The position numbers and the translations under genes are program-made. This document shows positions 1-64,000 of a stretch of 64,000 nucleotides of DNA, in pieces. Numbering within the stretch: position 1 is the first letter of the stretch; the number at the start of each line of letters is the position of its first letter. Location: NCBI RefSeq assembly GCF_004342445.1, contig NZ_SLWW01000004.1, positions 1-64,000 of the forward strand, read 5' to 3'. The notes under the pieces are model-generated. The model was not told the DNA's origin and did no database searches. It saw only the letters and a list, made by a program, of their open reading frames with translations. The stretch is from Rhodovulum euryhalinum. GTDB taxonomy: Bacteria > Pseudomonadota > Alphaproteobacteria > Rhodobacterales > Rhodobacteraceae.

Positions 1-192
1 GCCGAGACGCTGCAGGGCCTGGTCACCCGGTTCCGCCTGCGCCAGGCCCGCACCACAGCCCCGATGGCCGCCCTCCGCCTCGTCGGACCGGAGGCCGGGC
101 CCCCGCGCCCCCGGCAGCCCGAGGCCGAACCCGCCGTCCCGGCCCGGAAAAAGACCGCCGTCAACGACAACGCCCAATGGCAGGACTTCTGA
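1..192 (+). CDS. Methyl-accepting chemotaxis protein, C-terminal end only
   Basis: The reading frame is open from the window edge to a TGA at 190-192, leaving 63 residues. The stretch is a proline/arginine-rich flexible linker that ends in QWQDF. This matches the xWxxF pentapeptide that tethers CheR and CheB to high-abundance chemoreceptors. The receptor body lies outside the window, so the assignment rests on this tail and on cheB and cheD immediately downstream (46 bp gap to cheB). A soluble or membrane receptor of the chemotaxis array is likely. What ligand it senses cannot be told from this fragment. Confidence 0.6.
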   Translation, partial: AETLQGLVTRFRLRQARTTAPMAALRLVGPEAGPPRPRQPEAEPAVPARKKTAVNDNAQWQDF

Positions 193-238
193 GGATGGAC
201 GACGTGAAAAAGTCAGTACAACGGAAGGGGACAGGGCG

Positions 239-1231
239 ATGCGCGTGATGATCGCGGATGCCAACGAACAGGGCCGCCGTCACCTCGCCGCGACCGTTGG
301 CGCGATGCGCGGCGTGACGCTGGGCGCGTGCGCGGCGGATCTGAGCGAAACCTACCATGCCGCGGAAAGCCGTCCGCCGCAGGCTGTCGTTATCGCCGAA
401 AGCCTTGCGCGCCTGCCGGAATTCGAGGTGATGCAGACCCTGTTCCGGGCCCTCAACATCCGCTGTGTCGTGGTCGCCGACACGCCGCTGAGCGGCGAGA
501 GGCTGGTTTCGCGGGCCGGTACGCGGGGGATTCGCGTGACCCATATGGGCGCCTCGCAGGACGAGTTGCGGCAATGCCTGTTCGAGGTCCTGCTCGACCG
601 CCCGGCGGCCGGCGTCGCACGCGACGTGCCGCCGGAGCAGATGAATTTCCAGCCCGGGCGGCTGATCCTGATCGGTGCCTCGACCGGCGGGGTCGACGCG
701 CTGATCCGGGTGCTGTCGGGATTTCCGGCGAACTGTCCGCCCACGCTGATCGTCCAGCATACCAGCGGCACATTCAGTGCGGGTCTGGCGCGGCTGCTGG
801 ACCGCTCGACCGCAGCCCGGGTCGCAGAGGCGCAGGACCGCCAAGCGCTGGCTGCGGGCACGATCCTGCTTGCGCCGGGCAAGGACCACCATCTCGAGAT
901 CGCGCGGGGCGGCGGGTCGCATTGCCGCCTCCAAGAGGGGCCGCCGGTAAGTGGCCACCGTCCGTCTGTCGATGCGCTGTTCCAGTCTGCGGTCCCCGTC
1001 GCTGCGCGGGTGAGTGCCGCGATTCTGACGGGGATGGGCCGGGACGGGGCCGAGGGCATGCTGGCGCTTCATCGGGCCGGCGCCCACACGATCGGCCAGG
1101 ATCAGGCCAGTGCGCTGGTCTATGGCATGCCACGTGCCGCGTTCGAGCTTGGGGGCGTTCGCGAACAGATGCCGATCGACCGGATCGGGGCAGCGCTGCT
1201 TGGCAGCTGCGTGCGGCGGAGCGCGGCATGA
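239..1231 (+). CDS. cheB: Chemotaxis methylesterase CheB with degenerate receiver domain
   Basis: This protein-glutamate methylesterase/deamidase of 330 residues resets chemoreceptor methylation. The C-terminal half holds the catalytic triad: Ser148 in GASTGG, His174 in VQHT and Asp269 in GMGRDG. The N-terminal 115 residues align with a CheY-like receiver, but the phospho-acceptor aspartate is missing: the segment after PQAVVI reads AESL where a TLDVEM-type strand is expected. Phosphorylation by CheA is therefore unlikely to control it in the usual way (inference). The start ATG follows a GGAAGGGGA ribosome site. The stop overlaps the cheD start by 4 bp, so the two are translationally coupled. 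Confidence 0.9.
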   Translation: MRVMIADANEQGRRHLAATVGAMRGVTLGACAADLSETYHAAESRPPQAVVIAESLARLPEFEVMQTLFRALNIRCVVVADTPLSGERLVSRAGTRGIRVTHMGASQDELRQCLFEVLLDRPAAGVARDVPPEQMNFQPGRLILIGASTGGVDALIRVLSGFPANCPPTLIVQHTSGTFSAGLARLLDRSTAARVAEAQDRQALAAGTILLAPGKDHHLEIARGGGSHCRLQEGPPVSGHRPSVDALFQSAVPVAARVSAAILTGMGRDGAEGMLALHRAGAHTIGQDQASALVYGMPRAAFELGGVREQMPIDRIGAALLGSCVRRSAA

Positions 1232-1794
1232 ACATGTTTTCTTCGCCCCAGCGCCCGCCCCAGGACGATTGGCCGACCCGCCGGATCGAACCCGTGATCC
1301 AGGGTGAATTCCGGGTGTCGCGTGATCCCGAGATCGTGCTGTCCACGGTGCTCGGTTCCTGTGTCTCCGCCTGCATTTTCGATCCGCTCGCGCGGGTCGG
1401 CGGCATGAACCATTTCCTGTTGCCAGGCGACGAGGGGTCGAACAAGAGCGAGCTGAAATACGGCGCCATGGCCATGGAACTCCTGATCAACGAATTGCTC
1501 AAGAGCGGGGCGGTGCGCAGCCGGCTGCGGGTCAAGCTGTTCGGGGGCGCACGGGTCAGTGCGGCGTTCACCGATATCGGCGAGAAGAACGTGATCTTCG
1601 CGCGGTCCTACCTGCGGCGAGAGGGGTTCGAGGTCCTCAGCGAAAGCCTTGGGGGGCAACAGGCACGCCGACTGCATTTCCGTCCCGCGACGGGGGCGGC
1701 GCGCCTGGTGATGCTGCCGCCGACCGAGGCGCCGCCCGAACGCCGCGTGCCGCGACCGGTGTCCAAGCAGGATCCGGAGATCACCCTGTTCTGA
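1228..1794 (+). CDS. cheD: Chemoreceptor glutamine deamidase CheD
   Basis: CheD deamidates specific glutamines of chemoreceptors to glutamates and in some species partners CheC. The 188-residue protein has the family signature: catalytic Cys45 in LGSCV and His62 in GGMNHFLLPG, with the downstream KLFGGARV strand. It has a longer basic and proline-rich C-terminal tail than minimal CheD proteins. Its ATG lies inside the cheB stop (ATGA). The three genes at this edge, receptor, cheB and cheD, form one adaptation module. Confidence 0.93.
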   Translation: MNMFSSPQRPPQDDWPTRRIEPVIQGEFRVSRDPEIVLSTVLGSCVSACIFDPLARVGGMNHFLLPGDEGSNKSELKYGAMAMELLINELLKSGAVRSRLRVKLFGGARVSAAFTDIGEKNVIFARSYLRREGFEVLSESLGGQQARRLHFRPATGAARLVMLPPTEAPPERRVPRPVSKQDPEITLF

Positions 1795-1871
1795 TCGCGC
1801 GCCGCAGCGGGATGCGGCCGGGCTGCGGGCGGAATTCGTCCCGGCATGCGCCTGAACGCGCGCGGTGCGGT

Positions 1872-2411
1872 CTATGCCGGTTCCTGCACCGCCATGGCAA
1901 GCCCCGCGGCAAAGGCGTCGCGGTTCAGCCGCTCGAACCTGGCGGGCGTCATCGCCAGCAAGGCGTCCAGCAGCGCCTCTGCCGGGCACGGTGCGGCCAG
2001 CGTGCAAAGCGCGCCGAGCGCGACGATGTTGGTCACCCTGGGGTTACCCAGCCCGCGCGCGGTTTCGGTGAACGGCAGGGCAATGGTACGGAAATCGCCC
2101 CGGGGCGGGTCGGGCACGCGCTCGGCATCGGCCAGCACGACCGCGCCCTGGTGCAGCAGATGGGTCGAGACGGTGGCCGCCGCCGCGTCAAGGATCAGCA
2201 GATAGTCGACCCGGCGGGCGAGCGGGAAAGCCGCCTCGCCGTCGCTGATGACCAGATCGGACCGGCTGAGTCCGCCGCGCGACACCGGTTCATAGGCGTT
2301 CGACTGCGCCACGTGGCGACCCTGCCGGGCCAGCGCCGCGGCGAGGATGCGCGCCGACAGCAGCAGGCCCTGCCCGCCGCTGCCCGAGAAGCGGATCTCC
2401 ATATGCGCCAT
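1872..2411 (-). CDS. 2-oxoacid:ferredoxin oxidoreductase, gamma subunit
   Basis: A 179-residue gamma-type subunit of the pyruvate/2-oxoglutarate ferredoxin oxidoreductase superfamily. It begins with the GSGGQG loop and has the conserved NAYEP-SRGG-S segment and the LGNPRVTNIVALGAL region typical of these subunits. The gamma subunit helps hold CoA and the alpha/beta pair together. The ATG at 2411 overlaps the TGA of the upstream beta gene by 1 bp; a GTG one codon earlier is possible. It is the last gene of the minus-strand operon that starts at dctP. The gap to the convergent cheD is 77 bp. Confidence 0.85.
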   Translation of the reverse strand: MAHMEIRFSGSGGQGLLLSARILAAALARQGRHVAQSNAYEPVSRGGLSRSDLVISDGEAAFPLARRVDYLLILDAAAATVSTHLLHQGAVVLADAERVPDPPRGDFRTIALPFTETARGLGNPRVTNIVALGALCTLAAPCPAEALLDALLAMTPARFERLNRDAFAAGLAMAVQEPA

Positions 2412-3259
2412 CACGCGTCCCCCTTTTCGCCGTGAAGTCCCGCCGCCATCGTCCGGTAGGCGGCGCCGTATTCCGGCCGGTCGTTGCGCGCGATGACCCC
2501 GGTGCGCAGGTGGTTCGGGCGGAACGGCACGTCGACCGTGTTGCGATAGGCGAAGGGACGCATTTCGCTTTTCTTGGCCAGCATCATCTCGGGCGAGGCG
2601 CCGAGATCGTTCTTGCGGCCATAGATTTCGGTGCAGTCCGATAGCACCTCGACGAAGGAAAAGCCGGGATGGGCCAGCGCCTGTTTCAGCAGGTCGCGCA
2701 GCGCCAGTACCTGCATCGTGACCTCGCGCCCGACAAAGCCCGCCCCCGCCGCGGTCGCCAGCGCGCAGGCGTCGAAGGTGGGCTCGCTGTTGCCCATCGG
2801 CGTGGTCGAGGTGTAGCGGCCGCCGGAGGTGGTGGGCGACACCTGCCCGCCGGTCATGCCGTAGATTTCATTGTTCAGCATGACGCAGGTGATGTCGAGG
2901 TTGCGCCGCGCCGCGTGGATCAGGTGGTTGCCGCCGATCGCCAGGCAGTCGCCGTCGCCGGTGATGACGACCACGGTCAGATCGGGGCGGGCGAGTTTCA
3001 GCCCGGTGGCAAAGGTCAGCGGCCGGCCATGGGTGGTGTGGAAGGTGTTGGCGTCGATATAGGCCGACAGCCTTCCCGAACAGCCGATGCCCGAGACCAC
3101 GGCCAGCTTGTCCTTGTCGATGCCCTGTTCGTGCAGCGCCCAGACAAGGGCGCGCAGCGCGATCCCGTGCCCGCAGCCGGGGCACAGGAAATGCGGCATC
3201 TGATCCTGCCGGATCCAGTCGTTCACGTCGAAGGCGGTGGCGTCGGCGGTGTCCTTCAT
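2411..3259 (-). CDS. korB: 2-oxoacid:ferredoxin oxidoreductase, beta subunit (thiamine diphosphate-binding)
   Basis: The 282-residue protein is the ThDP-binding catalytic subunit of a KOR/VOR-type enzyme, which converts a 2-oxoacid plus CoA to acyl-CoA, CO2 and reduced ferredoxin. It has the CPGCGHG motif near residues 26-32 and the ThDP motif GDGD followed by LNNEIYGMTGGQ. Known family members use 2-oxoglutarate, branched-chain or aryl 2-oxoacids; the sequence alone does not settle the substrate. The start codon overlaps the stop of korA by 4 bp. No dedicated ferredoxin (delta) subunit gene lies beside it, so electron transfer may use the ferredoxin domain fused to IorB. Confidence 0.88.
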   Translation of the reverse strand: MKDTADATAFDVNDWIRQDQMPHFLCPGCGHGIALRALVWALHEQGIDKDKLAVVSGIGCSGRLSAYIDANTFHTTHGRPLTFATGLKLARPDLTVVVITGDGDCLAIGGNHLIHAARRNLDITCVMLNNEIYGMTGGQVSPTTSGGRYTSTTPMGNSEPTFDACALATAAGAGFVGREVTMQVLALRDLLKQALAHPGFSFVEVLSDCTEIYGRKNDLGASPEMMLAKKSEMRPFAYRNTVDVPFRPNHLRTGVIARNDRPEYGAAYRTMAAGLHGEKGDA

Positions 3260-4398
3260 TTCAGCGCCTCCCGCGCGCGGTCCGCGATGTCGTCGGGGGT
3301 GATCGGCTGGCCGTCGATCCGGTTCAGCCGCAGGGCGGGGGCGCGGCCTGCCAGCACGCGCTCGACTTCCAGCACCAGCTGGCCCTGATTCATCTCGGGC
3401 ACCAGCACCGCCTTTGCGCCCGATCGGGCGACGGTTTCGCGCAGCGCCTCTTCGGGGAAGGGCCACAGCGTGACAGGGCGGAACAGCCCGATCTTCAGCC
3501 CCTCGGCCCGCAGGTCGCGCACCGCCTGACGCGCGGCGCGGGCGGAGATGCCGATGGCCACGATCAGCAGATCGGAATCTTCGGCGTCCTGCACCTGCCA
3601 GCTTTCGATCCGCTCGCGGTGGTGCACCAGCTTGTCGGTGGTCCGTGTCACGGCAGCGGTTGCAACCTCGGGCACCTGCGTCGGGAAGCCGCCCGGCGCA
3701 TGGGTCAGGCCGGTGCAATGGGCGCGGTAGCCGTCGCCGGGCCGCGGCATGGGCGGGATCAGATCGTCCGTCACCGCATAGGGCTGGAATCCCTCGCGCG
3801 GGCCGGTGGCGAAGCTGCGCCAGACCTCCGGCGCCTCGGGCACCGCGGCGAGGTCGACGGTCTCGGTCAGATGGCCGATTACCTCGTCCAGTAGCACCAC
3901 GACCGGCACCCGCAGGGTTTCCGAGAGTTCGACCGCGCGGATGGTCTCGGAATAGGCCTCGGCGACCGAGGCCGGCGCCAGCACGATGATTGCGTGATCG
4001 CCATGGGTGCCCCAGCGCGCCTGCATGATGTCCCCCTGCGCGGGCCGCGTGGGCATCCCCGTCGACGGCCCCCCGCGCATCACGTTGACGATCACGCAGG
4101 GGATCTCGGCGCCGCAGGCATAGCCCAGATTTTCCTGTTTCAGCGAGAAACCGGGGCCCGAGGTCGCGGTCATCGCCTTGACGCCGCCCATCGAGGCGCC
4201 GATCACCGCGCCCATGGACGCGATCTCGTCCTCCATCTGGATGAAGGTGCCGCCGACCCTGGGCAACTCGCGCGCCATCACCTCGGCCACTTCCGAGGAC
4301 GGCGTGATCGGGTAGCCCGCGAAAAAGCGGCAGCCGGCGCGGATCGCGCCCAGCGCGCAGGCCTCGTTGCCTTCGAGATTGCGGAGCGTGGCGGTCAT
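3256..4398 (-). CDS. korA: 2-oxoacid:ferredoxin oxidoreductase, alpha subunit
   Basis: The 380-residue alpha subunit has the pyrimidine-binding domain with GYPITPSSEV, QMEDEIASMGAVIGAS and the TATSGPGFSLK loop, all characteristic of KorA/VorB proteins. The last third is the transketolase C-terminal-like domain. It pairs with the beta subunit encoded just downstream to form the ThDP active site. The ATG overlaps the TGA of the preceding iorB gene by 4 bp, so the KOR-like genes are translationally coupled to the IOR-like genes. This coupling is the main argument that both sets act together. Confidence 0.88.
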   Translation of the reverse strand: MTATLRNLEGNEACALGAIRAGCRFFAGYPITPSSEVAEVMARELPRVGGTFIQMEDEIASMGAVIGASMGGVKAMTATSGPGFSLKQENLGYACGAEIPCVIVNVMRGGPSTGMPTRPAQGDIMQARWGTHGDHAIIVLAPASVAEAYSETIRAVELSETLRVPVVVLLDEVIGHLTETVDLAAVPEAPEVWRSFATGPREGFQPYAVTDDLIPPMPRPGDGYRAHCTGLTHAPGGFPTQVPEVATAAVTRTTDKLVHHRERIESWQVQDAEDSDLLIVAIGISARAARQAVRDLRAEGLKIGLFRPVTLWPFPEEALRETVARSGAKAVLVPEMNQGQLVLEVERVLAGRAPALRLNRIDGQPITPDDIADRAREALK

Positions 4399-5288
4399 TC
4401 TGCGGCCTCCGTGACGGGAATGTTGGTGACCCGGATGGCCTGGTCGGGGCAGAGCCAGGCGCAAAGCTGGCAGCCGGTGCACAGATCGGGCAGCGCCAGT
4501 TCGGCCTTGAGCAGGTCGTTCAGCCGCAAACAGCGTTCGGGGCACATTTTCACGCAGATGTCGCAGCCCTTGCACCATTCCTCGGTGATTTCGAGGATGG
4601 TGTCGACCTGCGGGTGGTGCATCTCGGAATGGGCCTTGTGCAGGCCGCTGGCGGTCACGTCTATGCGTTTCTCGCCGCCCATCGCCCAGGCGCGGCCCTC
4701 GGCAAAGGCGGCGCGGTTGGCCTCGACCGATTTCGCGGGGACGGTCGCGGCGATGATCTCGACCCAGGCCTCTTCGGGGAAGTCGAGCACGGTCGACAAT
4801 GCCCCCAAGAGCACCGTGTTCGAGGCCCGCGCGTTGCCCAGGTTGGCGGCCATGCCGGTCGCGTCCATCACATAGCCCGCATGGACCTGCTCGATGATCT
4901 CCTCGGGCGTCTGGGGGGCATAGGCGGGCTCCGCCCCCCGCTTGCGGTTGCGGCAGGCAAACGGCGGCACGATCTTCTGGCAATCCGCGATGAAGGTGCC
5001 GGTATCGGGTTTCAGGTGCTTGAGCCAGCGCAGGCCCTCGGCCCATTCCAGCGCCACCAGGATATCCACCTCGCCCTCGGGGATGGTCGGCGACCAGACC
5101 TTGGGGCCAAAGCGGACATGGCTGAACACGCCGCCGCCGCGCTTGGCCATGCCGTGGACCTCGGACTGTTTCACGTCATGTCCGTCGGCCTGGCAAAGCT
5201 GCGCCAGCACCTTGGAGACCATGATGACGCCCTGACCGCCGACGCCGACGATCAGCACGTTCATCGTGCGGTTCGATTTGTCGCCCAT
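4395..5288 (-). CDS. iorB: Indolepyruvate oxidoreductase beta (gamma-type) subunit fused to a 2x[4Fe-4S] ferredoxin domain
   Basis: The first 190 or so residues are an IorB-type gamma domain (GVGGQGVIM near the N-terminus, then SEVHGMAKRGG). The last 60 residues are a bacterial-type ferredoxin with two clusters: CKGCDICVKMCP and CTGCQLCAWLCP. Ordinary IorB proteins lack this extension, which resembles the delta subunit (KorD/PorD) of related oxidoreductases. The protein of 297 residues could therefore accept electrons from both the IorA and the KorAB centres (inference). The ATG used here is 9 bp after the iorA stop; an internal ATG at 5264 would give a conventional N-terminus. Confidence 0.87.
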   Translation of the reverse strand: MGDKSNRTMNVLIVGVGGQGVIMVSKVLAQLCQADGHDVKQSEVHGMAKRGGGVFSHVRFGPKVWSPTIPEGEVDILVALEWAEGLRWLKHLKPDTGTFIADCQKIVPPFACRNRKRGAEPAYAPQTPEEIIEQVHAGYVMDATGMAANLGNARASNTVLLGALSTVLDFPEEAWVEIIAATVPAKSVEANRAAFAEGRAWAMGGEKRIDVTASGLHKAHSEMHHPQVDTILEITEEWCKGCDICVKMCPERCLRLNDLLKAELALPDLCTGCQLCAWLCPDQAIRVTNIPVTEAAE

Positions 5289-5297
5289 GTCGTGCCC

Positions 5298-7109
5298 CTA
5301 CTGGATCGGCCGGATGCTGTGCGTGGTGCACAGTTGCGCGCAGAGGCTGCATCCGATGCAGGCCTCGGGGTCGATCCGGACCTTGTGGCGCCCCTCGTGC
5401 CAGCCCTCGGACCAGGTGATCGCCGGGCAGCCCAGATTCATGCAGGCCTGGCAGGCGATGCAGCTTTCCTGCTCCACCTCCATCGCCGGGCCCTTGATCC
5501 GCACCGGGTCCAGCACGCAGGGCCGGTCGGAAATCACGACCGACACGCCCTTGTGCGCCATCGCCTCGCGCAGCGTGCGCTGCATGCTGGCGGTGTCGTA
5601 GCTGTCGACCTTCTGCACCCATTTGACGCCGAGCGATTTCACCAGTTCCATGAAATCGATCCGGGGGGCGGGATCGCCCCGCAGCGTCTTGCCGGTGCCG
5701 GGATGGTCCTGTCCGCCGGTCATCGCGGTGATGTGGTTGTCGAGCAGGAAGACGGTGATGTCGGCGCCGTTATAGACCGCGTCGATCAGTGGCGGGATCC
5801 CGGAATGAAGGAAGGTGGAATCGCCGATCGTGGCGACGATCGGTTTCGTTTCGGTCCCCGCCTTGGCCATGCCCACCGCGTTGGCGATGGACGACCCCAT
5901 CGAGACGCAGGTATCGATGGACTTCAGCGGTTCCACCACCGCCAGCGTGTAGCAGCCGATATCGCCCGCCACCCGCGCATCCAGCGCCCTGAGCGCCATG
6001 TAGCAGGCCGCGTGCGGGCAGCCCGCGCACAGCACCGGCGGGCGGATCATCGGCGCGAACTCGAACGGCGCGGCGTTCACGCGCGGCGTCATCAACCCCG
6101 CGCGCGCCAGCCCGTCATGCACCACCTCGGGCGAGAACTCGCCCGCGCGCGGGAAGAACGCCTTGCCCTCGCAGGGGATGCCCATGGCCTTGAGCGCATC
6201 CTCGATCAGGGGCTCCAGCTCCTCGACGACGATCACGCGGTCCACCGAGGCCGCGAAGTCGTGCAGCAGACGGTCGGGCAGGGGCCAGGTCACGCCCAGT
6301 TTCAGCACCGTGGCGTCGGGCATGACCTCCTTCACATAGGTATAGGGGATGCCAGAAGTGATGATGCCGACGCGGGTGTCGCCCGGCTCGACCCGGTTCA
6401 GCGGGGTGTCGTTCAGCCAATCCTTCAGCCGCCGCTCGCGTTCCAGCACCACCCCGTGCTGCATCCGGGCATGGGCCGGGATCATCACGTTCTTTTTCGG
6501 GTTCTCGTTGAAGTGCCGCTCCGCGGGTTCCTCGCGGCTGCCCATCACCACCGTGCTGCGGGTATGCGACAGCCGCGTGGTCGAGCGCACGAACACGGGC
6601 GTGTCGAACCGTTCGGAGATGTCGAAGGCAAGGCGGGTGAGCTCCAGCGCCTCCTGCCCGTCGCTGGGTTCCAGCACCGGCACCTGGGCAAAGCGGGCAT
6701 AGATCCGGCTGTCCTGTTCGTTCTGCGAGGAATGGATGCCGGGATCGTCGCAGATCGCGATCACCAGCCCGCCATTGACCCCGATATAGGAGAACGACAT
6801 CAGCGCGTCGGCGGCCACGTTCAGCCCCACATGCTTCATCGCCGTGAAGGCGCGCACCCCGGCGAAGCTGGCGCCGATGGCGACATCCATCGCGGTCTTT
6901 TCGTTGGTGGACCACTGAGCGTGGATGTCGGACGCGGGGTAGGTCGCGATGTTTTCCAGGATCTCGGTCGACGGTGTGCCGGGATAGGCGGCTGCGACCT
7001 TTGCGCCGGCCTCCCACACCCCGCGGGCGATGGCCTCGTTGCCGGTCAACGGACGCGCGGCGCCCGCGAGGATGGGGTCGGCGGCGGTCTGCCGCAAGGC
7101 TTCGGTCAT
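5298..7109 (-). CDS. iorA: Indolepyruvate ferredoxin oxidoreductase alpha subunit
   Basis: IorA oxidatively decarboxylates aryl-pyruvates (indolepyruvate, phenylpyruvate) to aryl-acetyl-CoA with ferredoxin as acceptor. The 603-residue protein has the fused architecture of the family: N-terminal pyrimidine domain (TGNEAIARG, AYPGTPSTEI), a central domain, a ThDP domain with CAGCPHA, GDSTF and LLDNHITAMTGGQ, and a C-terminal ferredoxin with CIACQACMNLGCP and CIGCSLCAQLC. It is preceded by a 96-bp gap after dctM that holds an AT-rich patch, so a secondary promoter is possible. Neighbouring phenylacetate-CoA ligase and thioesterase genes support aryl-acid substrates. Confidence 0.92.
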   Translation of the reverse strand: MTEALRQTAADPILAGAARPLTGNEAIARGVWEAGAKVAAAYPGTPSTEILENIATYPASDIHAQWSTNEKTAMDVAIGASFAGVRAFTAMKHVGLNVAADALMSFSYIGVNGGLVIAICDDPGIHSSQNEQDSRIYARFAQVPVLEPSDGQEALELTRLAFDISERFDTPVFVRSTTRLSHTRSTVVMGSREEPAERHFNENPKKNVMIPAHARMQHGVVLERERRLKDWLNDTPLNRVEPGDTRVGIITSGIPYTYVKEVMPDATVLKLGVTWPLPDRLLHDFAASVDRVIVVEELEPLIEDALKAMGIPCEGKAFFPRAGEFSPEVVHDGLARAGLMTPRVNAAPFEFAPMIRPPVLCAGCPHAACYMALRALDARVAGDIGCYTLAVVEPLKSIDTCVSMGSSIANAVGMAKAGTETKPIVATIGDSTFLHSGIPPLIDAVYNGADITVFLLDNHITAMTGGQDHPGTGKTLRGDPAPRIDFMELVKSLGVKWVQKVDSYDTASMQRTLREAMAHKGVSVVISDRPCVLDPVRIKGPAMEVEQESCIACQACMNLGCPAITWSEGWHEGRHKVRIDPEACIGCSLCAQLCTTHSIRPIQ

Positions 7110-7205
7110 GGCTTTGTGTCCTGGGTCGCGCGTGCTGCCTAAGAAAGTTACGACGGTTCTAGTGATCGGGCAATTTTATAACACGGCGCGGATTGCCGCA
7201 TCCTG

Positions 7206-8549
7206 TCAGTTCCCCATCTGGTTCGGCAGCACCAGCACCAGCCAGGGCACCGCCACGATCAGCGCCAGACGGAAGATGTCGGCCACCCAGAAGGGCGTCA
7301 CGCCGCGAAAGATGGTGCCGGTCGACACGTCCCCGACCACCCCGCGCAGCACGAAGACGTTCAGGCCCACCGGCGGCGTGATCAGGCTGATCTCGGTCAC
7401 CACCACGACGACGATGCCGAACCACACCGGGTCGTAGCCGAGCGACACCACCAGCGGAAAGAAGATCGGCACCGTCAACAGCAGCATAGACAGGCTTTCG
7501 AACACGCAGCCGAGCAACAGGTAGATCACGAGGATCATCAGCATGACCGTGGCGGGCGCGAGGCCAAAGCCGGTCACGACGCCCAGCAGCGCCTCGGGCA
7601 AACCGGCGAGGTTGACGAAGTTCGAGAATATCTGCGCCCCGATCAGCACCGCGAACAGGCTGGTCGCGGTCATGGCCGATTCCTTCAGCACCTCGAAGGT
7701 CGAGCGGATCGTCAGCCCGCCGCGCGCCAGCGCGATCAGGAAGGCACCCATCGCCCCCATGCCCGCGGCCTCGGTCGGCGAGAAGGTCAGGTTCAGGGGC
7801 GCCACGTCGAACAGCCCGTAGAGCCCCCCGATCACCAGCACGAACAACAGCAGCACCGCCCAGATGGACCTGAGCGCCCGCAGCCGCTCTGCCCACGGTG
7901 CGCGGGGGCCGGCGGGCCCTGCCTCGGGGCGGCGGAACACCACCCAGCGCACGGCGAATAGGTAGAACAGGATGCCGAGCGCGCCGGGAAGGATGCCCGC
8001 GATGAACAGCTTGCCGATCGAGGTCTCGGTCAGGAGCCCGTAGATCACCAGGATCACCGAGGGCGGGATCAGGATGCCCAGCGTTCCCCCCGCCGCGATC
8101 GAGGCGGTCGACAGGCTGTCGGCATAGCCATAGCGGCGCATCTCGGGCATGGCGACCTTGGACATGGTCGCGGCGGTGGCCAGCGACGAGCCGCAGATCG
8201 CCGAGAACCCGCCGCAGGCCGCCACGGTCGCCATCGCCAGCCCGCCGCGGAAATGGCCGAGAAAGACATGCGACACAGCGTAAAGTTCGCGCGCCAGCCC
8301 GCCCTTGTTCACGAACAGGCCCATCAGGATGAACAGCGGGATGACGGACAGCCCGTAATCCTGCGCGGTGTCGGTGATCTGGCGGCCCACCATCGACAGC
8401 GCCGCGTTCAGTCCGCGTTCGTCGAAGATCGACCCGCCGCGCGCATGGGCATAGCCGAAGGTGCCGACCAGCCCCATTGCAAAGACGATGGGCATCCGCA
8501 TCAGCACCAGCACAAGAACCAGTGCGAATCCGACCAGTGCCGCGGTCAT
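7206..8549 (-). CDS. TRAP transporter large permease (DctM family)
   Basis: A 447-residue, very hydrophobic protein with about a dozen predicted membrane segments, matching the DctM large permease of TRAP transporters. It carries family features such as GKLFIAGILPG and a C-terminal PPVGLNVFVL loop. TRAP systems import organic acids using an ion gradient and a periplasmic binding protein. The ATG overlaps the stop of the small permease gene by 4 bp. Its place directly before iorA suggests import of the 2-oxoacid or aryl acid used by the oxidoreductases, which is an inference from context. Confidence 0.92.
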   Translation of the reverse strand: MTAALVGFALVLVLVLMRMPIVFAMGLVGTFGYAHARGGSIFDERGLNAALSMVGRQITDTAQDYGLSVIPLFILMGLFVNKGGLARELYAVSHVFLGHFRGGLAMATVAACGGFSAICGSSLATAATMSKVAMPEMRRYGYADSLSTASIAAGGTLGILIPPSVILVIYGLLTETSIGKLFIAGILPGALGILFYLFAVRWVVFRRPEAGPAGPRAPWAERLRALRSIWAVLLLFVLVIGGLYGLFDVAPLNLTFSPTEAAGMGAMGAFLIALARGGLTIRSTFEVLKESAMTATSLFAVLIGAQIFSNFVNLAGLPEALLGVVTGFGLAPATVMLMILVIYLLLGCVFESLSMLLLTVPIFFPLVVSLGYDPVWFGIVVVVVTEISLITPPVGLNVFVLRGVVGDVSTGTIFRGVTPFWVADIFRLALIVAVPWLVLVLPNQMGN

Positions 8550-9055
8550 GGCGCCACGTCCTCGTCCAGGTGGTGGGGCGCGAACAGCGCGATCAGCCCC
8601 AGCGCCACCAGCACGGCTGCGGTCACCGCCGCCGAGACGGCGATGAAACCCGTGATCCAGAACACCGGGATGCGCAGGTATTCGGTGACGTCGCCATACT
8701 CCCTCGCGCGTCCGGCCAGCATCCAGACCCGCGCCGCCGGCCAGACCAGCATCACCCCGCAGGCGATGTTGATCGCCCCCTCGCGGACGCGGTGCAGGTG
8801 CAGCCGGTCGAACAGCCCGTCGAACAGGTCGACCGCGATATGCCCGCCCCGCGCCGAGATCACCGGCAGGCACGAGAACACCATAACCGCCATGAGCATG
8901 CGGGTCAGTTCCGTGGCCGCCTGGATCGGCGCGTTGAAGGCCGAGCGCAGGATCACGTCGGCAAAGGTCATGCCCATCAGCGCGAACAGCGCCAGGCAGG
9001 CGGTCAGCACCGGCACCCTGCTGGCCCCCCGTGCGACCCGGATCAGCGTTTCCAT
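8546..9055 (-). CDS. TRAP transporter small permease (DctQ family)
   Basis: A 169-residue membrane protein with four predicted transmembrane helices, the usual size and topology of DctQ. The segment RGGHIAVDLFDGLFDR after the second helix is a recognisable DctQ signature (GHIxVD). It forms the membrane complex with the large permease encoded immediately downstream with a 4-bp overlap. The gap to the binding-protein gene dctP is 69 bp. Confidence 0.9.
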   Translation of the reverse strand: METLIRVARGASRVPVLTACLALFALMGMTFADVILRSAFNAPIQAATELTRMLMAVMVFSCLPVISARGGHIAVDLFDGLFDRLHLHRVREGAINIACGVMLVWPAARVWMLAGRAREYGDVTEYLRIPVFWITGFIAVSAAVTAAVLVALGLIALFAPHHLDEDVAP

Positions 9056-9124
9056 GTTCCGTCGCCCCTCCCCAGGGCGGCGGCACCGGGCCGGCAGGTG
9101 CCGGCCCGGCCCCGTGTCAAAGGC

Positions 9125-10147
9125 TCAGTTTGCGGCCATCTCGGCCTTGATCATGTCATAGGCGGCCTGCGCGTCGACGCCGGTGGCGGCCACCTCGGCG
9201 ATCACCTTGTCGCGCACGGTCGCGGCCACCTGTTCGAACGTCGCCGCGTCCTGGGGCGTGGCGTCGATGATCGCGTTGCCCGGCGTGGCCAGCGTCGCGG
9301 CGATGGCCTCGGCGTCGCCTTCCTCCCAGATCGCGCCGATGGCACGGCTGATCGGCTCGCCGAACACCTTTTCCTCCAGCGCCGTCCGGATGTCCTCGGG
9401 CAGGCTGGCGAAGGTGTCCTCGTTCATGATGAAGGCGAAGGAGCCGCGGTAAAGCCCGCCGGGCAGCATGTACATGTTCTGCGCCACCTCGGTCAGCTTG
9501 AAGCCCACGCGCGAGTCGATCGGCATCACCACGCCGTCGGCAGCCTTGGACGCCAGCGTTTCATAGACCTTGGGCGCGGGCACCTGGATGCCCACCATGC
9601 CCAGCGCCGCGCCCACGTCGGCCGCCACGCCCCCGGGGATACGCACCTTCATGCCGGCCGCCTGCGCAAGCTCGGTCACCGGCTCGGCCGACATCAGTTG
9701 GGCGCCGCCATGGGCGTGCATCGCGACGACCTTGACGCCGCGGTGTTCGTCGGCCTGTTTCAGGTAGGTGTCATAGGCCCGCCAATAAGCGACCGAGGCG
9801 GCTTCGGACGTGCCGACATAGCCCGGCAGCTCGATCAGCTTGGTGGTGACGAACCGGCCCGGCTGGTAGCCGTGGAAGATGATCGACACATCCGCCGCGC
9901 CGTCCATGATCAGGTCCATCTGCGCGGGCGCATCGGCCAGACCGAGCTTGAGTTCGGTCGTCACCCTGCCGCCGGTGGCCTCTTCCACCATCTCGGTGAA
10001 CTTGGGCCACATCCTGGCGTTGATGTTGTGGGTGGGCGGCGCCCAGCTAGAAATCACCAGCGTGTAGTCTGCCGCAAGCGCTGCGCCCGAGGCCAGCGCC
10101 AGCGCCGCGCCCGCCAGAAGCGCGCCCAGTTTCGTCCGTATCGCCAT
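9125..10147 (-). CDS. TRAP transporter periplasmic solute-binding protein (DctP family)
   Basis: The 340-residue protein begins with a clear signal peptide ending near ALASGAALA, followed by a DctP fold beginning YTLVISSWAPPTHNIN. The conserved arginine segment appears as KVRIPGG near residue 166. This protein determines substrate choice; the ligand is not evident but the aryl-acid gene neighbourhood makes an aromatic carboxylate plausible. It is the first gene of the operon, with a strong GGAGGAG ribosome site, and faces the divergent paaI across a regulatory gap. Confidence 0.9.
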   Translation of the reverse strand: MAIRTKLGALLAGAALALASGAALAADYTLVISSWAPPTHNINARMWPKFTEMVEEATGGRVTTELKLGLADAPAQMDLIMDGAADVSIIFHGYQPGRFVTTKLIELPGYVGTSEAASVAYWRAYDTYLKQADEHRGVKVVAMHAHGGAQLMSAEPVTELAQAAGMKVRIPGGVAADVGAALGMVGIQVPAPKVYETLASKAADGVVMPIDSRVGFKLTEVAQNMYMLPGGLYRGSFAFIMNEDTFASLPEDIRTALEEKVFGEPISRAIGAIWEEGDAEAIAATLATPGNAIIDATPQDAATFEQVAATVRDKVIAEVAATGVDAQAAYDMIKAEMAAN

Positions 10148-10424
10148 GGTCTCCTCCCAGGTTGCGATGGCGGATGGCCGGTCAGGATCAGGGGCGCCCG
10201 GCAGCCCGCCGGATGGCGGCGTTCGGTTGCGTCACTTGGCCCTCCCGCCCGTCATTGACCCACCTTTGGGGCTGTGCATCATGCCGCAAGAAATGATCGC
10301 AAAGGCATTGGCCCATGACCGGCAATTTTCTTGCGCCCGGATACAAGGCCCGCGGCGGACATGGCGCCAAACCTGACCGCCCGGCCGCGATGCGCCTATG
10401 TGTCCGAGCGCCGCAGGACGCGCC
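10148..10424. promoter_or_regulatory. Divergent regulatory region between dctP and paaI, with a 9-bp inverted repeat
   Basis: The 277-bp gap must contain both divergent promoters. The most distinct element is an inverted repeat: CGCAAGAAA at 10285-10293 and TTTCTTGCG at 10327-10335, spaced so that the arm centres are 42 bp apart, about four helical turns. The right arm is itself part of a smaller palindrome, GCAA-N5-TTGC. A plus-strand TTGACC at 10255-10260 may be a -35 element for paaI, but no good -10 follows. No regulator gene lies next to the locus, so the binding protein is unknown. Confidence 0.45.
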
Positions 10425-10850
10425 ATGACGCCGCGGGACCGGGCCGAGCGGTGCGCCGCCGCGATGACCGCGGCCGCCGACGCCGTGCGCTGGCTGGGGA
10501 TCGACCTGGTCGAGGTGGACGAGGGCCGCGCCGTGATGCGGATGCAGGTCGCGCCCCACCACGCCAACGGGCACCGCATCTGCCACGGGGGCATCACCTT
10601 CGCGCTGGCCGACACCGCCTTCGCCTATGCCTGCAACAGCCGAAACGTCTCGACGGTCGCGCAGCACAACCTGATCAGCTTCGTCGCCCCCGCGCAGGTG
10701 GGCGACATCCTGACCGCCACCGCGGCCGAGGTCTCGCTGACCGGAAAAAGCGGCATCTACGACGTCCGGGTGACCGACCAGAACGGCAAGCTGATCGCCG
10801 AGATGCGGGGCATGTCGCGGGCGGTCAGCGGCCGGTGGATCGAGGAATGA
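10425..10850 (+). CDS. paaI: PaaI-type hydroxyphenylacetyl-CoA thioesterase
   Basis: The 141-residue hotdog-fold thioesterase hydrolyses ring-hydroxylated phenylacetyl-CoA esters and protects the phenylacetate pathway from dead-end CoA esters. The hotdog core motif HGGITFALADTAF contains the conserved catalytic aspartate. The length matches the family. The start was set at the second ATG because it follows AGGACGCGCC at proper spacing; an upstream in-frame ATG at 10398 lacks a ribosome site. It is followed 40 bp later by paaK, and the pair is divergent from the TRAP-oxidoreductase operon. Confidence 0.9.
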   Translation: MTPRDRAERCAAAMTAAADAVRWLGIDLVEVDEGRAVMRMQVAPHHANGHRICHGGITFALADTAFAYACNSRNVSTVAQHNLISFVAPAQVGDILTATAAEVSLTGKSGIYDVRVTDQNGKLIAEMRGMSRAVSGRWIEE

Positions 10851-10890
10851 ACCGGCCGGGGAAAACGACCCCGCCGAGGAGGAGGACGGA

Positions 10891-12201
10891 ATGAAGGATC
10901 TGAACATGGATCGTGGCGCACTCGACCCGATCGAGGTGGCCAGCCGCGACGAGATCGCCGCGCTGCAACTGGAGCGGTTGAAATGGTCGCTGCGCCACGC
11001 CTATGACAACGTGCCGATGTACCGCGCGCGGTTCGACGCGCGGGGCGTGCATCCCGACGACCTGAGGACGCTGGCCGATCTCGGGAAATTCCCCTTCACC
11101 GTCAAGAACGACCTGCGCGACAACTATCCCTTCGGCCTGTTCGCCGTGCCCCGCGACAGGATCGTGCGGCTGCACGCCTCGTCGGGCACGACCGGCAAGC
11201 CGACCGTGGTGGGCTACACGGCGAACGATATCTCGACCTGGGCCGACCTGATGGCGCGGTCGCTGCGCGCGGGGGGCGTGCGGCCCGGGGACGTGGTGCA
11301 CGTGGCCTATGGCTATGGCCTGTTCACCGGGGGGCTGGGCGCGCATTACGGGGCGGAACGGCTGGGGGCGACGGTGGTACCCGTGTCGGGCGGCATGACC
11401 GAACGGCAGGTGACGCTGATCGAGGATTTCGGCGCCACCGCGATCATGGTCACGCCGTCCTACATGCTGAACATCCTGGAAGAATACCACCGCCGCGGCC
11501 TGGACCCGCGGCAAAGCCCCTTGCAGACCGGGCTGTTCGGGGCGGAACCCTGGACCAACGCCATGCGCCTTGAGATCGAGGCGGCGTTCGACATGCATGC
11601 GCTCGACCTTTACGGGCTGTCGGAAATCATGGGGCCGGGCGTCGCCAGCGAATGTGTCGAAAGCAAGGATGGCCTGCACCTGTGGGAGGACCATTTCTAC
11701 CCCGAGATCATCGACCCCGAGACCGGCGCGGTGCTGCCCGACGGCGAGGTGGGCGAGCTGGTGTTCACCACGCTGACCAAGGAAGGCCTGCCGATGATCC
11801 GCTACCGCACCCGCGACCTGACGCGGCTGATGCCCGGCACGGCGCGGTCGATGCGGCGGATGGCCAAGATCACCGGCCGGTCGGACGACATGATCATCCT
11901 GCGCGGCGTCAACCTGTTCCCGTCGCAGATCGAGGAACTGGTGGTGGCGACGGGGGGGCTCACCAACCACTACCAGATCGAGCTTTACCGCGCGGGCCAC
12001 ATGGACGCGATGCGCATCCATGTCGAATGTTGCCCCGACAGTACCGACGAGCTGTCGCGCGCCGCGGCCGCGCGGATGCTGCACAAGCGGATCAAGGACG
12101 TGATCGGCGTCTCGACCGAGATCGACGTCAAGGGCCCGGGCGAGGTCGCGCGGTCCCAGGGCAAGGCGCAGCGGATCGTCGATAACCGGCCCGCGGGGTG
12201 A
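10891..12201 (+). CDS. paaK: Phenylacetate-CoA ligase
   Basis: The 436-residue adenylate-forming enzyme makes phenylacetyl-CoA from phenylacetate, CoA and ATP. It has the phosphate-binding loop SSGTTGKPT, the aryl-acid ligase segment FGAEPW, the DLYGLSE adenine motif and the GRSDDMIILRG hinge typical of PaaK. The strong GAGGAGGAGG ribosome site sets the start. The rest of the aerobic paa operon (paaABCDE, paaG, paaZ) is absent from this locus. Because IorA-type enzymes yield aryl-acetyl-CoA directly, PaaK here may salvage free aryl-acetate released by PaaI (inference). Confidence 0.93.
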   Translation: MKDLNMDRGALDPIEVASRDEIAALQLERLKWSLRHAYDNVPMYRARFDARGVHPDDLRTLADLGKFPFTVKNDLRDNYPFGLFAVPRDRIVRLHASSGTTGKPTVVGYTANDISTWADLMARSLRAGGVRPGDVVHVAYGYGLFTGGLGAHYGAERLGATVVPVSGGMTERQVTLIEDFGATAIMVTPSYMLNILEEYHRRGLDPRQSPLQTGLFGAEPWTNAMRLEIEAAFDMHALDLYGLSEIMGPGVASECVESKDGLHLWEDHFYPEIIDPETGAVLPDGEVGELVFTTLTKEGLPMIRYRTRDLTRLMPGTARSMRRMAKITGRSDDMIILRGVNLFPSQIEELVVATGGLTNHYQIELYRAGHMDAMRIHVECCPDSTDELSRAAAARMLHKRIKDVIGVSTEIDVKGPGEVARSQGKAQRIVDNRPAG

Positions 12202-12301
12202 GGGCGCGGGGGCATGGGCGGATTCATGCCGCAGCGGCCGTTCACCCGGTGTCAACGCGACTCGGTCAGCTTGCCTGGGGACAGCCTTGCCGGTACACCC
12301 C

Positions 12302-13810
12302 ATGTCCATGACGCAGAAGCGCCAGAAGGCCCCCGCCCGGGCAGGCCAGGACCGCCAGGCGGCAGAGATCGCCCGGTCCTATGCCCGGCTCTTTCCCGAG
12401 GAGGACCGCCGCCCCTGGCTGGGGGCGGTCGCCGTGACCGCGGCGGTCGGTCTGTCGATCGCGGGCGCGGCCTTCGTGATGACCGGCGAGTCGCCCTTGT
12501 CCCGCCCCGCGGCGCCCGAAGTTCATGTTGCGCTTGGGCAGGATGGCCAGACGGTCGACGGGGGGCTTCTAGTCGATGGCGGCCCGCCGGACGTGGCGGC
12601 CGAGGTGACCGGCGTTCGCATGCCGGATTTTGCCCCGCCTGCCACGCGCCGCGCCGCCGCCCCGGCCGCGCCGTCGCCGCGCGTGACCATGGCGCCCGAA
12701 GACCCGCCCGCCCCCCGCATTGCCGTGGCGGTTCATTCCGGCCCGCCGTCGCTTGTCCCGCCGCGCCGCCCCGAGGGGATCGTGCTGGCCATGGCCGAGC
12801 CCGCCCCGCTGCGTCCCCGCGCCCGCCCGGCCGAGGCGCTGGTGCGCCACCAGGCGCCGCCGCCCGCCGCGGCGCCCGGCCCGGGGATGGCGACCGAGGA
12901 CGTGCGGATCGCCACGCTGCGCCCGCGCAACCGCCCCGCCGAACTGGTGGCCCGGGCGCCGTCGGCCCTGGGCTCGCTGGCCGAGGTCCGCATGAACCCG
13001 CGTGAGCCGAGCTTTGGCGGCACCGGCTGCTCTGCGCGGCTTGCCGGGGGCATCCCCGACCGGCGCCGGGGCGCGGCCACGGGCAGCGCGCTGGCCGCGC
13101 GGATGCAGGGGATGGGTGGCGCCGACCGCGATGCGCTGATCCAGCGCGAACTGATGGCGGGCAACCTGCCCGGCTTCCTGCGCGACCTGACCCCGGTGAC
13201 GATCCGCGGCCGGTTGCCGAACGGACGGCGGGCCGAGGTGACGATCTGCGTCACGCCCGACTATCTGGCGCTGGGCAGCGATCGCGACTACCTGCGGGTG
13301 CCGATGGGCCTGCCCGCGGCGGCACGCATCGCCGACCGGTTCGGGTTCCTGCTGCCGACCACGCCGATGGTCGACGCGATCTATGCCCAGGCGGGGCTGC
13401 GGCTGACCCCGCAGCCGATGACGCCGGGCGCCGAGATGACCTCGACACGCTATTTCCTGCAGCATAACCGCACCGTCGAGGGCCAGACCCGCGGCCGTGC
13501 CGGCCTGCTGACCGCGGGGCAGAAGAAGGACCTGGTGCTGACCAACCGGCTGTGGCGCACTCCGGGGCGGGTGGCGATCTATGGCTGGCACAAGCCCGAC
13601 GGCCAGCCGATCCAGCCGCTGTCCACGGTCCATGTCGCGCGCTATGCCGATTACAGCCACGGCGTGCGGCTGGTCAGCCAGACCGCCTTTGCGAACGGGC
13701 GGGCGGTGGCGCTGGCCGCACTGCTGGAAAACCCGGCCTATGCGGCGATGCTGACCGGCGAAGGCCCGATCGAGGCGCCCGAACGGCTGATGGCGTCGCT
13801 CTACCGCTGA
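12302..13810 (+). CDS. Membrane-anchored, proline/arginine-rich exported protein of unknown function
   Basis: I do not recognise a named family with certainty. The 502-residue protein has a short basic N-terminus, one transmembrane helix at about residues 40-60, then a long disordered Pro/Ala/Arg-rich region with repeated RPRxRPAE units. A compact C-terminal domain of about 250 residues contains IYGWHKPDG and YADYSHGVRLV, patterns I recall from uncharacterised secreted proteins. Topology suggests a periplasmic C-terminal domain. The start is uncertain: ATG at 12302 is used, and a TTG at 12287 is possible. It converges on two other exported proteins encoded on the opposite strand. Confidence 0.6.
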   Translation: MSMTQKRQKAPARAGQDRQAAEIARSYARLFPEEDRRPWLGAVAVTAAVGLSIAGAAFVMTGESPLSRPAAPEVHVALGQDGQTVDGGLLVDGGPPDVAAEVTGVRMPDFAPPATRRAAAPAAPSPRVTMAPEDPPAPRIAVAVHSGPPSLVPPRRPEGIVLAMAEPAPLRPRARPAEALVRHQAPPPAAAPGPGMATEDVRIATLRPRNRPAELVARAPSALGSLAEVRMNPREPSFGGTGCSARLAGGIPDRRRGAATGSALAARMQGMGGADRDALIQRELMAGNLPGFLRDLTPVTIRGRLPNGRRAEVTICVTPDYLALGSDRDYLRVPMGLPAAARIADRFGFLLPTTPMVDAIYAQAGLRLTPQPMTPGAEMTSTRYFLQHNRTVEGQTRGRAGLLTAGQKKDLVLTNRLWRTPGRVAIYGWHKPDGQPIQPLSTVHVARYADYSHGVRLVSQTAFANGRAVALAALLENPAYAAMLTGEGPIEAPERLMASLYR

Positions 13811-13823
13811 GCCGCGCGCGGCC

Positions 13824-14822
13824 CTAGCGGACCGTCTTGCAGCAGCGGAATCCCAGGTGATAATTCTCGTGGCTGGCCGGGCTCATCACCCTGTCGCCAT
13901 GCCAGTAGGGCGCGCGCCAGCGGCACCAGTCCGGATGGGCGCGGTACTTGTCCCAGATGAACCACGACCCCTTCATCTCGGTCACGCCCAGTCTGGTGCT
14001 GCCCGCGCTGGCCATCTGGTCGGGGGCCAGCGGCAGGTTCATGTGCTCGGCCGCGTTGCCGTTCAGGTCGTAGACCTTGAGCGGGCTGGTGCAGCCCGGG
14101 AAACTGCCCACCGGATAGGTGTTCGACCCGCAATTCCGCCAGCCGCCGCCGGGGCAGGTGGGGCTTTTCTCGCTGTTCTGGGCGCAGACGCCGGTCCGGA
14201 AGGCCGGGCCATAGCTCCACCGGGCCGAGCCCTCGTATGCCGCGTTGTGGGCCGCGCGCATCCGGTTCACCGCGCCCGAGGCGGACTGGCCGCGCGCAAG
14301 GTCGAAGCGGTAGTCGGGCGGCTCCAGCGCGCCCGCGCAGGCGCCTTCCCATTCATGGGCGTCGCACAGCCGCTTGCCCTCGGCCGCGCAGATCTCGGCG
14401 GCGTCGCGCGCCTTGACCCACACCACCGGGTAGGCGCAGGGGATGTTGGGGTATTCGAACTGGTCGATGCAGGCTTTCGCGTCCTCGGGGCGCTGGGTAG
14501 CGGGATCGTAGAGCGGCGCCATGAACTTCGCGCCGCAGATCCCCTCGAACCGGCGGTCGGCATAGGCGGCGACGGCATTGCCGCCGGCGCGCGCGTTGCA
14601 CTGCTCGCGGCTCATCGCGTGGCGGGTGATCGCGGGGTTGCCCTGCCCGACAAAGCCCGAGCGCGCGAAGATCGCCTTGACCCGGTCAAGCTGGGCGCCG
14701 CGCACACCGCGGATCTCCGACATCTCCTGGAACAGCCGGGCGTTGCGCTCGGCCAGCGTGTCGGCCGCGGCGGAGGCGGCCAGGGCAAGGCCGGTGGCCA
14801 GCAGTGCCAGGATATGTCTCAT
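13824..14822 (-). CDS. Secreted formylglycine-generating-enzyme-like (SUMF1 domain) protein
   Basis: The 332-residue protein has a signal peptide (about residues 1-20, ending ASAAA) and a SUMF1/FGE-like domain. Supporting patterns are KRLCDAHEWEGAC, DLNGNAAEHM and the terminal LGFRCC, where FGE-fold proteins carry NLGFR. FGE proteins oxidise a cysteine in sulfatases to formylglycine, but many relatives in this superfamily do something else. No sulfatase gene is nearby. Multiple cysteine pairs fit an exported, disulfide-bonded protein. Its start overlaps the stop of the following minus-strand gene by 4 bp, so the two are probably made together. Confidence 0.7.
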   Translation of the reverse strand: MRHILALLATGLALAASAAADTLAERNARLFQEMSEIRGVRGAQLDRVKAIFARSGFVGQGNPAITRHAMSREQCNARAGGNAVAAYADRRFEGICGAKFMAPLYDPATQRPEDAKACIDQFEYPNIPCAYPVVWVKARDAAEICAAEGKRLCDAHEWEGACAGALEPPDYRFDLARGQSASGAVNRMRAAHNAAYEGSARWSYGPAFRTGVCAQNSEKSPTCPGGGWRNCGSNTYPVGSFPGCTSPLKVYDLNGNAAEHMNLPLAPDQMASAGSTRLGVTEMKGSWFIWDKYRAHPDWCRWRAPYWHGDRVMSPASHENYHLGFRCCKTVR

Positions 14823-16591
14823 TCCCTCGTCTCCCTGCGCAGAAGATAGAAGAAGTCGCGGTTGTCGGCCGAGCCGACGAATCGCGGCACCCGGCTGCCG
14901 TCGCGGCGGCGCGCGTCGATCTGGGCCATGCCGGCGACCAGGTGGCGTGTGTCGATCCCGCCCCCGGCACCCGCGGTGTAAAGCGCCATGTAGGTGTGCT
15001 CCATCGCGTTCATGTCCAGCAGCATCGCATAGTCGCAATCATAGGCCTGGAACACCCGCGCCATGGCGGACGGTGTCGCGGCCGAGAACCAGGCATAGAC
15101 CAGGATCGGCCCGTTCGGTCCGGGCCGGAGGCAGGCGCCCGCGCGCAGCGTGCGCAACTCCGCCTCGGCCGAACCCGACCAGTTGCCCGGCAGCCACTGG
15201 CGCACCAGCGGCCCGGGCACCGAGCGGCCGGTCTCGGGGTCACGCACGACCAGTGCCACGCCGTTCTGCCGGGCAAAGCGGAGCTCGCGCATCGGCGGCG
15301 CCGTCGCCTCGTCCCAGGTCGTCATGCCCACCGTGCCGTCGGCCAGCACATGGAACGTGGCAAGCCCCGGGTGCAGCCGGCTGAGCACCGTGCCGTGGAC
15401 GACAAAGCCGTAATGGTGGCCATGATTCGTGGTCGCCATCTCGCCGAAACGGAAGGCGCCGTGCTCGCGCTTGAACCCGCCGGTGAAGGTGGCCGCGACG
15501 CGCGCGGCCTGATCGGGGTTCAGCATGCCGGTCGGCACCAGCGGGTCGGGGCGGGCAAAGCCGTCGGGCCCCGGGATCGACCAGTTCCGCCCCGCGCCCG
15601 AGGGCCGGGGCGACCAGTCGAGCCTTGGATGTTCGGTCCCGGTCTCGTAGCCGATCTCGAAATGCGACAGGTCGAAGCCCACCAGATAGACATCGGCCCG
15701 CCCCTCGACCGCGTCGAGCGCATTGGCGCCGCTGTCGCCGCGCAGGATCGCCGGGTCGATCATCCGGGGTTGCAGCGCCGAGGCATAGATCCCCGGCGCG
15801 CCCTCGACCGCGTACCACGCGCCCATCTCCATCCGCTCGGGGCTGGCGCCGACCAGATCGAAGGTCATCGTCGTGTACATCACCGGGTGATCGGCCAGCC
15901 GCGCGCGCCCCAGCGCCGCCGCGGCCCGCCCCGGATCGGCGCCATCCAGCACCGCCCCGCTTTCCAGGTAGCGGTCCTTGTAGAGCGTGCTTTTCACCAG
16001 GCCCACCAGGCTTTCCCCGAAGACCATGTTGTCGCGCAGGAATTCGGCGGTGCGTTCCAGGCTGGTGCGGGTGCCCGCGACCGGGTTGCGCAGGAACAGC
16101 CGGCCGTCGCAGAGCGGCGCGAAGGGCAGGCCCGTGCCGCGGGCGCGGTCGAGACCGGGCGCATCCCCGGCCCAGGGGCGGCACAGCGTCTGTGCCCCGG
16201 TCCCGGTCAGCGACAGCGCGGGGTCGGGGCCTTCGGTCAGCGCGATCGTGACGCGCCGGGGATCGGGGTTCTCGATGTGATAGGTTTCGCGCGCCTGGCC
16301 GGGACGGAACAGCTCCAGCAGGAACCAGCCGTTCGCGCCGGGGTTCAGCGAGGTCAGCGCAAGGCGCGTGCCATCCGCGGCGCGTGCCTCCTGCACCGTT
16401 CGGAACACCTGAAACTCGACCGGCGAGCGCGTGCGCGTCTCGTGCGCCTGGGCGTTGCGGCGCGCAAGCTCGACCGCGCCGGGGCCGGGCATCGGCTGCG
16501 CCGCGGCAAGCGCGGGCAAAAGGGTCAGCAGCAGGCCGCCCGCAAGGCGGGGCCAGTCGTGCAACCGGAAAAGGGACGAGACGGCGTTCAT
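14819..16591 (-). CDS. Exported protein of unknown function, possibly phosphodiester-glycosidase-like
   Basis: The 590-residue protein starts with a signal peptide whose hydrophobic core is LAGGLLLTLLPALAAA. The central part contains TFTGGFKREHGAF and ATTNHGHHYGFVVHG, which recall the GGF-x-HG patterns of phosphodiester glycosidase (NAGPA-like) domains; this match is by eye and tentative. The C-terminus has a YAMLLDMNAMEHTYM segment. Translation is coupled to the SUMF1-like gene. A second in-frame ATG at 16618 would add nine polar residues before the signal peptide, so 16591 is preferred. Confidence 0.6.
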   Translation of the reverse strand: MNAVSSLFRLHDWPRLAGGLLLTLLPALAAAQPMPGPGAVELARRNAQAHETRTRSPVEFQVFRTVQEARAADGTRLALTSLNPGANGWFLLELFRPGQARETYHIENPDPRRVTIALTEGPDPALSLTGTGAQTLCRPWAGDAPGLDRARGTGLPFAPLCDGRLFLRNPVAGTRTSLERTAEFLRDNMVFGESLVGLVKSTLYKDRYLESGAVLDGADPGRAAAALGRARLADHPVMYTTMTFDLVGASPERMEMGAWYAVEGAPGIYASALQPRMIDPAILRGDSGANALDAVEGRADVYLVGFDLSHFEIGYETGTEHPRLDWSPRPSGAGRNWSIPGPDGFARPDPLVPTGMLNPDQAARVAATFTGGFKREHGAFRFGEMATTNHGHHYGFVVHGTVLSRLHPGLATFHVLADGTVGMTTWDEATAPPMRELRFARQNGVALVVRDPETGRSVPGPLVRQWLPGNWSGSAEAELRTLRAGACLRPGPNGPILVYAWFSAATPSAMARVFQAYDCDYAMLLDMNAMEHTYMALYTAGAGGGIDTRHLVAGMAQIDARRRDGSRVPRFVGSADNRDFFYLLRRETRE

Positions 16592-16714
16592 TTCCGCCCG
16601 ATCCTGCAGACCATACATTTACATGGCGTAACTGCCCACCTTCCCCAAGGCAGGATCATCACCCCCGGATCAAACTAGACAGGCACGCCGCGCCGGGGCA
16701 AGCCCGTTCCGGGC

Positions 16715-17722
16715 TCAGAGCCGGTAATAATCGCGAAACCAGCTTACAAAACGGGCAACGCCTTCGCGAAAGCCTGTTTCGGGGCGATAGCCGGTCAGCC
16801 GCTGCAACAGTGTCGCGTCGGCCCAGGTGGCCGGCACGTCGCCGGGTTGCATGTCCATGAAATTGCGGATCGCAGGCCGGCCCAGTTCCGCCTCCAGCGC
16901 GTCGATGAAATCGGTCAGCTTCACGCTTTCGGAATTGCCGATGTTGACGATGCGGAACGGGGCGACCGGGCTGAGGCTGTCGCCCTCGGGCACGATGCCG
17001 TCCGCAGGGCGCTCGGGCGGGCAGTCCATCAACAGGCGGATTCCGCGCACCAGATCCGTCACATAGGTGAAGTCGCGCCACATCTCGCCATGATTGTAGA
17101 CGTCGATGGGGTCGCCCTTGGCGATCTTCAGCGCGAACTTGATCGGCGCCATGTCGGGCCGCCCCCAGGGGCCATAGACGGTGAAGAAGCGGAACATCGT
17201 GGTGGGGATGGCGTGCAGATGCGCATAGGCATGGCCCATCGCCTCGGTCGCCTTCTTGGTGGCGGCATAGATCGTCAGCGGCGTGTCGGCCTTCTGCGTC
17301 TCGGCAAAAGGCATCTCGGTATTGGCGCCGTAGACCGACGAGGTCGAGGCCATCATCAGGTGGCGCACGGCGTGGCGGTGGGCGGCCTGCATCACGTTGA
17401 AGGTGCCGACCACGTTCGCATCGATATAGGCGCGCGGGTTCTCAAGGCTGTAGCGCACGCCCGCCTGCGCGGCGAGGTGAACGATGATCTCGGGGGCAAA
17501 GCCGTCGATGGCCGCCGCAAGTGCCGCGTCGTCCTCGAGCATCGCCTCGGTGGCGGCATAGCCCGGGCGTTGCAGCAGCCGTTCATGGCGGCGGCGCTTG
17601 AGCGTCAGGTCGTAGTACTCGGTGAACCCGTCGAAGCCATGCACCTGATGCCCCTCGGCCAGCAGCAGGTCGGCCAGGTGATAGCCGATGAACCCGGCGG
17701 TACCGGTGATGAAGACGCGCAT
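16715..17722 (-). CDS. NAD-dependent nucleotide-sugar epimerase, UDP-glucuronate 4-epimerase-like
   Basis: The 335-residue short-chain dehydrogenase/reductase has the NAD loop GTAGFIG at residues 7-13, STSSVYG, and the catalytic YAATK (YxxxK). The segments VRYSLENPRAYIDANVVGT and RFFTVYGPWGRPDMA are typical of UDP-glucuronate 4-epimerases (LpsL/CapI type), which make UDP-galacturonate for surface polysaccharide. Length fits that family. It is a single gene, with no other glycan synthesis genes next to it except the phosphohexomutase at 18412. Confidence 0.88.
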   Translation of the reverse strand: MRVFITGTAGFIGYHLADLLLAEGHQVHGFDGFTEYYDLTLKRRRHERLLQRPGYAATEAMLEDDAALAAAIDGFAPEIIVHLAAQAGVRYSLENPRAYIDANVVGTFNVMQAAHRHAVRHLMMASTSSVYGANTEMPFAETQKADTPLTIYAATKKATEAMGHAYAHLHAIPTTMFRFFTVYGPWGRPDMAPIKFALKIAKGDPIDVYNHGEMWRDFTYVTDLVRGIRLLMDCPPERPADGIVPEGDSLSPVAPFRIVNIGNSESVKLTDFIDALEAELGRPAIRNFMDMQPGDVPATWADATLLQRLTGYRPETGFREGVARFVSWFRDYYRL

Positions 17723-17788
17723 GGAAAACCTTTCGCGGGCCGCCTCGGGTCGGCTGCCCTTATATCCAAGGCCGGTGCCAAAACCATG

Positions 17789-17827
17789 AAAAACGGCCCG
17801 GGCGGAATGGCGTTCCGCACCGGGCCG
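17789..17827 (-). terminator. Rho-independent terminator downstream of hvrA
   Basis: A strong hairpin lies at 17794-17827. Its arms are CGGCCCGGGCGGAA and TTCCGC(A)CCGGGCCG around a TGGCG loop, and on the minus strand it is followed by a run of five U residues. It lies 37 bp past the hvrA stop and before the epimerase start, so it separates the two transcription units. Confidence 0.85.
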
Positions 17828-17863
17828 GATGGTCTGGCCCGAGAGGCCGGGTTTCTGCCGGGG

Positions 17864-18178
17864 TCAGCCGATCAGGAAATCATCGAGGCTGGCGCCCTTG
17901 TTCAGCGCTTCCTCCAGCCATTTCGGCCTGCGTCCGCGGCCGCTCCACGTATCCGACGGGTTTTCCGGATTGCGGAACTTTGCCACGGACTTTGCGCTGC
18001 GGCGGGTTTTCTTGCCGACGATTTCATCCAGTGAAAAACCGAATTCCTTTGCCTTCTCTTCCAGAGCCGCGCGGGCCTTGGCCTTTTCTCGGTCCTTGAA
18101 CGAGGCTATCGCGACGTCGACATCCTTGCGAAGCTGCTTGAGTTCGGCGAGGGAGAGTTTCTCAAGGTCTTTTGCCAT
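17864..18178 (-). CDS. hvrA: H-NS family nucleoid protein, HvrA-like
   Basis: The 104-residue protein has the H-NS layout: an N-terminal oligomerisation coiled coil (residues 1-50, rich in Lys/Glu) and a C-terminal DNA-binding core TWSGRGRRPKWL, equivalent to the TWTGQGR-type AT-hook-like loop. In Rhodobacter, HvrA/Spb proteins of this size bind curved AT-rich DNA and act on photosynthesis and nitrogen-fixation promoters. Monocistronic: it has its own terminator downstream and an AT-rich upstream region. As an H-NS-like silencer it might also bind the AT-rich islands seen elsewhere in this window (inference). Confidence 0.9.
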   Translation of the reverse strand: MAKDLEKLSLAELKQLRKDVDVAIASFKDREKAKARAALEEKAKEFGFSLDEIVGKKTRRSAKSVAKFRNPENPSDTWSGRGRRPKWLEEALNKGASLDDFLIG

Positions 18179-18300
18179 TTAGCGTTCCTGCTAGAGTTTA
18201 TTATTGTTCACCATCATTGATGACCTTCCAGGTTCTTGTGCGCAAGACAAAACGAATTGATACCTGTCATTTTGGACAGGTTTTTTCGCCAGCGCGAGGG
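18179..18300. promoter_or_regulatory. AT-rich hvrA promoter region with short palindrome
   Basis: This upstream region is clearly richer in A and T than its surroundings. It contains the perfect 11-bp palindrome CATCATTGATG at 18212-18222, which may be an operator for hvrA. No convincing -35/-10 pair could be chosen. An intrinsic terminator for plus-strand transcription lies inside it and is listed separately. Confidence 0.4.
18262..18286 (+). terminator. Orphan intrinsic terminator on the plus strand
   Basis: ACCTGTC at 18262-18268 and GACAGGT at 18275-18281 form a 7-bp stem with a 6-nt loop, followed directly by six T residues. The polarity fits termination of a plus-strand transcript. All annotated genes on both sides are on the minus strand, so no known gene uses it. 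It may end a small RNA or an antisense transcript starting in the hvrA leader. Confidence 0.6.
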
Positions 18301-18411
18301 CGCGAAGGTCAAACCCAGCCATGAAGCGCGAGGAGTCCACGCTGCGATCGGCCGGAAATTGCCGAAAACATTAACGGCGGCGGCCGGGAAAGACTGCCGT
18401 CCGATCCCCGG

Positions 18412-19908
18412 TCAAAGGCTCTGGTCGTAATCGCCCACCGCCGGTTCGCTGCGGATCACAGAGTCGAGATCGGCAAAGATGGCGCGCAGTTCCGCTTCGC
18501 TGTCGGGGCTTTCGCAGACCACCACCAGGTTCGGCGTGTTCGACGACGCGCGCACAAGGCCCCAGGCGCCATTTTTCAGCATCACCCGCGCACCGTTGAC
18601 GGTGACGATATCGGCAATCGCGCGCCCGCCAAGCGTGCCGCCTTGGCCATGCAGAGTTTGCAGTTTCGCCACCAGGCGGTCGAGCACGGCGTATTTCTCG
18701 GTGTCGGCGCAATGGGGCGACATCGTGGGCGACGACCACGTGCGGGGCAGGGCACGGCGCAGATCGGCCAGCGACTTGCCCGGATTGCGGTCCATCAGCT
18801 TGCAGATCTCGACCGCGACCCGCATCCCGCAATCATAGCCGCGCCCCACCGGACCGGCGAGGAAGTAGTGCCCCGATTTCTCGAAGCCCGCGAGCGCGCC
18901 GGTGGCATGCACGCGGCGCTTCATGTGGCTGTGGCCGGTCTTCCAGTATTCGGTCGTGGCGCCGAGCGCCCGCAATTCCGGGTCGCTGTGGTAAAGCCCG
19001 GTGGATTTCACGTCGACGACGAATTTGGCGCCCGGATAGAGGCGGGCGTAATCGCGGGCAAGGATGACCCCCATCTTGTCGGCGAAGATTTCCTCGCCCT
19101 CGTTGTCGACAACGCCACAGCGGTCGCCATCCCCGTCGAAGCCCAGCGCCAGGTCCGCGCCGGATTCCTTCACCGCGCGTGCCATGTCATGCAGCATTTC
19201 CATGGCTTCGGGGTTCGGATTGTAATTCGGGAACGTGTAATCCAGATCGCAATGCAGCGGCACCACCTCGACGCCGATGCGGTCCAGGATCTCGGGCGCG
19301 AAGTCGGAAGCCGTACCATTGCCGGTTGCGCAGACCACCTTCAGCGGGCGGGTCATGCGGAAATCGGTGACGAGGTCGTGGATATAGGCCTCGCGCACGC
19401 CGTCTGCGCGAACCCAGCCGCCGCCGGGGCGGGCCTCGCCCTTGCCCTCCAGCACGATGTCGCGCAGTTCGACCATCTCGTCGGGGCCATGGGTCAGGGG
19501 CCGCTCGAAGCCCATCTTGACCCCGGTCCAGCCGTTGGGGTTGTGGCTGGCGGTCACCATGGCGACCGCGGGCGCATCCAGGTGGAACTGGCTGAAATAG
19601 GCCATCGGCGACAGCGCCGGGCCGATGTCGCGCACGGTGATCCCGGCCTGCACAAGCCCCAGCATCAGCGCCTGCTTGATCGCCAGCGAATAGTCGCGGT
19701 AGTCGTTGCCGACCGCGATCTCGGGCCGGATGCCGCGGCGCTGCATCTGGGTGCCAAGCCCCAGCCCCAGCGCGGTCATGCCGGGCAGATTGATCTCCTG
19801 CGGATAGCGCCAGCGCGCGTCGTATTCGCGAAAGCCCGTGGGCGCGATCATCGCCTCGCGCAGGAAATCCCAGGTGTTGGGGCGAACCTCGGCAAGGGGT
19901 CTGGTCAC
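18412..19908 (-). CDS. Phosphomannomutase/phosphoglucomutase
   Basis: A 498-residue alpha-D-phosphohexomutase that interconverts hexose 1- and 6-phosphates. It has the phosphoserine loop TASHNPNGW, the metal-binding loop GFDGDGDRCG, and the sugar-binding GFEKSGHYF. It supplies mannose-1-P or glucose-1-P for surface glycans, fitting the nearby epimerase. I chose a GTG start at 19908 because GAGGAG sits 7 bp upstream of it; an ATG seven codons earlier lacks such a site. The 233-bp gap to hvrA contains the orphan terminator but no other gene that I can see. Confidence 0.9.
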   Translation of the reverse strand: MTRPLAEVRPNTWDFLREAMIAPTGFREYDARWRYPQEINLPGMTALGLGLGTQMQRRGIRPEIAVGNDYRDYSLAIKQALMLGLVQAGITVRDIGPALSPMAYFSQFHLDAPAVAMVTASHNPNGWTGVKMGFERPLTHGPDEMVELRDIVLEGKGEARPGGGWVRADGVREAYIHDLVTDFRMTRPLKVVCATGNGTASDFAPEILDRIGVEVVPLHCDLDYTFPNYNPNPEAMEMLHDMARAVKESGADLALGFDGDGDRCGVVDNEGEEIFADKMGVILARDYARLYPGAKFVVDVKSTGLYHSDPELRALGATTEYWKTGHSHMKRRVHATGALAGFEKSGHYFLAGPVGRGYDCGMRVAVEICKLMDRNPGKSLADLRRALPRTWSSPTMSPHCADTEKYAVLDRLVAKLQTLHGQGGTLGGRAIADIVTVNGARVMLKNGAWGLVRASSNTPNLVVVCESPDSEAELRAIFADLDSVIRSEPAVGDYDQSL

Positions 19909-20075
19909 AAGCGTCTCCTCGGGGTGCATCGGGGCTTTGCGCCCGATCTAGCCGATGTCGGCTTGTCTGCCCAGAGGCGGCAAGGCGACGGCCGGGCCGC
20001 GCGTGACATCGCAGCCGCGCAGGAAACCGGCCCGGCCGCAACTGGCGGCCGGGGGCAGGTCGGTCGGGCGGCGGG

Positions 20076-20702
20076 TCAGGCGGCCTGTGCCTCGTCCACC
20101 GGGGCGATCGCTTCGCGGGCAAAGCGGGCCGGCATGCCGAGCACGGCATAGCGCCGGCCGTCCTCGTCGTTGCGGTAGCTCTCGCCCATCTGCCGCACGT
20201 CATAGCCAAGCTGGCGCAGCGCCCGCATCAGCGCCAGCGAAGACAGGCAGATCATCTGCGTCGCGCCCCGTTTCCGCACGATGCCCACCAGCCCGTCGAC
20301 GATCAGCCGCAGGCACTCGCCCCGATCCGCGGCGGTGGCCAGCGCGTCGTCGATCACCAGCCGGGTACATTCCCAGACGCGGGGACTGGCGATGTCCTCG
20401 GGCATGATCCGGGGCGGGATGTGGGGCAGCTTGCCCTGAAAGGCATCGCGCAGCATGTAGGTATGCGGCCCCCAGGTCGAGGTGGTCGGCATCGTTCGCG
20501 CGCCCCCCACGACGCGGCCGTCCTTCAGCACCACCGAGTAATGCGCCTGTGGCGTGTCGTACTGGTCCATCTCGACCTGTCCGTCATGCGGTACGTCCCA
20601 GCCCAACTGGTCGACGAAGACGCGTTTGCGCAGTTCGAGGAAATCGTAGAAAGCGCTGCCGTGCCGGTGAAGGTCGGCGAAGGTGAAGGCGAGGTTCTGC
20701 AT
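20076..20702 (-). CDS. luxI: LuxI-family acyl-homoserine lactone synthase
   Basis: The 208-residue enzyme makes an AHL signal from S-adenosylmethionine and an acyl donor. The invariant family residues are present: the R-x3-F-x5-W block (LRKRVFVDQLGW), E-x-D-x2-D (EMDQYD), GGARTMPT and WECTRLVID. The ATG at 20702 follows AAGGA with 8-bp spacing. It lies in tandem after the luxR gene on the same strand, the common luxR-luxI order. Two palindromes in the 187-bp gap between them are candidate control sites. Confidence 0.94.
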   Translation of the reverse strand: MQNLAFTFADLHRHGSAFYDFLELRKRVFVDQLGWDVPHDGQVEMDQYDTPQAHYSVVLKDGRVVGGARTMPTTSTWGPHTYMLRDAFQGKLPHIPPRIMPEDIASPRVWECTRLVIDDALATAADRGECLRLIVDGLVGIVRKRGATQMICLSSLALMRALRQLGYDVRQMGESYRNDEDGRRYAVLGMPARFAREAIAPVDEAQAA

Positions 20703-20889
20703 GGGTTGGATCCTTCTGTGCTTGCCCGGGGTCAATCTGGGCGAAGCTGAAGGGGTTAACCAACCCTTAAGTTGTATTTAGCATGTGGCACACACGCTTA
20801 GGCAAGTATCTGTTGCAAAAGGAGTTTATCTATCAACCTCAGGTTGTTGTTCGGGCTAGAATTGCACGCATAAAGTGCTTTCGACGTGG
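20703..20889. promoter_or_regulatory. luxI promoter region with two palindromes (candidate lux boxes)
   Basis: Perfect palindrome CAACCTCAGGTTG (one-base centre) at 20834-20846 and a longer imperfect one at 20750-20768, in which AAGGG and CCCTT flank GGTTAACC. The region is AT-rich compared with its neighbours. Classical lux boxes are about 20 bp with ACCTG/CAGGT arms; the first palindrome resembles such arms brought together. Assigning LuxR binding to either is inference. Confidence 0.5.
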
Positions 20890-21540
20890 CTAGATGACGC
20901 CCCGGCTGCGCGCGATCGAGGCGGCCTGCGACGGGGTCTGCGCGCCGAGCTTGCGCTTGGCATTCGCCAACCGCGCCTTGACCGCGCTCATCGAGATGTC
21001 GAGTTCGGCCGAGATCTGTTTCAGTCGCAACCCGTTGGCTTGCAGCCGCAGCGCCTCGGTCTCGGCGCGGGTCAGCTTGCGCGGTGGCGCCCCGGCCTTG
21101 TGCAACTGGGTCACGATTGCCAGCAATTCGTGCATCTCCACCGCCGAGAAGGGCCGGTCGGAGCGGACGAAATTGCCGTAGCTGCGTCGCCCTTGGTCGT
21201 CGGGGAACAGCACGCTTGTCACCGCGCCGTGGCGCAGCCCGTGGCGCCGCGCCTCTTTCAGGACGCCCCGCGGATCCTCGACACCGATCCTGTCCCAGGT
21301 GGTCGTCCCGGTATGGGCATAGGCCCATTTCATCACCGGGTCATGCACCACCAGCCCATGCGCGGTGTAATGCTGCACCCAGGCCTCGGGCAGGCGGTTC
21401 AGTTCTTCGGCGGGATAAGAGAAACCGACACGCAAAGCCACATAACAGCCCGCAGGGGCGAGTTCGGTCAGGCGGTCGGAAAATCTCTTGATCAGGCTCA
21501 TGAGAATGGGCTTCACGTCCCGTTGTTTGAATTCAACCAC
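20890..21540 (-). CDS. luxR: LuxR-family AHL-responsive transcription regulator
   Basis: The 216-residue protein has an N-terminal autoinducer-binding domain with the conserved W-x3-Y...DP...W set (AWVQHY, HDPVMKWA, TTTW) and a C-terminal HTH of the LuxR type (LTRAETEALRLQANG, then ISAELDISMSAVKARLANAKRKLGA). It presumably binds the AHL made by the adjacent LuxI. It is divergent from a gene encoding a similar ligand-binding domain with no HTH. The 78-bp gap between the two holds short inverted repeats. Confidence 0.93.
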   Translation of the reverse strand: MVEFKQRDVKPILMSLIKRFSDRLTELAPAGCYVALRVGFSYPAEELNRLPEAWVQHYTAHGLVVHDPVMKWAYAHTGTTTWDRIGVEDPRGVLKEARRHGLRHGAVTSVLFPDDQGRRSYGNFVRSDRPFSAVEMHELLAIVTQLHKAGAPPRKLTRAETEALRLQANGLRLKQISAELDISMSAVKARLANAKRKLGAQTPSQAASIARSRGVI

Positions 21541-21618
21541 GAAAGGTGTAGGGGATAGTCCTAACAGGTGGCATCAGGGAACGCCACTCAACTTTTGCGC
21601 GAGGAGACGTGAGGAGGG
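21541..21618. promoter_or_regulatory. Divergent promoter between luxR and the AHL-domain-only gene
   Basis: Two inverted repeats are visible: TAGG (21549-21552) with CCTA (21560-21563), and GTGGC (21568-21572) with GCCAC (21583-21587). The arms are short, so chance is possible, but both sit in a gap only 78 bp long that must control two divergent quorum-sensing genes. A strong GAGGAGGG ribosome site precedes the rightward gene. Confidence 0.35.
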
Positions 21619-22113
21619 ATGAACCGGGTAAGCAAGCTCGCGGAACTTCTTTCCGCATTGGACAGCCTAAGTGACACAGGCTTTGCACTCGCAATACACA
21701 TCCGTTTCACACGCCCTCTGCTTCTGTATCAAAGCTATTCCAGTGAGTGGAGCGAAATCTACTCCGAGAAGGGGCTCATGCTGACCGATCCGGTGGTACG
21801 CTGGGGGCTCGAGCGGACGGGCGTGCTGTCATGGGACGATCCCGGCCTCGACGATCCCGCCGGGGTTGTGCCGCTTGCGCGGCAGTACGGGCTGAGAAAC
21901 GGCATCACGATTTCCACGGGTCCGGTGACATCGCGCACGATCTCGGGCCATACGCGGTCCAGCGGGCCGTTCCAGCCGGACGAGATTAGCCGGCTGAAAT
22001 GCCTTGTCGAGACGGTGCATGAGGTGACCGAGGGTCTGGATGCGCTCGACTGCCCCGAGATGGAGGCGTTGCGCGCGCTCGATTTCTCGCGCGACCGGCT
22101 TTCGTCCGGCTGA
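21619..22113 (+). CDS. LuxR-type autoinducer-binding domain protein lacking a DNA-binding domain
   Basis: The 164-residue protein aligns over its whole length with the N-terminal ligand domain of the divergent LuxR: EWSEIYSEKG, LTDPVVRW and GVLSW preserve the W, Y, D-P and W ligand-pocket residues. It stops after the linker helix; no HTH follows in any frame before the next gene at 22247. The strong ribosome site and intact pocket argue against a pseudogene. It could sequester AHL or form inactive heterodimers with LuxR, as TrlR/TraM-like dampers do in other species (inference). Confidence 0.82.
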   Translation: MNRVSKLAELLSALDSLSDTGFALAIHIRFTRPLLLYQSYSSEWSEIYSEKGLMLTDPVVRWGLERTGVLSWDDPGLDDPAGVVPLARQYGLRNGITISTGPVTSRTISGHTRSSGPFQPDEISRLKCLVETVHEVTEGLDALDCPEMEALRALDFSRDRLSSG

Positions 22114-22246
22114 CCGGCCCGGGCATCGCGCCGCCGTCATCCGCCTGTCATTGCCGGCACGCTACGCTGCGCGTGCAAAGCGCCCCATCGGGGGCTATGC
22201 TGCGCCCGCGCGCCAGAACAGGGCGGCCATCGTGGAGGGAACGCGC

Positions 22247-24172
22247 ATGGACAGGACCGGCAAAGCGTCGATGGGGCAGGGCGGAGATCTGGCGATGACG
22301 CGCGGTTTTCCGCCCGTCGCGGCCGATCCGTTCGGTGTGGCGCGCAGCGCCTGGCGGGTCGCCGAGATCGCGCTGGCCCATGGCGCGGCGATCGCCGATG
22401 ACCAGGGCAGCCGCTGGCAGGCCGGTCTCACGCAGGCCGCGACCGTCCTGCGCGTGGCGCGGACCAGCGGGCGGCACGCCACCCCGGCCGACTGGGCCGG
22501 GCATTGGCGCGACTACCTGCGCGATTCGGCCGAGCGTGCGGTACTGCTGGCCGATATCCTGCGCGACCGCTCGGATGCGGTTCTTGCCGCCGAGGGCGAG
22601 GATGCGCCGCCCGCCCTGGGCCATCCCCACGAACCTGTCATGGATGCCGGGGCGCTGCCCCGGCCGGGCAACGCCCATCTGGTGCGCTTGGTGCCCGCCA
22701 AGGCGCCCGATCCCGCGGCGCGGCCTGTGCTGCTGATCGGCGCGCGGGCGGGGCAGGGCGCGGGGCTTGATGCTGCGGTGGCGGTGGCGCTTGCCGCCGG
22801 TCTGCCGGTCTATGCGGTTGTTTTCGCCCGCGTGCCGGTGCCCGGCCAGACCGTCGCCGACATCATCGACGCCTGCGCCGCCTTCGCCGCCGAGGTCGCC
22901 CGGCGCCACCCGGACGCGCCGCCGCCGCTGGTCGCCGGGCAGGGGCCGGGCGGCTGGGCGCCGCTGGTTTTGGCCGCTGCCCATCCCGGTTGCGCGGGCG
23001 CGGTGCTGCTGGACGGCGTGCCGGTCGCACCGGGCCGCACTGCGCTCGCGCTGGCGGGCGGGGCGCTGCCTGCGCTGTTGTCCGACCTGGGCGGCGGGCT
23101 TTTCGACGGCGCGACGCCTGCCCTGGCCGCCGCGCTGGCCGATCCAGCGGGCGCGCTGGTCCGCCCCAATGCCACGCTGTTTGCCGAGGCCGACCGCACC
23201 GGGCCCCGCGCCGTCGAGGCCGCGCGCCGGGCCGGGGGGCTGCCGCTTCTGACGGCGGACGAGGCGCGCTGGACCGCGGCGGCGCTGCCGCCCGGCGACT
23301 TGCTGGCGCGCAACGCCGCCGCGCTGGCACCCGGCCGGCCGCTCGACCTGCGCGCGGTTGCCGTACCGGTGGTGCTGATGGCCCGCCCGGACGACCCCGC
23401 CGCCGCCCCGGCCGAGGCGCTGGGCTGGCTGCGCCAGAGCTATGCCGATGCCGCCGCCATCCGCGCCGCGGGCCAGCGCATCGTCCTGCTGTGCGATCCC
23501 GCCGCCGGGCCGGGCCTGCTGATGGCCGGGACCATCGCGGGCGCCCCCGCGCTGCGCGCGATCGAGGCGCTGCCGCCTGGGCTCTACGCACTCTGTGTCG
23601 ACAAGGTCGAGGGGTGGGGGGCCGCCCGCCGGGCCGAGCTGTCGCTTGCCCCCTGCGACCTGGACGACCTTGCCGGGGGGGCGGGCCATCCAGCGGACGC
23701 CCGGACCTTTGCCGCCGCCGCGCGCGCCACGCGGATGCAGGCCGACAGCTACGAGGCGCTGGCCCGGCCGCTGCTTTGCGCCGCCATCGCCCCGCCGCTG
23801 GCCGAGGCGTCGCGCGCCCTGCATCCGGTGCGGCTGTGGGCCGCCGCGCTGTCCTCGCGCAACCCGGCGCTTGGCCCGGTCGCGGCGGCCGCGGCCCGGG
23901 TGCGGGACACCCGCCAGCCCGCCGCCCCGGACAATCCCTTCACCTGGATGGAGCGGATGGGCGTGGACCTGACCTGCCAATGGCTCGACCTGACCCGCGC
24001 GGTGCAGTCTGCCGCGGTCGAGACCGGATTCCACGCGGTCTGGGGCAATCCCTGGATGCGCGCCTTCGCCCCGCCCGCCGCTGCCGCTGCGCCAAGGCCC
24101 GCGCCAGACGCCGCCCCGCCCCGCCGCGCCCGGCGCAAGCCCGCCCAACCCACGGAGACCGCCGCCGAATGA
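22247..24172 (+). CDS. DUF3141 (poly-3-hydroxyalkanoate synthase-like) protein with altered nucleophile elbow
   Basis: The 641-residue alpha/beta-hydrolase-like protein matches the DUF3141 family, whose genes I recall beside phosphotransacetylase-acetate kinase genes, as here. Family members and PhaC synthases carry a G-x-C/S-x-G elbow; this one reads VAGQGPGGW near residue 230, with glycine or proline at the nucleophile position, so hydrolase/synthase activity is doubtful. The C-terminus is a basic Pro/Ala-rich tail. GGAGGG precedes the ATG. The stop overlaps the next start by 4 bp. The phasin-like or granule role sometimes suggested for the family is unproven. Confidence 0.7.
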   Translation: MDRTGKASMGQGGDLAMTRGFPPVAADPFGVARSAWRVAEIALAHGAAIADDQGSRWQAGLTQAATVLRVARTSGRHATPADWAGHWRDYLRDSAERAVLLADILRDRSDAVLAAEGEDAPPALGHPHEPVMDAGALPRPGNAHLVRLVPAKAPDPAARPVLLIGARAGQGAGLDAAVAVALAAGLPVYAVVFARVPVPGQTVADIIDACAAFAAEVARRHPDAPPPLVAGQGPGGWAPLVLAAAHPGCAGAVLLDGVPVAPGRTALALAGGALPALLSDLGGGLFDGATPALAAALADPAGALVRPNATLFAEADRTGPRAVEAARRAGGLPLLTADEARWTAAALPPGDLLARNAAALAPGRPLDLRAVAVPVVLMARPDDPAAAPAEALGWLRQSYADAAAIRAAGQRIVLLCDPAAGPGLLMAGTIAGAPALRAIEALPPGLYALCVDKVEGWGAARRAELSLAPCDLDDLAGGAGHPADARTFAAAARATRMQADSYEALARPLLCAAIAPPLAEASRALHPVRLWAAALSSRNPALGPVAAAAARVRDTRQPAAPDNPFTWMERMGVDLTCQWLDLTRAVQSAAVETGFHAVWGNPWMRAFAPPAAAAAPRPAPDAAPPRRARRKPAQPTETAAE

Positions 24173-25581
24173 GGATCGAGGAAAACCGCACCTTTGCCGA
24201 GATCGCCCCCGGCGACAGCGCCGAGATCGTCCGCGTCTGCACCGAGGACGATTTCTATGTCTTCGCCACCGCCTCGGGGAACCACAACCCGCTGCACCTG
24301 GCGCGCCATGACGGCGACGGCGACGGAGCGGCCGAGGTGGTGGCCCCCGCGATGTGGGTGGCCTCGCTGATCTCGGCGGTGATCGGCAACATCCTGCCCG
24401 GCGCGGGCACGCTTTACCGTGCGCAATCGCTGCGCTTCGAGGCCCGCGCCCATGCCGGCGACGAACTGGTCGCGCGGGTCACGGTCACCGAAAAGCGCCC
24501 CCCCGACGGCATCGTGATGGCGACCGAGGTGACGCGGAAATCCGACGGCGCCACGATCCTGACCGGCGAGGCCGAGGTGCAGGCGCCGCCCCGCAAGCTG
24601 ACCTTCGAGGATCTGGATATCCCCGGCCTGCTGATCGAGCGCCACCGCCATTTCGATGCGCTGATCGACCGCGCCGAACCGCTGCCGCCGCTGCCGACCG
24701 CCGTGATCGCCCCCGAAGAGCCCAGGTCGCTGGGCGGCGCGCTGCTGGGGGCGCGGCACACGATCATCGCGCCGATCCTGATCGGCGACCCGGCCCGGAT
24801 CGCGGCCGCCGCGCGCGAACTGGGCGCCTCGCTGGACGGGATCGAGATCGTCGAGGCCGCCGACCACGACCGCGCCGCCAACATCGCCGTCGACCTTGTC
24901 GCGCAGGGCCGGGCGGCGGCGCTGATGAAGGGACATCTGCACACCGACGTGATGCTCAAGGCCGCGCTCCGCAAGGAAAAGGGCCTGCGCACAGGGCGCC
25001 GCTTTACCCATGTCTTCGTGATGGACGTGCCCGGCGTGGCCCATCCGCTGCTGGTCACGGATGCCGCGATCAACATCGCGCCCGACCTGCGCACCAAGAT
25101 GGACATCGTGCAGAATGCCATCGACCTGGCGCGGTCCATCGGGATCGAGGTTCCTAAGGTGGGCGTGCTGTCCGCCGTCGAGACCGTGAACCCCGATATT
25201 CCCTCGTCGCTCGACGCGGCGCTCCTGTCCAAGATGGCCGAGCGCGGGCAGATCACCGGGGGCATTGTCGACGGGCCGCTGGCGATGGACAACGCGGTCG
25301 ACATCTCGGCCGCGCGTACCAAGGGGATCACCAGCCAGGTGGCGGGCCGGGCCGAGGTGCTGGTGGTGCCGAACATCGACGCGGGCAACATGCTGGCAAA
25401 GCAACTGGCCTATATCAGCCATGCCGAGGGGGCGGGCGTGGTGATGGGCGCGCTGGTGCCGATCATCCTGAATTCGCGGTCGGACGACGACAAGGCACGG
25501 CTGGCCTCGTGCGCGGTCGCGGCACTGCACAATGCGCGGCTGACCGGGCTTCTGCCGGTCGTCAGCCGGGCGGCGGAGTAG
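24169..25581 (+). CDS. MaoC-like hydratase / phosphate acyltransferase fusion
   Basis: The 470-residue fusion has an N-terminal hotdog MaoC-like domain (residues 1-150) and a C-terminal phosphate acetyl/butyryl transferase (about residues 165-465; LMKGHLHTDV, THVFVMDVPG and the C-terminal VPNIDAGNMLAKQL). The Pta part converts acyl-CoA and phosphate to acyl phosphate, which acetate kinase turns to acid and ATP. In the MaoC part the hydratase motif reads SGNHNPLH: the catalytic aspartate is Asn38, while His43 remains. The hydratase is therefore probably inactive or altered. Coupled to DUF3141 upstream; ackA follows after 6 bp. Confidence 0.88.
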   Translation: MRIEENRTFAEIAPGDSAEIVRVCTEDDFYVFATASGNHNPLHLARHDGDGDGAAEVVAPAMWVASLISAVIGNILPGAGTLYRAQSLRFEARAHAGDELVARVTVTEKRPPDGIVMATEVTRKSDGATILTGEAEVQAPPRKLTFEDLDIPGLLIERHRHFDALIDRAEPLPPLPTAVIAPEEPRSLGGALLGARHTIIAPILIGDPARIAAAARELGASLDGIEIVEAADHDRAANIAVDLVAQGRAAALMKGHLHTDVMLKAALRKEKGLRTGRRFTHVFVMDVPGVAHPLLVTDAAINIAPDLRTKMDIVQNAIDLARSIGIEVPKVGVLSAVETVNPDIPSSLDAALLSKMAERGQITGGIVDGPLAMDNAVDISAARTKGITSQVAGRAEVLVVPNIDAGNMLAKQLAYISHAEGAGVVMGALVPIILNSRSDDDKARLASCAVAALHNARLTGLLPVVSRAAE

Positions 25582-25587
25582 GCGCCG

Positions 25588-26787
25588 ATGCCCCATGCTC
25601 TGACGCTGAACGCGGGATCGTCCTCGCTGAAATTCGGCCTGTTCGAACTGGGCGACGGACGCGGCGAGCCCGCGCCCCGCATCCTGGGCGAGATCGACCG
25701 CATCGGGTCCGAGCCGCACATGCGCGCCACCCGCCAGGACGGCACGCTGCTGTCGGACGCGCCGCTGCCCGGCGAGGACGCGGCCGATCACGCCGGCGCG
25801 CTGGCCCGGGCGCTGGAACTGATCGCCCGCGACCGGCCGCATGCGCAGATCGTCGCGGTCGGGCATCGCGTCGTGCATGGCGGGCCGGATCATGCCGCGC
25901 CGGTGGTTCTCGGCCCCGCGATGCTGGACCGTCTGGCCGCGCTCGAACCGCTGGCGCCGCTGCATCAGCCGCACAACCTGGCGGGCGTACGCGCGGCCTT
26001 CGGGGCGTTTCCCGGGGCGGTGCAGGTGGCCTGCTTCGACACCGCCTTTCACCGCCATCACCCCTGGGTGAACGACACGTTCGGCCTGCCGCGCGCCTAT
26101 TACGACAAGGGCGTGCGCCGCTATGGCTTTCACGGGCTCAGCTACGATTACATCGCCGGGCGGCTGGCCGAGATCGCGCCGCACCTGCATGCCGGCCGGG
26201 TGATCGTCGCGCATCTGGGCAACGGCGCGTCCATGTGCGGGATGATCGGCGGGCGGTCGATTGCGTCCTCGATGGGGTTCTCGGCGCTCGACGGGTTGCC
26301 GATGGGCACGCGCTGCGGCCAGCTTGATCCCGGTGTGGTGCTGTATCTGATGCAGCACGAGGGGATGACGGCCGACGAGATCTCGGACCTGCTCTATCGC
26401 CGATCGGGGCTGTTCGGGCTGTCGGGCCTGTCGAACGACATGCGCCGGCTGGAACAGGCCGGCACCGATGCCGCGCGCGAGGCGATCGCCTATTTCGTGT
26501 TTCGCATCCGGCGCGAACTGGGCGGGCTTGCCGCGGCGCTGGGCGGGCTTGACGCGCTGGTGTTCTGTGGCGGTATCGGCGAACATTCGGTCCCGATCCG
26601 GCGGCAGGTCTGCGAGGGCATGGGATGGATCGGGTTGGAACTCGACGAGGCCCGCAACACGCGGGGCGAGACGGTGATCAGCACCGACCTGTCCCGCGTC
26701 CGGGTGCTGGTGATCCCGACGGACGAGGAAATCGTGATCGCGCGGGCGGCCCGCGACATGCTGGCCGCCCGCCGCGCCGCCGGGTAG
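25588..26787 (+). CDS. ackA: Acetate/propionate kinase
   Basis: A 399-residue acetate kinase, usual family length, with LNAGSSSLKF at the N-terminus, the GHRVVHGG and HLGNGASM loops, and CGGIGEH near the C-terminus. It makes ATP from acyl phosphate produced by the upstream phosphotransacetylase, or runs in reverse to activate acetate. It closes the DUF3141-pta-ack operon. The next operon begins 95 bp downstream with an FNR-type promoter. Confidence 0.95.
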   Translation: MPHALTLNAGSSSLKFGLFELGDGRGEPAPRILGEIDRIGSEPHMRATRQDGTLLSDAPLPGEDAADHAGALARALELIARDRPHAQIVAVGHRVVHGGPDHAAPVVLGPAMLDRLAALEPLAPLHQPHNLAGVRAAFGAFPGAVQVACFDTAFHRHHPWVNDTFGLPRAYYDKGVRRYGFHGLSYDYIAGRLAEIAPHLHAGRVIVAHLGNGASMCGMIGGRSIASSMGFSALDGLPMGTRCGQLDPGVVLYLMQHEGMTADEISDLLYRRSGLFGLSGLSNDMRRLEQAGTDAAREAIAYFVFRIRRELGGLAAALGGLDALVFCGGIGEHSVPIRRQVCEGMGWIGLELDEARNTRGETVISTDLSRVRVLVIPTDEEIVIARAARDMLAARRAAG

Positions 26788-26804
26788 GGCGCCCCGCCCG
26801 CGTC

Positions 26805-26846
26805 TTGATGCGGATCAACGCAGGCCCGCCCCCCGGCGCCTAGGCT
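26805..26846 (+). promoter_or_regulatory. FNR/FnrL-type promoter of the ppsA operon
   Basis: TTGATGCGGATCAA at 26805-26818 is a perfect match to the FNR consensus TTGAT-N4-ATCAA. TAGGCT at 26841-26846 is a reasonable -10 hexamer. If transcription starts 7 bp past that hexamer (26853), the box is centred at -41.5, the standard position for class II FNR activation. The ppsA ATG is 30 bp further, behind GGAGGGAGGAG. This predicts oxygen-limited induction of ppsA and the genes after it. Confidence 0.75.
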
Positions 26847-26882
26847 TCCCCGATAGCAGCGCGCCAGCGGAGGGAGGAGCCA

Positions 26883-29255
26883 ATGGCCCGCCATGTGAAA
26901 TGGTTCGAGGATCTCCGTCGCGGCGATGTCGCCACCGTCGGCGGCAAGAACGCCTCGCTGGGCGAGATGGTCGCGGCGCTGGGCGGGCAGGGCATCAGGG
27001 TGCCCGGCGGCTTTGCCACCACCGCCGACGCCTTTCGCGCCTACATCACCCATAACTACCTTGACGCCCGCATCGCCGACACGCTGGCGGCACTCGACGC
27101 CCACCGGATCGACCTGCACGAGGCGGGCGCCACGATCCGCCGGATGATCCGCGAGGGCCACTGGCCCGACGACATCCTTGCCGCGATCCGCGACGCCTAT
27201 GCCGAGCTGTCGCGCCGGGCAGGCGTGGACGCGGTGGCGGTCGCCGTGCGCAGTTCCGCCACCGCCGAGGATCTGCCCGATGCCAGCTTCGCCGGCCAGC
27301 AGGAAACCTATCTGAACGTCCGGGGCACCGAGGACCTGCTGGCGGCCTGCCGGCGCTGTTTCGCGTCGCTGTTCACCGACCGGGCGATCACCTATCGCCG
27401 CCTCAAGGGGTTCGATCACGACAAGGTCGCGCTGTCGATCGGGGTGCAGCGGATGGTGCGCTCGGATATCGGCGGCTCGGGCGTGATGTTCTCGCTCGAT
27501 ACCGAGACGGGCTATCCCGACCTCGTGCTGATCAACGCGGCCTGGGGGCTGGGCGAGAACGTGGTGCAGGGCGCCGTCACCCCCGACGAATACCAGGTCT
27601 ACAAGCCCTTCCTTGACCGGCCGGGCCTCGTGCCGATCCTGGAGAAGGGGCTGGGGGCCAAGGAAAAGAAGATGATCTATGGCCGCGACGGGCAATCTAC
27701 CCGGAACGTGCCGACCTCGAAGGCCGAGCGCGGCCGCTTCGTGCTGTCGGACGCCGAGATCCTCGATCTCGCCCGGATGGCCGTCACGATCGAGCGGCAC
27801 TACGGGATGCCGATGGACATGGAATGGGCCCGCGACGGCGAGACGGGCGAGCTGTTCATCGTGCAGGCCCGCCCCGAAACCGTGCAGTCGCGCGCCGACG
27901 CGGCGGGCTTTCGCAGCTACAGCGTCCACGACAAGGGGCCGACGCTGCTGACCGGGCTTTCGGTGGGCGCGGCGGTCGCCGCGGGCCCGGTCTGCGTGAT
28001 CGAAAGCGCCAGGGACATCGACCGCTTCGTCGACGGCGCGATCCTGGTCACCTCGATCACCGACCCCGACTGGGTCCCGATCATGAAGCGCGCCGCCGCC
28101 ATCGTCACCGACCATGGCGGGCGCACCAGCCACGCCGCCATCGTCAGCCGCGAACTGGGCCTGCCCGCCATCGTCGGCACCGGCGACGCGACGCATTTGC
28201 TGCATGACGAGCAGGAGGTGACGGTCTCCTGCGCCGAGGGCGAGACGGGCTATGTCTACGCGGGCATCGCGCGCTATTCGGTCGAGGACATCGCGCTGTC
28301 GGACGTGCCCGAGACGCGGACGCGGGTGATGCTGAACATGGCCAACCCCGCCGCCGCGATCCGCTGGTGGCGGCTGCCGTCCGCGGGGGTCGGGCTCGCC
28401 CGGATGGAATTCGTCATCAACAACGCGATCAAGGCGCACCCGATGGCGCTGATCCACCCCGAACGGCTGGACGATGAGACCCGCGGGAAGATTGCGGAAC
28501 TCACTTCGGGTTTCTCCGATAACCAAAAGTTCTTCATCGAGAAACTGGCGATGGGCCTGTCGCGGATCGCAGCGCCCGTCTATCCCGATCCGGTCATCGT
28601 GCGGATGAGCGACTTCAAGACCAACGAATATGCCGAGCTGCTGGGCGGGCGGGGCTTCGAGCCGAAGGAAGAGAACCCGATGATCGGCTTCCGCGGTGCA
28701 TCCCGATACTATTCCGACGCCTACGCGCCGGGCTTCGCACTGGAATGTCAGGCGATCCGGCGGCTGCGCGACGGGATGGGATTCGACAACGTGATCGTGA
28801 TGATCCCCTTCTGCCGCACCCCCGAAGAGGCCGACCGCGTTCTTGAAGTCATGGCCGCAAACGGTTTGAAACGCCGGGAAAAGGGCCTTCAGGTCTACGT
28901 GATGTGCGAGGTGCCCTCGAACGTCATCCTGGCCGAGGAGTTCGCGAAGCGCTTCGACGGCTTCTCGATCGGGTCGAACGACCTGACGCAGCTGACGCTG
29001 GGGGTCGACCGGGACTCGGCCGAGCTGGCCGCGCTGTTCGACGAACGCAACGCCGCCGTGCAGTGGATGATCCGCAGCGTGATCGAACGGGCGCACGCGG
29101 TCGGCTGCAAGGTCGGCTTCTGCGGTCAGGCGCCGTCGAACGACCCCGGCTTCGCGCGGCTGCTGGTCGGTTACGGCATCGACACGATCTCGGTCACGCC
29201 CGACAGCTTTCTCGCCGTCAAGCGCAACGTGGCCGAGGCCGAACGCATGACCTGA
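26883..29255 (+). CDS. ppsA: Phosphoenolpyruvate synthase
   Basis: The 790-residue enzyme converts pyruvate and ATP to PEP, AMP and phosphate. It has the N-terminal ATP-grasp domain (NASLGEM, VRSSATAEDLPDASFAGQQ split by a few residues), the phosphohistidine swivel loop DHGGRTSHAAIVSRELG, and the C-terminal TIM-barrel with GSNDLTQLTLG and the catalytic cysteine in GFCGQAPS. Being first in an operon with acyl-CoA ligase and 2-oxoacid dehydrogenase genes, it may channel the pyruvate node towards gluconeogenesis under low oxygen. Confidence 0.95.
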   Translation: MARHVKWFEDLRRGDVATVGGKNASLGEMVAALGGQGIRVPGGFATTADAFRAYITHNYLDARIADTLAALDAHRIDLHEAGATIRRMIREGHWPDDILAAIRDAYAELSRRAGVDAVAVAVRSSATAEDLPDASFAGQQETYLNVRGTEDLLAACRRCFASLFTDRAITYRRLKGFDHDKVALSIGVQRMVRSDIGGSGVMFSLDTETGYPDLVLINAAWGLGENVVQGAVTPDEYQVYKPFLDRPGLVPILEKGLGAKEKKMIYGRDGQSTRNVPTSKAERGRFVLSDAEILDLARMAVTIERHYGMPMDMEWARDGETGELFIVQARPETVQSRADAAGFRSYSVHDKGPTLLTGLSVGAAVAAGPVCVIESARDIDRFVDGAILVTSITDPDWVPIMKRAAAIVTDHGGRTSHAAIVSRELGLPAIVGTGDATHLLHDEQEVTVSCAEGETGYVYAGIARYSVEDIALSDVPETRTRVMLNMANPAAAIRWWRLPSAGVGLARMEFVINNAIKAHPMALIHPERLDDETRGKIAELTSGFSDNQKFFIEKLAMGLSRIAAPVYPDPVIVRMSDFKTNEYAELLGGRGFEPKEENPMIGFRGASRYYSDAYAPGFALECQAIRRLRDGMGFDNVIVMIPFCRTPEEADRVLEVMAANGLKRREKGLQVYVMCEVPSNVILAEEFAKRFDGFSIGSNDLTQLTLGVDRDSAELAALFDERNAAVQWMIRSVIERAHAVGCKVGFCGQAPSNDPGFARLLVGYGIDTISVTPDSFLAVKRNVAEAERMT

Positions 29256-29282
29256 GCCCTTGAAGCCATGGGAGGAGGAGAC

Positions 29283-31018
<1,736 letters not shown>

Positions 31019-31022
<4 letters not shown>

Positions 31023-33013
31023 CCGGCGACAAGCCCCACCTGACGCGCGCCCATGTGCTGGACCTGCTTCGCCACATGATCCGCATCCGCCGCTTCGAGG
31101 ACCGCTGCGCGGAACTTTACACGCGCGAGAAGATCCGCGGCTTCCTGCATCTCTACGACGGGGAGGAGGCCGTCGCCTGCGGTGTCATCCCGGTTCTGGG
31201 GCCGGGCGACCGGATCGTGGCGACCTATCGCGAGCATGGCCACGCGCTGGCGCGCGGTGTGCCGATGGACGCGGTCATGGCCGAGATGTTCGGCAAGGCG
31301 ACGGGCAGTTCCGGCGGGCGGGGCGGGTCGATGCACATCTTCGACGCGGGCCACAATTTCTACGGCGGCAATGCCATCGTCGGCGGCGGGCTGCCGCTGG
31401 CCGCGGGCCTCGCGCTCGCCGACCGGATGCGGGGCGCGCCCCACGTGACAGCCTGCTTCTTCGGCGAGGGGGCGGTCGCCGAGGGCGAGTTCCACGAATC
31501 GATGAACCTTGCGGCGCTCTGGGGCCTGCCGGTCCTTTTCGTCTGCGAGAACAACGGCTACGCCATGGGTTCGGCGCTGGCGCGCACCGAGGCGCAGACG
31601 CAGTTGACCGCCAAGGCCGAAAGCTACGGCATGGAGGCCCACCAGGTCGACGGCATGGACGTGGTCGCGGTCGAGGCCGCCACCCGGCAGGCGCTTGCCC
31701 GCATCCGCGAGACCGGCAAGCCGGTCTTCCTCGAGGCGAAAACCTACCGCTTCCGCGCCCATTCGATGTTCGACGCCCAGCTCTACCGCGACAAGGCCGA
31801 GGTTGAGGAATGGCGGCAGAAGGGGCCCATCGTCCGGTTCCAGGGCTGGCTCTTGCAGAACGGCCTGATCCACGAGGATGACGTCGCGGCCATCGAACAG
31901 GTGGCCGAGGCCGAGATCGACGCCGCCACAGCCTTTGCCGAGCAAAGCGCTTGGGAACCGGTCGAAAGCCTGACCCGCCACGTGATGGCCGAGGACCGCC
32001 CGCCGCCGCCACCCGCCGCCGAACCGTCGGGCAGGACCGTCACCATGACCTATCGGGAAGCGGTCAGACAGGGCATCCGCGACGCGCTGGCCCGCGATAC
32101 CCGTGTGTTCCTGATGGGTGAGGACGTGGGCGCCTATGGCGGCTGCTATGCCGTGTCCAAGGGCCTGATGGCCGAGTTCGGCGAGGACCGCATCCGCGAC
32201 ACGCCGCTGTCGGAATCGGGCTTCACCGGCGCGGGTATCGGCGCGGCGGTGGCGGGGATGCGCCCCATCGTCGAGGTGATGACGGTGAACTTCTCGCTGC
32301 TCGCGCTCGACCAGATCCTGAACACCGCGGCCACGCTCCGGCACATGTCGGGCGGACAGTTCGGCTGTCCGGTCGTGATCCGCATGGCGACCGGCGCGGG
32401 CCGGCAACTGGCCGCGCAACATTCCCACTCGCTGGAAGGCTGGTTCGCCCATATCCCCGGCCTGCGCGTGCTGGCGCCCGCCACGATCGAGGACGCGCGC
32501 GGCATGCTCTGGACCGCGCTTCAGGACCCCGACCCGGTGCTGATCTTCGAGAACGTCATGCTCTACAACCGCGAGGGCGAGATCGACGAAGGGGCGGGGC
32601 CGGTCGGGATCGACCGCGCCGCGATCCGGCGGCCGGGCCGGGACGTCAGCCTCATCACCTATGGCGGGTCGCTCTGGAAGGTACTGGAGGCCGCCGAGGC
32701 GCTGGCCGCAGACGGGATCGAGGCCGAGGTGATCGATCTGCGCACCCTGCGCCCGCTGGACGAGGACACCATCGCGGAGAGCGTGAACCGCACCCGGCGC
32801 GCGGTGGTGGTGGACGAGGGCTGGCGCTCGGGCTCGCTTGCCGCCGAGGTGATCGCGCGGATCGCCGAACGCTGCTTCTGGTCGCTGGACGCGCCGCTGG
32901 CGCGCGTCTGCGCCGCCGAGGTGCCGATCCCTTACCCTGCGCATCTGGAAGCGGCCGCGATCCCCCAGGTGCCCGCCATCGTCGCCTCGGCCAAGGCCAC
33001 GCTGGGGAGGTAG
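31019..33013 (+). CDS. 2-oxoacid dehydrogenase E1, fused alpha and beta subunits
   Basis: The 664-residue protein is a fusion. Residues 1-330 are an E1 alpha subunit with the ThDP motif [17 protein letters not shown]...[10 protein letters not shown] Pro-rich linker follows, and residues 340-664 are an E1 beta subunit ([42 protein letters not shown]). Acetoin and pyruvate dehydrogenases usually have separate alpha and beta genes. The enzyme decarboxylates a 2-oxoacid (pyruvate or acetoin-type substrate) and passes the acyl group to the lipoyl arm of E2, encoded 4 bp downstream. No E3 (lipoamide dehydrogenase) gene is in this operon. Confidence 0.9.
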
Positions 33014-33017
33014 GCGG

Positions 33018-34163
33018 ATGGGCGTCTTCACCATGCCGTCACTGGGTGCCGACATGGAGGCCGGCCGGCTGACCGAATGGCTGGTGGCGCCCGGCGAAAC
33101 CGTGAAGCGGGGCGACATCGTCGCCGTGGTCGAGACCCAGAAGGGCGCGATCGAGATCGAAATCTTCGAGGAGGGCACGGTCGAGCGCCTCATGGCCGAG
33201 GTCGGCCAGAGCCTGCCCGTCGGCGCCCCGCTCGCCCTGATCCGCGGGGCGGGGGAGGCGGCCCCCGAGGCCCCGTCCGAACCGGCGGCCCCGGCATCCG
33301 CGCCCGCCGCGGCCCCCGATCCCGCGCGGCCCGGGCCGGCCTCGAAGGCCGTCCCCGCGACCGGCATCGCCGCGTCGCCGGCGGCGAAGGCGCTGGCCGC
33401 CGCGCGCGGCATCGACCTCGGCGCCCTGACCGGGACCGGGCCGGGCCGGGCCATCGTTCTGGCCGATGTCGAGGCCGCCGGGGCGAAACCGGCCGACCCG
33501 CGCGCGGAAATGCGCAAGGCCATCGCCGCGGCCATGGCGAAGTCCAAGCGCGAGATCCCGCATTACTACCTCTTCCACCGGATCGACCTGCAGGCCGCGA
33601 CCGACTGGCTCGCCGCGACGAACGCCGCCCGCCCGCCCGAAGAGCGCCTGCTGATGGGCGCGCTGATCGCCCGGGCGACGGCCCTGGCGGCCCATGCCTC
33701 GGCCGGGGTGAACGGCCATTTCATCGCCGACGGCTTCCGACAGGCCGGGTCGGTCCATCTGGGCATCGCGGTGGCGCTCCGGGGTGGCGGGCTGATCGCC
33801 CCCGCGATCCGCGATGCGCACCTGCTGCCGCTCGACGCGATGATGGCGGCCCTGCGCGACATGGTCGCCCGCGCCCGCGCCGGGCGGCTCAGAAGCTCCG
33901 AACTGACCGATGGCACGATCACGCTCTCGAGCCTCGGCGAGACCGGGGTCGAGGCGATGGCGGGCATCATCTACCCGCCGCAGGTCGCGCTGGTCGCCGT
34001 CGGCGCGCCCACACCCGAACCGGTCGCACAGGGCAGGCAGGTCTCGGTCCGCCAGACCGTCACCGTCTCGCTCGCCGCCGATCACCGGGCCAGCGACGGG
34101 CGGATCGGCGCGAAATTCCTGGCCGGGATCGACCGGCACCTGCAACACCCGGAGGACCTATGA
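33018..34163 (+). CDS. Dihydrolipoamide acyltransferase (E2)
   Basis: The 381-residue E2 has one N-terminal lipoyl domain with the lipoylated Lys42 in VETQKGAIEI, a Pro/Ala-rich linker, a peripheral E1/E3-binding domain (SPAAKALAAARGIDL...GTGPGRAIV), and the acyltransferase core with the DHRASDG motif containing the catalytic His and Asp. The substitution ETQK for the common ETDK is a small oddity. It presumably transfers the acyl group to CoA; the acyl carrier protein gene overlapping it by 4 bp raises the possibility that a phosphopantetheine arm is an alternative acceptor (speculative). Confidence 0.92.
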   Translation: MGVFTMPSLGADMEAGRLTEWLVAPGETVKRGDIVAVVETQKGAIEIEIFEEGTVERLMAEVGQSLPVGAPLALIRGAGEAAPEAPSEPAAPASAPAAAPDPARPGPASKAVPATGIAASPAAKALAAARGIDLGALTGTGPGRAIVLADVEAAGAKPADPRAEMRKAIAAAMAKSKREIPHYYLFHRIDLQAATDWLAATNAARPPEERLLMGALIARATALAAHASAGVNGHFIADGFRQAGSVHLGIAVALRGGGLIAPAIRDAHLLPLDAMMAALRDMVARARAGRLRSSELTDGTITLSSLGETGVEAMAGIIYPPQVALVAVGAPTPEPVAQGRQVSVRQTVTVSLAADHRASDGRIGAKFLAGIDRHLQHPEDL

Positions 34164-34408
34164 CAGACGACGACATCCGCGCGGCCTATCTTGTCGCCCT
34201 CATCGACGTGGCGCCCGATCTCTCGGCCGACGGGATCGGCCCCGACGACCACCTGCAGGACGACCTCGACCTCGATTCGATGGACGTGCTGAACCTTGTG
34301 GCCGCGCTGCACAAGGCGCTGGGCGTCGATATCCCCGAGGCCGACTATCCGCAGATCGCCACGCTCGCCCTTGCCGTGCCCTATCTCGCGCGCCGCCTGG
34401 CCGCCTGA
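34160..34408 (+). CDS. Acyl carrier protein
   Basis: The 82-residue acidic protein has the phosphopantetheine attachment site LDSMD, with the serine near residue 40, and the four-helix ACP pattern. It differs from housekeeping AcpP (DSLD) and is not beside fatty acid synthesis genes. Its ATG lies in the stop of the E2 gene, behind GGAGG, so it is made with the dehydrogenase complex. It ends the operon. It may carry acyl groups made by E2 or by the acyl-CoA ligase; this is inferred only from position. Confidence 0.9.
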   Translation: MTDDDIRAAYLVALIDVAPDLSADGIGPDDHLQDDLDLDSMDVLNLVAALHKALGVDIPEADYPQIATLALAVPYLARRLAA

Positions 34409-34420
34409 TCCCGGCGCCTC

Positions 34421-34517
34421 GGCCTTCTTCTTGGCTTAAATACTCCACGCGCGGCGCGGTCCAACGCTGGACAAGCGGGGCGTCAGCCCCGCGTCGGTCG
34501 GGGGCGGGAGCGCCCGG
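34421..34517 (-). repeat. Dispersed hairpin repeat, copy A
   Basis: Read on the minus strand: a GGGCG/CGCCC hairpin, then GCGGGGC-TGAC-GCCCCGC (34475-34492), about 28 bp, and then the core GGAGTATTTAAGCCAAGAAGAAGG near 34446-34423, given here only as landmark words GTATTT and GCCAAGAAGAAGG. The same order of parts occurs at 38656 and, more diverged, at 51086. It fills most of the 161-bp gap between the acyl carrier protein and the ion channel gene. Confidence 0.7.
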
Positions 34518-34569
34518 GAGGCGCCGGAAGGTCTTTACGCCGGCGCGGCGACCGGGCACATCTTCGGCG

Positions 34570-35013
34570 ATGCTGACCCAGATCGCCATCGGCACCCTGA
34601 TCATCCTCGTGACGATCCTCGTCGCGGCCGCGGGCTTCTGGCTGGCCGAAACGGCGATCACGCGCGCCAACCCCTGGCTCGTCCGCCGTCCGCACGCGCC
34701 GAAACTGGTCGTGGTGCTGATCAGCGCGGTTCTGACCGTTCTGGGCGTGATGACGGTGTCGGTCTGGCTCTGGGCGCTGGCCTTCCTCTGGCTCGGCGTC
34801 TTTCCCGCGCTCGAACCCGCAGCCTATTTCTCGCTCGTGGTCTTCACCACGCTCGGCTTCGGCGACATCCTGCTGCCGGTGGACTGGCGCATCCTCGGCG
34901 GTATGGCGGCGGCGAACGGGCTGCTGAACATCGGGCTCTACACCGCCCTTCTGGTCGAGGCGCTGCGCCGGGTCCGCTCGGAACAGGTACGCGGCGTGGT
35001 GGACGAGCGCTGA
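34570..35013 (+). CDS. Two-transmembrane ion channel protein (potassium-channel-like)
   Basis: The 147-residue protein has an N-terminal helix, a second helix pair around residues 50-80, and a pore-loop segment TTLGFGD, which resembles the TVGYGD selectivity filter of potassium channels, followed by a final helix. The filter is non-canonical (LGFGD), so selectivity is uncertain. There is no cytoplasmic RCK or ligand domain. It stands alone between the repeat element and the ABC transporter operon. Confidence 0.75.
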   Translation: MLTQIAIGTLIILVTILVAAAGFWLAETAITRANPWLVRRPHAPKLVVVLISAVLTVLGVMTVSVWLWALAFLWLGVFPALEPAAYFSLVVFTTLGFGDILLPVDWRILGGMAAANGLLNIGLYTALLVEALRRVRSEQVRGVVDER

Positions 35014-35121
35014 TCCCGCCCGCGGCCGACCGGGCCTCACGGGGAATTTTGCCGAAGGGGCCTTCGCGCAGCCGCCCGGGCTTGCCATAACGGCCGCAGA
35101 CGCCACCAGGAGATCCGGCCC

Positions 35122-36330
35122 ATGCGATCCATCATGTTCCCCGCCGCCCTCGGCCTTGCGCTGGCCGCCCCCGCGCTGGCCGATCCCGACCCCGCGGACT
35201 GGCCCTCCGTGCTGGCCGAGGCGCGGGGCCAGACGGTCTACTGGCATGCCTGGGGCGGAGCGACCGCCACCAACGACTTCATCCGCTGGGCGGGCGACGC
35301 GGTCGAGGACCGGTTCGGCGTGCGCGTCGAGCATGTGAAGCTCGCCGATACCGCCGACGCGGTCAGCCGGGTCCTGGCCGAGAAGACGGCGGGCCGGGAC
35401 GCGGGCGGCGCGGTCGACCTGATCTGGATCAACGGCGCGAATTTCGCCGCGATGAAGCAGGCGGGCCTTCTGTTCGGGCCCTGGGCCGAGGACCTGCCGA
35501 ACTGGGCCTTCGTCGATGTCGAGGGCAAGCCCGCCGTCACCGCCGATTTCACCGTGCCGACCGAGGGACTGGAGGCGCCCTGGGCGATGGCGCAGGTGGT
35601 GTTCTACCACGATACCGCCCGCCTGCCCGACCCGCCGCGGACCATGCCCGCCCTGCTCGACTGGGCAGCGGCGAACCCGGGCCGGTTCACCTATCCCCAG
35701 CCGCCCGATTTCCTCGGCACCACCTTCCTGAAACAAGCGCTTTACGGGCTGGTCGACGACCCGGCCGTCCTGCAGCAGCCCGCCGAGGCGGTCGATTACG
35801 CCGCCGTGACCGCGCCGCTCTGGGCGTTCCTCGATGACCTCACGCCGCATCTGTGGCGTCAGGGCCGGGCCTGGCCGCAGACGGGTCCCCGGCAATTGCA
35901 GTTGATGGCCGATGGCGAGATCGACCTCGCGATCTCGTTCTCCCCCGGCGAGGCGTCGACCGCCATCGCCAACGGGCAACTGCCCGATACGGTGCGGACC
36001 TATGTGCTGGACGGCGGCACGATCGGCAATGCCAGCTTCGTCGCGATCCCCTACAACGCCACGGCCAAGGCGGGCGCGATGGTGCTGGCCGATTTCCTGC
36101 TCTCGCCCGAGGCGCAGGCCCGCGCGCAGGATCCGGGCGTGCTGGGCTATGGCACGGTGCTGGCGATGGAGAAGCTGTCCCCGGAGGACCGGGCGCGGTT
36201 CGAGGCGCTGGAGCTTGGCATCGCCACGCTCTCGCCGGACCAGCTCGGTCCCGCGCTGCCCGAGCCGCACCCGTCCTGGATGACCCGGATCGAGGCGGAC
36301 TGGCAGGCCCGGTTCGGCGTGGCCCGGTAG
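35122..36330 (+). CDS. ynjB: ABC transporter substrate-binding protein, YnjB family
   Basis: The 402-residue protein has a signal peptide (ending ALAAPALAD) and matches YnjB-type periplasmic binding proteins: VYWHAWGGATATNDFI, DLIWINGANFAAMKQAGLLFGPW and GIATLSPDQLG are characteristic. The substrate of YnjBCD is not established. AGGAGAT lies upstream of the ATG. It is followed 7 bp later by the permease and then the ATPase gene, a complete importer. Confidence 0.9.
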   Translation: MRSIMFPAALGLALAAPALADPDPADWPSVLAEARGQTVYWHAWGGATATNDFIRWAGDAVEDRFGVRVEHVKLADTADAVSRVLAEKTAGRDAGGAVDLIWINGANFAAMKQAGLLFGPWAEDLPNWAFVDVEGKPAVTADFTVPTEGLEAPWAMAQVVFYHDTARLPDPPRTMPALLDWAAANPGRFTYPQPPDFLGTTFLKQALYGLVDDPAVLQQPAEAVDYAAVTAPLWAFLDDLTPHLWRQGRAWPQTGPRQLQLMADGEIDLAISFSPGEASTAIANGQLPDTVRTYVLDGGTIGNASFVAIPYNATAKAGAMVLADFLLSPEAQARAQDPGVLGYGTVLAMEKLSPEDRARFEALELGIATLSPDQLGPALPEPHPSWMTRIEADWQARFGVAR

Positions 36331-36337
36331 GGCCGCC

Positions 36338-38023
36338 ATGCGCCCGCTGCGCGCCGCCCCTCTGCTGACGCTGCTGGTGATGCTGGGGCCGGTCGCGGCG
36401 GGGCTTCTGGGCACGCTGGCCCCGGCCCTGGGTCTGTTCCCGGCGCTGGGCGGCACGGGGCCGAGCCCGGCGCCGTTCGCGGCGCTGGCGGCCTGGCCCG
36501 GCCTGCCCGGGGCGGTGGGGCTGTCGGTGACGACGGGTCTCGCGGCGACGGTGCTTTCGCTGGTCCTCGTCACGCTGACCGTTGCGGGCTGGCAGGGCAC
36601 CCGGGTGATGGCGGCGCTGGAACGCGCGCTCTCGCCGCTGCTGTCGGTGCCGCACGCCGCGGCGGCCTTCGGGCTGGCCTTCCTGATCGCGCCCTCGGGC
36701 TGGATCGCCCGCGGGCTCTCGCCCTGGGCGACCGGGTGGGAGCGGCCGCCGGACCTGTTGATCGTGCAGGATCCCTGGGGGCTGGCGATGGTGGCGGGGC
36801 TGGTCGCCAAGGAGGTGCCGTTCCTTCTGTTGATGACGCTGGCGGCCCTGCCGCAGGCCCAGCCCGCGCGGCGGCTGACCATCGCCCGCAGCCTCGGCTA
36901 TGGCCGGGTGACGGGCTGGCTCAAGGCGGTGTTCCCTTCGGTCTATGCGCAGGTGCGGCTGCCGGTCTACGCCGTGCTGGCCTATTCGATGACGGTGGTG
37001 GACGTGGCGATCATCCTGGGCCCCGCGACGCCGCCGCCCCTGTCGGTGCAGGTGGTGCGCTGGATGGCCGATCCCGACTTGACGCTGCGGCTGCCGGCCG
37101 CGGCGGGGGCGGTGCTGCAACTGGGGCTGGTGCTGGCGGCGCTGGGGCTCTGGCGGCTGGGCGAGATCGGTGCGGGGCGGCTCGGCCGGGCCTGGGCCGA
37201 GGGCGGGGCGCGGCGCCATGGCGACGGCGTGGCGCGCGCCCTGGGCCTGGGGCTTGCCGCGCTGTCGGCGGGCGCGGTGATCGCGGGGCTGGCGGGGCTC
37301 GGGCTCTGGTCGGTGGCGGGGCTCTGGCCGTTTCCCGACGCGCTGCCGGCCGGGATGAGCCTGACAGGCTGGGCCCGGCACGCGCCCGGGCTGGCCGCGC
37401 CTGCCCTCGACACGGTCTGGATCGCGGGCGCGGCGACGGCGCTGGCGCTGGCGCTGGCGCTGGCCTGCCTGGAGGCCGAGCACCGCTTCGGGCTCAGCCC
37501 CGGCGCGCGCAGCCTGTGGCTGTTGTACCTGCCGCTGCTGGTGCCGCAGGTGGCGTTCCTGCCGGGGCTGCAGACCTTCGCGCTGGTGGCGGGGGTGGAC
37601 GCCGGCATGGGGGCGGTGATCCTCGGCCACCTGGTCTTCGTGCTGCCCTATGTGTTCCTGTCGCTCGCCGCGCCCTGGCGGGCCTGGGATGCGCGGCATG
37701 CGACGGTCGCCGCCGCGCTGGGCGCGGGGCCGGGGGCGGTGTTCTGGCGGGTGCGGCTGCCGATGTTGCTGGCGCCGGTGCTGACCGCGGCGGCGGTCGG
37801 CTTTGCGGTTTCGGTCGGGCAGTACCTTCCGACGCTGCTGATCGGCGGCGGGCGGGTGCAGACGCTGACGACCGAGGCGGTGGCGCTGGCCTCGGGCGGG
37901 GACCGGCGGGCGATCGGGGTCGCGGCGCTGATGCAGACGGGCGTCGTGGTGGCAGGCTTTGCGCTGGCGCTGACGGTGCCGCGGCTGGCCTGGGCCAACC
38001 GGCGCGGGATGCGGGCGGCATGA
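36338..38023 (+). CDS. ynjC: ABC transporter permease, YnjC family (two permease domains)
   Basis: The 561-residue membrane protein contains two binding-protein-dependent permease domains in tandem, with about twelve hydrophobic helices, so one chain forms the whole channel. This double-length layout is typical of YnjC and related ion or thiamine importers. The EAA-type cytoplasmic loops appear around ARSLGYGRVTGWLKAVFPS and AALGAGPGAVFWRVRLPM. Overlaps the ATPase gene by 4 bp. Confidence 0.9.
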   Translation: MRPLRAAPLLTLLVMLGPVAAGLLGTLAPALGLFPALGGTGPSPAPFAALAAWPGLPGAVGLSVTTGLAATVLSLVLVTLTVAGWQGTRVMAALERALSPLLSVPHAAAAFGLAFLIAPSGWIARGLSPWATGWERPPDLLIVQDPWGLAMVAGLVAKEVPFLLLMTLAALPQAQPARRLTIARSLGYGRVTGWLKAVFPSVYAQVRLPVYAVLAYSMTVVDVAIILGPATPPPLSVQVVRWMADPDLTLRLPAAAGAVLQLGLVLAALGLWRLGEIGAGRLGRAWAEGGARRHGDGVARALGLGLAALSAGAVIAGLAGLGLWSVAGLWPFPDALPAGMSLTGWARHAPGLAAPALDTVWIAGAATALALALALACLEAEHRFGLSPGARSLWLLYLPLLVPQVAFLPGLQTFALVAGVDAGMGAVILGHLVFVLPYVFLSLAAPWRAWDARHATVAAALGAGPGAVFWRVRLPMLLAPVLTAAAVGFAVSVGQYLPTLLIGGGRVQTLTTEAVALASGGDRRAIGVAALMQTGVVVAGFALALTVPRLAWANRRGMRAA

Positions 38024-38655
38024 CCGGGGCGCTGCGCCTGGAGGGGCTGGCGATCTCCCGCCTCGGCGTGCCGCTGCTGGCGCTGGAGGCGGAGGTCGCG
38101 CCGGGCACGGTCCTCAGCGTGATGGGGCCGTCGGGGTCGGGCAAGTCCACGCTGCTGGCCGCGATCATGGGCACGCTGGCGCCCGGGTTCGCGCTGGCGG
38201 GGCGGGTGTGGCTGGACGGGGCCGACATCACCCGCCTGCCGCCCGAGGCGCGGCGGGTCGGCATCCTCTACCAGGAGGAACTGCTGTTCCCGCATCTGAG
38301 CGTCGGCGGCAACCTGGCCTTCGGCCTGCCGCGGACGGTGCGGGGGCGGGCGGCGCGGTTGGCGCGCGTGGCCGCGGCGCTGGCGGAGATCGGGATGGCG
38401 GGGTTCGAGGGGCGCGATCCGGCGACGCTGTCGGGCGGGCAGAAGGCGCGGGTCGCGCTGATGCGGATGCTGCTGGCCGAGCCGCGCGCGCTGTTGCTGG
38501 ACGAGCCGTTCTCGCGGCTCGATGCCGGGCTCCGGGCGCAGGTGCGCGAGATGGTGTTCGAACGCGCCCGGGCAAGCGGGCTGCCGGTGCTTCTGGTGAC
38601 CCATGACCCGGCCGATGCCGCCGCGGCGGGGGGCGCGGTGGTCGAGCTCGGGTAG
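38020..38655 (+). CDS. ynjD: ABC transporter ATP-binding protein, YnjD family
   Basis: The 211-residue ATPase has Walker A GPSGSGKST, a Q-loop in LYQEELLFPHL, signature LSGGQKARVAL, Walker B ALLLDEPF and the switch histidine in VTHDPAD. It is shorter than most importer ATPases but all catalytic motifs are there. It energises YnjBC. The repeat element copy B begins one base after its stop codon. Confidence 0.93.
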   Translation: MTGALRLEGLAISRLGVPLLALEAEVAPGTVLSVMGPSGSGKSTLLAAIMGTLAPGFALAGRVWLDGADITRLPPEARRVGILYQEELLFPHLSVGGNLAFGLPRTVRGRAARLARVAAALAEIGMAGFEGRDPATLSGGQKARVALMRMLLAEPRALLLDEPFSRLDAGLRAQVREMVFERARASGLPVLLVTHDPADAAAAGGAVVELG

Positions 38656-38764
38656 GGGGGCGCTCCCGCCCCCGGCGCTGCGCGGGGCATTGCCCCGCTT
38701 GTCCGGGGTTGGGCGTGGCGCGGCCTTGCGGCCGCGCGGGGGTATTTCGGCCAAGAAGAAGGCC
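38656..38764 (+). repeat. Dispersed hairpin repeat, copy B
   Basis: Order of parts: hairpin GGGGGCG-CTCC-CGCCCCC (38656-38673), hairpin GCGGGGC-ATT-GCCCCGC (38682-38698), a GC-rich hairpin around 38717-38737, then GGGGTATTT and GCCAAGAAGAAGG up to 38764. It starts directly after the ynjD stop and could end that transcript, although no U-run follows the stems. The remaining stretch to the ask stop at 38834 is low-complexity G/C. Confidence 0.75.
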
Positions 38765-38833
38765 CGGAGCGCGGGGGTGGGGGGTATGGTTCGGGGGGCG
38801 CACGCGGGCGCGCGCGCGCCCCGCGCCCGGGCC

Positions 38834-40267
38834 TCAGGCGGCCAGGCGCGGGGCGGTCGTGCGGTTCTCGACCAGCGCGGCGTGGAGCGCGCGGATCGCG
38901 TCCTCCATCCGGTCGCGGGGCACGACGAACTGGGCGTCCACGTCGCGGGTGGTCTGCTGGACGGCGACGGGGTCGATCCCCGCGGCTTCGAGTGCCGCAA
39001 GCCCGCGCGCGAGCACCCGGAGGCCCGAGAGGTCGCGCCCGATGGCCGAGACCACGGCGAGGTTGCGCGCCTTCAGCGAGGCGGTCGGATAGCGCGCCGC
39101 GAGGTCGCGTTCGACCCGGCGCACCGATTTCAGCCCCGCATCCAGGTAATGGGTGATCGTGTTGGCATTCGAGGTCTTGGCGACGATCCGCACCCGGTGG
39201 CGCGTGAGCGCCTCGAGGATGGCGCTGTCATAGCCCTTCACCCCCACCATGTCCTGCTCGAAGAGCTCGAGCGCATAGACCCCAAGGCCCGTGACCATCT
39301 CGACCCGGGGCGCGCGCCCCTCGGCGTCGTCGATGAGCGTGCCCGGATCGTGCGGCTCGAACGCGTTGGTCACGCGCAGCGGGATGCCCGCCTGGCGCAG
39401 CATCTTGGCGGCCTTGGGGTGGACCGCCTCCATCCCCATGTTCGAGAGCTGGTCGGCCACGTCGTAGTTGGTGTGGCCGAGCTTCACGACATTGGCCGCG
39501 CCGACGATCTTGGGGTCTGCCGAGGACAGGTGGAACTCCTTGTGGATGATGGCCTCGGCCGCGCCGGTGAGCACCGCGATCTTCGAGAAGGTCACCTCGG
39601 AATAGCCGCGGTCGAATTCGGCCATCAGCCCCTCGGTGCATTGGGCATAGCCGGTGACGATGGGCATTTCGCGCGACAGGTCCACGTCGCGCAGCCCCTC
39701 GACGATGCGCTCTTCCAGGGTGCATTCACCCTCGTCGCGCCAGCCCGAGAGGTCGACGAAGCGCGCATCGACGCCCTTTCGCCGCAGGAGCGTCGCGGTG
39801 ACGAAGGCGGACTGCGCCTCGCCCAGCCCCGAGAGCAGTTCGCGGATCACCGCCATGTGGCTCGACAGGCGGAAATGGCCGTAGGAGCACAGCCGCTGCA
39901 GGTCGATCAGGCAGGAGCGCGCGCCCTCGATGCGGTCGCGCACGAAATCGTCGGCGGCGGCCAGATCGCCGGGGTGGTCCAGCACCTGCGCATGGGCGGC
40001 GCGCATGGCGTCGGCGACGCGGTTCAGCGCATCCGACCAGCCCTGATCGTTGTCGGCATTCGAGAACAGCGCATAGACGCCCGGTTCGCCCGATTTCTTG
40101 TGTTCCAGCAGCAGGTTGGTGATGCCGGCGAAGGCCGAGACCACGAAGACGCGGTGATAGAGGTCGTCGCCCTTTCGGTCGCCGACAAACAGCGTGTCGC
40201 ACAATTCATGGACGCGGCTCATCGAGGTGCCGCCGATCTTCTCGACGGTATGGGGATGCTTGGTCAC
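38834..40267 (-). CDS. ask: Ectoine-type aspartate kinase
   Basis: The 477-residue aspartokinase phosphorylates aspartate, the first step to aspartate semialdehyde and ectoine. It has the kinase loop KIGGTSM near the N-terminus and C-terminal ACT domains. The N-terminal region (VFVVSAFAGITNLL) and the position after ectC identify the Ask_Ect class that accompanies ectoine operons and is often less feedback-sensitive (family knowledge). The start is a GTG with a poorly spaced AGGA; no better start keeps the essential GGTS loop. It is 50 bp downstream of ectC. Confidence 0.9.
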   Translation of the reverse strand: MTKHPHTVEKIGGTSMSRVHELCDTLFVGDRKGDDLYHRVFVVSAFAGITNLLLEHKKSGEPGVYALFSNADNDQGWSDALNRVADAMRAAHAQVLDHPGDLAAADDFVRDRIEGARSCLIDLQRLCSYGHFRLSSHMAVIRELLSGLGEAQSAFVTATLLRRKGVDARFVDLSGWRDEGECTLEERIVEGLRDVDLSREMPIVTGYAQCTEGLMAEFDRGYSEVTFSKIAVLTGAAEAIIHKEFHLSSADPKIVGAANVVKLGHTNYDVADQLSNMGMEAVHPKAAKMLRQAGIPLRVTNAFEPHDPGTLIDDAEGRAPRVEMVTGLGVYALELFEQDMVGVKGYDSAILEALTRHRVRIVAKTSNANTITHYLDAGLKSVRRVERDLAARYPTASLKARNLAVVSAIGRDLSGLRVLARGLAALEAAGIDPVAVQQTTRDVDAQFVVPRDRMEDAIRALHAALVENRTTAPRLAA

Positions 40268-40317
40268 TATCCTGTCGCCGCCCGGGTTGACCCCGGGAGC
40301 GCCCTTGTCTGGGAATG

Positions 40318-40707
40318 TCAGTCGGCGAGGGCAGGGGCGTAGGAGCCATCCTCGCGGTGCACCTCGGTCCCCGTGACGGGCGGGTTGAAGCAGCAGGCCA
40401 TCACCAGATCCTCGTCGGCGCGGATCGCGTGGCGGTCGTGCTGGTCGAGGGCGTACATGACGCCGGGGCGGATCTCGAAGGTCTCGCCCGAGGCCAGATC
40501 CGTGATCGCGCCGTGCCCCGAGATGCAGTAGACGCTCTCGAAATGGTGCTTGTAGTGGAAGGTATGTTCCGAGCCCGCGGCCAGCGTGGTGATGTGGAAC
40601 GAGAATCCCATCCCGTCATCGGCCAGCAGCATGCGGACAGAGGTCCATTGCGCATCCGAGACCGCACGGCTGGTGTCCTTGAGCTTGTGAAAGTCGCGTA
40701 CGATCAT
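40318..40707 (-). CDS. ectC: L-ectoine synthase
   Basis: The 129-residue cupin cyclises N-gamma-acetyl-diaminobutyrate to ectoine. MIVRDF at the start, [16 protein letters not shown] and [11 protein letters not shown] are hallmark EctC segments, including the metal and substrate ligands. It lies 4 bp after ectB. The start at 40707 gives the usual family length. Confidence 0.96.
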
Positions 40708-40711
40708 GGGC

Positions 40712-41998
40712 CTACTCCGCCGCCATGCCGAAAGGGACAAGCGTCTCCACCGCCTGGTCGAGGATGTCGAGCCCGGCGCGGAACTCGTCCATCGGGATGG
40801 TCAGCGGCGCCAGCACCTTGACCACCTCGTCATGGGCGCCCGAGGTCTCGATGATCAGGCCGCGGCGGAAACATTCCGCGCAGATCCGGCCGGCCAGTTC
40901 GCCGCTGCCCACATCGACGCCCCGCATCATGCCGCGGCCCTTGATCCGGGCGCCCTCGATCCGGGCGGCGATGGCGTTCAGCCGTTCCTCGAGCACCTGG
41001 GATTTCAGCGCGATCTGGTTGCGCAGCGTATCGTCGGCCCAGAACTTTTCCAGCGCGACGCGGGCGGTCACGAAGGCATGGGTGTTGCCGCGGAAGGTGC
41101 CGTTATGCTCGGCCGGTTTCCAGATGTCGTGCTCGGGGCGGACCAGCACGCAGGCGAAGGGCAGCCCGAAGCCCGACAGCGACTTCGCCAGCGTCACCAT
41201 GTCGGGTTCCACCCCCATGTGGTCGAAGCTGAAGAAGCTGCCGGTGCGGCCCATGCCCGCCTGGATGTCGTCGACGATCAGCAGCGCGCCCGTCTCGCGG
41301 GCGATCCGCGCGATGCCCTGCACCCATTCGCAGGAGGCCGCGTTCAGCCCGCCCTCGCCCTGTACCAGTTCCACGACGAAGGCCGCGGGCGGCTCGATCC
41401 CGGAGGAGGGGTTGGCGAGCAGGGTCTCGATCAGCTCCAGCGTTTCAACCTCGTCGCCCATGCTGTTCTCGTAGGGCAGGTGGGTGACGTCGGGCAGCGA
41501 CACGCCGCCGCCCGCGCGCTTGCCCGCATTGCCGGTCAGTGCCAGCGCGCCCAGCGTCATGCCGTGAAAGCCGTTGGTGAAGGCCACCACGTTGCGCCGC
41601 CCGGTCACCTTGCGTGCCAGCTTGATCGCCGCCTCGACGGCGTTGGTGCCGGTGGGGCCGGTCATCATCACCCGGTGCTCCATCCCGCGCGGGCGCAGGA
41701 TGTGATGTTCGAACGCGTCCAGGAACGCGGCCTTTTCCTCGGTATGCATGTCCAGCGCATGCGCGATTCCGTCGCGCTGGATGTGATCGACCAGCGCGGC
41801 CTTCATGTCGGGGTCGTTATGGCCATAGTTCAGCGACGAACAGCCGGACAGGAAGTCGATATAGGAATTGCCGTCGGCATCGGTCAGCGTCGCGCCCTCG
41901 GCGCGGGCAAAGCTGACGGGAAAGCTGCGGCAGTAGGACCGCACTTCGGATTCGCGTCGTTCATAGATGTCGGTCTCGGCTGTCGGAACAGTCGACAT
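40712..41998 (-). CDS. ectB: Diaminobutyrate-2-oxoglutarate transaminase
   Basis: The 428-residue class III aminotransferase makes diaminobutyrate from aspartate semialdehyde. It has [17 protein letters not shown], the [11 protein letters not shown] segment and the PLP lysine in LAKSLSG. It starts at an ATG with AAGGGA upstream; family length fits. Gap to ectA is 49 bp. Confidence 0.96.
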
Positions 41999-42047
41999 GG
42001 AAAATCCCTTTCGGTTCGTTTCGGCAAGCGGGCGAGGGCAGGGCGGG

Positions 42048-42587
42048 TCAGGCCGCCAGGCGCAGCGTCTCGGCCAGCCGGATGGTGACCATGTGCTCGG
42101 TGGCATGGCGGCCCTCGAAATGGTCCTCGCGCTTGTAATGCGGCTCGTCGGTCAGCCGCGCACCAAGGCGGCGGGCCAGCCCGCGGAACAGCCCCCACGA
42201 GGCGGCGTTGTCCGGCGTGATCGTGGTCTTCAGGCGCATCACGCCCGCGCAGGCCTCGCGGTCCAGCAGTTCGAACAGCATCTTGCGGCCCAGCCCGCGC
42301 CCGCGCGCGCGATCGGACACCGCGACCTGCCAGACGAACAGCGTCTCGGGGTCGGACGGCACCAGATAGGCCGAGATCCAGCCTACGACCTGGCCGTCGA
42401 TCTCGGCCAGGATGCAGGTGTCACGGAAGTGATCGCACTGGATCAGGTTGCAGTAGAGCGAGTTCTCGTCCAGCGGCTTGCACGCGCGGATCAGCGCCCA
42501 GACCTCCGGGCCGTCCGCATCGGTCGGCATGCGAAAGGTGATGGGCGCGGTTCGGGCAAGCGGCGTCGCGTCGATGGTCTCGGCCAT
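42048..42587 (-). CDS. ectA: Diaminobutyrate acetyltransferase
   Basis: The 179-residue GNAT enzyme acetylates diaminobutyrate at the gamma amino group. It has the acetyl-CoA loop RARGRGLGRKML and the EctA-typical LDENSLYCNLIQCDHF. First gene of ectABC-ask. No ectD (ectoine hydroxylase) gene follows, so this locus on its own predicts ectoine and not hydroxyectoine. The ATG has GGAGG 10 bp upstream. Confidence 0.96.
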   Translation of the reverse strand: MAETIDATPLARTAPITFRMPTDADGPEVWALIRACKPLDENSLYCNLIQCDHFRDTCILAEIDGQVVGWISAYLVPSDPETLFVWQVAVSDRARGRGLGRKMLFELLDREACAGVMRLKTTITPDNAASWGLFRGLARRLGARLTDEPHYKREDHFEGRHATEHMVTIRLAETLRLAA

Positions 42588-42609
42588 GGGATACTGTCCT
42601 CCGTTCACT

Positions 42610-42646
42610 TGAGCAACGATATATAGTTAGTCATCATAAATTTCAA
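42610..42646 (-). promoter_or_regulatory. Candidate ectA promoter
   Basis: On the minus strand, TTGAAA (42646-42641) and TATATC (42623-42618) are separated by 17 bp in a markedly AT-rich stretch. Transcription would start near 42610, giving a leader of about 25 nt. Ectoine operons are usually osmotically induced; nothing in the sequence proves that here. Confidence 0.5.
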
Positions 42647-42759
42647 TAGCCGAAGCTGTTTTGCGAGCGTTGGCCGCAAGTGTGCGCTATAAAGCAATAA
42701 AAATATCAAAAATTCGCCGTGTAATAGGGGGATGATAGGGTGGGCGCGGCCCATATATG

Positions 42760-42809
42760 CTTCGTCTAACGAAGTTGAGTGGATGGCAAGTGCTTCGTCT
42801 TGCGAATTG
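42760..42809. promoter_or_regulatory. Two copies of a CTTCGT-type operator between ectA and the MarR gene
   Basis: CTTCGTCTAACGAAG at 42760-42774 is a perfect palindrome with a 3-bp centre. A related copy, CTTCGTCTTGCGAA, begins at 42793, 33 bp downstream, about three helical turns away. Both start with TG and end near TTG. Position between the divergent genes and the MarR-type regulator makes autoregulation by EctR the simplest reading. Confidence 0.6.
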
Positions 42810-42871
42810 TCCCCCCTTGCGCGCGGCGCGGATCGGTGAAATCGGTTCGTCAGATTGTGACAGGAGGCGCC

Positions 42872-43357
42872 TTGAAACGTTCGGATATCAGCCTGATCGC
42901 GTTGCGCCGCATCCTGCGCGCGACCGAGCTTTACGGCCGTGAACTGGCCCGGGCCGCGGGGCTGACCGCGGTGCAGATCCGCGTCCTGCAGATCGTCGCC
43001 GAGACGGGGCAAAGCACGCCCAAGGCGATCTCGGCGCGGATGGGCGTGTCGCAGCCCACGATGACGACGTTGATCGACCGGCTCGAATCCAAGGGCCTGG
43101 TCGAGCGGCGGCGGTCGGATTCCGACCGGCGGCAGATGAATATCTTCATCACCGAGGCCGGCCGCGAGGCGATCGACCGTGCGCCCGACCCGCTGCATGA
43201 CCGCTATGTCGCGGCCTTCGAAGCGCTGCCGGACTGGGAGCAGGCGATGCTGGTCGCCGCGCTGGAGCGGGTGGCGGCGCTGCTGGATGCGGGCCATCTC
43301 GACGCCTCGCCGCTGCTCGATCTGGGCGACATCCGCCGCAACCCGCCATCGGGCTGA
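42872..43357 (+). CDS. ectR: MarR-family regulator, EctR-like
   Basis: The 161-residue winged-helix protein has the MarR core: VQIRVLQIVAETG, ISARMGVSQPTMTTLIDRLESKGLVERRR and SDRRQMNIFIT. It is divergent from ectABC-ask, the place where EctR repressors are found in methylotrophs and other ectoine producers. The start is a TTG at 42872 because CAGGAGG sits 5-6 bp upstream; the upstream in-frame sequence does not look like a MarR N-terminus. It may repress ect and its own gene. Confidence 0.88.
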   Translation: MKRSDISLIALRRILRATELYGRELARAAGLTAVQIRVLQIVAETGQSTPKAISARMGVSQPTMTTLIDRLESKGLVERRRSDSDRRQMNIFITEAGREAIDRAPDPLHDRYVAAFEALPDWEQAMLVAALERVAALLDAGHLDASPLLDLGDIRRNPPSG

Positions 43358-43486
43358 GCCCGGCGCGCCCGTTAACCGAGTTGGCCCCGGAATCGCGCTA
43401 TCCCTTGCAGGCCCCCCGGCGCGGAACTAAGACTCAACTTGCGGGAGCCGGCCGGCCCCCACCCCCATCCTCTGAGGCAGGCGCAC

Positions 43487-44119
43487 ATGACCGATCCGAT
43501 CGAGCATTACATGAACACCCTCGTGCCCATGGTGGTCGAGCAGACCTCGCGGGGCGAGCGGGCCTACGACATCTTCTCGCGGCTTCTGAAAGAGCGGATC
43601 ATCTTCATCACCGGGCCGATCCATGACGGGATGTCGTCGCTGATCGTGGCGCAGCTGCTGCACCTCGAGGCCGAGAACCCGACCAAGGACATCTCGATGT
43701 ACATCAACAGCCCCGGCGGCGTGGTGACGTCCGGCCTGTCGATCTACGACACGATGCAATACATCAAGCCCAAGGTCTCGACGCTGGTGGTGGGTCAGGC
43801 GGCGTCCATGGGCTCGCTGCTGCTGGCGGCGGGTGCGCCGGGGACGCGGTTCTCGCTGCCCAATTCGCGCATCATGGTGCACCAGCCCTCGGGCGGGTAT
43901 CAGGGTCAGGCGACCGACATCATGATTCACGCCCAGGAAACGCAGAAGTTGAAAGACCGGCTCAATCAGATTTACGTGAAGCATACCGGGCAGGAGTTCC
44001 AGACGGTCGTCGACGCGCTTGAGCGTGACAACTTCATGGATGCCGAGGCGGCCAAGGCCTGGGGCTTGATCGACGAGATCGTCGAAAGCCGCAGCGCCGT
44101 GGAAAGCGCCAAGGCCTGA
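43487..44119 (+). CDS. clpP: ATP-dependent Clp protease proteolytic subunit
   Basis: The 210-residue serine protease has the catalytic triad Ser107 (QAASMGS), His132 (MVHQPSGG) and Asp181 (ERDNFMD). It forms the tetradecameric proteolytic chamber used with ClpX, encoded downstream. The start gives the usual family length; [19 protein letters not shown] is a normal alphaproteobacterial N-terminus. Confidence 0.97.
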
Positions 44120-44124
44120 CGCCG

Positions 44125-44150
44125 CGGGCGGGGCGACCCGCCCGGAATTT
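44125..44150 (+). terminator. GNRA-capped hairpin after clpP
   Basis: CGGGCGGG and CCCGCCCG form an 8-bp stem closed by a GCGA tetraloop, followed by GGAATTT. The U-tract is short, so it may attenuate and not fully stop transcription into clpX. Confidence 0.45.
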
Positions 44151-44154
44151 GGCG

Positions 44155-44183
44155 TTGTGCCTCAGGATGGACTGCCCTACGCT
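44155..44183 (+). promoter_or_regulatory. Weak candidate clpX promoter
   Basis: TTGTGC and TACGCT with a 17-bp spacer lie between the clpP hairpin and the clpX start. The -10 match is poor, so this is a suggestion only. Confidence 0.25.
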
Positions 44184-44264
44184 GTAGCATGGCGCGGGGC
44201 AGGGATTGCCGCCGTCCGGGCGGAATGGCCCGAATGGGCAGCGAGATGACCGCAGGGGACCGAG

Positions 44265-45530
44265 ATGGCGACGACTTCAGGCAGCGACTCCAAGAACACG
44301 CTCTACTGCTCGTTCTGCGGCAAGAGCCAGCACGAGGTGCGCAAGCTGATCGCCGGCCCGACCGTGTTCATCTGTGACGAATGTGTCGAGCTGTGCATGG
44401 ACATCATCCGCGAGGAAACGAAATCCTCCGGGCTGAAATCCACTGACGGCGTGCCCACGCCGCGCGACATCTGCGAGGTGCTGGACGATTACGTGATCGG
44501 CCAGATGCATGCCAAGCGGGTGCTGTCGGTCGCCGTCCACAACCACTACAAGCGGCTGAACCACGGCGCCAAGGCCGGCGATATCGAACTGGCGAAATCC
44601 AACATCCTGCTGATCGGCCCGACCGGCTGCGGCAAGACGCTGCTCGCCCAGACGCTGGCGCGCATCCTCGACGTGCCCTTCACCATGGCCGACGCCACGA
44701 CCCTGACCGAGGCGGGCTATGTCGGCGAGGATGTCGAGAACATCATCCTGAAACTGCTTCAGGCCAGCGAATACAATGTCGAGCGCGCCCAGCGCGGCAT
44801 CGTCTATATCGACGAAGTCGACAAGATCACCCGCAAGTCGGACAACCCCTCGATCACCCGCGACGTCTCGGGCGAGGGCGTGCAGCAGGCGCTGTTGAAG
44901 ATCATGGAAGGCACGGTGGCCAGCGTGCCGCCGCAGGGTGGGCGCAAGCATCCGCAGCAGGAATTCCTGCAGGTGGATACCACCAACATCCTTTTCATCT
45001 GCGGCGGTGCCTTTGCAGGGCTGGAAAAGATCATCGCCCAGCGCGGCAAGGGCTCGGCCATCGGCTTCGGCGCCGATGTCAAGGAGAACGACAGCCGCGG
45101 CGTGGGCGAGATGTTCAAGGAACTCGAACCCGAGGATCTGCTGAAATTCGGCCTGATCCCCGAATTCGTCGGCCGCCTGCCGGTGATCGCCACGCTTCAG
45201 GACCTGGACGAGCCCGCGCTGGTGCAGATCCTGACCGAGCCCAAGAACGCGCTGGTCAAGCAGTACCAGCGCCTGTTCGAGCTTGAGGGCGTCAAGCTGA
45301 CCTTCACCGAGGACGCGCTGTCCGCGATCGCCAAGCGCGCCATTGCGCGCAAGACCGGTGCGCGGGGACTTCGTTCGATCATGGAGGACATCCTGCTCGA
45401 CACGATGTTCGACCTGCCCGGTCTCGACGGGGTCGAAGAGGTGGTGGTGAACGAAGAGGCCGTGACCTCGCCCGCCGCACCGCTGATGATCTATGCCGAC
45501 CAGAAGAAGGGCGGCGCGACCGCGGGGTGA
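44265..45530 (+). CDS. clpX: ATP-dependent Clp protease ATP-binding subunit
   Basis: The 421-residue AAA+ unfoldase has an N-terminal zinc-binding domain (CSFCGKS and CDECVELC), Walker A GPTGCGKT, Walker [11 protein letters not shown], the GYVGEDVE pore loop and the arginine-finger region. It selects and unfolds proteins for ClpP, encoded 145 bp upstream. Usual length. Confidence 0.97.
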
Positions 45531-45534
45531 TCGC

Positions 45535-45930
45535 ATGGTGCGCCGCCTGATCTCGACCGGCTCGCCCTTCGAGGCGCGAATCGGCTACTCCCGCGCGGTG
45601 GTCTGCGACGGCTGGGTGTTCGTCGCGGGCACCACCGGCTACGATTATGCAACGATGACCATGCCCGAGCCCGTCGAGGCGCAATGCGCCAACGCGCTGG
45701 CCACCATCGCGGCGGCCCTGGCCGAGGCGGGGGCTTCGCTCGACGACGTGGTGCGTGTCCGTTACATCCTGCCCGATCCGGCCGACTGGCCTGCCTGCTG
45801 GCCCGTGGTATCGGCCGCCTTCGCGACGGCCCGGCCCGCAGCGACGATGCTGTCCGCCCGCTTGCAGGAACCGGAAATGAAGATCGAGATCGAGGTGACC
45901 GCCCGGTTGCCCTCGGCTGGGCAGGTCTAG
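45535..45930 (+). CDS. RidA/YjgF-family protein
   Basis: The 131-residue Rid-family protein has the GYSRAVVCDGWVFVAGTTGYD start and the VVRVRYILPDP segment. Archetypal RidA deaminates reactive enamine/imine intermediates, with a conserved arginine near residue 105; here the equivalent RPAATMLSA lacks the RxxxExxx pattern in full, so it is a divergent subgroup. It follows clpX by 4 bp and may be cotranscribed. Confidence 0.85.
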   Translation: MVRRLISTGSPFEARIGYSRAVVCDGWVFVAGTTGYDYATMTMPEPVEAQCANALATIAAALAEAGASLDDVVRVRYILPDPADWPACWPVVSAAFATARPAATMLSARLQEPEMKIEIEVTARLPSAGQV

Positions 45931-46080
45931 CGGCGAACGCCGCGCACTGCTCGCAACGAGGTTTCCGCACCGTGGCGCGGGGGCCGCCCGCCGGACGACC
46001 GCTCGTGAACAGCCTCGTTCGGTAGTCGTCCTGGCCAGACTATTCCTGCATGTCACCGCGGCGCACGGTGCGGGCCCTGC

Positions 46081-46104
46081 CGCCCCGGTCCGGTGACCGG
46101 GGCG
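46081..46104. terminator. GC-rich hairpin downstream of icd
   Basis: CGCCCCGGTC-CGGT-GACCGGGGCG is a perfect 10-bp stem with a 4-nt loop, 10 bp past the icd stop on the minus strand. There is no U-run. It could act on the converging transcripts from either side. Confidence 0.4.
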
Positions 46105-46114
46105 TGGGTCGGGG

Positions 46115-47326
46115 TCAGGCGAGCGCCTTGTTCAGGTTCTCGTCGACCTTTTCCAGGAAGCCCATCGTGGTCAGCCACTTCTGGTCGGGTCCGACCAGCA
46201 GCGCGAGGTCCTTGGTCATGAATCCCGTTTCCACGGTCTCGACCACCACACGCTCCAGCGTCTCGGCGAAATGCATCAGCCGGTCGTTGCCGTCCAGCTT
46301 GGCGCGGTGCTTGAGCCCGCCGGTCCAGGCGTAGATCGAGGCGATCGAGTTCGTCGAGGTCTCCTGCCCCTTCTGGTGCTGGCGGTAGTGGCGGGTGACG
46401 GTGCCATGCGCCGCCTCGGCCTCGACGGTCTTGCCGTCGGGTGTCATCAGGATCGAGGTCATCAGCCCGAGACTGCCGAAGCCCTGCGCCACGGTGTCGG
46501 ACTGCACGTCGCCGTCATAGTTCTTGCAGGCCCAGACGAAACCGCCGTTCCACTTCATCGCGCAGGCGACCATGTCGTCGATCAGGCGATGTTCATAGGT
46601 GATCCCGGCCGCCTTGAACCTGTCCGCGAATTCCTCGTCGAACACCTTCTGGAACAGGATCATGAACTGGCCGTCATACTGTTTCAGGATGGTGTTCTTG
46701 GTCGACAGGTAGAGCGGCCAGCCCATGTTCAGCGCGTAGTTCATCGAGGCGCGGGCAAAGTCGATGATCGACTGGTCGAGGTTGTACATCCCCATGTAGA
46801 TGCCCGATGAGGGCGCCTTGTAGACCTCTTCCTCGATCACCGTGCCGTCCTCGCCCACGAATTTCAGGCTGAGTGTGCCGGGGCCGGGGAAGCGGATGTC
46901 GGTGGCGCGATACTGGTCGCCGAAGGCGTGGCGGCCGATCACGATGGGCTGGGTCCAGCCGGGCACCAGGCGCGGGACGTTCTTGCAGATGATCGGCGCG
47001 CGGAACACCACGCCGCCCAGGATGTTGCGGATCGTGCCGTTGGGCGATTTCCACATCTTCTTGAGGCCGAATTCCTCGACCCGGGCCTCGTCGGGCGTGA
47101 TCGTGGCGCATTTGACGCCGACGCCGACCTCCTTGATCTTCTCGGCCGCGTCGATGGTGATCTGGTCGTCGGTCCGGTCGCGCTCCTCGATGCCGAGGTC
47201 GTAATACAGAAGGTCGATGTCGAGATAGGGCAGGATCAGCTTCTTCTTGATGAAGTCCCAGATGATCCGGGTCATCTCGTCGCCGTCGAGTTCGACGACC
47301 GGGTTTTCGACTTTGATCTTCGTCAT
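46115..47326 (-). CDS. icd: NADP-dependent isocitrate dehydrogenase
   Basis: The 403-residue enzyme belongs to the eukaryote-like homodimeric type common in Alphaproteobacteria. It oxidises isocitrate to 2-oxoglutarate in the TCA cycle. Segments [29 protein letters not shown] and the C-terminal [12 protein letters not shown] are diagnostic. It is convergent with the Rid gene and stands alone. Confidence 0.97.
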
Positions 47327-47627
47327 GGGCCCCTCGTTCAGGATTGCGGGAATCGCGCATCGAGCGGGTCATAGCCCATTTTCGCACGCTGGACCAGAGC
47401 GGTATGCGCTGGTATACATATTGCCGCGCCGCAGCGCCGGGGGACGTGTTCGCGGCCGAGACTGTCGCTGCCTTGGCATTTCCCGGCCGCGCGTGACCTC
47501 GGCATTTGCCGCCCCTGCGCGGCCGTGCCGGAATGGGTCTTTGGCGGTGCCGGGTGCAAGTGAAATCCGCAAGCGGGCCGGTGCATCTTTACCGTCCGGT
47601 AAGGCCGGTTCGGACAGATTGGCCGGG
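47327..47627. other. Intergenic region between icd and the small membrane protein gene
   Basis: About 300 bp with no believable gene. It must contain the icd promoter on the minus strand. The palindrome TTACCG-TC-CGGTAA at 47589-47602, 25 bp before the downstream ATG, is the only distinct element; it could be an operator or a leader hairpin. Confidence 0.4.
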
Positions 47628-47948
47628 ATGAAACGCGCGACCCTTTCGGATGCTGCCCTGCTGGGCCTGACGCTGCTGCTGACCGGCGCCACGGTGCCGC
47701 TGACCCTTGCCATGGCCGGGCCGGCCGCGGCGGGGCGGCCGGCACTGGTGGTGGTTCCGCCCTGGGGTGCGGGCGCGGCCGAGGTGATCGCGGCGGGCGG
47801 CGGCTACGAGATCGGCCCCCGGGTCGCACCGATCGCACGGTTCGCGGTCCTGGACCGGCCCGCCGCCGCGCGTGCCGCCGGGGCCTGGGCGGTGCTGGAT
47901 GCGGGGGCGCTGCCGATCCTCTGCGGGTTCGAAAGGGACATTCGATGA
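47628..47948 (+). CDS. Small hypothetical membrane protein upstream of a chemoreceptor
   Basis: The 106-residue protein has one N-terminal hydrophobic segment ([20 protein letters not shown]) and then a compact domain beginning [21 protein letters not shown], ending CGFERDIR. I do not recognise the family, though a signal-anchored periplasmic protein is likely. Its stop overlaps the chemoreceptor start by 4 bp, so a functional link with sensing, such as a periplasmic partner, is plausible. Confidence 0.65.
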
Positions 47949-49498
47949 CCACCGATGATCTGACCGCCGAGCATGGCGTCTGCAAGCTGGCCGAACGCGT
48001 CCTGGTCTTCATGGTGCCGGTCCCGGTGATCGCGGCCGGGGTCGCGGGCAACGCGATGCTGCCGGTGCTGGTGCTTGCGGCGCTGCTGGGTGGGGCCGGG
48101 GTGATTGCCCGCCAGACCCGCAGCGCCTGGCGGCGCGAGGTGATTGCGACCGCGCTGATCGGCCAGTCGGCCCTGTTCACCGCCGCGCTTGCCGGGCATG
48201 CATGGCAGATCGACTCGCACATGATGTTCTTTGCGCTGCTCGCGGTGGTCTCGACGATGCGCAGCGTGCCAGCGCTGATCCTTGCCTGCGCGGTGACGGC
48301 GGTACATCACCTGTCGCTGAGTTTCCTGATGCCGGCACTGGTGTATCCGTCGGCCGATCTGGCGGCCAATCTTGCGCGCACGGTGCTGCACGGCGCGATC
48401 GTGGTGATCGAGGGCGCGATCCTGACCCTGTCGATGCTGCACGCACAGCGCCAGCGCGCCGCCCTGGTGACCAATCAGGCCGCCGCCGAAGCGCTGGCAT
48501 GCGAGGCCGAGGCGGCCCGTCTGGCCGGGGAACGGGCGGGGGCGGATACGGACCTGGTCGTCGAGACGCTGAGCAAGGCGCTGGAACGGCTGGCGGCGGG
48601 CGACCTGCACTGCGCGATCGCCGCACCGCTGCCGGCTGCGCATGAGGCGCTGCGGCAGGATTTCAACACCGCGGTCGCCATGCTGTCGGACAGCCTCGGC
48701 GGCGCGGTGGCCGCGGCCGCCGATGTCCACCGCGAGGCGGCTGCCATCGCCGATGCGGCGGGCAATGTCGCGAGCCGCGTCGAGGGGCAGGCCCAGGACG
48801 TGACCGAGGTGGCCCGCGCGCTGAGCGATCTTGCCGCGTCGCTGTCGGAAACCGCCGATGGCGTGCATGAGGTCAGCGACGGTGCCGCGGCCGCGTCCCG
48901 CAACGCCGCAGAGGCGGCGACGGTGGTGCGCGACGCGATCGGCGCGATGGCATTGATCGAGACCAGTTCGGGCGAGATTTCCTCGATCATCCAGGTGATC
49001 GACGACATCTCGTTCCAGACAAGCCTGCTGGCGCTCAACGCCGGGATCGAGGCGGCGCGGGCGGGCGAGGCGGGCAAGAGCTTTGCCGTGGTCGCCTCGG
49101 AGGTGCGCGCGCTTGCCCAGAGTACCAGCAACGCCGCGCGAGACATCAAGACGCTGATCCAGACCTCGGCGGGTCATGTCGCCAACGGGGCGGACCTGGT
49201 GGCGCGGGCGGGCAGCGCGCTTGACGGGATCGGGGTCGAGATCGATCAGGCCAGCCATCGGGTGGCCACGATCAATCAGGCGGCGCGGGCGCAGTCGGAG
49301 GCACTGTCCGAGATGAACGGCACGGTGGCGCGCATCGACCAGAGCCTGCAGACCAACGCGGCGCTGGCCGAGGAGATGTCGGCCATGGGATCGCGCATGG
49401 CCCGGGGCGCGGGCGCGCTGAACGGCGCGCTGTCGGGGTTCGTCTTGCAGGGGGATGCGGCGCAGCCGCTGGCGCTGCGGGCGCGCGCCGTGGCGTGA
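47945..49498 (+). CDS. Methyl-accepting chemotaxis protein with a polytopic N-terminal sensor
   Basis: The 517-residue receptor has five or six predicted transmembrane helices in the first 170 residues, with conserved-looking [12 protein letters not shown] and [11 protein letters not shown] between helices. I recall this histidine-rich membrane domain from other MCPs, without a named ligand. No periplasmic ligand domain is present. The C-terminal half is the signalling coiled coil; its hairpin tip reads [24 protein letters not shown] with the following [12 protein letters not shown]. There is no xWxxF docking tail, unlike the receptor at the window start. Confidence 0.9.
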
Positions 49499-49531
49499 AG
49501 CGCCCGCTGGCGGGCGGTGCGGCGGATGCGG

Positions 49532-49807
49532 CTAATCGGCGCGGCCGGCGTCGTCCGGCACCGGGCCGGGTGGGGCAGGATCCGGCGGCGGCAGGGCACG
49601 TGTTCCGCGCTTGCGCTCCATCACGACCCGGCCCCGGCCGAGCGCGCGGCGGATGCGCACCGCCGTCATGAAGGCTTCCTGGGTGGTGGGCGAGGACTCG
49701 CCGATCGCCTTGGACATCTCGTCGATCAGCCGCTCGTCATCAAGCTGCTCGGCCACCTCGATCGCCTCTCGGGCCAGCGCGTCGGCAAGATCGTCCAGCA
49801 GCGACAT
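49532..49807 (-). CDS. Small conserved hypothetical protein
   Basis: A 91-residue acidic protein rich in predicted helix (MSLLDDLADALAREAIEVAE) ending in a Pro-rich tail. No motif of known function. A GGGACGGG sequence precedes the ATG. Encoded just downstream of the hydrolase gene on the same strand (14-bp gap), so likely one operon. Codon use is normal for the region, supporting a real gene. Confidence 0.6.
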   Translation of the reverse strand: MSLLDDLADALAREAIEVAEQLDDERLIDEMSKAIGESSPTTQEAFMTAVRIRRALGRGRVVMERKRGTRALPPPDPAPPGPVPDDAGRAD

Positions 49808-49821
49808 TTTCCCGTCCCCCG

Positions 49822-50475
49822 CTAGCGCGTGCCCTCGGTCAGGCGCCGCTTAACATAGGCGGTCACGTGATCGATCATCGTGCCCATGTGCGGATCCTGG
49901 AAGAAGTGATCCGCCCCCTCGATCTCGTCATGGGTGATGGTGATGCCCTTCTGCTCGTGCAGCTTGTCGACCAGCGCACGGGTGTCGGCAGGCGGCGCGA
50001 CGCGGTCGGCGGTGCCGTGGATCACCAGCCCCGAGGACGGGCAGGGCGCCAGGAACGAGAAATCGTACATGTTGGCGGGCGGCGACACCGACACGAACCC
50101 GGTGATCTCGGGCCGCCGCATCAGCAGTTGCATGCCGATCCAGGCGCCGAAGGAAAAGCCTGCGACCCAGCAATGCTTGGCATTCTGGTTCATCGATTGC
50201 AGGTAGTCGAGCGCGGCCGCCGCATCCGACAGCTCGCCGATGCCCTGGTCGTATTCGCCCTGGGACCGCCCGACGCCGCGGAAGTTGAAGCGCAGCACCG
50301 TGAAGCCCATCCGGTGAAAGGCATAGTGCAGGTTGTAGACCACCCGGTTGTTCATCGTGCCGCCGAACTGCGGATGGGGGTGCAGCACGATCGCGATCGG
50401 GGCGTCCCGGTCCTTCTGCGGATGGTAGCGGCCTTCGAGACGGCCTTCGGGACCGGGAAAGATGACCTCGGGCAT
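49822..50475 (-). CDS. Alpha/beta hydrolase
   Basis: The 217-residue hydrolase has HPHPQFGGTMNN, the oxyanion region FNFRGVGRSQG and the nucleophile elbow GFSFG, followed by a C-terminal Asp (HGTADRV) and His (ADHFF). This is the layout of small serine hydrolases often listed as dienelactone-hydrolase-like. Substrate unknown. It is divergent from iscR across 149 bp. Confidence 0.88.
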   Translation of the reverse strand: MPEVIFPGPEGRLEGRYHPQKDRDAPIAIVLHPHPQFGGTMNNRVVYNLHYAFHRMGFTVLRFNFRGVGRSQGEYDQGIGELSDAAAALDYLQSMNQNAKHCWVAGFSFGAWIGMQLLMRRPEITGFVSVSPPANMYDFSFLAPCPSSGLVIHGTADRVAPPADTRALVDKLHEQKGITITHDEIEGADHFFQDPHMGTMIDHVTAYVKRRLTEGTR

Positions 50476-50508
50476 TTCGTTCTTCTCGTTTGCGGGGGCC
50501 CGCCATTC

Positions 50509-50537
50509 TTGACGCGAAGGGCCGGGCTTCATAAGGA
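50509..50537 (+). promoter_or_regulatory. Candidate iscR promoter
   Basis: TTGACG (50509-50514) and TAAGGA (50532-50537) with a 17-bp spacer precede iscR by about 88 bp. The -35 is good and the -10 moderate. Expression of isc-suf in related Rhodobacter is iron- and oxidative-stress-dependent (known), but I did not identify a regulator site here with confidence. Confidence 0.4.
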
Positions 50538-50624
50538 CAAAAACACCCGGCGGGCGCGGGCCCAGGGTGCATCCCGAGGTAATAGCCCGCCTGCGCTGCG
50601 TCAACCGTTTGCGGGAGGGCCCCG

Positions 50625-51086
50625 ATGAAACTGAGCACCAAGGGCCGCTATGCGATGGTCGCGCTGGTCGACCTTTCGTTGCAGCGGGGCGACGATCTGG
50701 TCTCGCTGGCCGAGATATCGAAGCGCCAGGACATTTCGCTGCCCTATCTCGAGCAGTTGTTCGTCAAGCTGAGGCGTGCCGGGCTGGTGGAGTCGGTCCG
50801 CGGGCCCGGGGGCGGCTATCGCCTGGCGCGGCCGGCCTCGGAGATCCGGGTGGTGGATGTGCTGGGCGCCGTGGACGAGACGGTCAGCGCGATGCACAAG
50901 GGGGCGGGCGTGTCGGGCGGGCTGTCGGGAAGCCGGGCGCAGTCGCTGGCGAACCGGCTGTGGGAAAGCCTGTCGGCCCATGTCTACGTGTTCCTGCACC
51001 AGACGCGGCTGTCGGATGTGACGGCGAACGATCTTGCCCCCTGCCCGGCGGTGCCGGCGCTGTTCGAGGTGGTGGACGACGACTAG
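50625..51086 (+). CDS. iscR: Rrf2-family regulator IscR lacking the three-cysteine cluster
   Basis: The 153-residue winged-helix repressor leads the isc-suf operon and controls it according to iron-sulfur status. The HTH part (STKGRYAMVALVDL, ISLPYLEQLFVKLRRAGLVESVRGPGGGYRLAR) is highly typical. The cluster-binding loop, which in E. coli has three cysteines, here reads MHKGAGVSGGLSG and has none; only one cysteine occurs, in LAPCPAVP near the C-terminus. Rhodobacter IscR is known to have an unusual one-cysteine arrangement, so this fits the group. GGGAGGG precedes the ATG. Confidence 0.93.
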   Translation: MKLSTKGRYAMVALVDLSLQRGDDLVSLAEISKRQDISLPYLEQLFVKLRRAGLVESVRGPGGGYRLARPASEIRVVDVLGAVDETVSAMHKGAGVSGGLSGSRAQSLANRLWESLSAHVYVFLHQTRLSDVTANDLAPCPAVPALFEVVDDD

Positions 51087-51153
51087 GGGGCGCTGCCCCC
51101 GTCCGCTGACGCGGACTCCCCCGGGATACTTGAGGCCAGAAGAAGGACAGGGC
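51086..51153 (+). repeat. Dispersed hairpin repeat, copy C, running into the iscS ribosome binding site
   Basis: Hairpins GGGGGC-GCT-GCCCCC (51086-51100) and GTCCGC-TGAC-GCGGAC (51101-51116), then GGGATACTTGAGGCC and AGAAGAAGG, parallel to copies A and B. It begins at the last base of the iscR stop and ends at the iscS start, so the AAGGA in its conserved tail serves as the likely Shine-Dalgarno of iscS. Confidence 0.7.
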
Positions 51154-52200
51154 ATGGGCGGGCGCGTCTATCTGGACTGGAACGCGACGGCACCGCTGAG
51201 GCCCGAGGCGCGCGCCGCGATGATCGCGGCGATGGATGTGGTGGGCAACCCGTCGAGCGTGCATGCCGAGGGGCGCGCGGCGCGGGCCATCGTCGAGCGC
51301 GCGCGGGCGCAGGTGGCCGCGGCACTGGGGGCCGAGGGGGCCGAGATCGTCTTTACCTCGGGGGCGAGCGAGGCGGCGGCGCTGGCCTGTGCCGGCCGCG
51401 GCCTTGAGGCGGGCGATATCGAGCATGATTCGGTCGCCGCCTGGGTGGACGCCTGCCTGCCGGTGGACAGCGCGGGCCAGGTGACGGTGCGCGATCCGGC
51501 GCGCACGGCGTTGCAGTTGGCCAATTCCGAGACCGGCGTGATCCAGGACCTGCCCGTGGGCCTCGCGGTCTGCGACATGACGCAAGCGTTCGGCAAGCTG
51601 CCGGTCGCCGTCAACTGGCTGGGCTGCGAGATGGCGCTGGTTTCGGCGCACAAGATCGGCGGGCCAAAGGGCATCGGTGCGCTGGTTCTGCGGCGCGGGA
51701 CCGAGGTCGCGGCGCGAATCCGGGGTGGCGGGCAGGAACTCGGCCGGCGGGCCGGAACCGAGAACGTGGTGGGAATCGCGGGTTTCGGGGCGGCTGCGGA
51801 AGCGGCGCAGGCGGAAATTTCTGCTGGAAAATGGGTAGAAATCGAGCATCTTAGAAATATTCTAGAAAATACCGTTGTGGCTGGCGCAAATGAGACTATT
51901 TTTGTCGGGAAAGCTGCGCAAAGGTTGCCCAACACGTCGTGTTTCGCCACACCCGGGTGGAAGGGCGAGACGCAGGTGATGCAGATGGACCTGGCCGGGT
52001 TCGCGATTTCCGCGGGGTCGGCCTGTTCCTCGGGCAAGCTGCGTGCCAGCCGCGTGCTGCGGGCCATGGGGCTGGGCAAGGACGTGGCGGCCTCGGCGAT
52101 CCGGGTCTCGCTTGGCCCGGGCACGACGGAGGAAGACGTGGCGCGCTTTGCCGAGGCCTGGCTTGCGGCGGCGGCGCGGGTCAGGGCCCGGGCGGGCTGA
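51154..52200 (+). CDS. iscS: Cysteine desulfurase, IscS/NifS type
   Basis: The 348-residue PLP enzyme supplies sulfur from cysteine for cluster assembly. PLP lysine is Lys167 in [10 protein letters not shown] and the active cysteine is Cys291 in [11 protein letters not shown]. It is shorter than E. coli IscS (about 400). Bases 51814-51913 are 61% A+T by hand count and use codons (AGA, ATT, CTA, GTA) rare in the rest of the gene; the stretch contains an Irr/ICE-like palindrome. A second desulfurase, SufS, closes the operon. Confidence 0.92.
51851..51865. promoter_or_regulatory. ICE-like (Irr-type) palindrome inside iscS
   Basis: TTAGAA-ATA-TTCTAG matches the iron control element pattern TTTAGAA-N3-TTCTAAA recognised by Irr in Alphaproteobacteria, with both TAGAA/TTCTA arms exact. 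It lies in the AT-rich island, about 390 bp before sufB. An internal, iron-regulated promoter for the suf genes is the suggested role; internal promoters have been described for isc-suf in Rhodobacter (from memory). Confidence 0.5.
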
Positions 52201-52255
52201 ACGAGGATCGACCGGTGCCCCGCGCGGGGCCGGCAGGAAAAGGCGGAAGGATCAG

Positions 52256-53797
52256 ATGGCTGCTTTGGACAATGCCGATCGCGGCGAGGCAAGCGAAGTT
52301 CGTGAAGGTGTCGACCGCGAGACGGTCGAGACCGTCCAGTCGATGGCCGGCAAGTACAAGTACGGCTGGGAGACCGAGATCGAGATGGACTACGCGCCGA
52401 TGGGTCTCACCGAGGACATCGTGCGGCTGATTTCGTCCAAGAACGAAGAGCCCGAGTGGATGACCGACTGGCGGCTGGCGGCCTTCCGGCGCTGGCAGCA
52501 GCTGGAAGAACCCAAATGGGCGATGGTCGACTATCCCGAGATCGACTTCCAGGCGCAGTATTACTATGCCCGGCCGAAAAGCATGGCCGAAAAGCCCAAG
52601 TCGCTGGACGAGGTCGATCCCAAGCTGCTGGAGACCTACCAGAAGCTGGGCATCCCGCTGAAGGAGCAGATGATCCTGGCCGGTGTCGAGGGGGCCGAGG
52701 ACGCGCCCGCCGAGGGCCGCAAGGTCGCCGTCGATGCCGTCTTCGACAGCGTGTCGGTGGGCACCACCTTCCAGAAGGAGCTGGAAAAGGCGGGCGTGAT
52801 CTTCTGTTCGATCTCCGAGGCGATCCGGACGCATCCCGACCTGGTGCGGAAGTACCTCGGGAGCGTCGTGCCGCAGTCGGACAACTTCTATGCCACGCTC
52901 AACAGCGCTGTCTTCTCGGATGGGTCGTTCGTCTATGTGCCGCCGGGCGTGCGCTGCCCGATGGAGCTATCGACCTATTTCCGCATCAACGCCGAGAACA
53001 CCGGCCAGTTCGAGCGTACGCTGATCATCGCCGACAAGGGCGCCTATGTGAGCTACCTGGAAGGCTGCACCGCACCCCAGCGCGACATCGCGCAACTGCA
53101 CGCCGCGGTGGTGGAGATCGTGGTGCTGGACGATGCCGAGGTGAAATATTCCACTGTCCAGAACTGGTATCCCGGTGACGAGAACGGCAAGGGCGGCATC
53201 TACAACTTCGTCACCAAGCGTGCCGACTGCCGGGGCGACCGGTCCAAGGTGATGTGGACGCAGGTGGAAACTGGCTCTGCCGTGACGTGGAAATATCCCT
53301 CCTGCATACTGCGCGGCGACGACAGCCAGGGCGAATTCTACTCGATCGCCATCACCAACAACTGGCAGCAGGCCGACACCGGCACCAAGATGGTGCATCT
53401 GGGCAAGAACACCCGGAGCCGCATCGTGTCCAAGGGGATCAGCGCGGGCCACGCGCAGAACACCTATCGCGGGCTGGTCTCGATGCACCCCAAGGCCAAG
53501 AACAGCCGCAACTATACCCAGTGCGACAGCCTGCTGATCGGCAGCACCTGCGGGGCGCATACGGTGCCCTATATCGAGGTGCGCAACAACTCGTCCCGCG
53601 TGGAACACGAGGCGACGACGTCCAAGGTGGACGACGACCAGCTGTTCTATTGCCGAAGCCGCGGGATGGACGAGGAAGCGGCGGTGGCGCTTGTCGTCAA
53701 CGGCTTCTGCAAGGAGGTTCTGCAGGCGCTGCCGATGGAATTCGCGATGGAGGCGCAGCAGCTGGTGGCAATTTCGTTGGAAGGTAGCGTCGGCTGA
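52256..53797 (+). CDS. sufB: Fe-S cluster scaffold protein SufB
   Basis: The 513-residue SufB is the core scaffold of the SUF system, forming SufBC2[30 protein letters not shown] and the C-terminal [19 protein letters not shown] are typical, with the conserved cysteine in [23 protein letters not shown] ribosome site precedes the ATG. Its stop overlaps the next small gene by 1 bp. Confidence 0.96.
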
Positions 53798-54066
53798 TGG
53801 GCTCGTCGTGGTTTGTGCCAAAGACGCATGGCTATGGTGCCTTCCCGGCAAACTGGAAGGGCTGGGCGGCGGTGGCTGTTTTTTCGCTGCTGCTGGGGCT
53901 TGTGGCGATTGCGGTTTTCGGCCCGTTGGGGCGGCTGGGTGTGGCGCTGTTCTGGCAGGTGGCGCTGTATTTGCTGCTGACCACCGTTCTGGCGCTTGGG
54001 TTTATCGTGATCGCCCGGCGCAAGACGAGCAGTAACTGGCGCTGGCGCTGGGCTGATGATGACTGA
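53797..54066 (+). CDS. Small two-helix membrane protein in the suf operon
   Basis: An 89-residue protein with two transmembrane segments ([18 protein letters not shown] and [24 protein letters not shown]) and a basic, tryptophan-rich tail. I do not recognise a named family; small genes of this type are found in suf operons of related bacteria as I recall. Its start overlaps the sufB stop. Role unknown; membrane localisation is clear. Confidence 0.75.
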
Positions 54067-54076
54067 GAAAGATACG

Positions 54077-54388
54077 ATGATCGTGACCACCACCCCCAGC
54101 ATCGAGGGCAAGACCATCACCGCCTATCACGGCATCGCCGTGGGCGAGGCGATCCTGGGCGCCAACGTGTTCCGGGACATCTTTGCCGGGATCACCGACA
54201 TCATCGGCGGCCGCTCTGGCGCCTACGAGGCGTCGCTGGGCGAGGCCCGCGCGACGGCGCTGCGCGAGCTGGAAGACCGTGCCCGGACGATGGGCGCGAA
54301 TGCCGTGGTCGGCGTCGATCTCGACTACGAAGTGATCAACAACATGCTGATGGTGTCCGCCTCGGGCACCGCCGTTACCATTGCCTAG
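54077..54388 (+). CDS. YbjQ/UPF0145-family protein
   Basis: The 103-residue protein matches the YbjQ (heavy-metal-binding domain) family: [36 protein letters not shown] and [13 protein letters not shown]. Function of the family is not established. An earlier ATG at 54056 overlaps the preceding gene and would add seven residues; the chosen start matches the family N-terminus. Its place between sufB and sufC hints at a role in metal or cluster metabolism (inference). Confidence 0.85.
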
Positions 54389-54398
54389 GGAAAGAAAC

Positions 54399-55154
54399 AT
54401 GCTGGAAATCAAGAATCTGCGGGCCTCCCTTGAGGAAGAGGGCAAGGAAATCCTCAAGGGTCTGACGCTGACCGTCGAGGCGGGCAAGGTGCACGCGATC
54501 ATGGGGCCGAACGGGTCGGGCAAGTCGACGCTGTCCTATGTGCTGGCGGGCCGTGGCGGCTATGAGGTGACCGACGGCGGCGCCACGCTCGAGGGCCGGG
54601 ACATCCTCGCGATGGAGCCCGAGGAACGCGCGGCGGCCGGGCTGTTCCTGGCGTTCCAGTATCCGGTCGAGATCCCCGGCGTCGGCAACATGACCTTCCT
54701 GCGCACGGCCGTGAACGCCCAGCGCAGGACCCGCGGTGAAGAGGAAATGGATGCCGCAACCTTCCTGAAAGAGGTGCGCGCCCGTGCCAAGGAGCTGAAG
54801 ATCGACGCCGAGATGCTGAAGCGCCCGGTCAACATGGGCTTTTCCGGCGGCGAGAAGAAGCGCAACGAGATCCTTCAGATGGCGATGCTGGAGCCGCGTG
54901 TCTGCATCCTGGACGAGACCGACTCGGGGCTCGACGTGGATGCGATGAAGCTGGTGGCCGATGGCGTGAACGCGATGCGCAGCCCCGACCGCGGCTTTCT
55001 GGTCATCACGCACTACCAGCGGCTGCTGGACCATATCGTGCCGGACGTGGTGCATATCATGGTGGATGGCCGGATCATCAAGACCGGCGGGCCGGAACTG
55101 GCGCTGGAGGTCGAGAAGAACGGCTATGCCGACCTGATCGAGGAGGCCGCGTGA
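54399..55154 (+). CDS. sufC: Fe-S cluster assembly ATPase SufC
   Basis: The 251-residue ABC-type ATPase has Walker A GPNGSGKST, signature FSGGEKKR, and Walker B CILDETDSGLD, the SufC-specific form. It drives conformational change of SufB and SufD. Overlaps sufD by 1-4 bp depending on the sufD start. Confidence 0.97.
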   Translation: MLEIKNLRASLEEEGKEILKGLTLTVEAGKVHAIMGPNGSGKSTLSYVLAGRGGYEVTDGGATLEGRDILAMEPEERAAAGLFLAFQYPVEIPGVGNMTFLRTAVNAQRRTRGEEEMDAATFLKEVRARAKELKIDAEMLKRPVNMGFSGGEKKRNEILQMAMLEPRVCILDETDSGLDVDAMKLVADGVNAMRSPDRGFLVITHYQRLLDHIVPDVVHIMVDGRIIKTGGPELALEVEKNGYADLIEEAA

Positions 55155-56443
55155 TGGCGCTGCCGCAGGCGAAACAGACGGCGACCGAGGAACGGCTGGC
55201 CGGGCTGAACCTGCCTGCCGCACCGGGCTGGACACGCCCGGCGCGCGAGGCCGCGCTGGCGCGGGTGCAGGCGATGGGCATGCCGGGGCGGCGTGACGAA
55301 TACTGGCGTTTTACCAACCCGGCGGACTTCATTTCCGCCGTGCCGGTGCCCGCGACGCATCACGCGCGCCAGAAGGTTCCGGTCTTCGACGGCATGGACC
55401 GGGTCAGGCTGGTCTTCGTCGACGGGGTCTTCGATCCGGCCGCCTCGGACGATCCGGCGCTGGCGGGGGTCGAGATCACCCGTCTGGCCGAGGCCCAGGA
55501 CCAGGACATTCACTGGGCCGCCGAGCTTTACGGCGCACTGGAGGCGCGTGGCCAGAGCCCGGTTGCCCGGCCGCTGGCGGCGCTCAACACCGCCTTTGCG
55601 ACCGATGGCGTGCTGATCCGCGCGACGGGCCGGGCCGAGAAGCCGGTCAACCTGATCTACCAGCACGAGTCGGAAACCTCTGACGCGATCCTTCACCATG
55701 TCATCAAGGTCGAGGCAGGCGCCGACCTGACCATCCTGGAGAACGGCCCGGCCGCGGCGCGGTTCAACAAGGTGATGGAGGTCGACATCGCCGAGGGCGG
55801 CGCCTTCCACCATGTCCGGGTGCAGGGGCGCGACCATGACCGCCGCGCGGCCACCCATATCTTTGCCCGGCTCGGCCGCGAAAGCATGTTCAAGTCCTTC
55901 ACCATGACCGCGAACGGGGCGCTGACGCGCAACGAATGTGTGATCGAACTGGCGGGCGACGACGGCGTGGCCCATGTGGCGGGCGCCTGCCTGGGCGACG
56001 GGGCGGATTTCCACCATGACGACACGGTTTTCGTCACCCATGACGCCGAACGCTGTGAAAGCCGCCAGGTGTTCAAGAAGGTGCTGCGGAACGGCGCGAC
56101 CGGCGTTTTTCAGGGCAAGATCCTGGTTCGGCCCGGCGCCCAGAAGACCGACGGTTACCAGATCTCGCAATCGCTGCTGCTGGATGAGGACAGCCAGTTC
56201 CTGGTCAAGCCGGAGCTTGAGATCTATGCCGACGACGTGGCCTGTTCGCATGGCTCGACCAGTGGCGCCATCGACGAGACGGCGCTGTTCTACCTGCGCT
56301 CGCGCGGCGTGCCGCGGTCCGAGGCGGTGGACCTGATGGTTCTGTCCTTCATCGCCGAGGCGGTCGAGGAGATCGAATCGGACCAGATCCGTGACGAGAT
56401 CGTGGAGCGCCTGTCCCGGTGGCTGGCGCGGCACCGGAGGTAG
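55154..56443 (+). CDS. sufD: Fe-S cluster assembly protein SufD
   Basis: The 429-residue paralogue of SufB, completing SufBC2D. RRDEYWRFTNP near the N-terminus and the C-terminal DDVACSHGSTSGAIDETALFYLRSRG are SufD signatures, with the conserved histidine in CSHG. A GTG one codon upstream is an equally possible start. Confidence 0.96.
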   Translation: MALPQAKQTATEERLAGLNLPAAPGWTRPAREAALARVQAMGMPGRRDEYWRFTNPADFISAVPVPATHHARQKVPVFDGMDRVRLVFVDGVFDPAASDDPALAGVEITRLAEAQDQDIHWAAELYGALEARGQSPVARPLAALNTAFATDGVLIRATGRAEKPVNLIYQHESETSDAILHHVIKVEAGADLTILENGPAAARFNKVMEVDIAEGGAFHHVRVQGRDHDRRAATHIFARLGRESMFKSFTMTANGALTRNECVIELAGDDGVAHVAGACLGDGADFHHDDTVFVTHDAERCESRQVFKKVLRNGATGVFQGKILVRPGAQKTDGYQISQSLLLDEDSQFLVKPELEIYADDVACSHGSTSGAIDETALFYLRSRGVPRSEAVDLMVLSFIAEAVEEIESDQIRDEIVERLSRWLARHRR

Positions 56444-56444
56444 C

Positions 56445-56936
56445 ATGGCTGTCACGACGGAAATCCTGGCCACCTGGCGCGGTCCCCGCGCTGCGTTGCG
56501 CCGCCAGTTGCAGGCAGGCAAGCGCGAGGATCGCGCGCTGGCCTACCTGATGCTTGCCTGTTTCCTGATCTTCATCGCGCAATGGCCGCGGCTGGCGCGC
56601 GAGTCCTATTTCGATGCGTCGGTCCCGCTCGAGGCGCGGCTTGGCGCGGCGCTGTTCGGATGGATGGCGCTGGCGCCGCTTTTCTTCTACGGCATTGCGG
56701 CGTTCAGCCATCTCTTTGCGCGGATGGTCGGCGGCGCTGGCAGTTTCTTCGGGGCGCGTCTGGCGCTGTTCTGGTCGCTGCTGTCGGTGTCGCCGGCCTT
56801 TCTGCTGTACGGTCTGGTGGCCGGTTTCATCGGGGCCGGGGCGGCGCTGAATATCGTCGCGTCGCTTCTTACGGTTGCGTTCTTCGCGATCTGGATGTTG
56901 TCTCTGGCCGAGGCCGAGGCGCTCGGCCGTGCCTGA
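56445..56936 (+). CDS. YIP1-family membrane protein, first copy
   Basis: The 163-residue protein has four predicted transmembrane segments and an amphipathic N-terminus (ATWRGPRAALRRQL). Sequence style fits small YIP1-domain membrane proteins. Located 1 bp after sufD and ahead of a second, similar membrane protein gene. Function unknown; suf operons of related organisms carry such genes as I recall. Confidence 0.7.
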   Translation: MAVTTEILATWRGPRAALRRQLQAGKREDRALAYLMLACFLIFIAQWPRLARESYFDASVPLEARLGAALFGWMALAPLFFYGIAAFSHLFARMVGGAGSFFGARLALFWSLLSVSPAFLLYGLVAGFIGAGAALNIVASLLTVAFFAIWMLSLAEAEALGRA

Positions 56937-56955
56937 CATCCAGGGATATCGCCCC

Positions 56956-57558
56956 ATGCCCCAAAGCCCCCTTTCCCTGCTCGCGCTTGCGCGCGACACG
57001 ATCCGCGACCCGCGCGATGGGGCAAGGCGTGTCCTTGCGTTCGGCCTGCCCGAGGGCGTGCTCTGGCAGGCGCTTGTCGCCGTGGTGGCGATCAGCGTGC
57101 TGCTGACCCAGGCCGGCGAATATCTCGTGCCGACGCCGGTGGACCCGCTGTTGCCGGTCTTCATGGCGAACCCGATGCTGACCGCGGTGGTGCAGGGCGG
57201 TCTGCTGGTCGTCACGGTCTACGCGATCCACATCATCGGCCGCCGTTTTGGCGGCAGGGGAAGTTTCGCGGGCGCGCTGGCGCTGACCGTCTGGCTGCAG
57301 GTCATCATGCTGATGCTGCAGGTGGTGCAGACCGTGTTCCTGATCGTCCTGACCCCCCTGGCGGGCCTGGTCAGCATGTTCGGGATCGGCCTTTTCTTCT
57401 GGCTTCTCAGCCATTTCGTGGCCGCACTTCACGGCTTTCCCTCGGCCCTGAAGACCTTTGTCGCGATCATCGGCACGATGTTCGCCATGGTCTTCGGGAT
57501 GAGCCTCGTGATGTCGCTGCTCGGCATCACCTTTGGCGGAGCGCTGAGCGATGTATGA
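56956..57558 (+). CDS. YIP1-family membrane protein, second copy
   Basis: The 200-residue protein has about five transmembrane segments and the N-terminal LARDTIRDPRDGARRVLAFGLP expected of bacterial YIP1 proteins. A GTG at 56929 would extend it by nine residues; the ATG at 56956 has AGGGAT upstream. It overlaps the sufS start by 8 bp, so both YIP1 genes are tightly coupled to the suf genes. Confidence 0.75.
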   Translation: MPQSPLSLLALARDTIRDPRDGARRVLAFGLPEGVLWQALVAVVAISVLLTQAGEYLVPTPVDPLLPVFMANPMLTAVVQGGLLVVTVYAIHIIGRRFGGRGSFAGALALTVWLQVIMLMLQVVQTVFLIVLTPLAGLVSMFGIGLFFWLLSHFVAALHGFPSALKTFVAIIGTMFAMVFGMSLVMSLLGITFGGALSDV

Positions 57559-58771
57559 TGTCGAGAAAATCCGCGCCGATTTCCCGATCCTGTCCCGCAC
57601 CGTGAACGGCAAGCCGCTGGTCTATCTCGACAACGGCGCCTCGGCGCAAAAACCCAAGGCGGTGATCGACGCCGTCACCCGCGCCTATTCGCAGGAATAC
57701 GCGAACGTCCACCGCGGACTGCACACGCTGTCCAACATCGCCACCGAGAAATACGAGGCCGTGCGCGGCATCGTCGCACGGTTCCTGGGCGCGGCGGACG
57801 AGGACGAGATCGTGTTCACCAGCGGCTCGACCGAGGCGATCAACCTTGTCTCCTATGCCTGGGCCGCGCCACGCCTGCAGCCCGGCGACGAGATCGTGCT
57901 GTCGGTGATGGAACACCACGCCAATATCGTGCCCTGGCATTTCCTGCGCGAACGGCAGGGGGTGGTGCTGAAATGGGTAGATGTCGACGGGGCGGGCAAT
58001 CTCGACCCGCAGGCGGTGATCGACGCGATCGGCCCGAAGACGCGGCTGGTCGCCATCACCCACATGTCGAACGTGCTGGGCACCATCGTCGATGTCGCGG
58101 CCATCGTGCGGGGGGCGCAGGACAGGGGGGTGGCGGTGCTGGTCGACGGATCGCAGGCGGCCGTCCACATGCCCATCAATGTCGATGCGATCGGCGCCGA
58201 TTTCTACGCGATCACCGGGCACAAGCTTTACGGGCCCTCGGGGTCGGGCGCGATCCACATCCGCAAGGAGCGTCTGGCCGAGATGCGCCCGTTCCTCGGT
58301 GGCGGGGACATGATCCGCGAGGTTCACAAGGACGTCGTGACCTATGCCGATCCGCCGATGAAGTTCGAGGCGGGCACGCCCGGCATCGTCCAGCAGATCG
58401 GTCTGGGCGTGGCGCTCGACTACATGATGGGCGTCGGGATGGAAAAGATCGCCGCGCACGAGGCCGATATCGGGTCCTATGCGATGGACCGGTTGAAGGG
58501 GTTGAACTGGTTGCAGGTCTACGGCCATGCCGAACGGCGCGGCGCGATCTTCTCGTTCACGCTGGACGGCCCGGCGCATGCCCATGACATCTCGACCGTG
58601 CTTGACAAGAAGGGGGTCGCGGTGCGCGCGGGCACCCATTGCGCGGGACCGCTGATGGATCATTTCGGGCTCACCGCGACCTGCCGGGCTTCCTTCGCGA
58701 TGTACAACACCCGCCAGGAGGTCGACACGCTGGTCGAGGCGCTGGAGCTTTGCCACGACCTGTTTGCCTGA
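57551..58771 (+). CDS. sufS: Cysteine desulfurase SufS
   Basis: The 406-residue class II desulfurase has the PLP lysine in ITGHKLYGPSG (about residue 225) and the active cysteine in RAGTHCAGPLM (about residue 363). The VYLDNGASAQKP start and NVHRGLHTLS are diagnostic. It normally passes sulfur to SufE/SufU; neither gene is here, nor are sufA or sufT, since the next gene is on the other strand. Confidence 0.96.
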   Translation: MYDVEKIRADFPILSRTVNGKPLVYLDNGASAQKPKAVIDAVTRAYSQEYANVHRGLHTLSNIATEKYEAVRGIVARFLGAADEDEIVFTSGSTEAINLVSYAWAAPRLQPGDEIVLSVMEHHANIVPWHFLRERQGVVLKWVDVDGAGNLDPQAVIDAIGPKTRLVAITHMSNVLGTIVDVAAIVRGAQDRGVAVLVDGSQAAVHMPINVDAIGADFYAITGHKLYGPSGSGAIHIRKERLAEMRPFLGGGDMIREVHKDVVTYADPPMKFEAGTPGIVQQIGLGVALDYMMGVGMEKIAAHEADIGSYAMDRLKGLNWLQVYGHAERRGAIFSFTLDGPAHAHDISTVLDKKGVAVRAGTHCAGPLMDHFGLTATCRASFAMYNTRQEVDTLVEALELCHDLFA

Positions 58772-58783
58772 GGCGGCGGGCGG

Positions 58784-60301
58784 CTAGTCCAGCAGGGTGC
58801 CCAGCCCCACCAGCCGGTCGATGGGCGCGTAATCGTCGGTCAGGACCGTGGGGGCCGTGTCGGCCAGCAATCCGTCGATGAACCGGTCGTCGAGCGGGGC
58901 AAAGCTGCGCGGCTCGGGGGCGCGCAGCGCCAGTTCGTCAACCGGGCTTTGCGCCTGTCCCGCCACCAGCGCGAAGACCCGCCGCTCGCCGGGCTCGGGC
59001 GGCCGCATCTCGGTCCAGACCTCGACCGCGGGGAACACCTCGCGCAGCGTCGCCACGATCGCGGCCAGCGCCTCCAGCCGGTCGGCATGGTCGATCACCG
59101 TCATCACGTAGATGCCGTCGGCCACCAGCCGGTCGCGCACCAGTTCGAAGAACTCGCGCGTCACCAGATGCGCGGGCACCGCGATGTCGGTGAAGGCGTC
59201 GCCCACCACCACGTCGAAGCGCAGTTCGGGGCGCAGCAACAACGCCCGGCGCGCGTCCTGGTGGATGACCTGCGTGGTCTGCGGGTCGAACCAGAAGTCG
59301 CTGGCCGCGATCCGCGTCACCTCGGGGTCGATCTCGGCCACGGTGACCACGCCCGCCCCCCGCGCGGCCCAGATGCGCGGCACCGAATAGCTGCCGCCGC
59401 CGATGAAGAAGGCATGAAAGCGGCGGTCCTGCATGCGCATCCGGGTGATCCCGTCCAGCATCGCGGAATGTTCGGTATAGGCAAGCGTGGGGTCGTCCCG
59501 CCCCGAGATTCCGTGGGCCAGGTGGTCCAGCACCATCAGCCGCACCGCCCCAGGATCGCCGGGCTCCAGCTCGACGGTCCGGATGCAGAAATACTGGCTT
59601 TCCGCGTCGCAGATCCGGGGCAGGGCCAGCCCGCCGCCGGCCAGCCCCAGTGCCCCCGCCAGCGCCGCCAGCGCAGGCAGCCCCGGCCCAGCCGCGGCCA
59701 GCCGGAACATCATCGCCGCGACCACCCCGTAACAGGCCGTGACGGTGGCCAGCGTCAGCGCCGCGCCCAGCCACGAGATGAACAGGAACCCCGCCAGCAG
59801 CGTGCCCGCGATGGCGCCGATCGCGCCCGAGGCGAACATCGCCCCCAGCGCGTGCCCCGACCGTCCGCCGGCCCGGATCGCGACGATCGACAGTACCGGG
59901 GCCGGCACGCCCGCAAAGAACGAGGGCAGGAAGAACACCGCCGCCGCCAGCAGCGTGATTGCCGCCAGCGGCTGGTCGAGCCCTTCGAGCACCGGCCCCG
60001 CCACCTGCCGCAGCAGCAGCACCGCCCCGCCGGTCGTGACCGCCGCGCCCAGCATCGCCCACCCGGTCACGCGCAACGCCGGTCCCGTCTCGCGCTCGGC
60101 GATCCGCCCGCCCCACCAGTGTCCGGCCGAAAACCCTGCCAGCACCACCGCGATCACCGCCGTCCAGGTGTAGAGCGACATGCCCACATAGGGCGCGATC
60201 ATGCGGCCCGCCACGATCTCGACCACCAGGCTCGCGGCCGAGACCACGGCTTGCAGCGTGACGAGCAGCCAGAGCGGTGCGGGGCGGTGGGGTCGTGTCA
60301 T
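58784..60301 (-). CDS. Membrane-anchored spermidine-synthase-like protein
   Basis: The 505-residue protein has an N-terminal domain of about seven transmembrane helices (residues 10-220) and a C-terminal Rossmann domain with FIGGGSYSVPR, VAEIDPEVT and DVVVGDAFTD, the spermidine synthase-like nucleotide-binding pattern. Such polytopic SpeE-like proteins are common and usually of unknown substrate; polyamine synthesis is not assured. The minus-strand gene converges on sufS. The 122-bp gap before the tRNA holds its promoter. Confidence 0.85.
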   Translation of the reverse strand: MTRPHRPAPLWLLVTLQAVVSAASLVVEIVAGRMIAPYVGMSLYTWTAVIAVVLAGFSAGHWWGGRIAERETGPALRVTGWAMLGAAVTTGGAVLLLRQVAGPVLEGLDQPLAAITLLAAAVFFLPSFFAGVPAPVLSIVAIRAGGRSGHALGAMFASGAIGAIAGTLLAGFLFISWLGAALTLATVTACYGVVAAMMFRLAAAGPGLPALAALAGALGLAGGGLALPRICDAESQYFCIRTVELEPGDPGAVRLMVLDHLAHGISGRDDPTLAYTEHSAMLDGITRMRMQDRRFHAFFIGGGSYSVPRIWAARGAGVVTVAEIDPEVTRIAASDFWFDPQTTQVIHQDARRALLLRPELRFDVVVGDAFTDIAVPAHLVTREFFELVRDRLVADGIYVMTVIDHADRLEALAAIVATLREVFPAVEVWTEMRPPEPGERRVFALVAGQAQSPVDELALRAPEPRSFAPLDDRFIDGLLADTAPTVLTDDYAPIDRLVGLGTLLD

Positions 60302-60423
60302 GGCCAAGGCTCGTCTCTGCGGGTTTCCGGACATTAGCGAGCCGCGGACCGGTCTCCGCAAGCGGTTTTTCCCGGCATTTCCGATTGCGGCCGCCCGCGC
60401 GCGCCGCTATATCCCGTGTTGAA

Positions 60424-60500
60424 GCACCCGTAGCTCAGCTGGATAGAGTGCTGCCCTCCGAAGGCAGAGGTCACAGGTTCGAATCCTGTCGGGTGCGCCA
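60424..60500 (+). tRNA. tRNA-Arg (anticodon CCG)
   Basis: A complete 77-nt cloverleaf. Acceptor GCACCCG pairs with CGGGTGC, then G and an encoded CCA. The anticodon stem CTGCC/GGCAG encloses the loop CTCCGAA, giving anticodon CCG (codon CGG, arginine). The D and T arms (CAGGTTCGAATCCTG) are normal. Confidence 0.97.
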
Positions 60501-60821
60501 ATATTATCAGATACTTATGGGGAAGTGGCGCCGGTCTCTCAGGGATCGGGTAAGCGATAGGTAAGCCGCCGACTCCCCCGAACCCATCTGAAACCATCCT
60601 GAATCGTTGCCCGCATCCGGTTTCCCCGCCGCCCTTGCCGCCCGCTGGGACCACCTGCGCGCCCAGCCGCCCGCGACGGACGCGGATGACGTTGCCCCCG
60701 ACTTTTATCCAGCGTGAGCGAGACTCCGGGTCTGAGTTTTGCTGTTTTCGGCGGCGTGGGCAACGGGGGCTGGCGCGGAGCTTTGCCGATGGCGCAGCGT
60801 CAGGCAGGTTTCTCCGCGCCA
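60501..60821. other. Gene-free region downstream of tRNA-Arg
   Basis: About 320 bp with no credible gene. It starts with an AT-rich stretch (ATATTATCAGATACTT) and contains a tandem-like GGTAAGCGATAGGTAAGCC. It may be a degraded end of an integrated element, since tRNA-Arg 3' ends are frequent integration sites, but no second copy of the tRNA end or integrase gene is in the window. Confidence 0.35.
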
Positions 60822-61835
60822 TCAGCCCCCCGTATGGCTCATGTGCCGCGACACCTGCCCGTCCGGCGTCTGCCGGGAATAGTCGAAATCGTGGCCTTTG
60901 GGCTTCAACGCGATGGCTGCGCGGATGGCCTCTGCCAGTGGCGCATCGTCGTCGGGGTGCGCGCGAAGCGGCCCGCGCAGGTCGGCCATGTCCTCCTGGC
61001 CGAGGCACATGAACAGCTCGCCGGTGCAGGTGAGGCGCACGCGGTTGCAGCTTTCGCAGAAATTGTGGGACAGCGGCGTGATGAAGCCGATCTTCTGGCC
61101 CGTCTCCTCCAGTCGCACGTAGCGCGCCGGGCCGCCGGTGCGCTCGGCCAGGTCGACCGTGGTGAACCGTTCCTCCAGCCGCGCGCGGACGTCCCTGACC
61201 GACCAGTATTGCCCGACCCGGTCCTCGTTGCCCAGATCGCCCATCGGCATCACCTCGATGAAGGTCAGGTCCATGTCGCGGGACGCGCACCAGTCGACGA
61301 GGTCGAACAGTTCCTCCTCGTTGAAGCCTTTCAGCGCCACGGTGTTGATCTTGATCCGAAGTCCCGCCTCCTGCGCGGCGTCGATGCCGCTCAGCACCTG
61401 GCCGAGCCTGCCCCAGCGGGTGACGCGGGCGAATTTTTCGGCGTCCAGCGTATCCAGGCTGACATTCACCCGGCGCACGCCCGCCGCGGCCAGATCGTCC
61501 GCAAAGCGTTCCAGTTGCGAGCCGTTCGTCGTCAGCGTCACCTCATCCAGCGCGCCGGTATCGAGATGCCGGCCGATCGACCGGAAGAAGGTCAGGATGT
61601 CGCGGCGCACCAGGGGCTCGCCCCCAGTGATGCGCAGCTTGCGCACGCCCAGCCCGATGAACGCGGAACAGAGCCGGTCCAGTTCCTCCAGCGTCAGAAG
61701 CTCTTTCTTCGGCAGGAAGGTCATGTTCTCTGCCATGCAGTAGACGCAGCGGAAATCGCACCGGTCGGTGACCGAGACGCGCAGGTAGGTGATCGCGCGG
61801 GCGAAGGGGTCGATGAGGGGTGGCTGCTGCAACAT
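60822..61835 (-). CDS. moaA: GTP 3',8-cyclase (molybdenum cofactor biosynthesis)
   Basis: The 337-residue radical-SAM enzyme performs the first step of molybdopterin synthesis from GTP. The N-terminal cluster motif CDFRCVYC (CxxxCxxC) binds SAM, and the C-terminal cluster cysteines are in [11 protein letters not shown]...C. The C-terminus ends in GG, as MoaA requires. The ATG at 61835 gives the usual length; an upstream frame extension lacks family similarity. The single moaA has no other mo genes next to it. Confidence 0.96.
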
Positions 61836-61934
61836 GCCGCAGAAGGTAGGGGCGCGCAGCTGTTGTCGCAAGCGTCTTTCGGGGGCGGGCACAAGCGGCT
61901 AGGCTGGCATCGAACGGCCAGGGAGGCGGACCGG

Positions 61935-62396
61935 ATGGCACGGACGGGCGGAATGTGGGCGGCGCTGGCGCTTGCGGGCTGTGCGGCGGTTCCGGCAGAG
62001 CGGCCGGTATCCCCGGCCGAGCCCGGCGCGCCGCTTTCGGTGCTGCGCCCGCCACCGCCCGGGGCGCGAACCGCCGAGGCGTTCGATACCACCACGCCCG
62101 CCGAGCGCGCGGCCGCCACCGCCGCGCCGCGCGCGCCCGAGGCGTTGCTGGGCCGGACCGTGGCCAGTCTCGGCGATCCGGCAGATCCGGGATTCTGGGC
62201 GGTGACGCCGCTGGTCGCCCGCGTGCAGCCGGGGCGCCTGGTGGATTCGGCGACCGGGTTCAGCGTGCTGGTCGAACTGCGCCCGCGCGAGGCCGAGGCG
62301 GGGGCGGGCACGCTGGTCTCGCTGCCGGCGCTGCGTGCGCTGGGGGTGCCGCTGACGGCGCTGCGCGAGATCTCGGTCTTCGGCGCGGCGCCCTGA
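61935..62396 (+). CDS. Small lipoprotein, conserved hypothetical
   Basis: The 153-residue protein has a short lipoprotein signal with lipobox LAGC (cysteine near residue 16), then a Pro/Ala-rich stretch and a conserved C-terminal part (TVASLGDPADPGFWAVTPLV...). I recall similar Rhodobacterales lipoproteins, sometimes mislabelled as galactarate dehydratase; no enzyme motif is visible. GGAGGCGGA precedes the ATG. Confidence 0.8.
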   Translation: MARTGGMWAALALAGCAAVPAERPVSPAEPGAPLSVLRPPPPGARTAEAFDTTTPAERAAATAAPRAPEALLGRTVASLGDPADPGFWAVTPLVARVQPGRLVDSATGFSVLVELRPREAEAGAGTLVSLPALRALGVPLTALREISVFGAAP

Positions 62397-62414
62397 GGCG
62401 GAGGGGAGGGGCGG

Positions 62415-64000
62415 ATGGACGACCGCAGGCTTCTGCCGGTTCAGGACGACTGGGACATGATGCGGGCAGGGTTCCGGTGGCAGGTTCCCGAGCGGTTCAA
62501 CATCGCGCGGGCCTGCTGCGACGACTGGGCGGACGAGGACCCCGCCCGGATCGCGGTGATCGACGCGAGCGATGGCGACCGGGACTGGAGCTATGGCGCG
62601 CTCAAGGATGCCTCGGACCGGCTGGCCACGGTGATGGCGGCCTCGGGCGTGGGGCCGGGCGACCGGGTGGCGGTGCTGCTGCCGCAGGCGCCCGCGGTGC
62701 TGGTGGCGCATTTTGCCGCCTACAAGATCGGCGCCGTGGTGCTGCCGCTGTTCACCCTGTTCGGGCCGGACGCGCTGGCATACCGGCTGGCCGACAGCGG
62801 CACCCGGCTGGTCGTCACCGATGCCGAGGGGGCGGGCAAGCTGGCGGCGCTGCGCGACCGGCTGCCCGATCTGACGCATGTGCTGTCTGTCGACGGCGGC
62901 CCGGCGCGCGATCTGTGGGCCGAGATCGCCGCCGCCCGGCCGATCGCCGCGCCCCGCGACACGCTGGCCGAGGATCCGGCGGTTCTGATCTACACCTCGG
63001 GCACCACCGGCCCGCCCAAGGGCGCGCTGCACGCCCACCGCTTCCTGATCGGGCATTTGCCGTCGATCGAGCTGCACCACCGCGGCTTTCCGCAACCTGG
63101 CGATCGCGGCTGGACGCCGGCGGACTGGGCCTGGATCGGCGGGCTGATGGACATGGCGATGCCGTGCCTTTACTACGGCGTGCCGCTGGTGGCCTGCCGG
63201 ATGCGCAAGTTCGACCCGGTGGACGCCTGGGCGCTGATCGACCGGCTGAAGGTGCGCAACCTGTTCCTGCCGCCCACCGCGCTCAAGCTGATGCGCGGCA
63301 CACCGGTCCCGCCGGGGGTGCGCCTGCGCAGCGTGGGATCAGGCGGCGAGAGCCTGGGCGCCGACCTGCTGGACTGGGGCCACCGGACGCTGGGGCTGAC
63401 CATCTGCGAATTCTATGGCCAGACCGAGTGCAACCTTGTCATCACCTGCGTGCCCGAGTTGATGAAGGCGCCGCCGGGGGCGATGGGGCGGGCGGTGCCG
63501 GGCTTTGACGTGGCGGTGATCGGGGCGGACGGCGCGCCCGTGCCCCCCGGTACGCTGGGCGAGATCGCGGTCAAGCGGGGTGCGGCCTCGATGTTCCTGG
63601 GCTATTGGGGGCTGCCCGACAAGACCGCCGCCAAGTTCTCGGGCGAGTGGATGCGCACGGGCGATCTGGGGATCTGCGATCCGGCCGGGCATTTCACCTA
63701 TGTCGCGCGCGACGACGACGTGATCACCTCGGCCGGCTACCGGATCGGCCCGACCGAGATCGAAAATTGCCTTGTCGGCCATCCCGACGTGGTGATGGCC
63801 GCCGTGGTGGGCGAGCCCGATCCCGTGCGGACCGAGATCGTGGTCGCCCACGTGGTGCTGCGCGAGGGCGCGGAATGGCAGGGGCTGGAAGAGGCGTTGA
63901 TCCAGCGGGTGCGGGACCATGTCAGCCCCCATCTTGCCCCCCGCAAGGTGATCCGGGCCGACAGCCTGCCGATGACCGCGACCGGCAAGATCATGCGCCG
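62415..64000 (+). CDS. AMP-forming acyl-CoA synthetase, truncated by the window end
   Basis: An open frame from an ATG behind GGGGAGGGG runs to the window edge (about 528 residues). It has the P-loop YTSGTTGPPKG, the FYGQTE adenine motif, the MRTGDLG hinge and a final TGKIMRR with the catalytic lysine, so only a few C-terminal residues are missing. It resembles medium-chain/short-chain acyl-CoA synthetases related to AcsA. The N-terminal segment FNIARACCDDWA is typical. Substrate unknown. Confidence 0.88.
   Translation, partial: MDDRRLLPVQDDWDMMRAGFRWQVPERFNIARACCDDWADEDPARIAVIDASDGDRDWSYGALKDASDRLATVMAASGVGPGDRVAVLLPQAPAVLVAHFAAYKIGAVVLPLFTLFGPDALAYRLADSGTRLVVTDAEGAGKLAALRDRLPDLTHVLSVDGGPARDLWAEIAAARPIAAPRDTLAEDPAVLIYTSGTTGPPKGALHAHRFLIGHLPSIELHHRGFPQPGDRGWTPADWAWIGGLMDMAMPCLYYGVPLVACRMRKFDPVDAWALIDRLKVRNLFLPPTALKLMRGTPVPPGVRLRSVGSGGESLGADLLDWGHRTLGLTICEFYGQTECNLVITCVPELMKAPPGAMGRAVPGFDVAVIGADGAPVPPGTLGEIAVKRGAASMFLGYWGLPDKTAAKFSGEWMRTGDLGICDPAGHFTYVARDDDVITSAGYRIGPTEIENCLVGHPDVVMAAVVGEPDPVRTEIVVAHVVLREGAEWQGLEEALIQRVRDHVSPHLAPRKVIRADSLPMTATGKIMR

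What the first reader, a model, noticed from the sequence alone, without database searches (positions are those of the whole stretch)
26883..34408. Acyl carrier protein built into a 2-oxoacid dehydrogenase operon
Sequence: genes for a fused E1 alpha-beta, an E2 with Lys42 lipoyl site, and an ACP with LDSMD are stacked with 4-bp overlaps or tiny gaps, right after an acetate-CoA-ligase-like gene. No E3 and no fatty acid synthesis gene is present. Known: E2 cores transfer acyl groups from lipoate to CoA. Inference: the ACP phosphopantetheine could be an alternative acceptor, giving an acyl-ACP made directly from pyruvate or a related 2-oxoacid. I know of no named system with this gene set.
Basis: partly seen in the sequence, partly recalled or inferred. 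Interest (0 to 1): 0.72.

Follow-up and report, generated by a model that had tools for sequence, protein, structure and literature searches.

The report
Anoxia-linked dehydrogenase with its own ACP
A pyruvate-dehydrogenase-like enzyme set that travels, across distant bacteria and often near low-oxygen survival genes, with its own acyl carrier protein and its own acetate-activating enzyme, which suggests that these bacteria may handle acetyl groups on a protein instead of, or beside, coenzyme A when oxygen runs out.

Summary
Window 29268-34408 encodes acetate-CoA ligase (Acs), fused E1 alpha-beta, E2 and an 82-aa acyl carrier protein (ACP), coupled by 4-bp overlaps or tiny gaps behind a PEP synthase gene; a perfect FNR box lies upstream. 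This is a conserved cassette. The ACP directly follows this kind of E2 in 117 of 118 loci, with an exact 4-bp overlap in 97 of 106 measurable ones, but follows 0 of 32 ordinary E2 loci. In the exception, G062, the ACP sits in the same 4-bp overlap behind the cassette's Acs while E1-E2 lie elsewhere, so it belongs with both enzymes. Of 398 genomes of the phylum, 14 have this ACP: the 13 with this E2 and one with the whole, more divergent set. The ACP is a family of its own. FNR-type boxes precede 67 of 92 operons. A gene set of this kind is already named: QncN/QncL/QncM and SclQ1-4, which make glycolyl-ACP for antibiotics. New here are the wide spread, the anoxia setting and the dedicated variant Acs.

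The parts
22247..24172 (+). DUF3141 protein, first gene of the upstream operon
   Evidence: PF11339 323 bits; ATG at 22247
24169..25581 (+). MaoC-phosphotransacylase fusion (enoyl-CoA hydratase / phosphate acetyltransferase)
   Evidence: NF006045 627 bits; ATG at 24169 overlaps the stop of DUF3141
25588..26787 (+). acetate/propionate kinase AckA
   Evidence: TIGR00016 350 bits, PF00871
26805..26818 (+). perfect FNR box TTGATGCGGATCAA in the ackA-ppsA gap, 64 nt before ppsA
   Evidence: only exact TTGATNNNNATCAA in the 64-kb window; boxes of this kind precede 67 of 92 related operons
26883..29255 (+). PEP synthase PpsA, first gene of the operon here; near the cassette in only a minority of loci
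   Evidence: TIGR01418 1097 bits; neighbours
29268..31022 (+). AMP-forming acetate-CoA ligase (Acs) with SGHL in place of SGHR in the A8 motif
   Evidence: NF003313 832 bits; Leu in 81 of 81 aligned cassette Acs, Arg in 28 of 28 readable of 30 ordinary Acs-type loci
31019..33013 (+). fused E1 alpha-beta, thiamine-diphosphate 2-oxoacid dehydrogenase
   Evidence: TIGR03182 437 bits over its cut-off, NF006667
33018..34163 (+). E2: lipoyl (Lys42), E3-binding and acyltransferase domains
   Evidence: PF00364, PF02817, PF00198; alignment A1
34160..34408 (+). dedicated acyl carrier protein, phosphopantetheine Ser in LDSMD
   Evidence: PF00550; AlphaFold2 four-helix model, pLDDT 95.8; family analysis

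Best explanation
The cassette is a low-oxygen acetyl-handling module. E1 decarboxylates pyruvate and loads acetyl onto the lipoyl arm of E2 (inferred from family scores). E2 then passes the acetyl group to the phosphopantetheine of the dedicated ACP rather than, or as well as, to CoA (inferred). The housekeeping E3 re-oxidises the lipoyl arm through the E3-binding domain (inferred). The same ACP is the partner of the cassette's variant Acs, which interconverts acetyl-ACP (or acetyl-CoA) and acetate (inferred). In an energy-starved cell the likely direction is pyruvate to acetate with ATP made from AMP and pyrophosphate, a form of pyruvate fermentation for survival (direction inferred, least certain). 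Shown here: the conserved gene unit, its translational coupling, the split genome that keeps Acs with ACP, the co-occurrence, the distinct ACP family, and the FNR-type promoter of most operons tested.
For: ACP directly downstream of this E2 in 117 of 118 loci, among them 80 of 80 kept loci of the named-genome scan and 11 of 11 loci new from the phylum sample; 0 of 32 for ordinary E2. Exact 4-bp overlap in 97 of 106 measurable loci. The exception G062 has E1-E2 at one place and Acs-ACP, again with a 4-bp overlap, at another. In 398 phylum genomes 14 have an ACP at 86 bits or more; 13 are exactly the E2-positive genomes, with the ACP beside E2, and the 14th carries Acs-E1-E1-E2-ACP. In 150 genomes 6 have this Acs, all 6 among the E2-positive ones; whether the other seven E2 genomes were in that sample was not shown. 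Phosphopantetheine Ser in 109 of 109 aligned ACPs and in the 8 others printed; lipoyl Lys in 103 of 103 extracted E2 (15 of 118 not extracted). FNR-type box within 400 nt upstream: exact in 30 of 92 regions, within one mismatch in 67 of 92; shuffle means 0.04 and 1.7; random windows of the same loci 18 and 75 of 1756. Precedent for E2-to-ACP transfer: QncN/L/M as described in PMC6335953 (passages).
Against: No biochemistry. The two arginines that contact the CoA phosphates in Acs are largely kept (Arg584 equivalent 81 of 81; Arg191 equivalent Arg or Lys in 68 of 81), so Acs may still use CoA. The CoA site of E2 could not be mapped. Gene linkage cannot tell a substrate carrier from a structural subunit. 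25 of 92 upstream regions have no box within one mismatch, including the Actinomycetota and Acidobacteriota tested and some alphaproteobacteria, and G062 has none at either operon. Two plasmid E2s have lost the Asp of DHRxxDG. Acs was detected in 99 of 118 loci; 11 of the 19 without have flanks too short to show it and several are cut by contig ends, but L080 has PpsA-E1-E2-ACP without Acs between, and L073 keeps only the tail of E1. The split of G062 is one genome.
Confidence: 0.5

Rival explanations
1. CoA stays the acyl acceptor and the ACP is a structural or regulatory subunit of the complex, as mitochondrial ACP is in complex I.
For: The closest solved relatives of the ACP include mitochondrial complex I ACPs by sequence and by fold, next to ordinary bacterial ACPs. 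CoA-phosphate arginines are kept in Acs.
Against: The phosphopantetheine Ser is invariant. In G062 the ACP gene is not beside E2 but behind Acs, which a structural subunit of E2 would not predict.
Confidence: 0.2
2. The flow runs the other way or elsewhere: Acs and E1-E2 both load acetyl onto the ACP to feed a biosynthetic step (fatty acid priming, PHB-type chemistry or another acetylation).
For: FabI and MaoC-phosphotransacylase lie near the cassette in Sulfitobacter, and MaoC-phosphotransacylase and DUF3141 in the window.
Against: In a clustering of flanking ORFs of 106 loci no further gene recurred nearly as often as the four; PEP synthase was seen in 14. The ACP lacks the acidic helix of the fatty-acid ACP.
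Confidence: 0.18
3. The ACP is an octanoyl donor that serves lipoylation of this E2.
For: E2 needs lipoate, and LipB takes octanoyl from ACP (start of the abstract of PMC9307952 in the listings).
Against: Ordinary E2 genes have no ACP beside them (0 of 32). It would not explain linkage to Acs or the Acs-ACP pair in G062. LipB is reported to bind ACP only weakly (title of PMC9307952).
Confidence: 0.05
4. It is a QncN/QncL/QncM-type system that makes glycolyl-ACP from a ketose phosphate for a secondary metabolite.
For: Same three functions, E1, lipoyl E2 and ACP (passages of PMC6335953 and PMC7570522).
Against: E1 alpha scores above the curated pyruvate dehydrogenase cut-off. No peptide or polyketide synthetase is among the listed neighbours of 8 annotated plasmid records (the gene tables of that collection are incomplete). 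Regulation points to anoxia.
Confidence: 0.07

Closest known systems
QncN/QncL/QncM (quinocarcin), NapB/NapC/NapD (naphthyridinomycin), DinS/DinT/DinU (dnacin) and SclQ1-4 (scleric acid)
   Same: Thiamine E1, lipoyl E2 acyltransferase and a free-standing ACP; reported to pass a two-carbon acyl unit to the ACP (passages).
   Different: Those sit in antibiotic clusters, use a ketose, have E1 beta fused to E2 in QncL, and the table seen lists no E3-binding domain and no acetate ligase for them. Here E1 scores as pyruvate dehydrogenase, E2 keeps an E3-binding domain, Acs is part of the unit and regulation is FNR-type.
Pyruvate dehydrogenase complex (alphaproteobacterial/mitochondrial type)
   Same: E1 alpha, E1 beta and E2 domains and catalytic motifs.
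   Different: E2 forms a separate group, 100/100 against 6 ordinary E2; no local E3; tied to ACP and Acs; the own genome has two other E2 genes as well.
AMP-forming acetyl-CoA synthetase (AcsA; solved relatives 9g79, 8rpk)
   Same: Above the NF003313 cut-off; 520 bits to 9g79.
   Different: The A8-motif Arg is Leu in 81 of 81 aligned (in the looser scan, 89 Leu and 2 Met of 91 readable of 96); gene coupled to E1 or ACP.
Low-oxygen islands: lxa locus of Burkholderia cenocepacia, DosR/OsdR regulons
   Same: Neighbours in one or more cassette loci include universal stress proteins, Hsp20, nitroreductase and Crp/Fnr or DosR-like regulators.
   Different: Term counts in the main texts of four papers on these loci show no sign of this gene set; supplements were not seen, and whether the lxa locus holds it was not tested.
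Fatty acyl-AMP ligases with holo-ACP acceptor (FAAL)
   Same: Precedent for an adenylating enzyme that takes ACP and rejects CoA (passages of PMC8460268).
   Different: Different family; FAALs lack the positively charged CoA-binding residues, the cassette Acs largely keeps them.

Membership tests
QncN/QncL/QncM glycolyl-ACP system | E1, lipoyl E2 and a free ACP encoded together | tested here: met
QncN/QncL/QncM glycolyl-ACP system | E1 beta fused to lipoyl-acyltransferase (QncL architecture) | tested here: not met
   E1 alpha-beta fused in 76 loci, split in 33 of 118 (9 not classified); E2 is a separate gene. SclQ3/SclQ4 are also split
QncN/QncL/QncM glycolyl-ACP system | lies in a peptide synthetase cluster | tested here: not met
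   none among the listed neighbours in 8 annotated records; tables incomplete
QncN/QncL/QncM glycolyl-ACP system | ketose phosphate as donor | not testable with these tools
   needs enzyme assay
Pyruvate dehydrogenase complex | E1 alpha above the curated PDH cut-off | tested here: met
   TIGR03182 437.2 bits, cut-off 393.85
Pyruvate dehydrogenase complex | E2 above a curated PDH E2 cut-off | tested here: not met
   TIGR01349 226 bits, cut-off 445
Pyruvate dehydrogenase complex | E3-binding domain | tested here: met
   PF02817 39.3 bits in the window's E2; region conserved in alignment A1 of 26
Pyruvate dehydrogenase complex | acetyl-CoA as product | not testable with these tools
   needs enzyme assay
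Fatty-acid AcpP | score above TIGR00517 cut-off | tested here: not met
   37.4 bits, cut-off 70.45
Fatty-acid AcpP | acidic recognition helix II (its role is recalled) | tested here: not met
   against own AcpP: Asn 96 of 109 in place of the first Glu; His/Ser/Gly, Lys/Gln and Arg commonest in place of the following EEE
AcsA acetate-CoA ligase (NF003313) | curated score cut-off | tested here: met
   831.8 bits, cut-off 729
AcsA acetate-CoA ligase (NF003313) | A8-motif Arg (Arg526 of Salmonella Acs; this placing is recalled) | tested here: not met
   Leu 81 of 81 aligned; Arg in 28 of 28 readable of 30 Acs-type loci
FNR/FixK-regulated anoxia operon | FNR box in the promoter region | tested here: met
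   26805-26818 exact; 67 of 92 loci within one mismatch; no expression data

The most novel reading that the evidence does not exclude
A widespread, mobile, CoA-independent acetyl node: a pyruvate dehydrogenase and an acetate ligase have both been retooled to one dedicated ACP, so that under anoxia pyruvate is turned into acetyl-ACP and then into acetate, with ATP formed from AMP and pyrophosphate, leaving the CoA pool untouched.
Probability: 0.3. Interest if true: 0.87.

Novelty: new variant of a known kind. Interest (0 to 1): 0.7.

Why it matters
Pyruvate dehydrogenase and acetyl-CoA synthetase are textbook CoA enzymes. A conserved unit in which both are tied to one dedicated carrier protein, found under six phylum labels and preceded by low-oxygen control sites in most operons tested, would add a second acetyl carrier to primary metabolism. 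It would also give a concrete, testable answer to how strict aerobes draw energy from pyruvate while surviving without oxygen.

Tried and rejected
Ordinary chance adjacency was rejected by the control (30 of the 36 PDH E2 matches, plus the two other E2 of the own genome; one gene is in there twice). The idea that the ACP is a misplaced fatty-acid ACP was rejected: the own genome has a separate AcpP (C8) and one more carrier protein (C13, AcpXL by guess), and the cassette ACP is a separate family. The idea that L038 shows the ACP to be dispensable was rejected when the ACP was found behind Acs elsewhere in that genome. An attempt to prove loss of CoA binding in Acs gave a mixed result: one of three published arginines is lost, two are largely kept. 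The CoA contacts of E2 could not be taken from the passages seen; group-specific E2 residues (for example Arg175 and Arg255, where ordinary E2 has Glu) are reported without a claim on their place. DosR boxes upstream of actinobacterial cassettes: no GGGAC-N4-GTCCC with fewer than two mismatches in the five tried (the region of one, L119, was wrongly cut). The predicted structures only describe the ACP and E2 folds; no complex could be modelled. Literature: 10 searches in an open-licence library listed no paper that by title or abstract start describes this cassette. The two key originals, on QncN/L/M (PNAS 2012) and on the lxa locus (ISME J 2013), are not held, so statements on them rest on later papers' passages.

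My first count of FNR boxes (30 exact and 69 within one mismatch of 97; 32 and 72 of 100) held five regions wrongly cut at contig ends; one search drops these (L093, L096, L119, L125, L132) and is the one used. PpsA was taken as first gene in 3 of the 95 regions.

Biases: the 80 loci are the best of 587 relatives (itself a capped list), chosen by E2 similarity; the 398-genome sample is the less biased test. Three pairs of the 118 loci are the same gene. Of the 22 family genomes with close E2, 20 non-own loci were fetched with long flanks; the remaining one (L024) was checked on its short flank and has the ACP.
Full report
What is there. Around the reported interval lie two linked operons on the + strand. 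The first holds DUF3141 (22247-24172), a MaoC-phosphotransacylase fusion (24169-25581) and acetate kinase (25588-26787). After a 95-nt gap with a perfect FNR box (26805-26818; the only exact match in 64 kb) comes the second: PEP synthase (26883-29255), Acs (29268-31022), fused E1 (31019-33013), E2 (33018-34163) and ACP (34160-34408). Families were assigned by Pfam and NCBIfam; start codons were read. That these are operons is inferred from spacing. The own genome has two lipoamide dehydrogenases above the family cut-off and two weaker relatives, all on other contigs, two other E2 genes and two other carrier proteins, of which the one on C8 is the fatty-acid AcpP type.

Is the ACP really part of it? 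Starting from E2, 26 of 198 genomes of the family gave a match at E 1e-40 or better; four of these are more distant E2 (33-40% identity) without an ACP. Named relatives came from plasmids (14 of the 30 listed records show an ACP touching the match) and from a scan of one genome for each of 84,980 species, which gave 587 relatives in a capped list, of which the best 80 were kept. In 118 loci (115 distinct E2) the ACP follows E2 on the same strand in 117. All 80 of the set have it. Six loci examined later have it as well. The start of the ACP overlaps the stop of E2 by exactly 4 bp in 97 of 106 loci where both ends could be read. As control, 32 loci of ordinary E2 (31 distinct genes), searched with the same HMM over 1.5 kb on either side, gave 0; the HMM finds the own AcpP at 41 bits.

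The exception that tells most. A search of that genome found the cassette ACP elsewhere (58% identity, E 1.5e-26). There it sits directly behind an Acs of the cassette kind (68.6% identity), again with a 4-bp overlap. The unit is split into E1-E2 and Acs-ACP, and all four parts are kept. So, in this one genome, the ACP is tied to Acs rather than to E2 by position.

Co-occurrence without regard to position. In 398 genomes of the phylum, 13 have the E2 at E 1e-60 or better. Thirteen of the 14 are the E2 genomes. The 14th, G458, has Acs, E1 alpha, E1 beta, E2 (39% identity, under the cut-off) and ACP in a row. In a 150-genome search, Acs of this kind was found in 6 genomes, all among the E2 genomes; whether the other seven E2 genomes were in that sample was not shown.

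Distribution. The cassette is patchy (13 of 398 sampled genomes of the phylum, about 3%) but wide: Alpha-, Beta- and Gammaproteobacteria, Desulfosarcina, a bin labelled Myxococcota, Acidobacteriota, Chloroflexota and Actinomycetota including a Mycobacterium; several of these are metagenome bins. It is found on plasmids: all 10 plasmid regions fetched have it. The E2 tree keeps cassette E2 apart from the six ordinary E2 included (100/100) and groups the Mycobacterium and Rhodococcus with betaproteobacteria, which suggests transfer but does not prove it. Pairwise distances of Acs, E2 and ACP agree across 81 loci (r 0.80-0.84; none of 500 permutations as high), as expected of genes inherited together.

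What the parts look like. E2 keeps lipoyl Lys (103 of 103 extracted), the E3-binding region (alignment of 26) and the DHRxxDG motif, whose Asp is kept in 101 of 103; so it should work as an acyltransferase and recruit a housekeeping E3 (inference). E1 is fused in 76 loci and split in 33 of 118. The ACP is a family of its own: the attachment motif Asp-Ser is invariant in 109 of 109 aligned and present in the 8 others printed. Against the own AcpP, the first Glu of helix II is Asn in 96 of 109; the next three, EEE, are most often His, Lys and Arg; and helix III carries Asp-Tyr (102 and 97 of 109). Those acidic residues are the usual contacts of fatty acid synthesis enzymes (recalled), so the carrier is probably not meant for that pathway. 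AlphaFold2 gives a confident four-helix ACP (pLDDT 95.8), nearest to known ACPs of several kinds.

Acs. It passes the curated acetate-CoA ligase cut-off, yet the Arg that follows SGH in the A8 motif is Leu in 81 of 81 aligned cassette sequences (89 Leu and 2 Met of 91 readable of 96 in the looser scan) and Arg in 28 of 28 readable of 30 Acs-type loci of the same bacterial family. I identify it from recall with Arg526 of Salmonella Acs. The passages of PMC10455477 say that Arg526 contacts the adenylate phosphate and is thought to stabilise the thioester-forming state, and that Arg191 and Arg584 contact the CoA phosphates. The equivalents of Arg584 (81 of 81) and mostly of Arg191 (Arg or Lys in 68 of 81) are kept (placed by eye from the alignments and recall). 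The second half-reaction is thus probably altered, but use of CoA is not excluded.

When is it on? FNR-type boxes (TTGAY-N4-RTCAA) lie within 400 nt upstream of the operon: exact in 30 of 92 distinct regions, within one mismatch in 67 of 92, against shuffle means of 0.04 and 1.7; random windows of the same loci give 18 and 75 of 1756 (which corrects). Of the 67, 52 start 40-110 nt before the estimated start codon. Boxes are missing in the Actinomycetota and Acidobacteriota tested and in some others. Neighbours in one or more records are universal stress proteins, Hsp20, nitroreductase, nicotinate phosphoribosyltransferase, Crp/Fnr or DosR-like regulators, AckA, MaoC-phosphotransacylase and FabI. 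This is the company of known low-oxygen islands: the lxa locus of Burkholderia cenocepacia (passages) and the OsdR/DevR regulons (passages). A Pseudomonas precedent for pyruvate fermentation with a stress protein in anoxic survival was seen only as a reference title. No expression data for the cassette itself were found.

How it most likely works. Shown: one conserved unit of E1, E2, Acs and ACP with a low-oxygen promoter site in most operons tested. Inferred: pyruvate to acetyl-lipoyl-E2 to acetyl-ACP, with Acs acting on the same carrier. The most closed pathway is pyruvate to acetate with ATP from AMP and pyrophosphate, but acetate activation in the other direction is not excluded. I put about 0.5 on acetyl-ACP being the product of E2, and less on the direction.

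What is known. There is one: QncN/QncL/QncM and relatives (SclQ1-4; DinS/T/U; NapB/C/D) pass a two-carbon unit from a thiamine enzyme through a lipoyl E2 to an ACP for antibiotic synthesis (passages in PMC6335953 and PMC7570522; the original paper is not held). The present cassette differs in setting, in its Acs, its E3-binding domain and its pyruvate-type E1. Hence new variant of a known kind. Ten searches of an open-licence library listed no description of it (see Tried and rejected); subscription papers were not searched.

Noticed in passing
window 20076-22113: A LuxI-type autoinducer synthase (PF00765), a LuxR regulator and a second protein with only the autoinducer-binding domain lie just upstream of the DUF3141 operon; LuxI enzymes use acyl-ACP (recalled). 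Whether this neighbourhood recurs with the cassette was not tested.
   Followed up: partly
window 34570-35013: Small ion-channel protein (PF07885) downstream of the ACP.
   Followed up: partly
window 22247-26787 and L033:1473-6597: In Sulfitobacter an alpha/beta hydrolase, FabI, MaoC-phosphotransacylase and AckA stand in a row, and in the window DUF3141, MaoC-phosphotransacylase and AckA; this looks like a route from a hydroxybutyryl thioester to butyrate with ATP gain and NADH use (inference).
   Followed up: no
L030:12001-13158 and L032:11992-13149: Two plasmid E2 proteins of the cassette have lost the Asp of DHRxxDG (DHRVSGG, DHRVSHG).
   Followed up: no
L231:1004-4907: In genome G458 the gene after the ACP resembles a formate channel and is followed by a formate-dehydrogenase-like gene (guessed by eye from the ORF starts, not tested).
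   Followed up: no
L232:5812-6441: Genome G380 carries a second, degenerate cassette-type ACP (DVDSTDF) away from its main one, some 3 kb from an MBL-fold hydrolase.
   Followed up: no
L073:7966-10260: In Paracoccus salsus only the tail of E1 seems to remain before E2-ACP, so the cassette there looks truncated (read by eye).
   Followed up: partly
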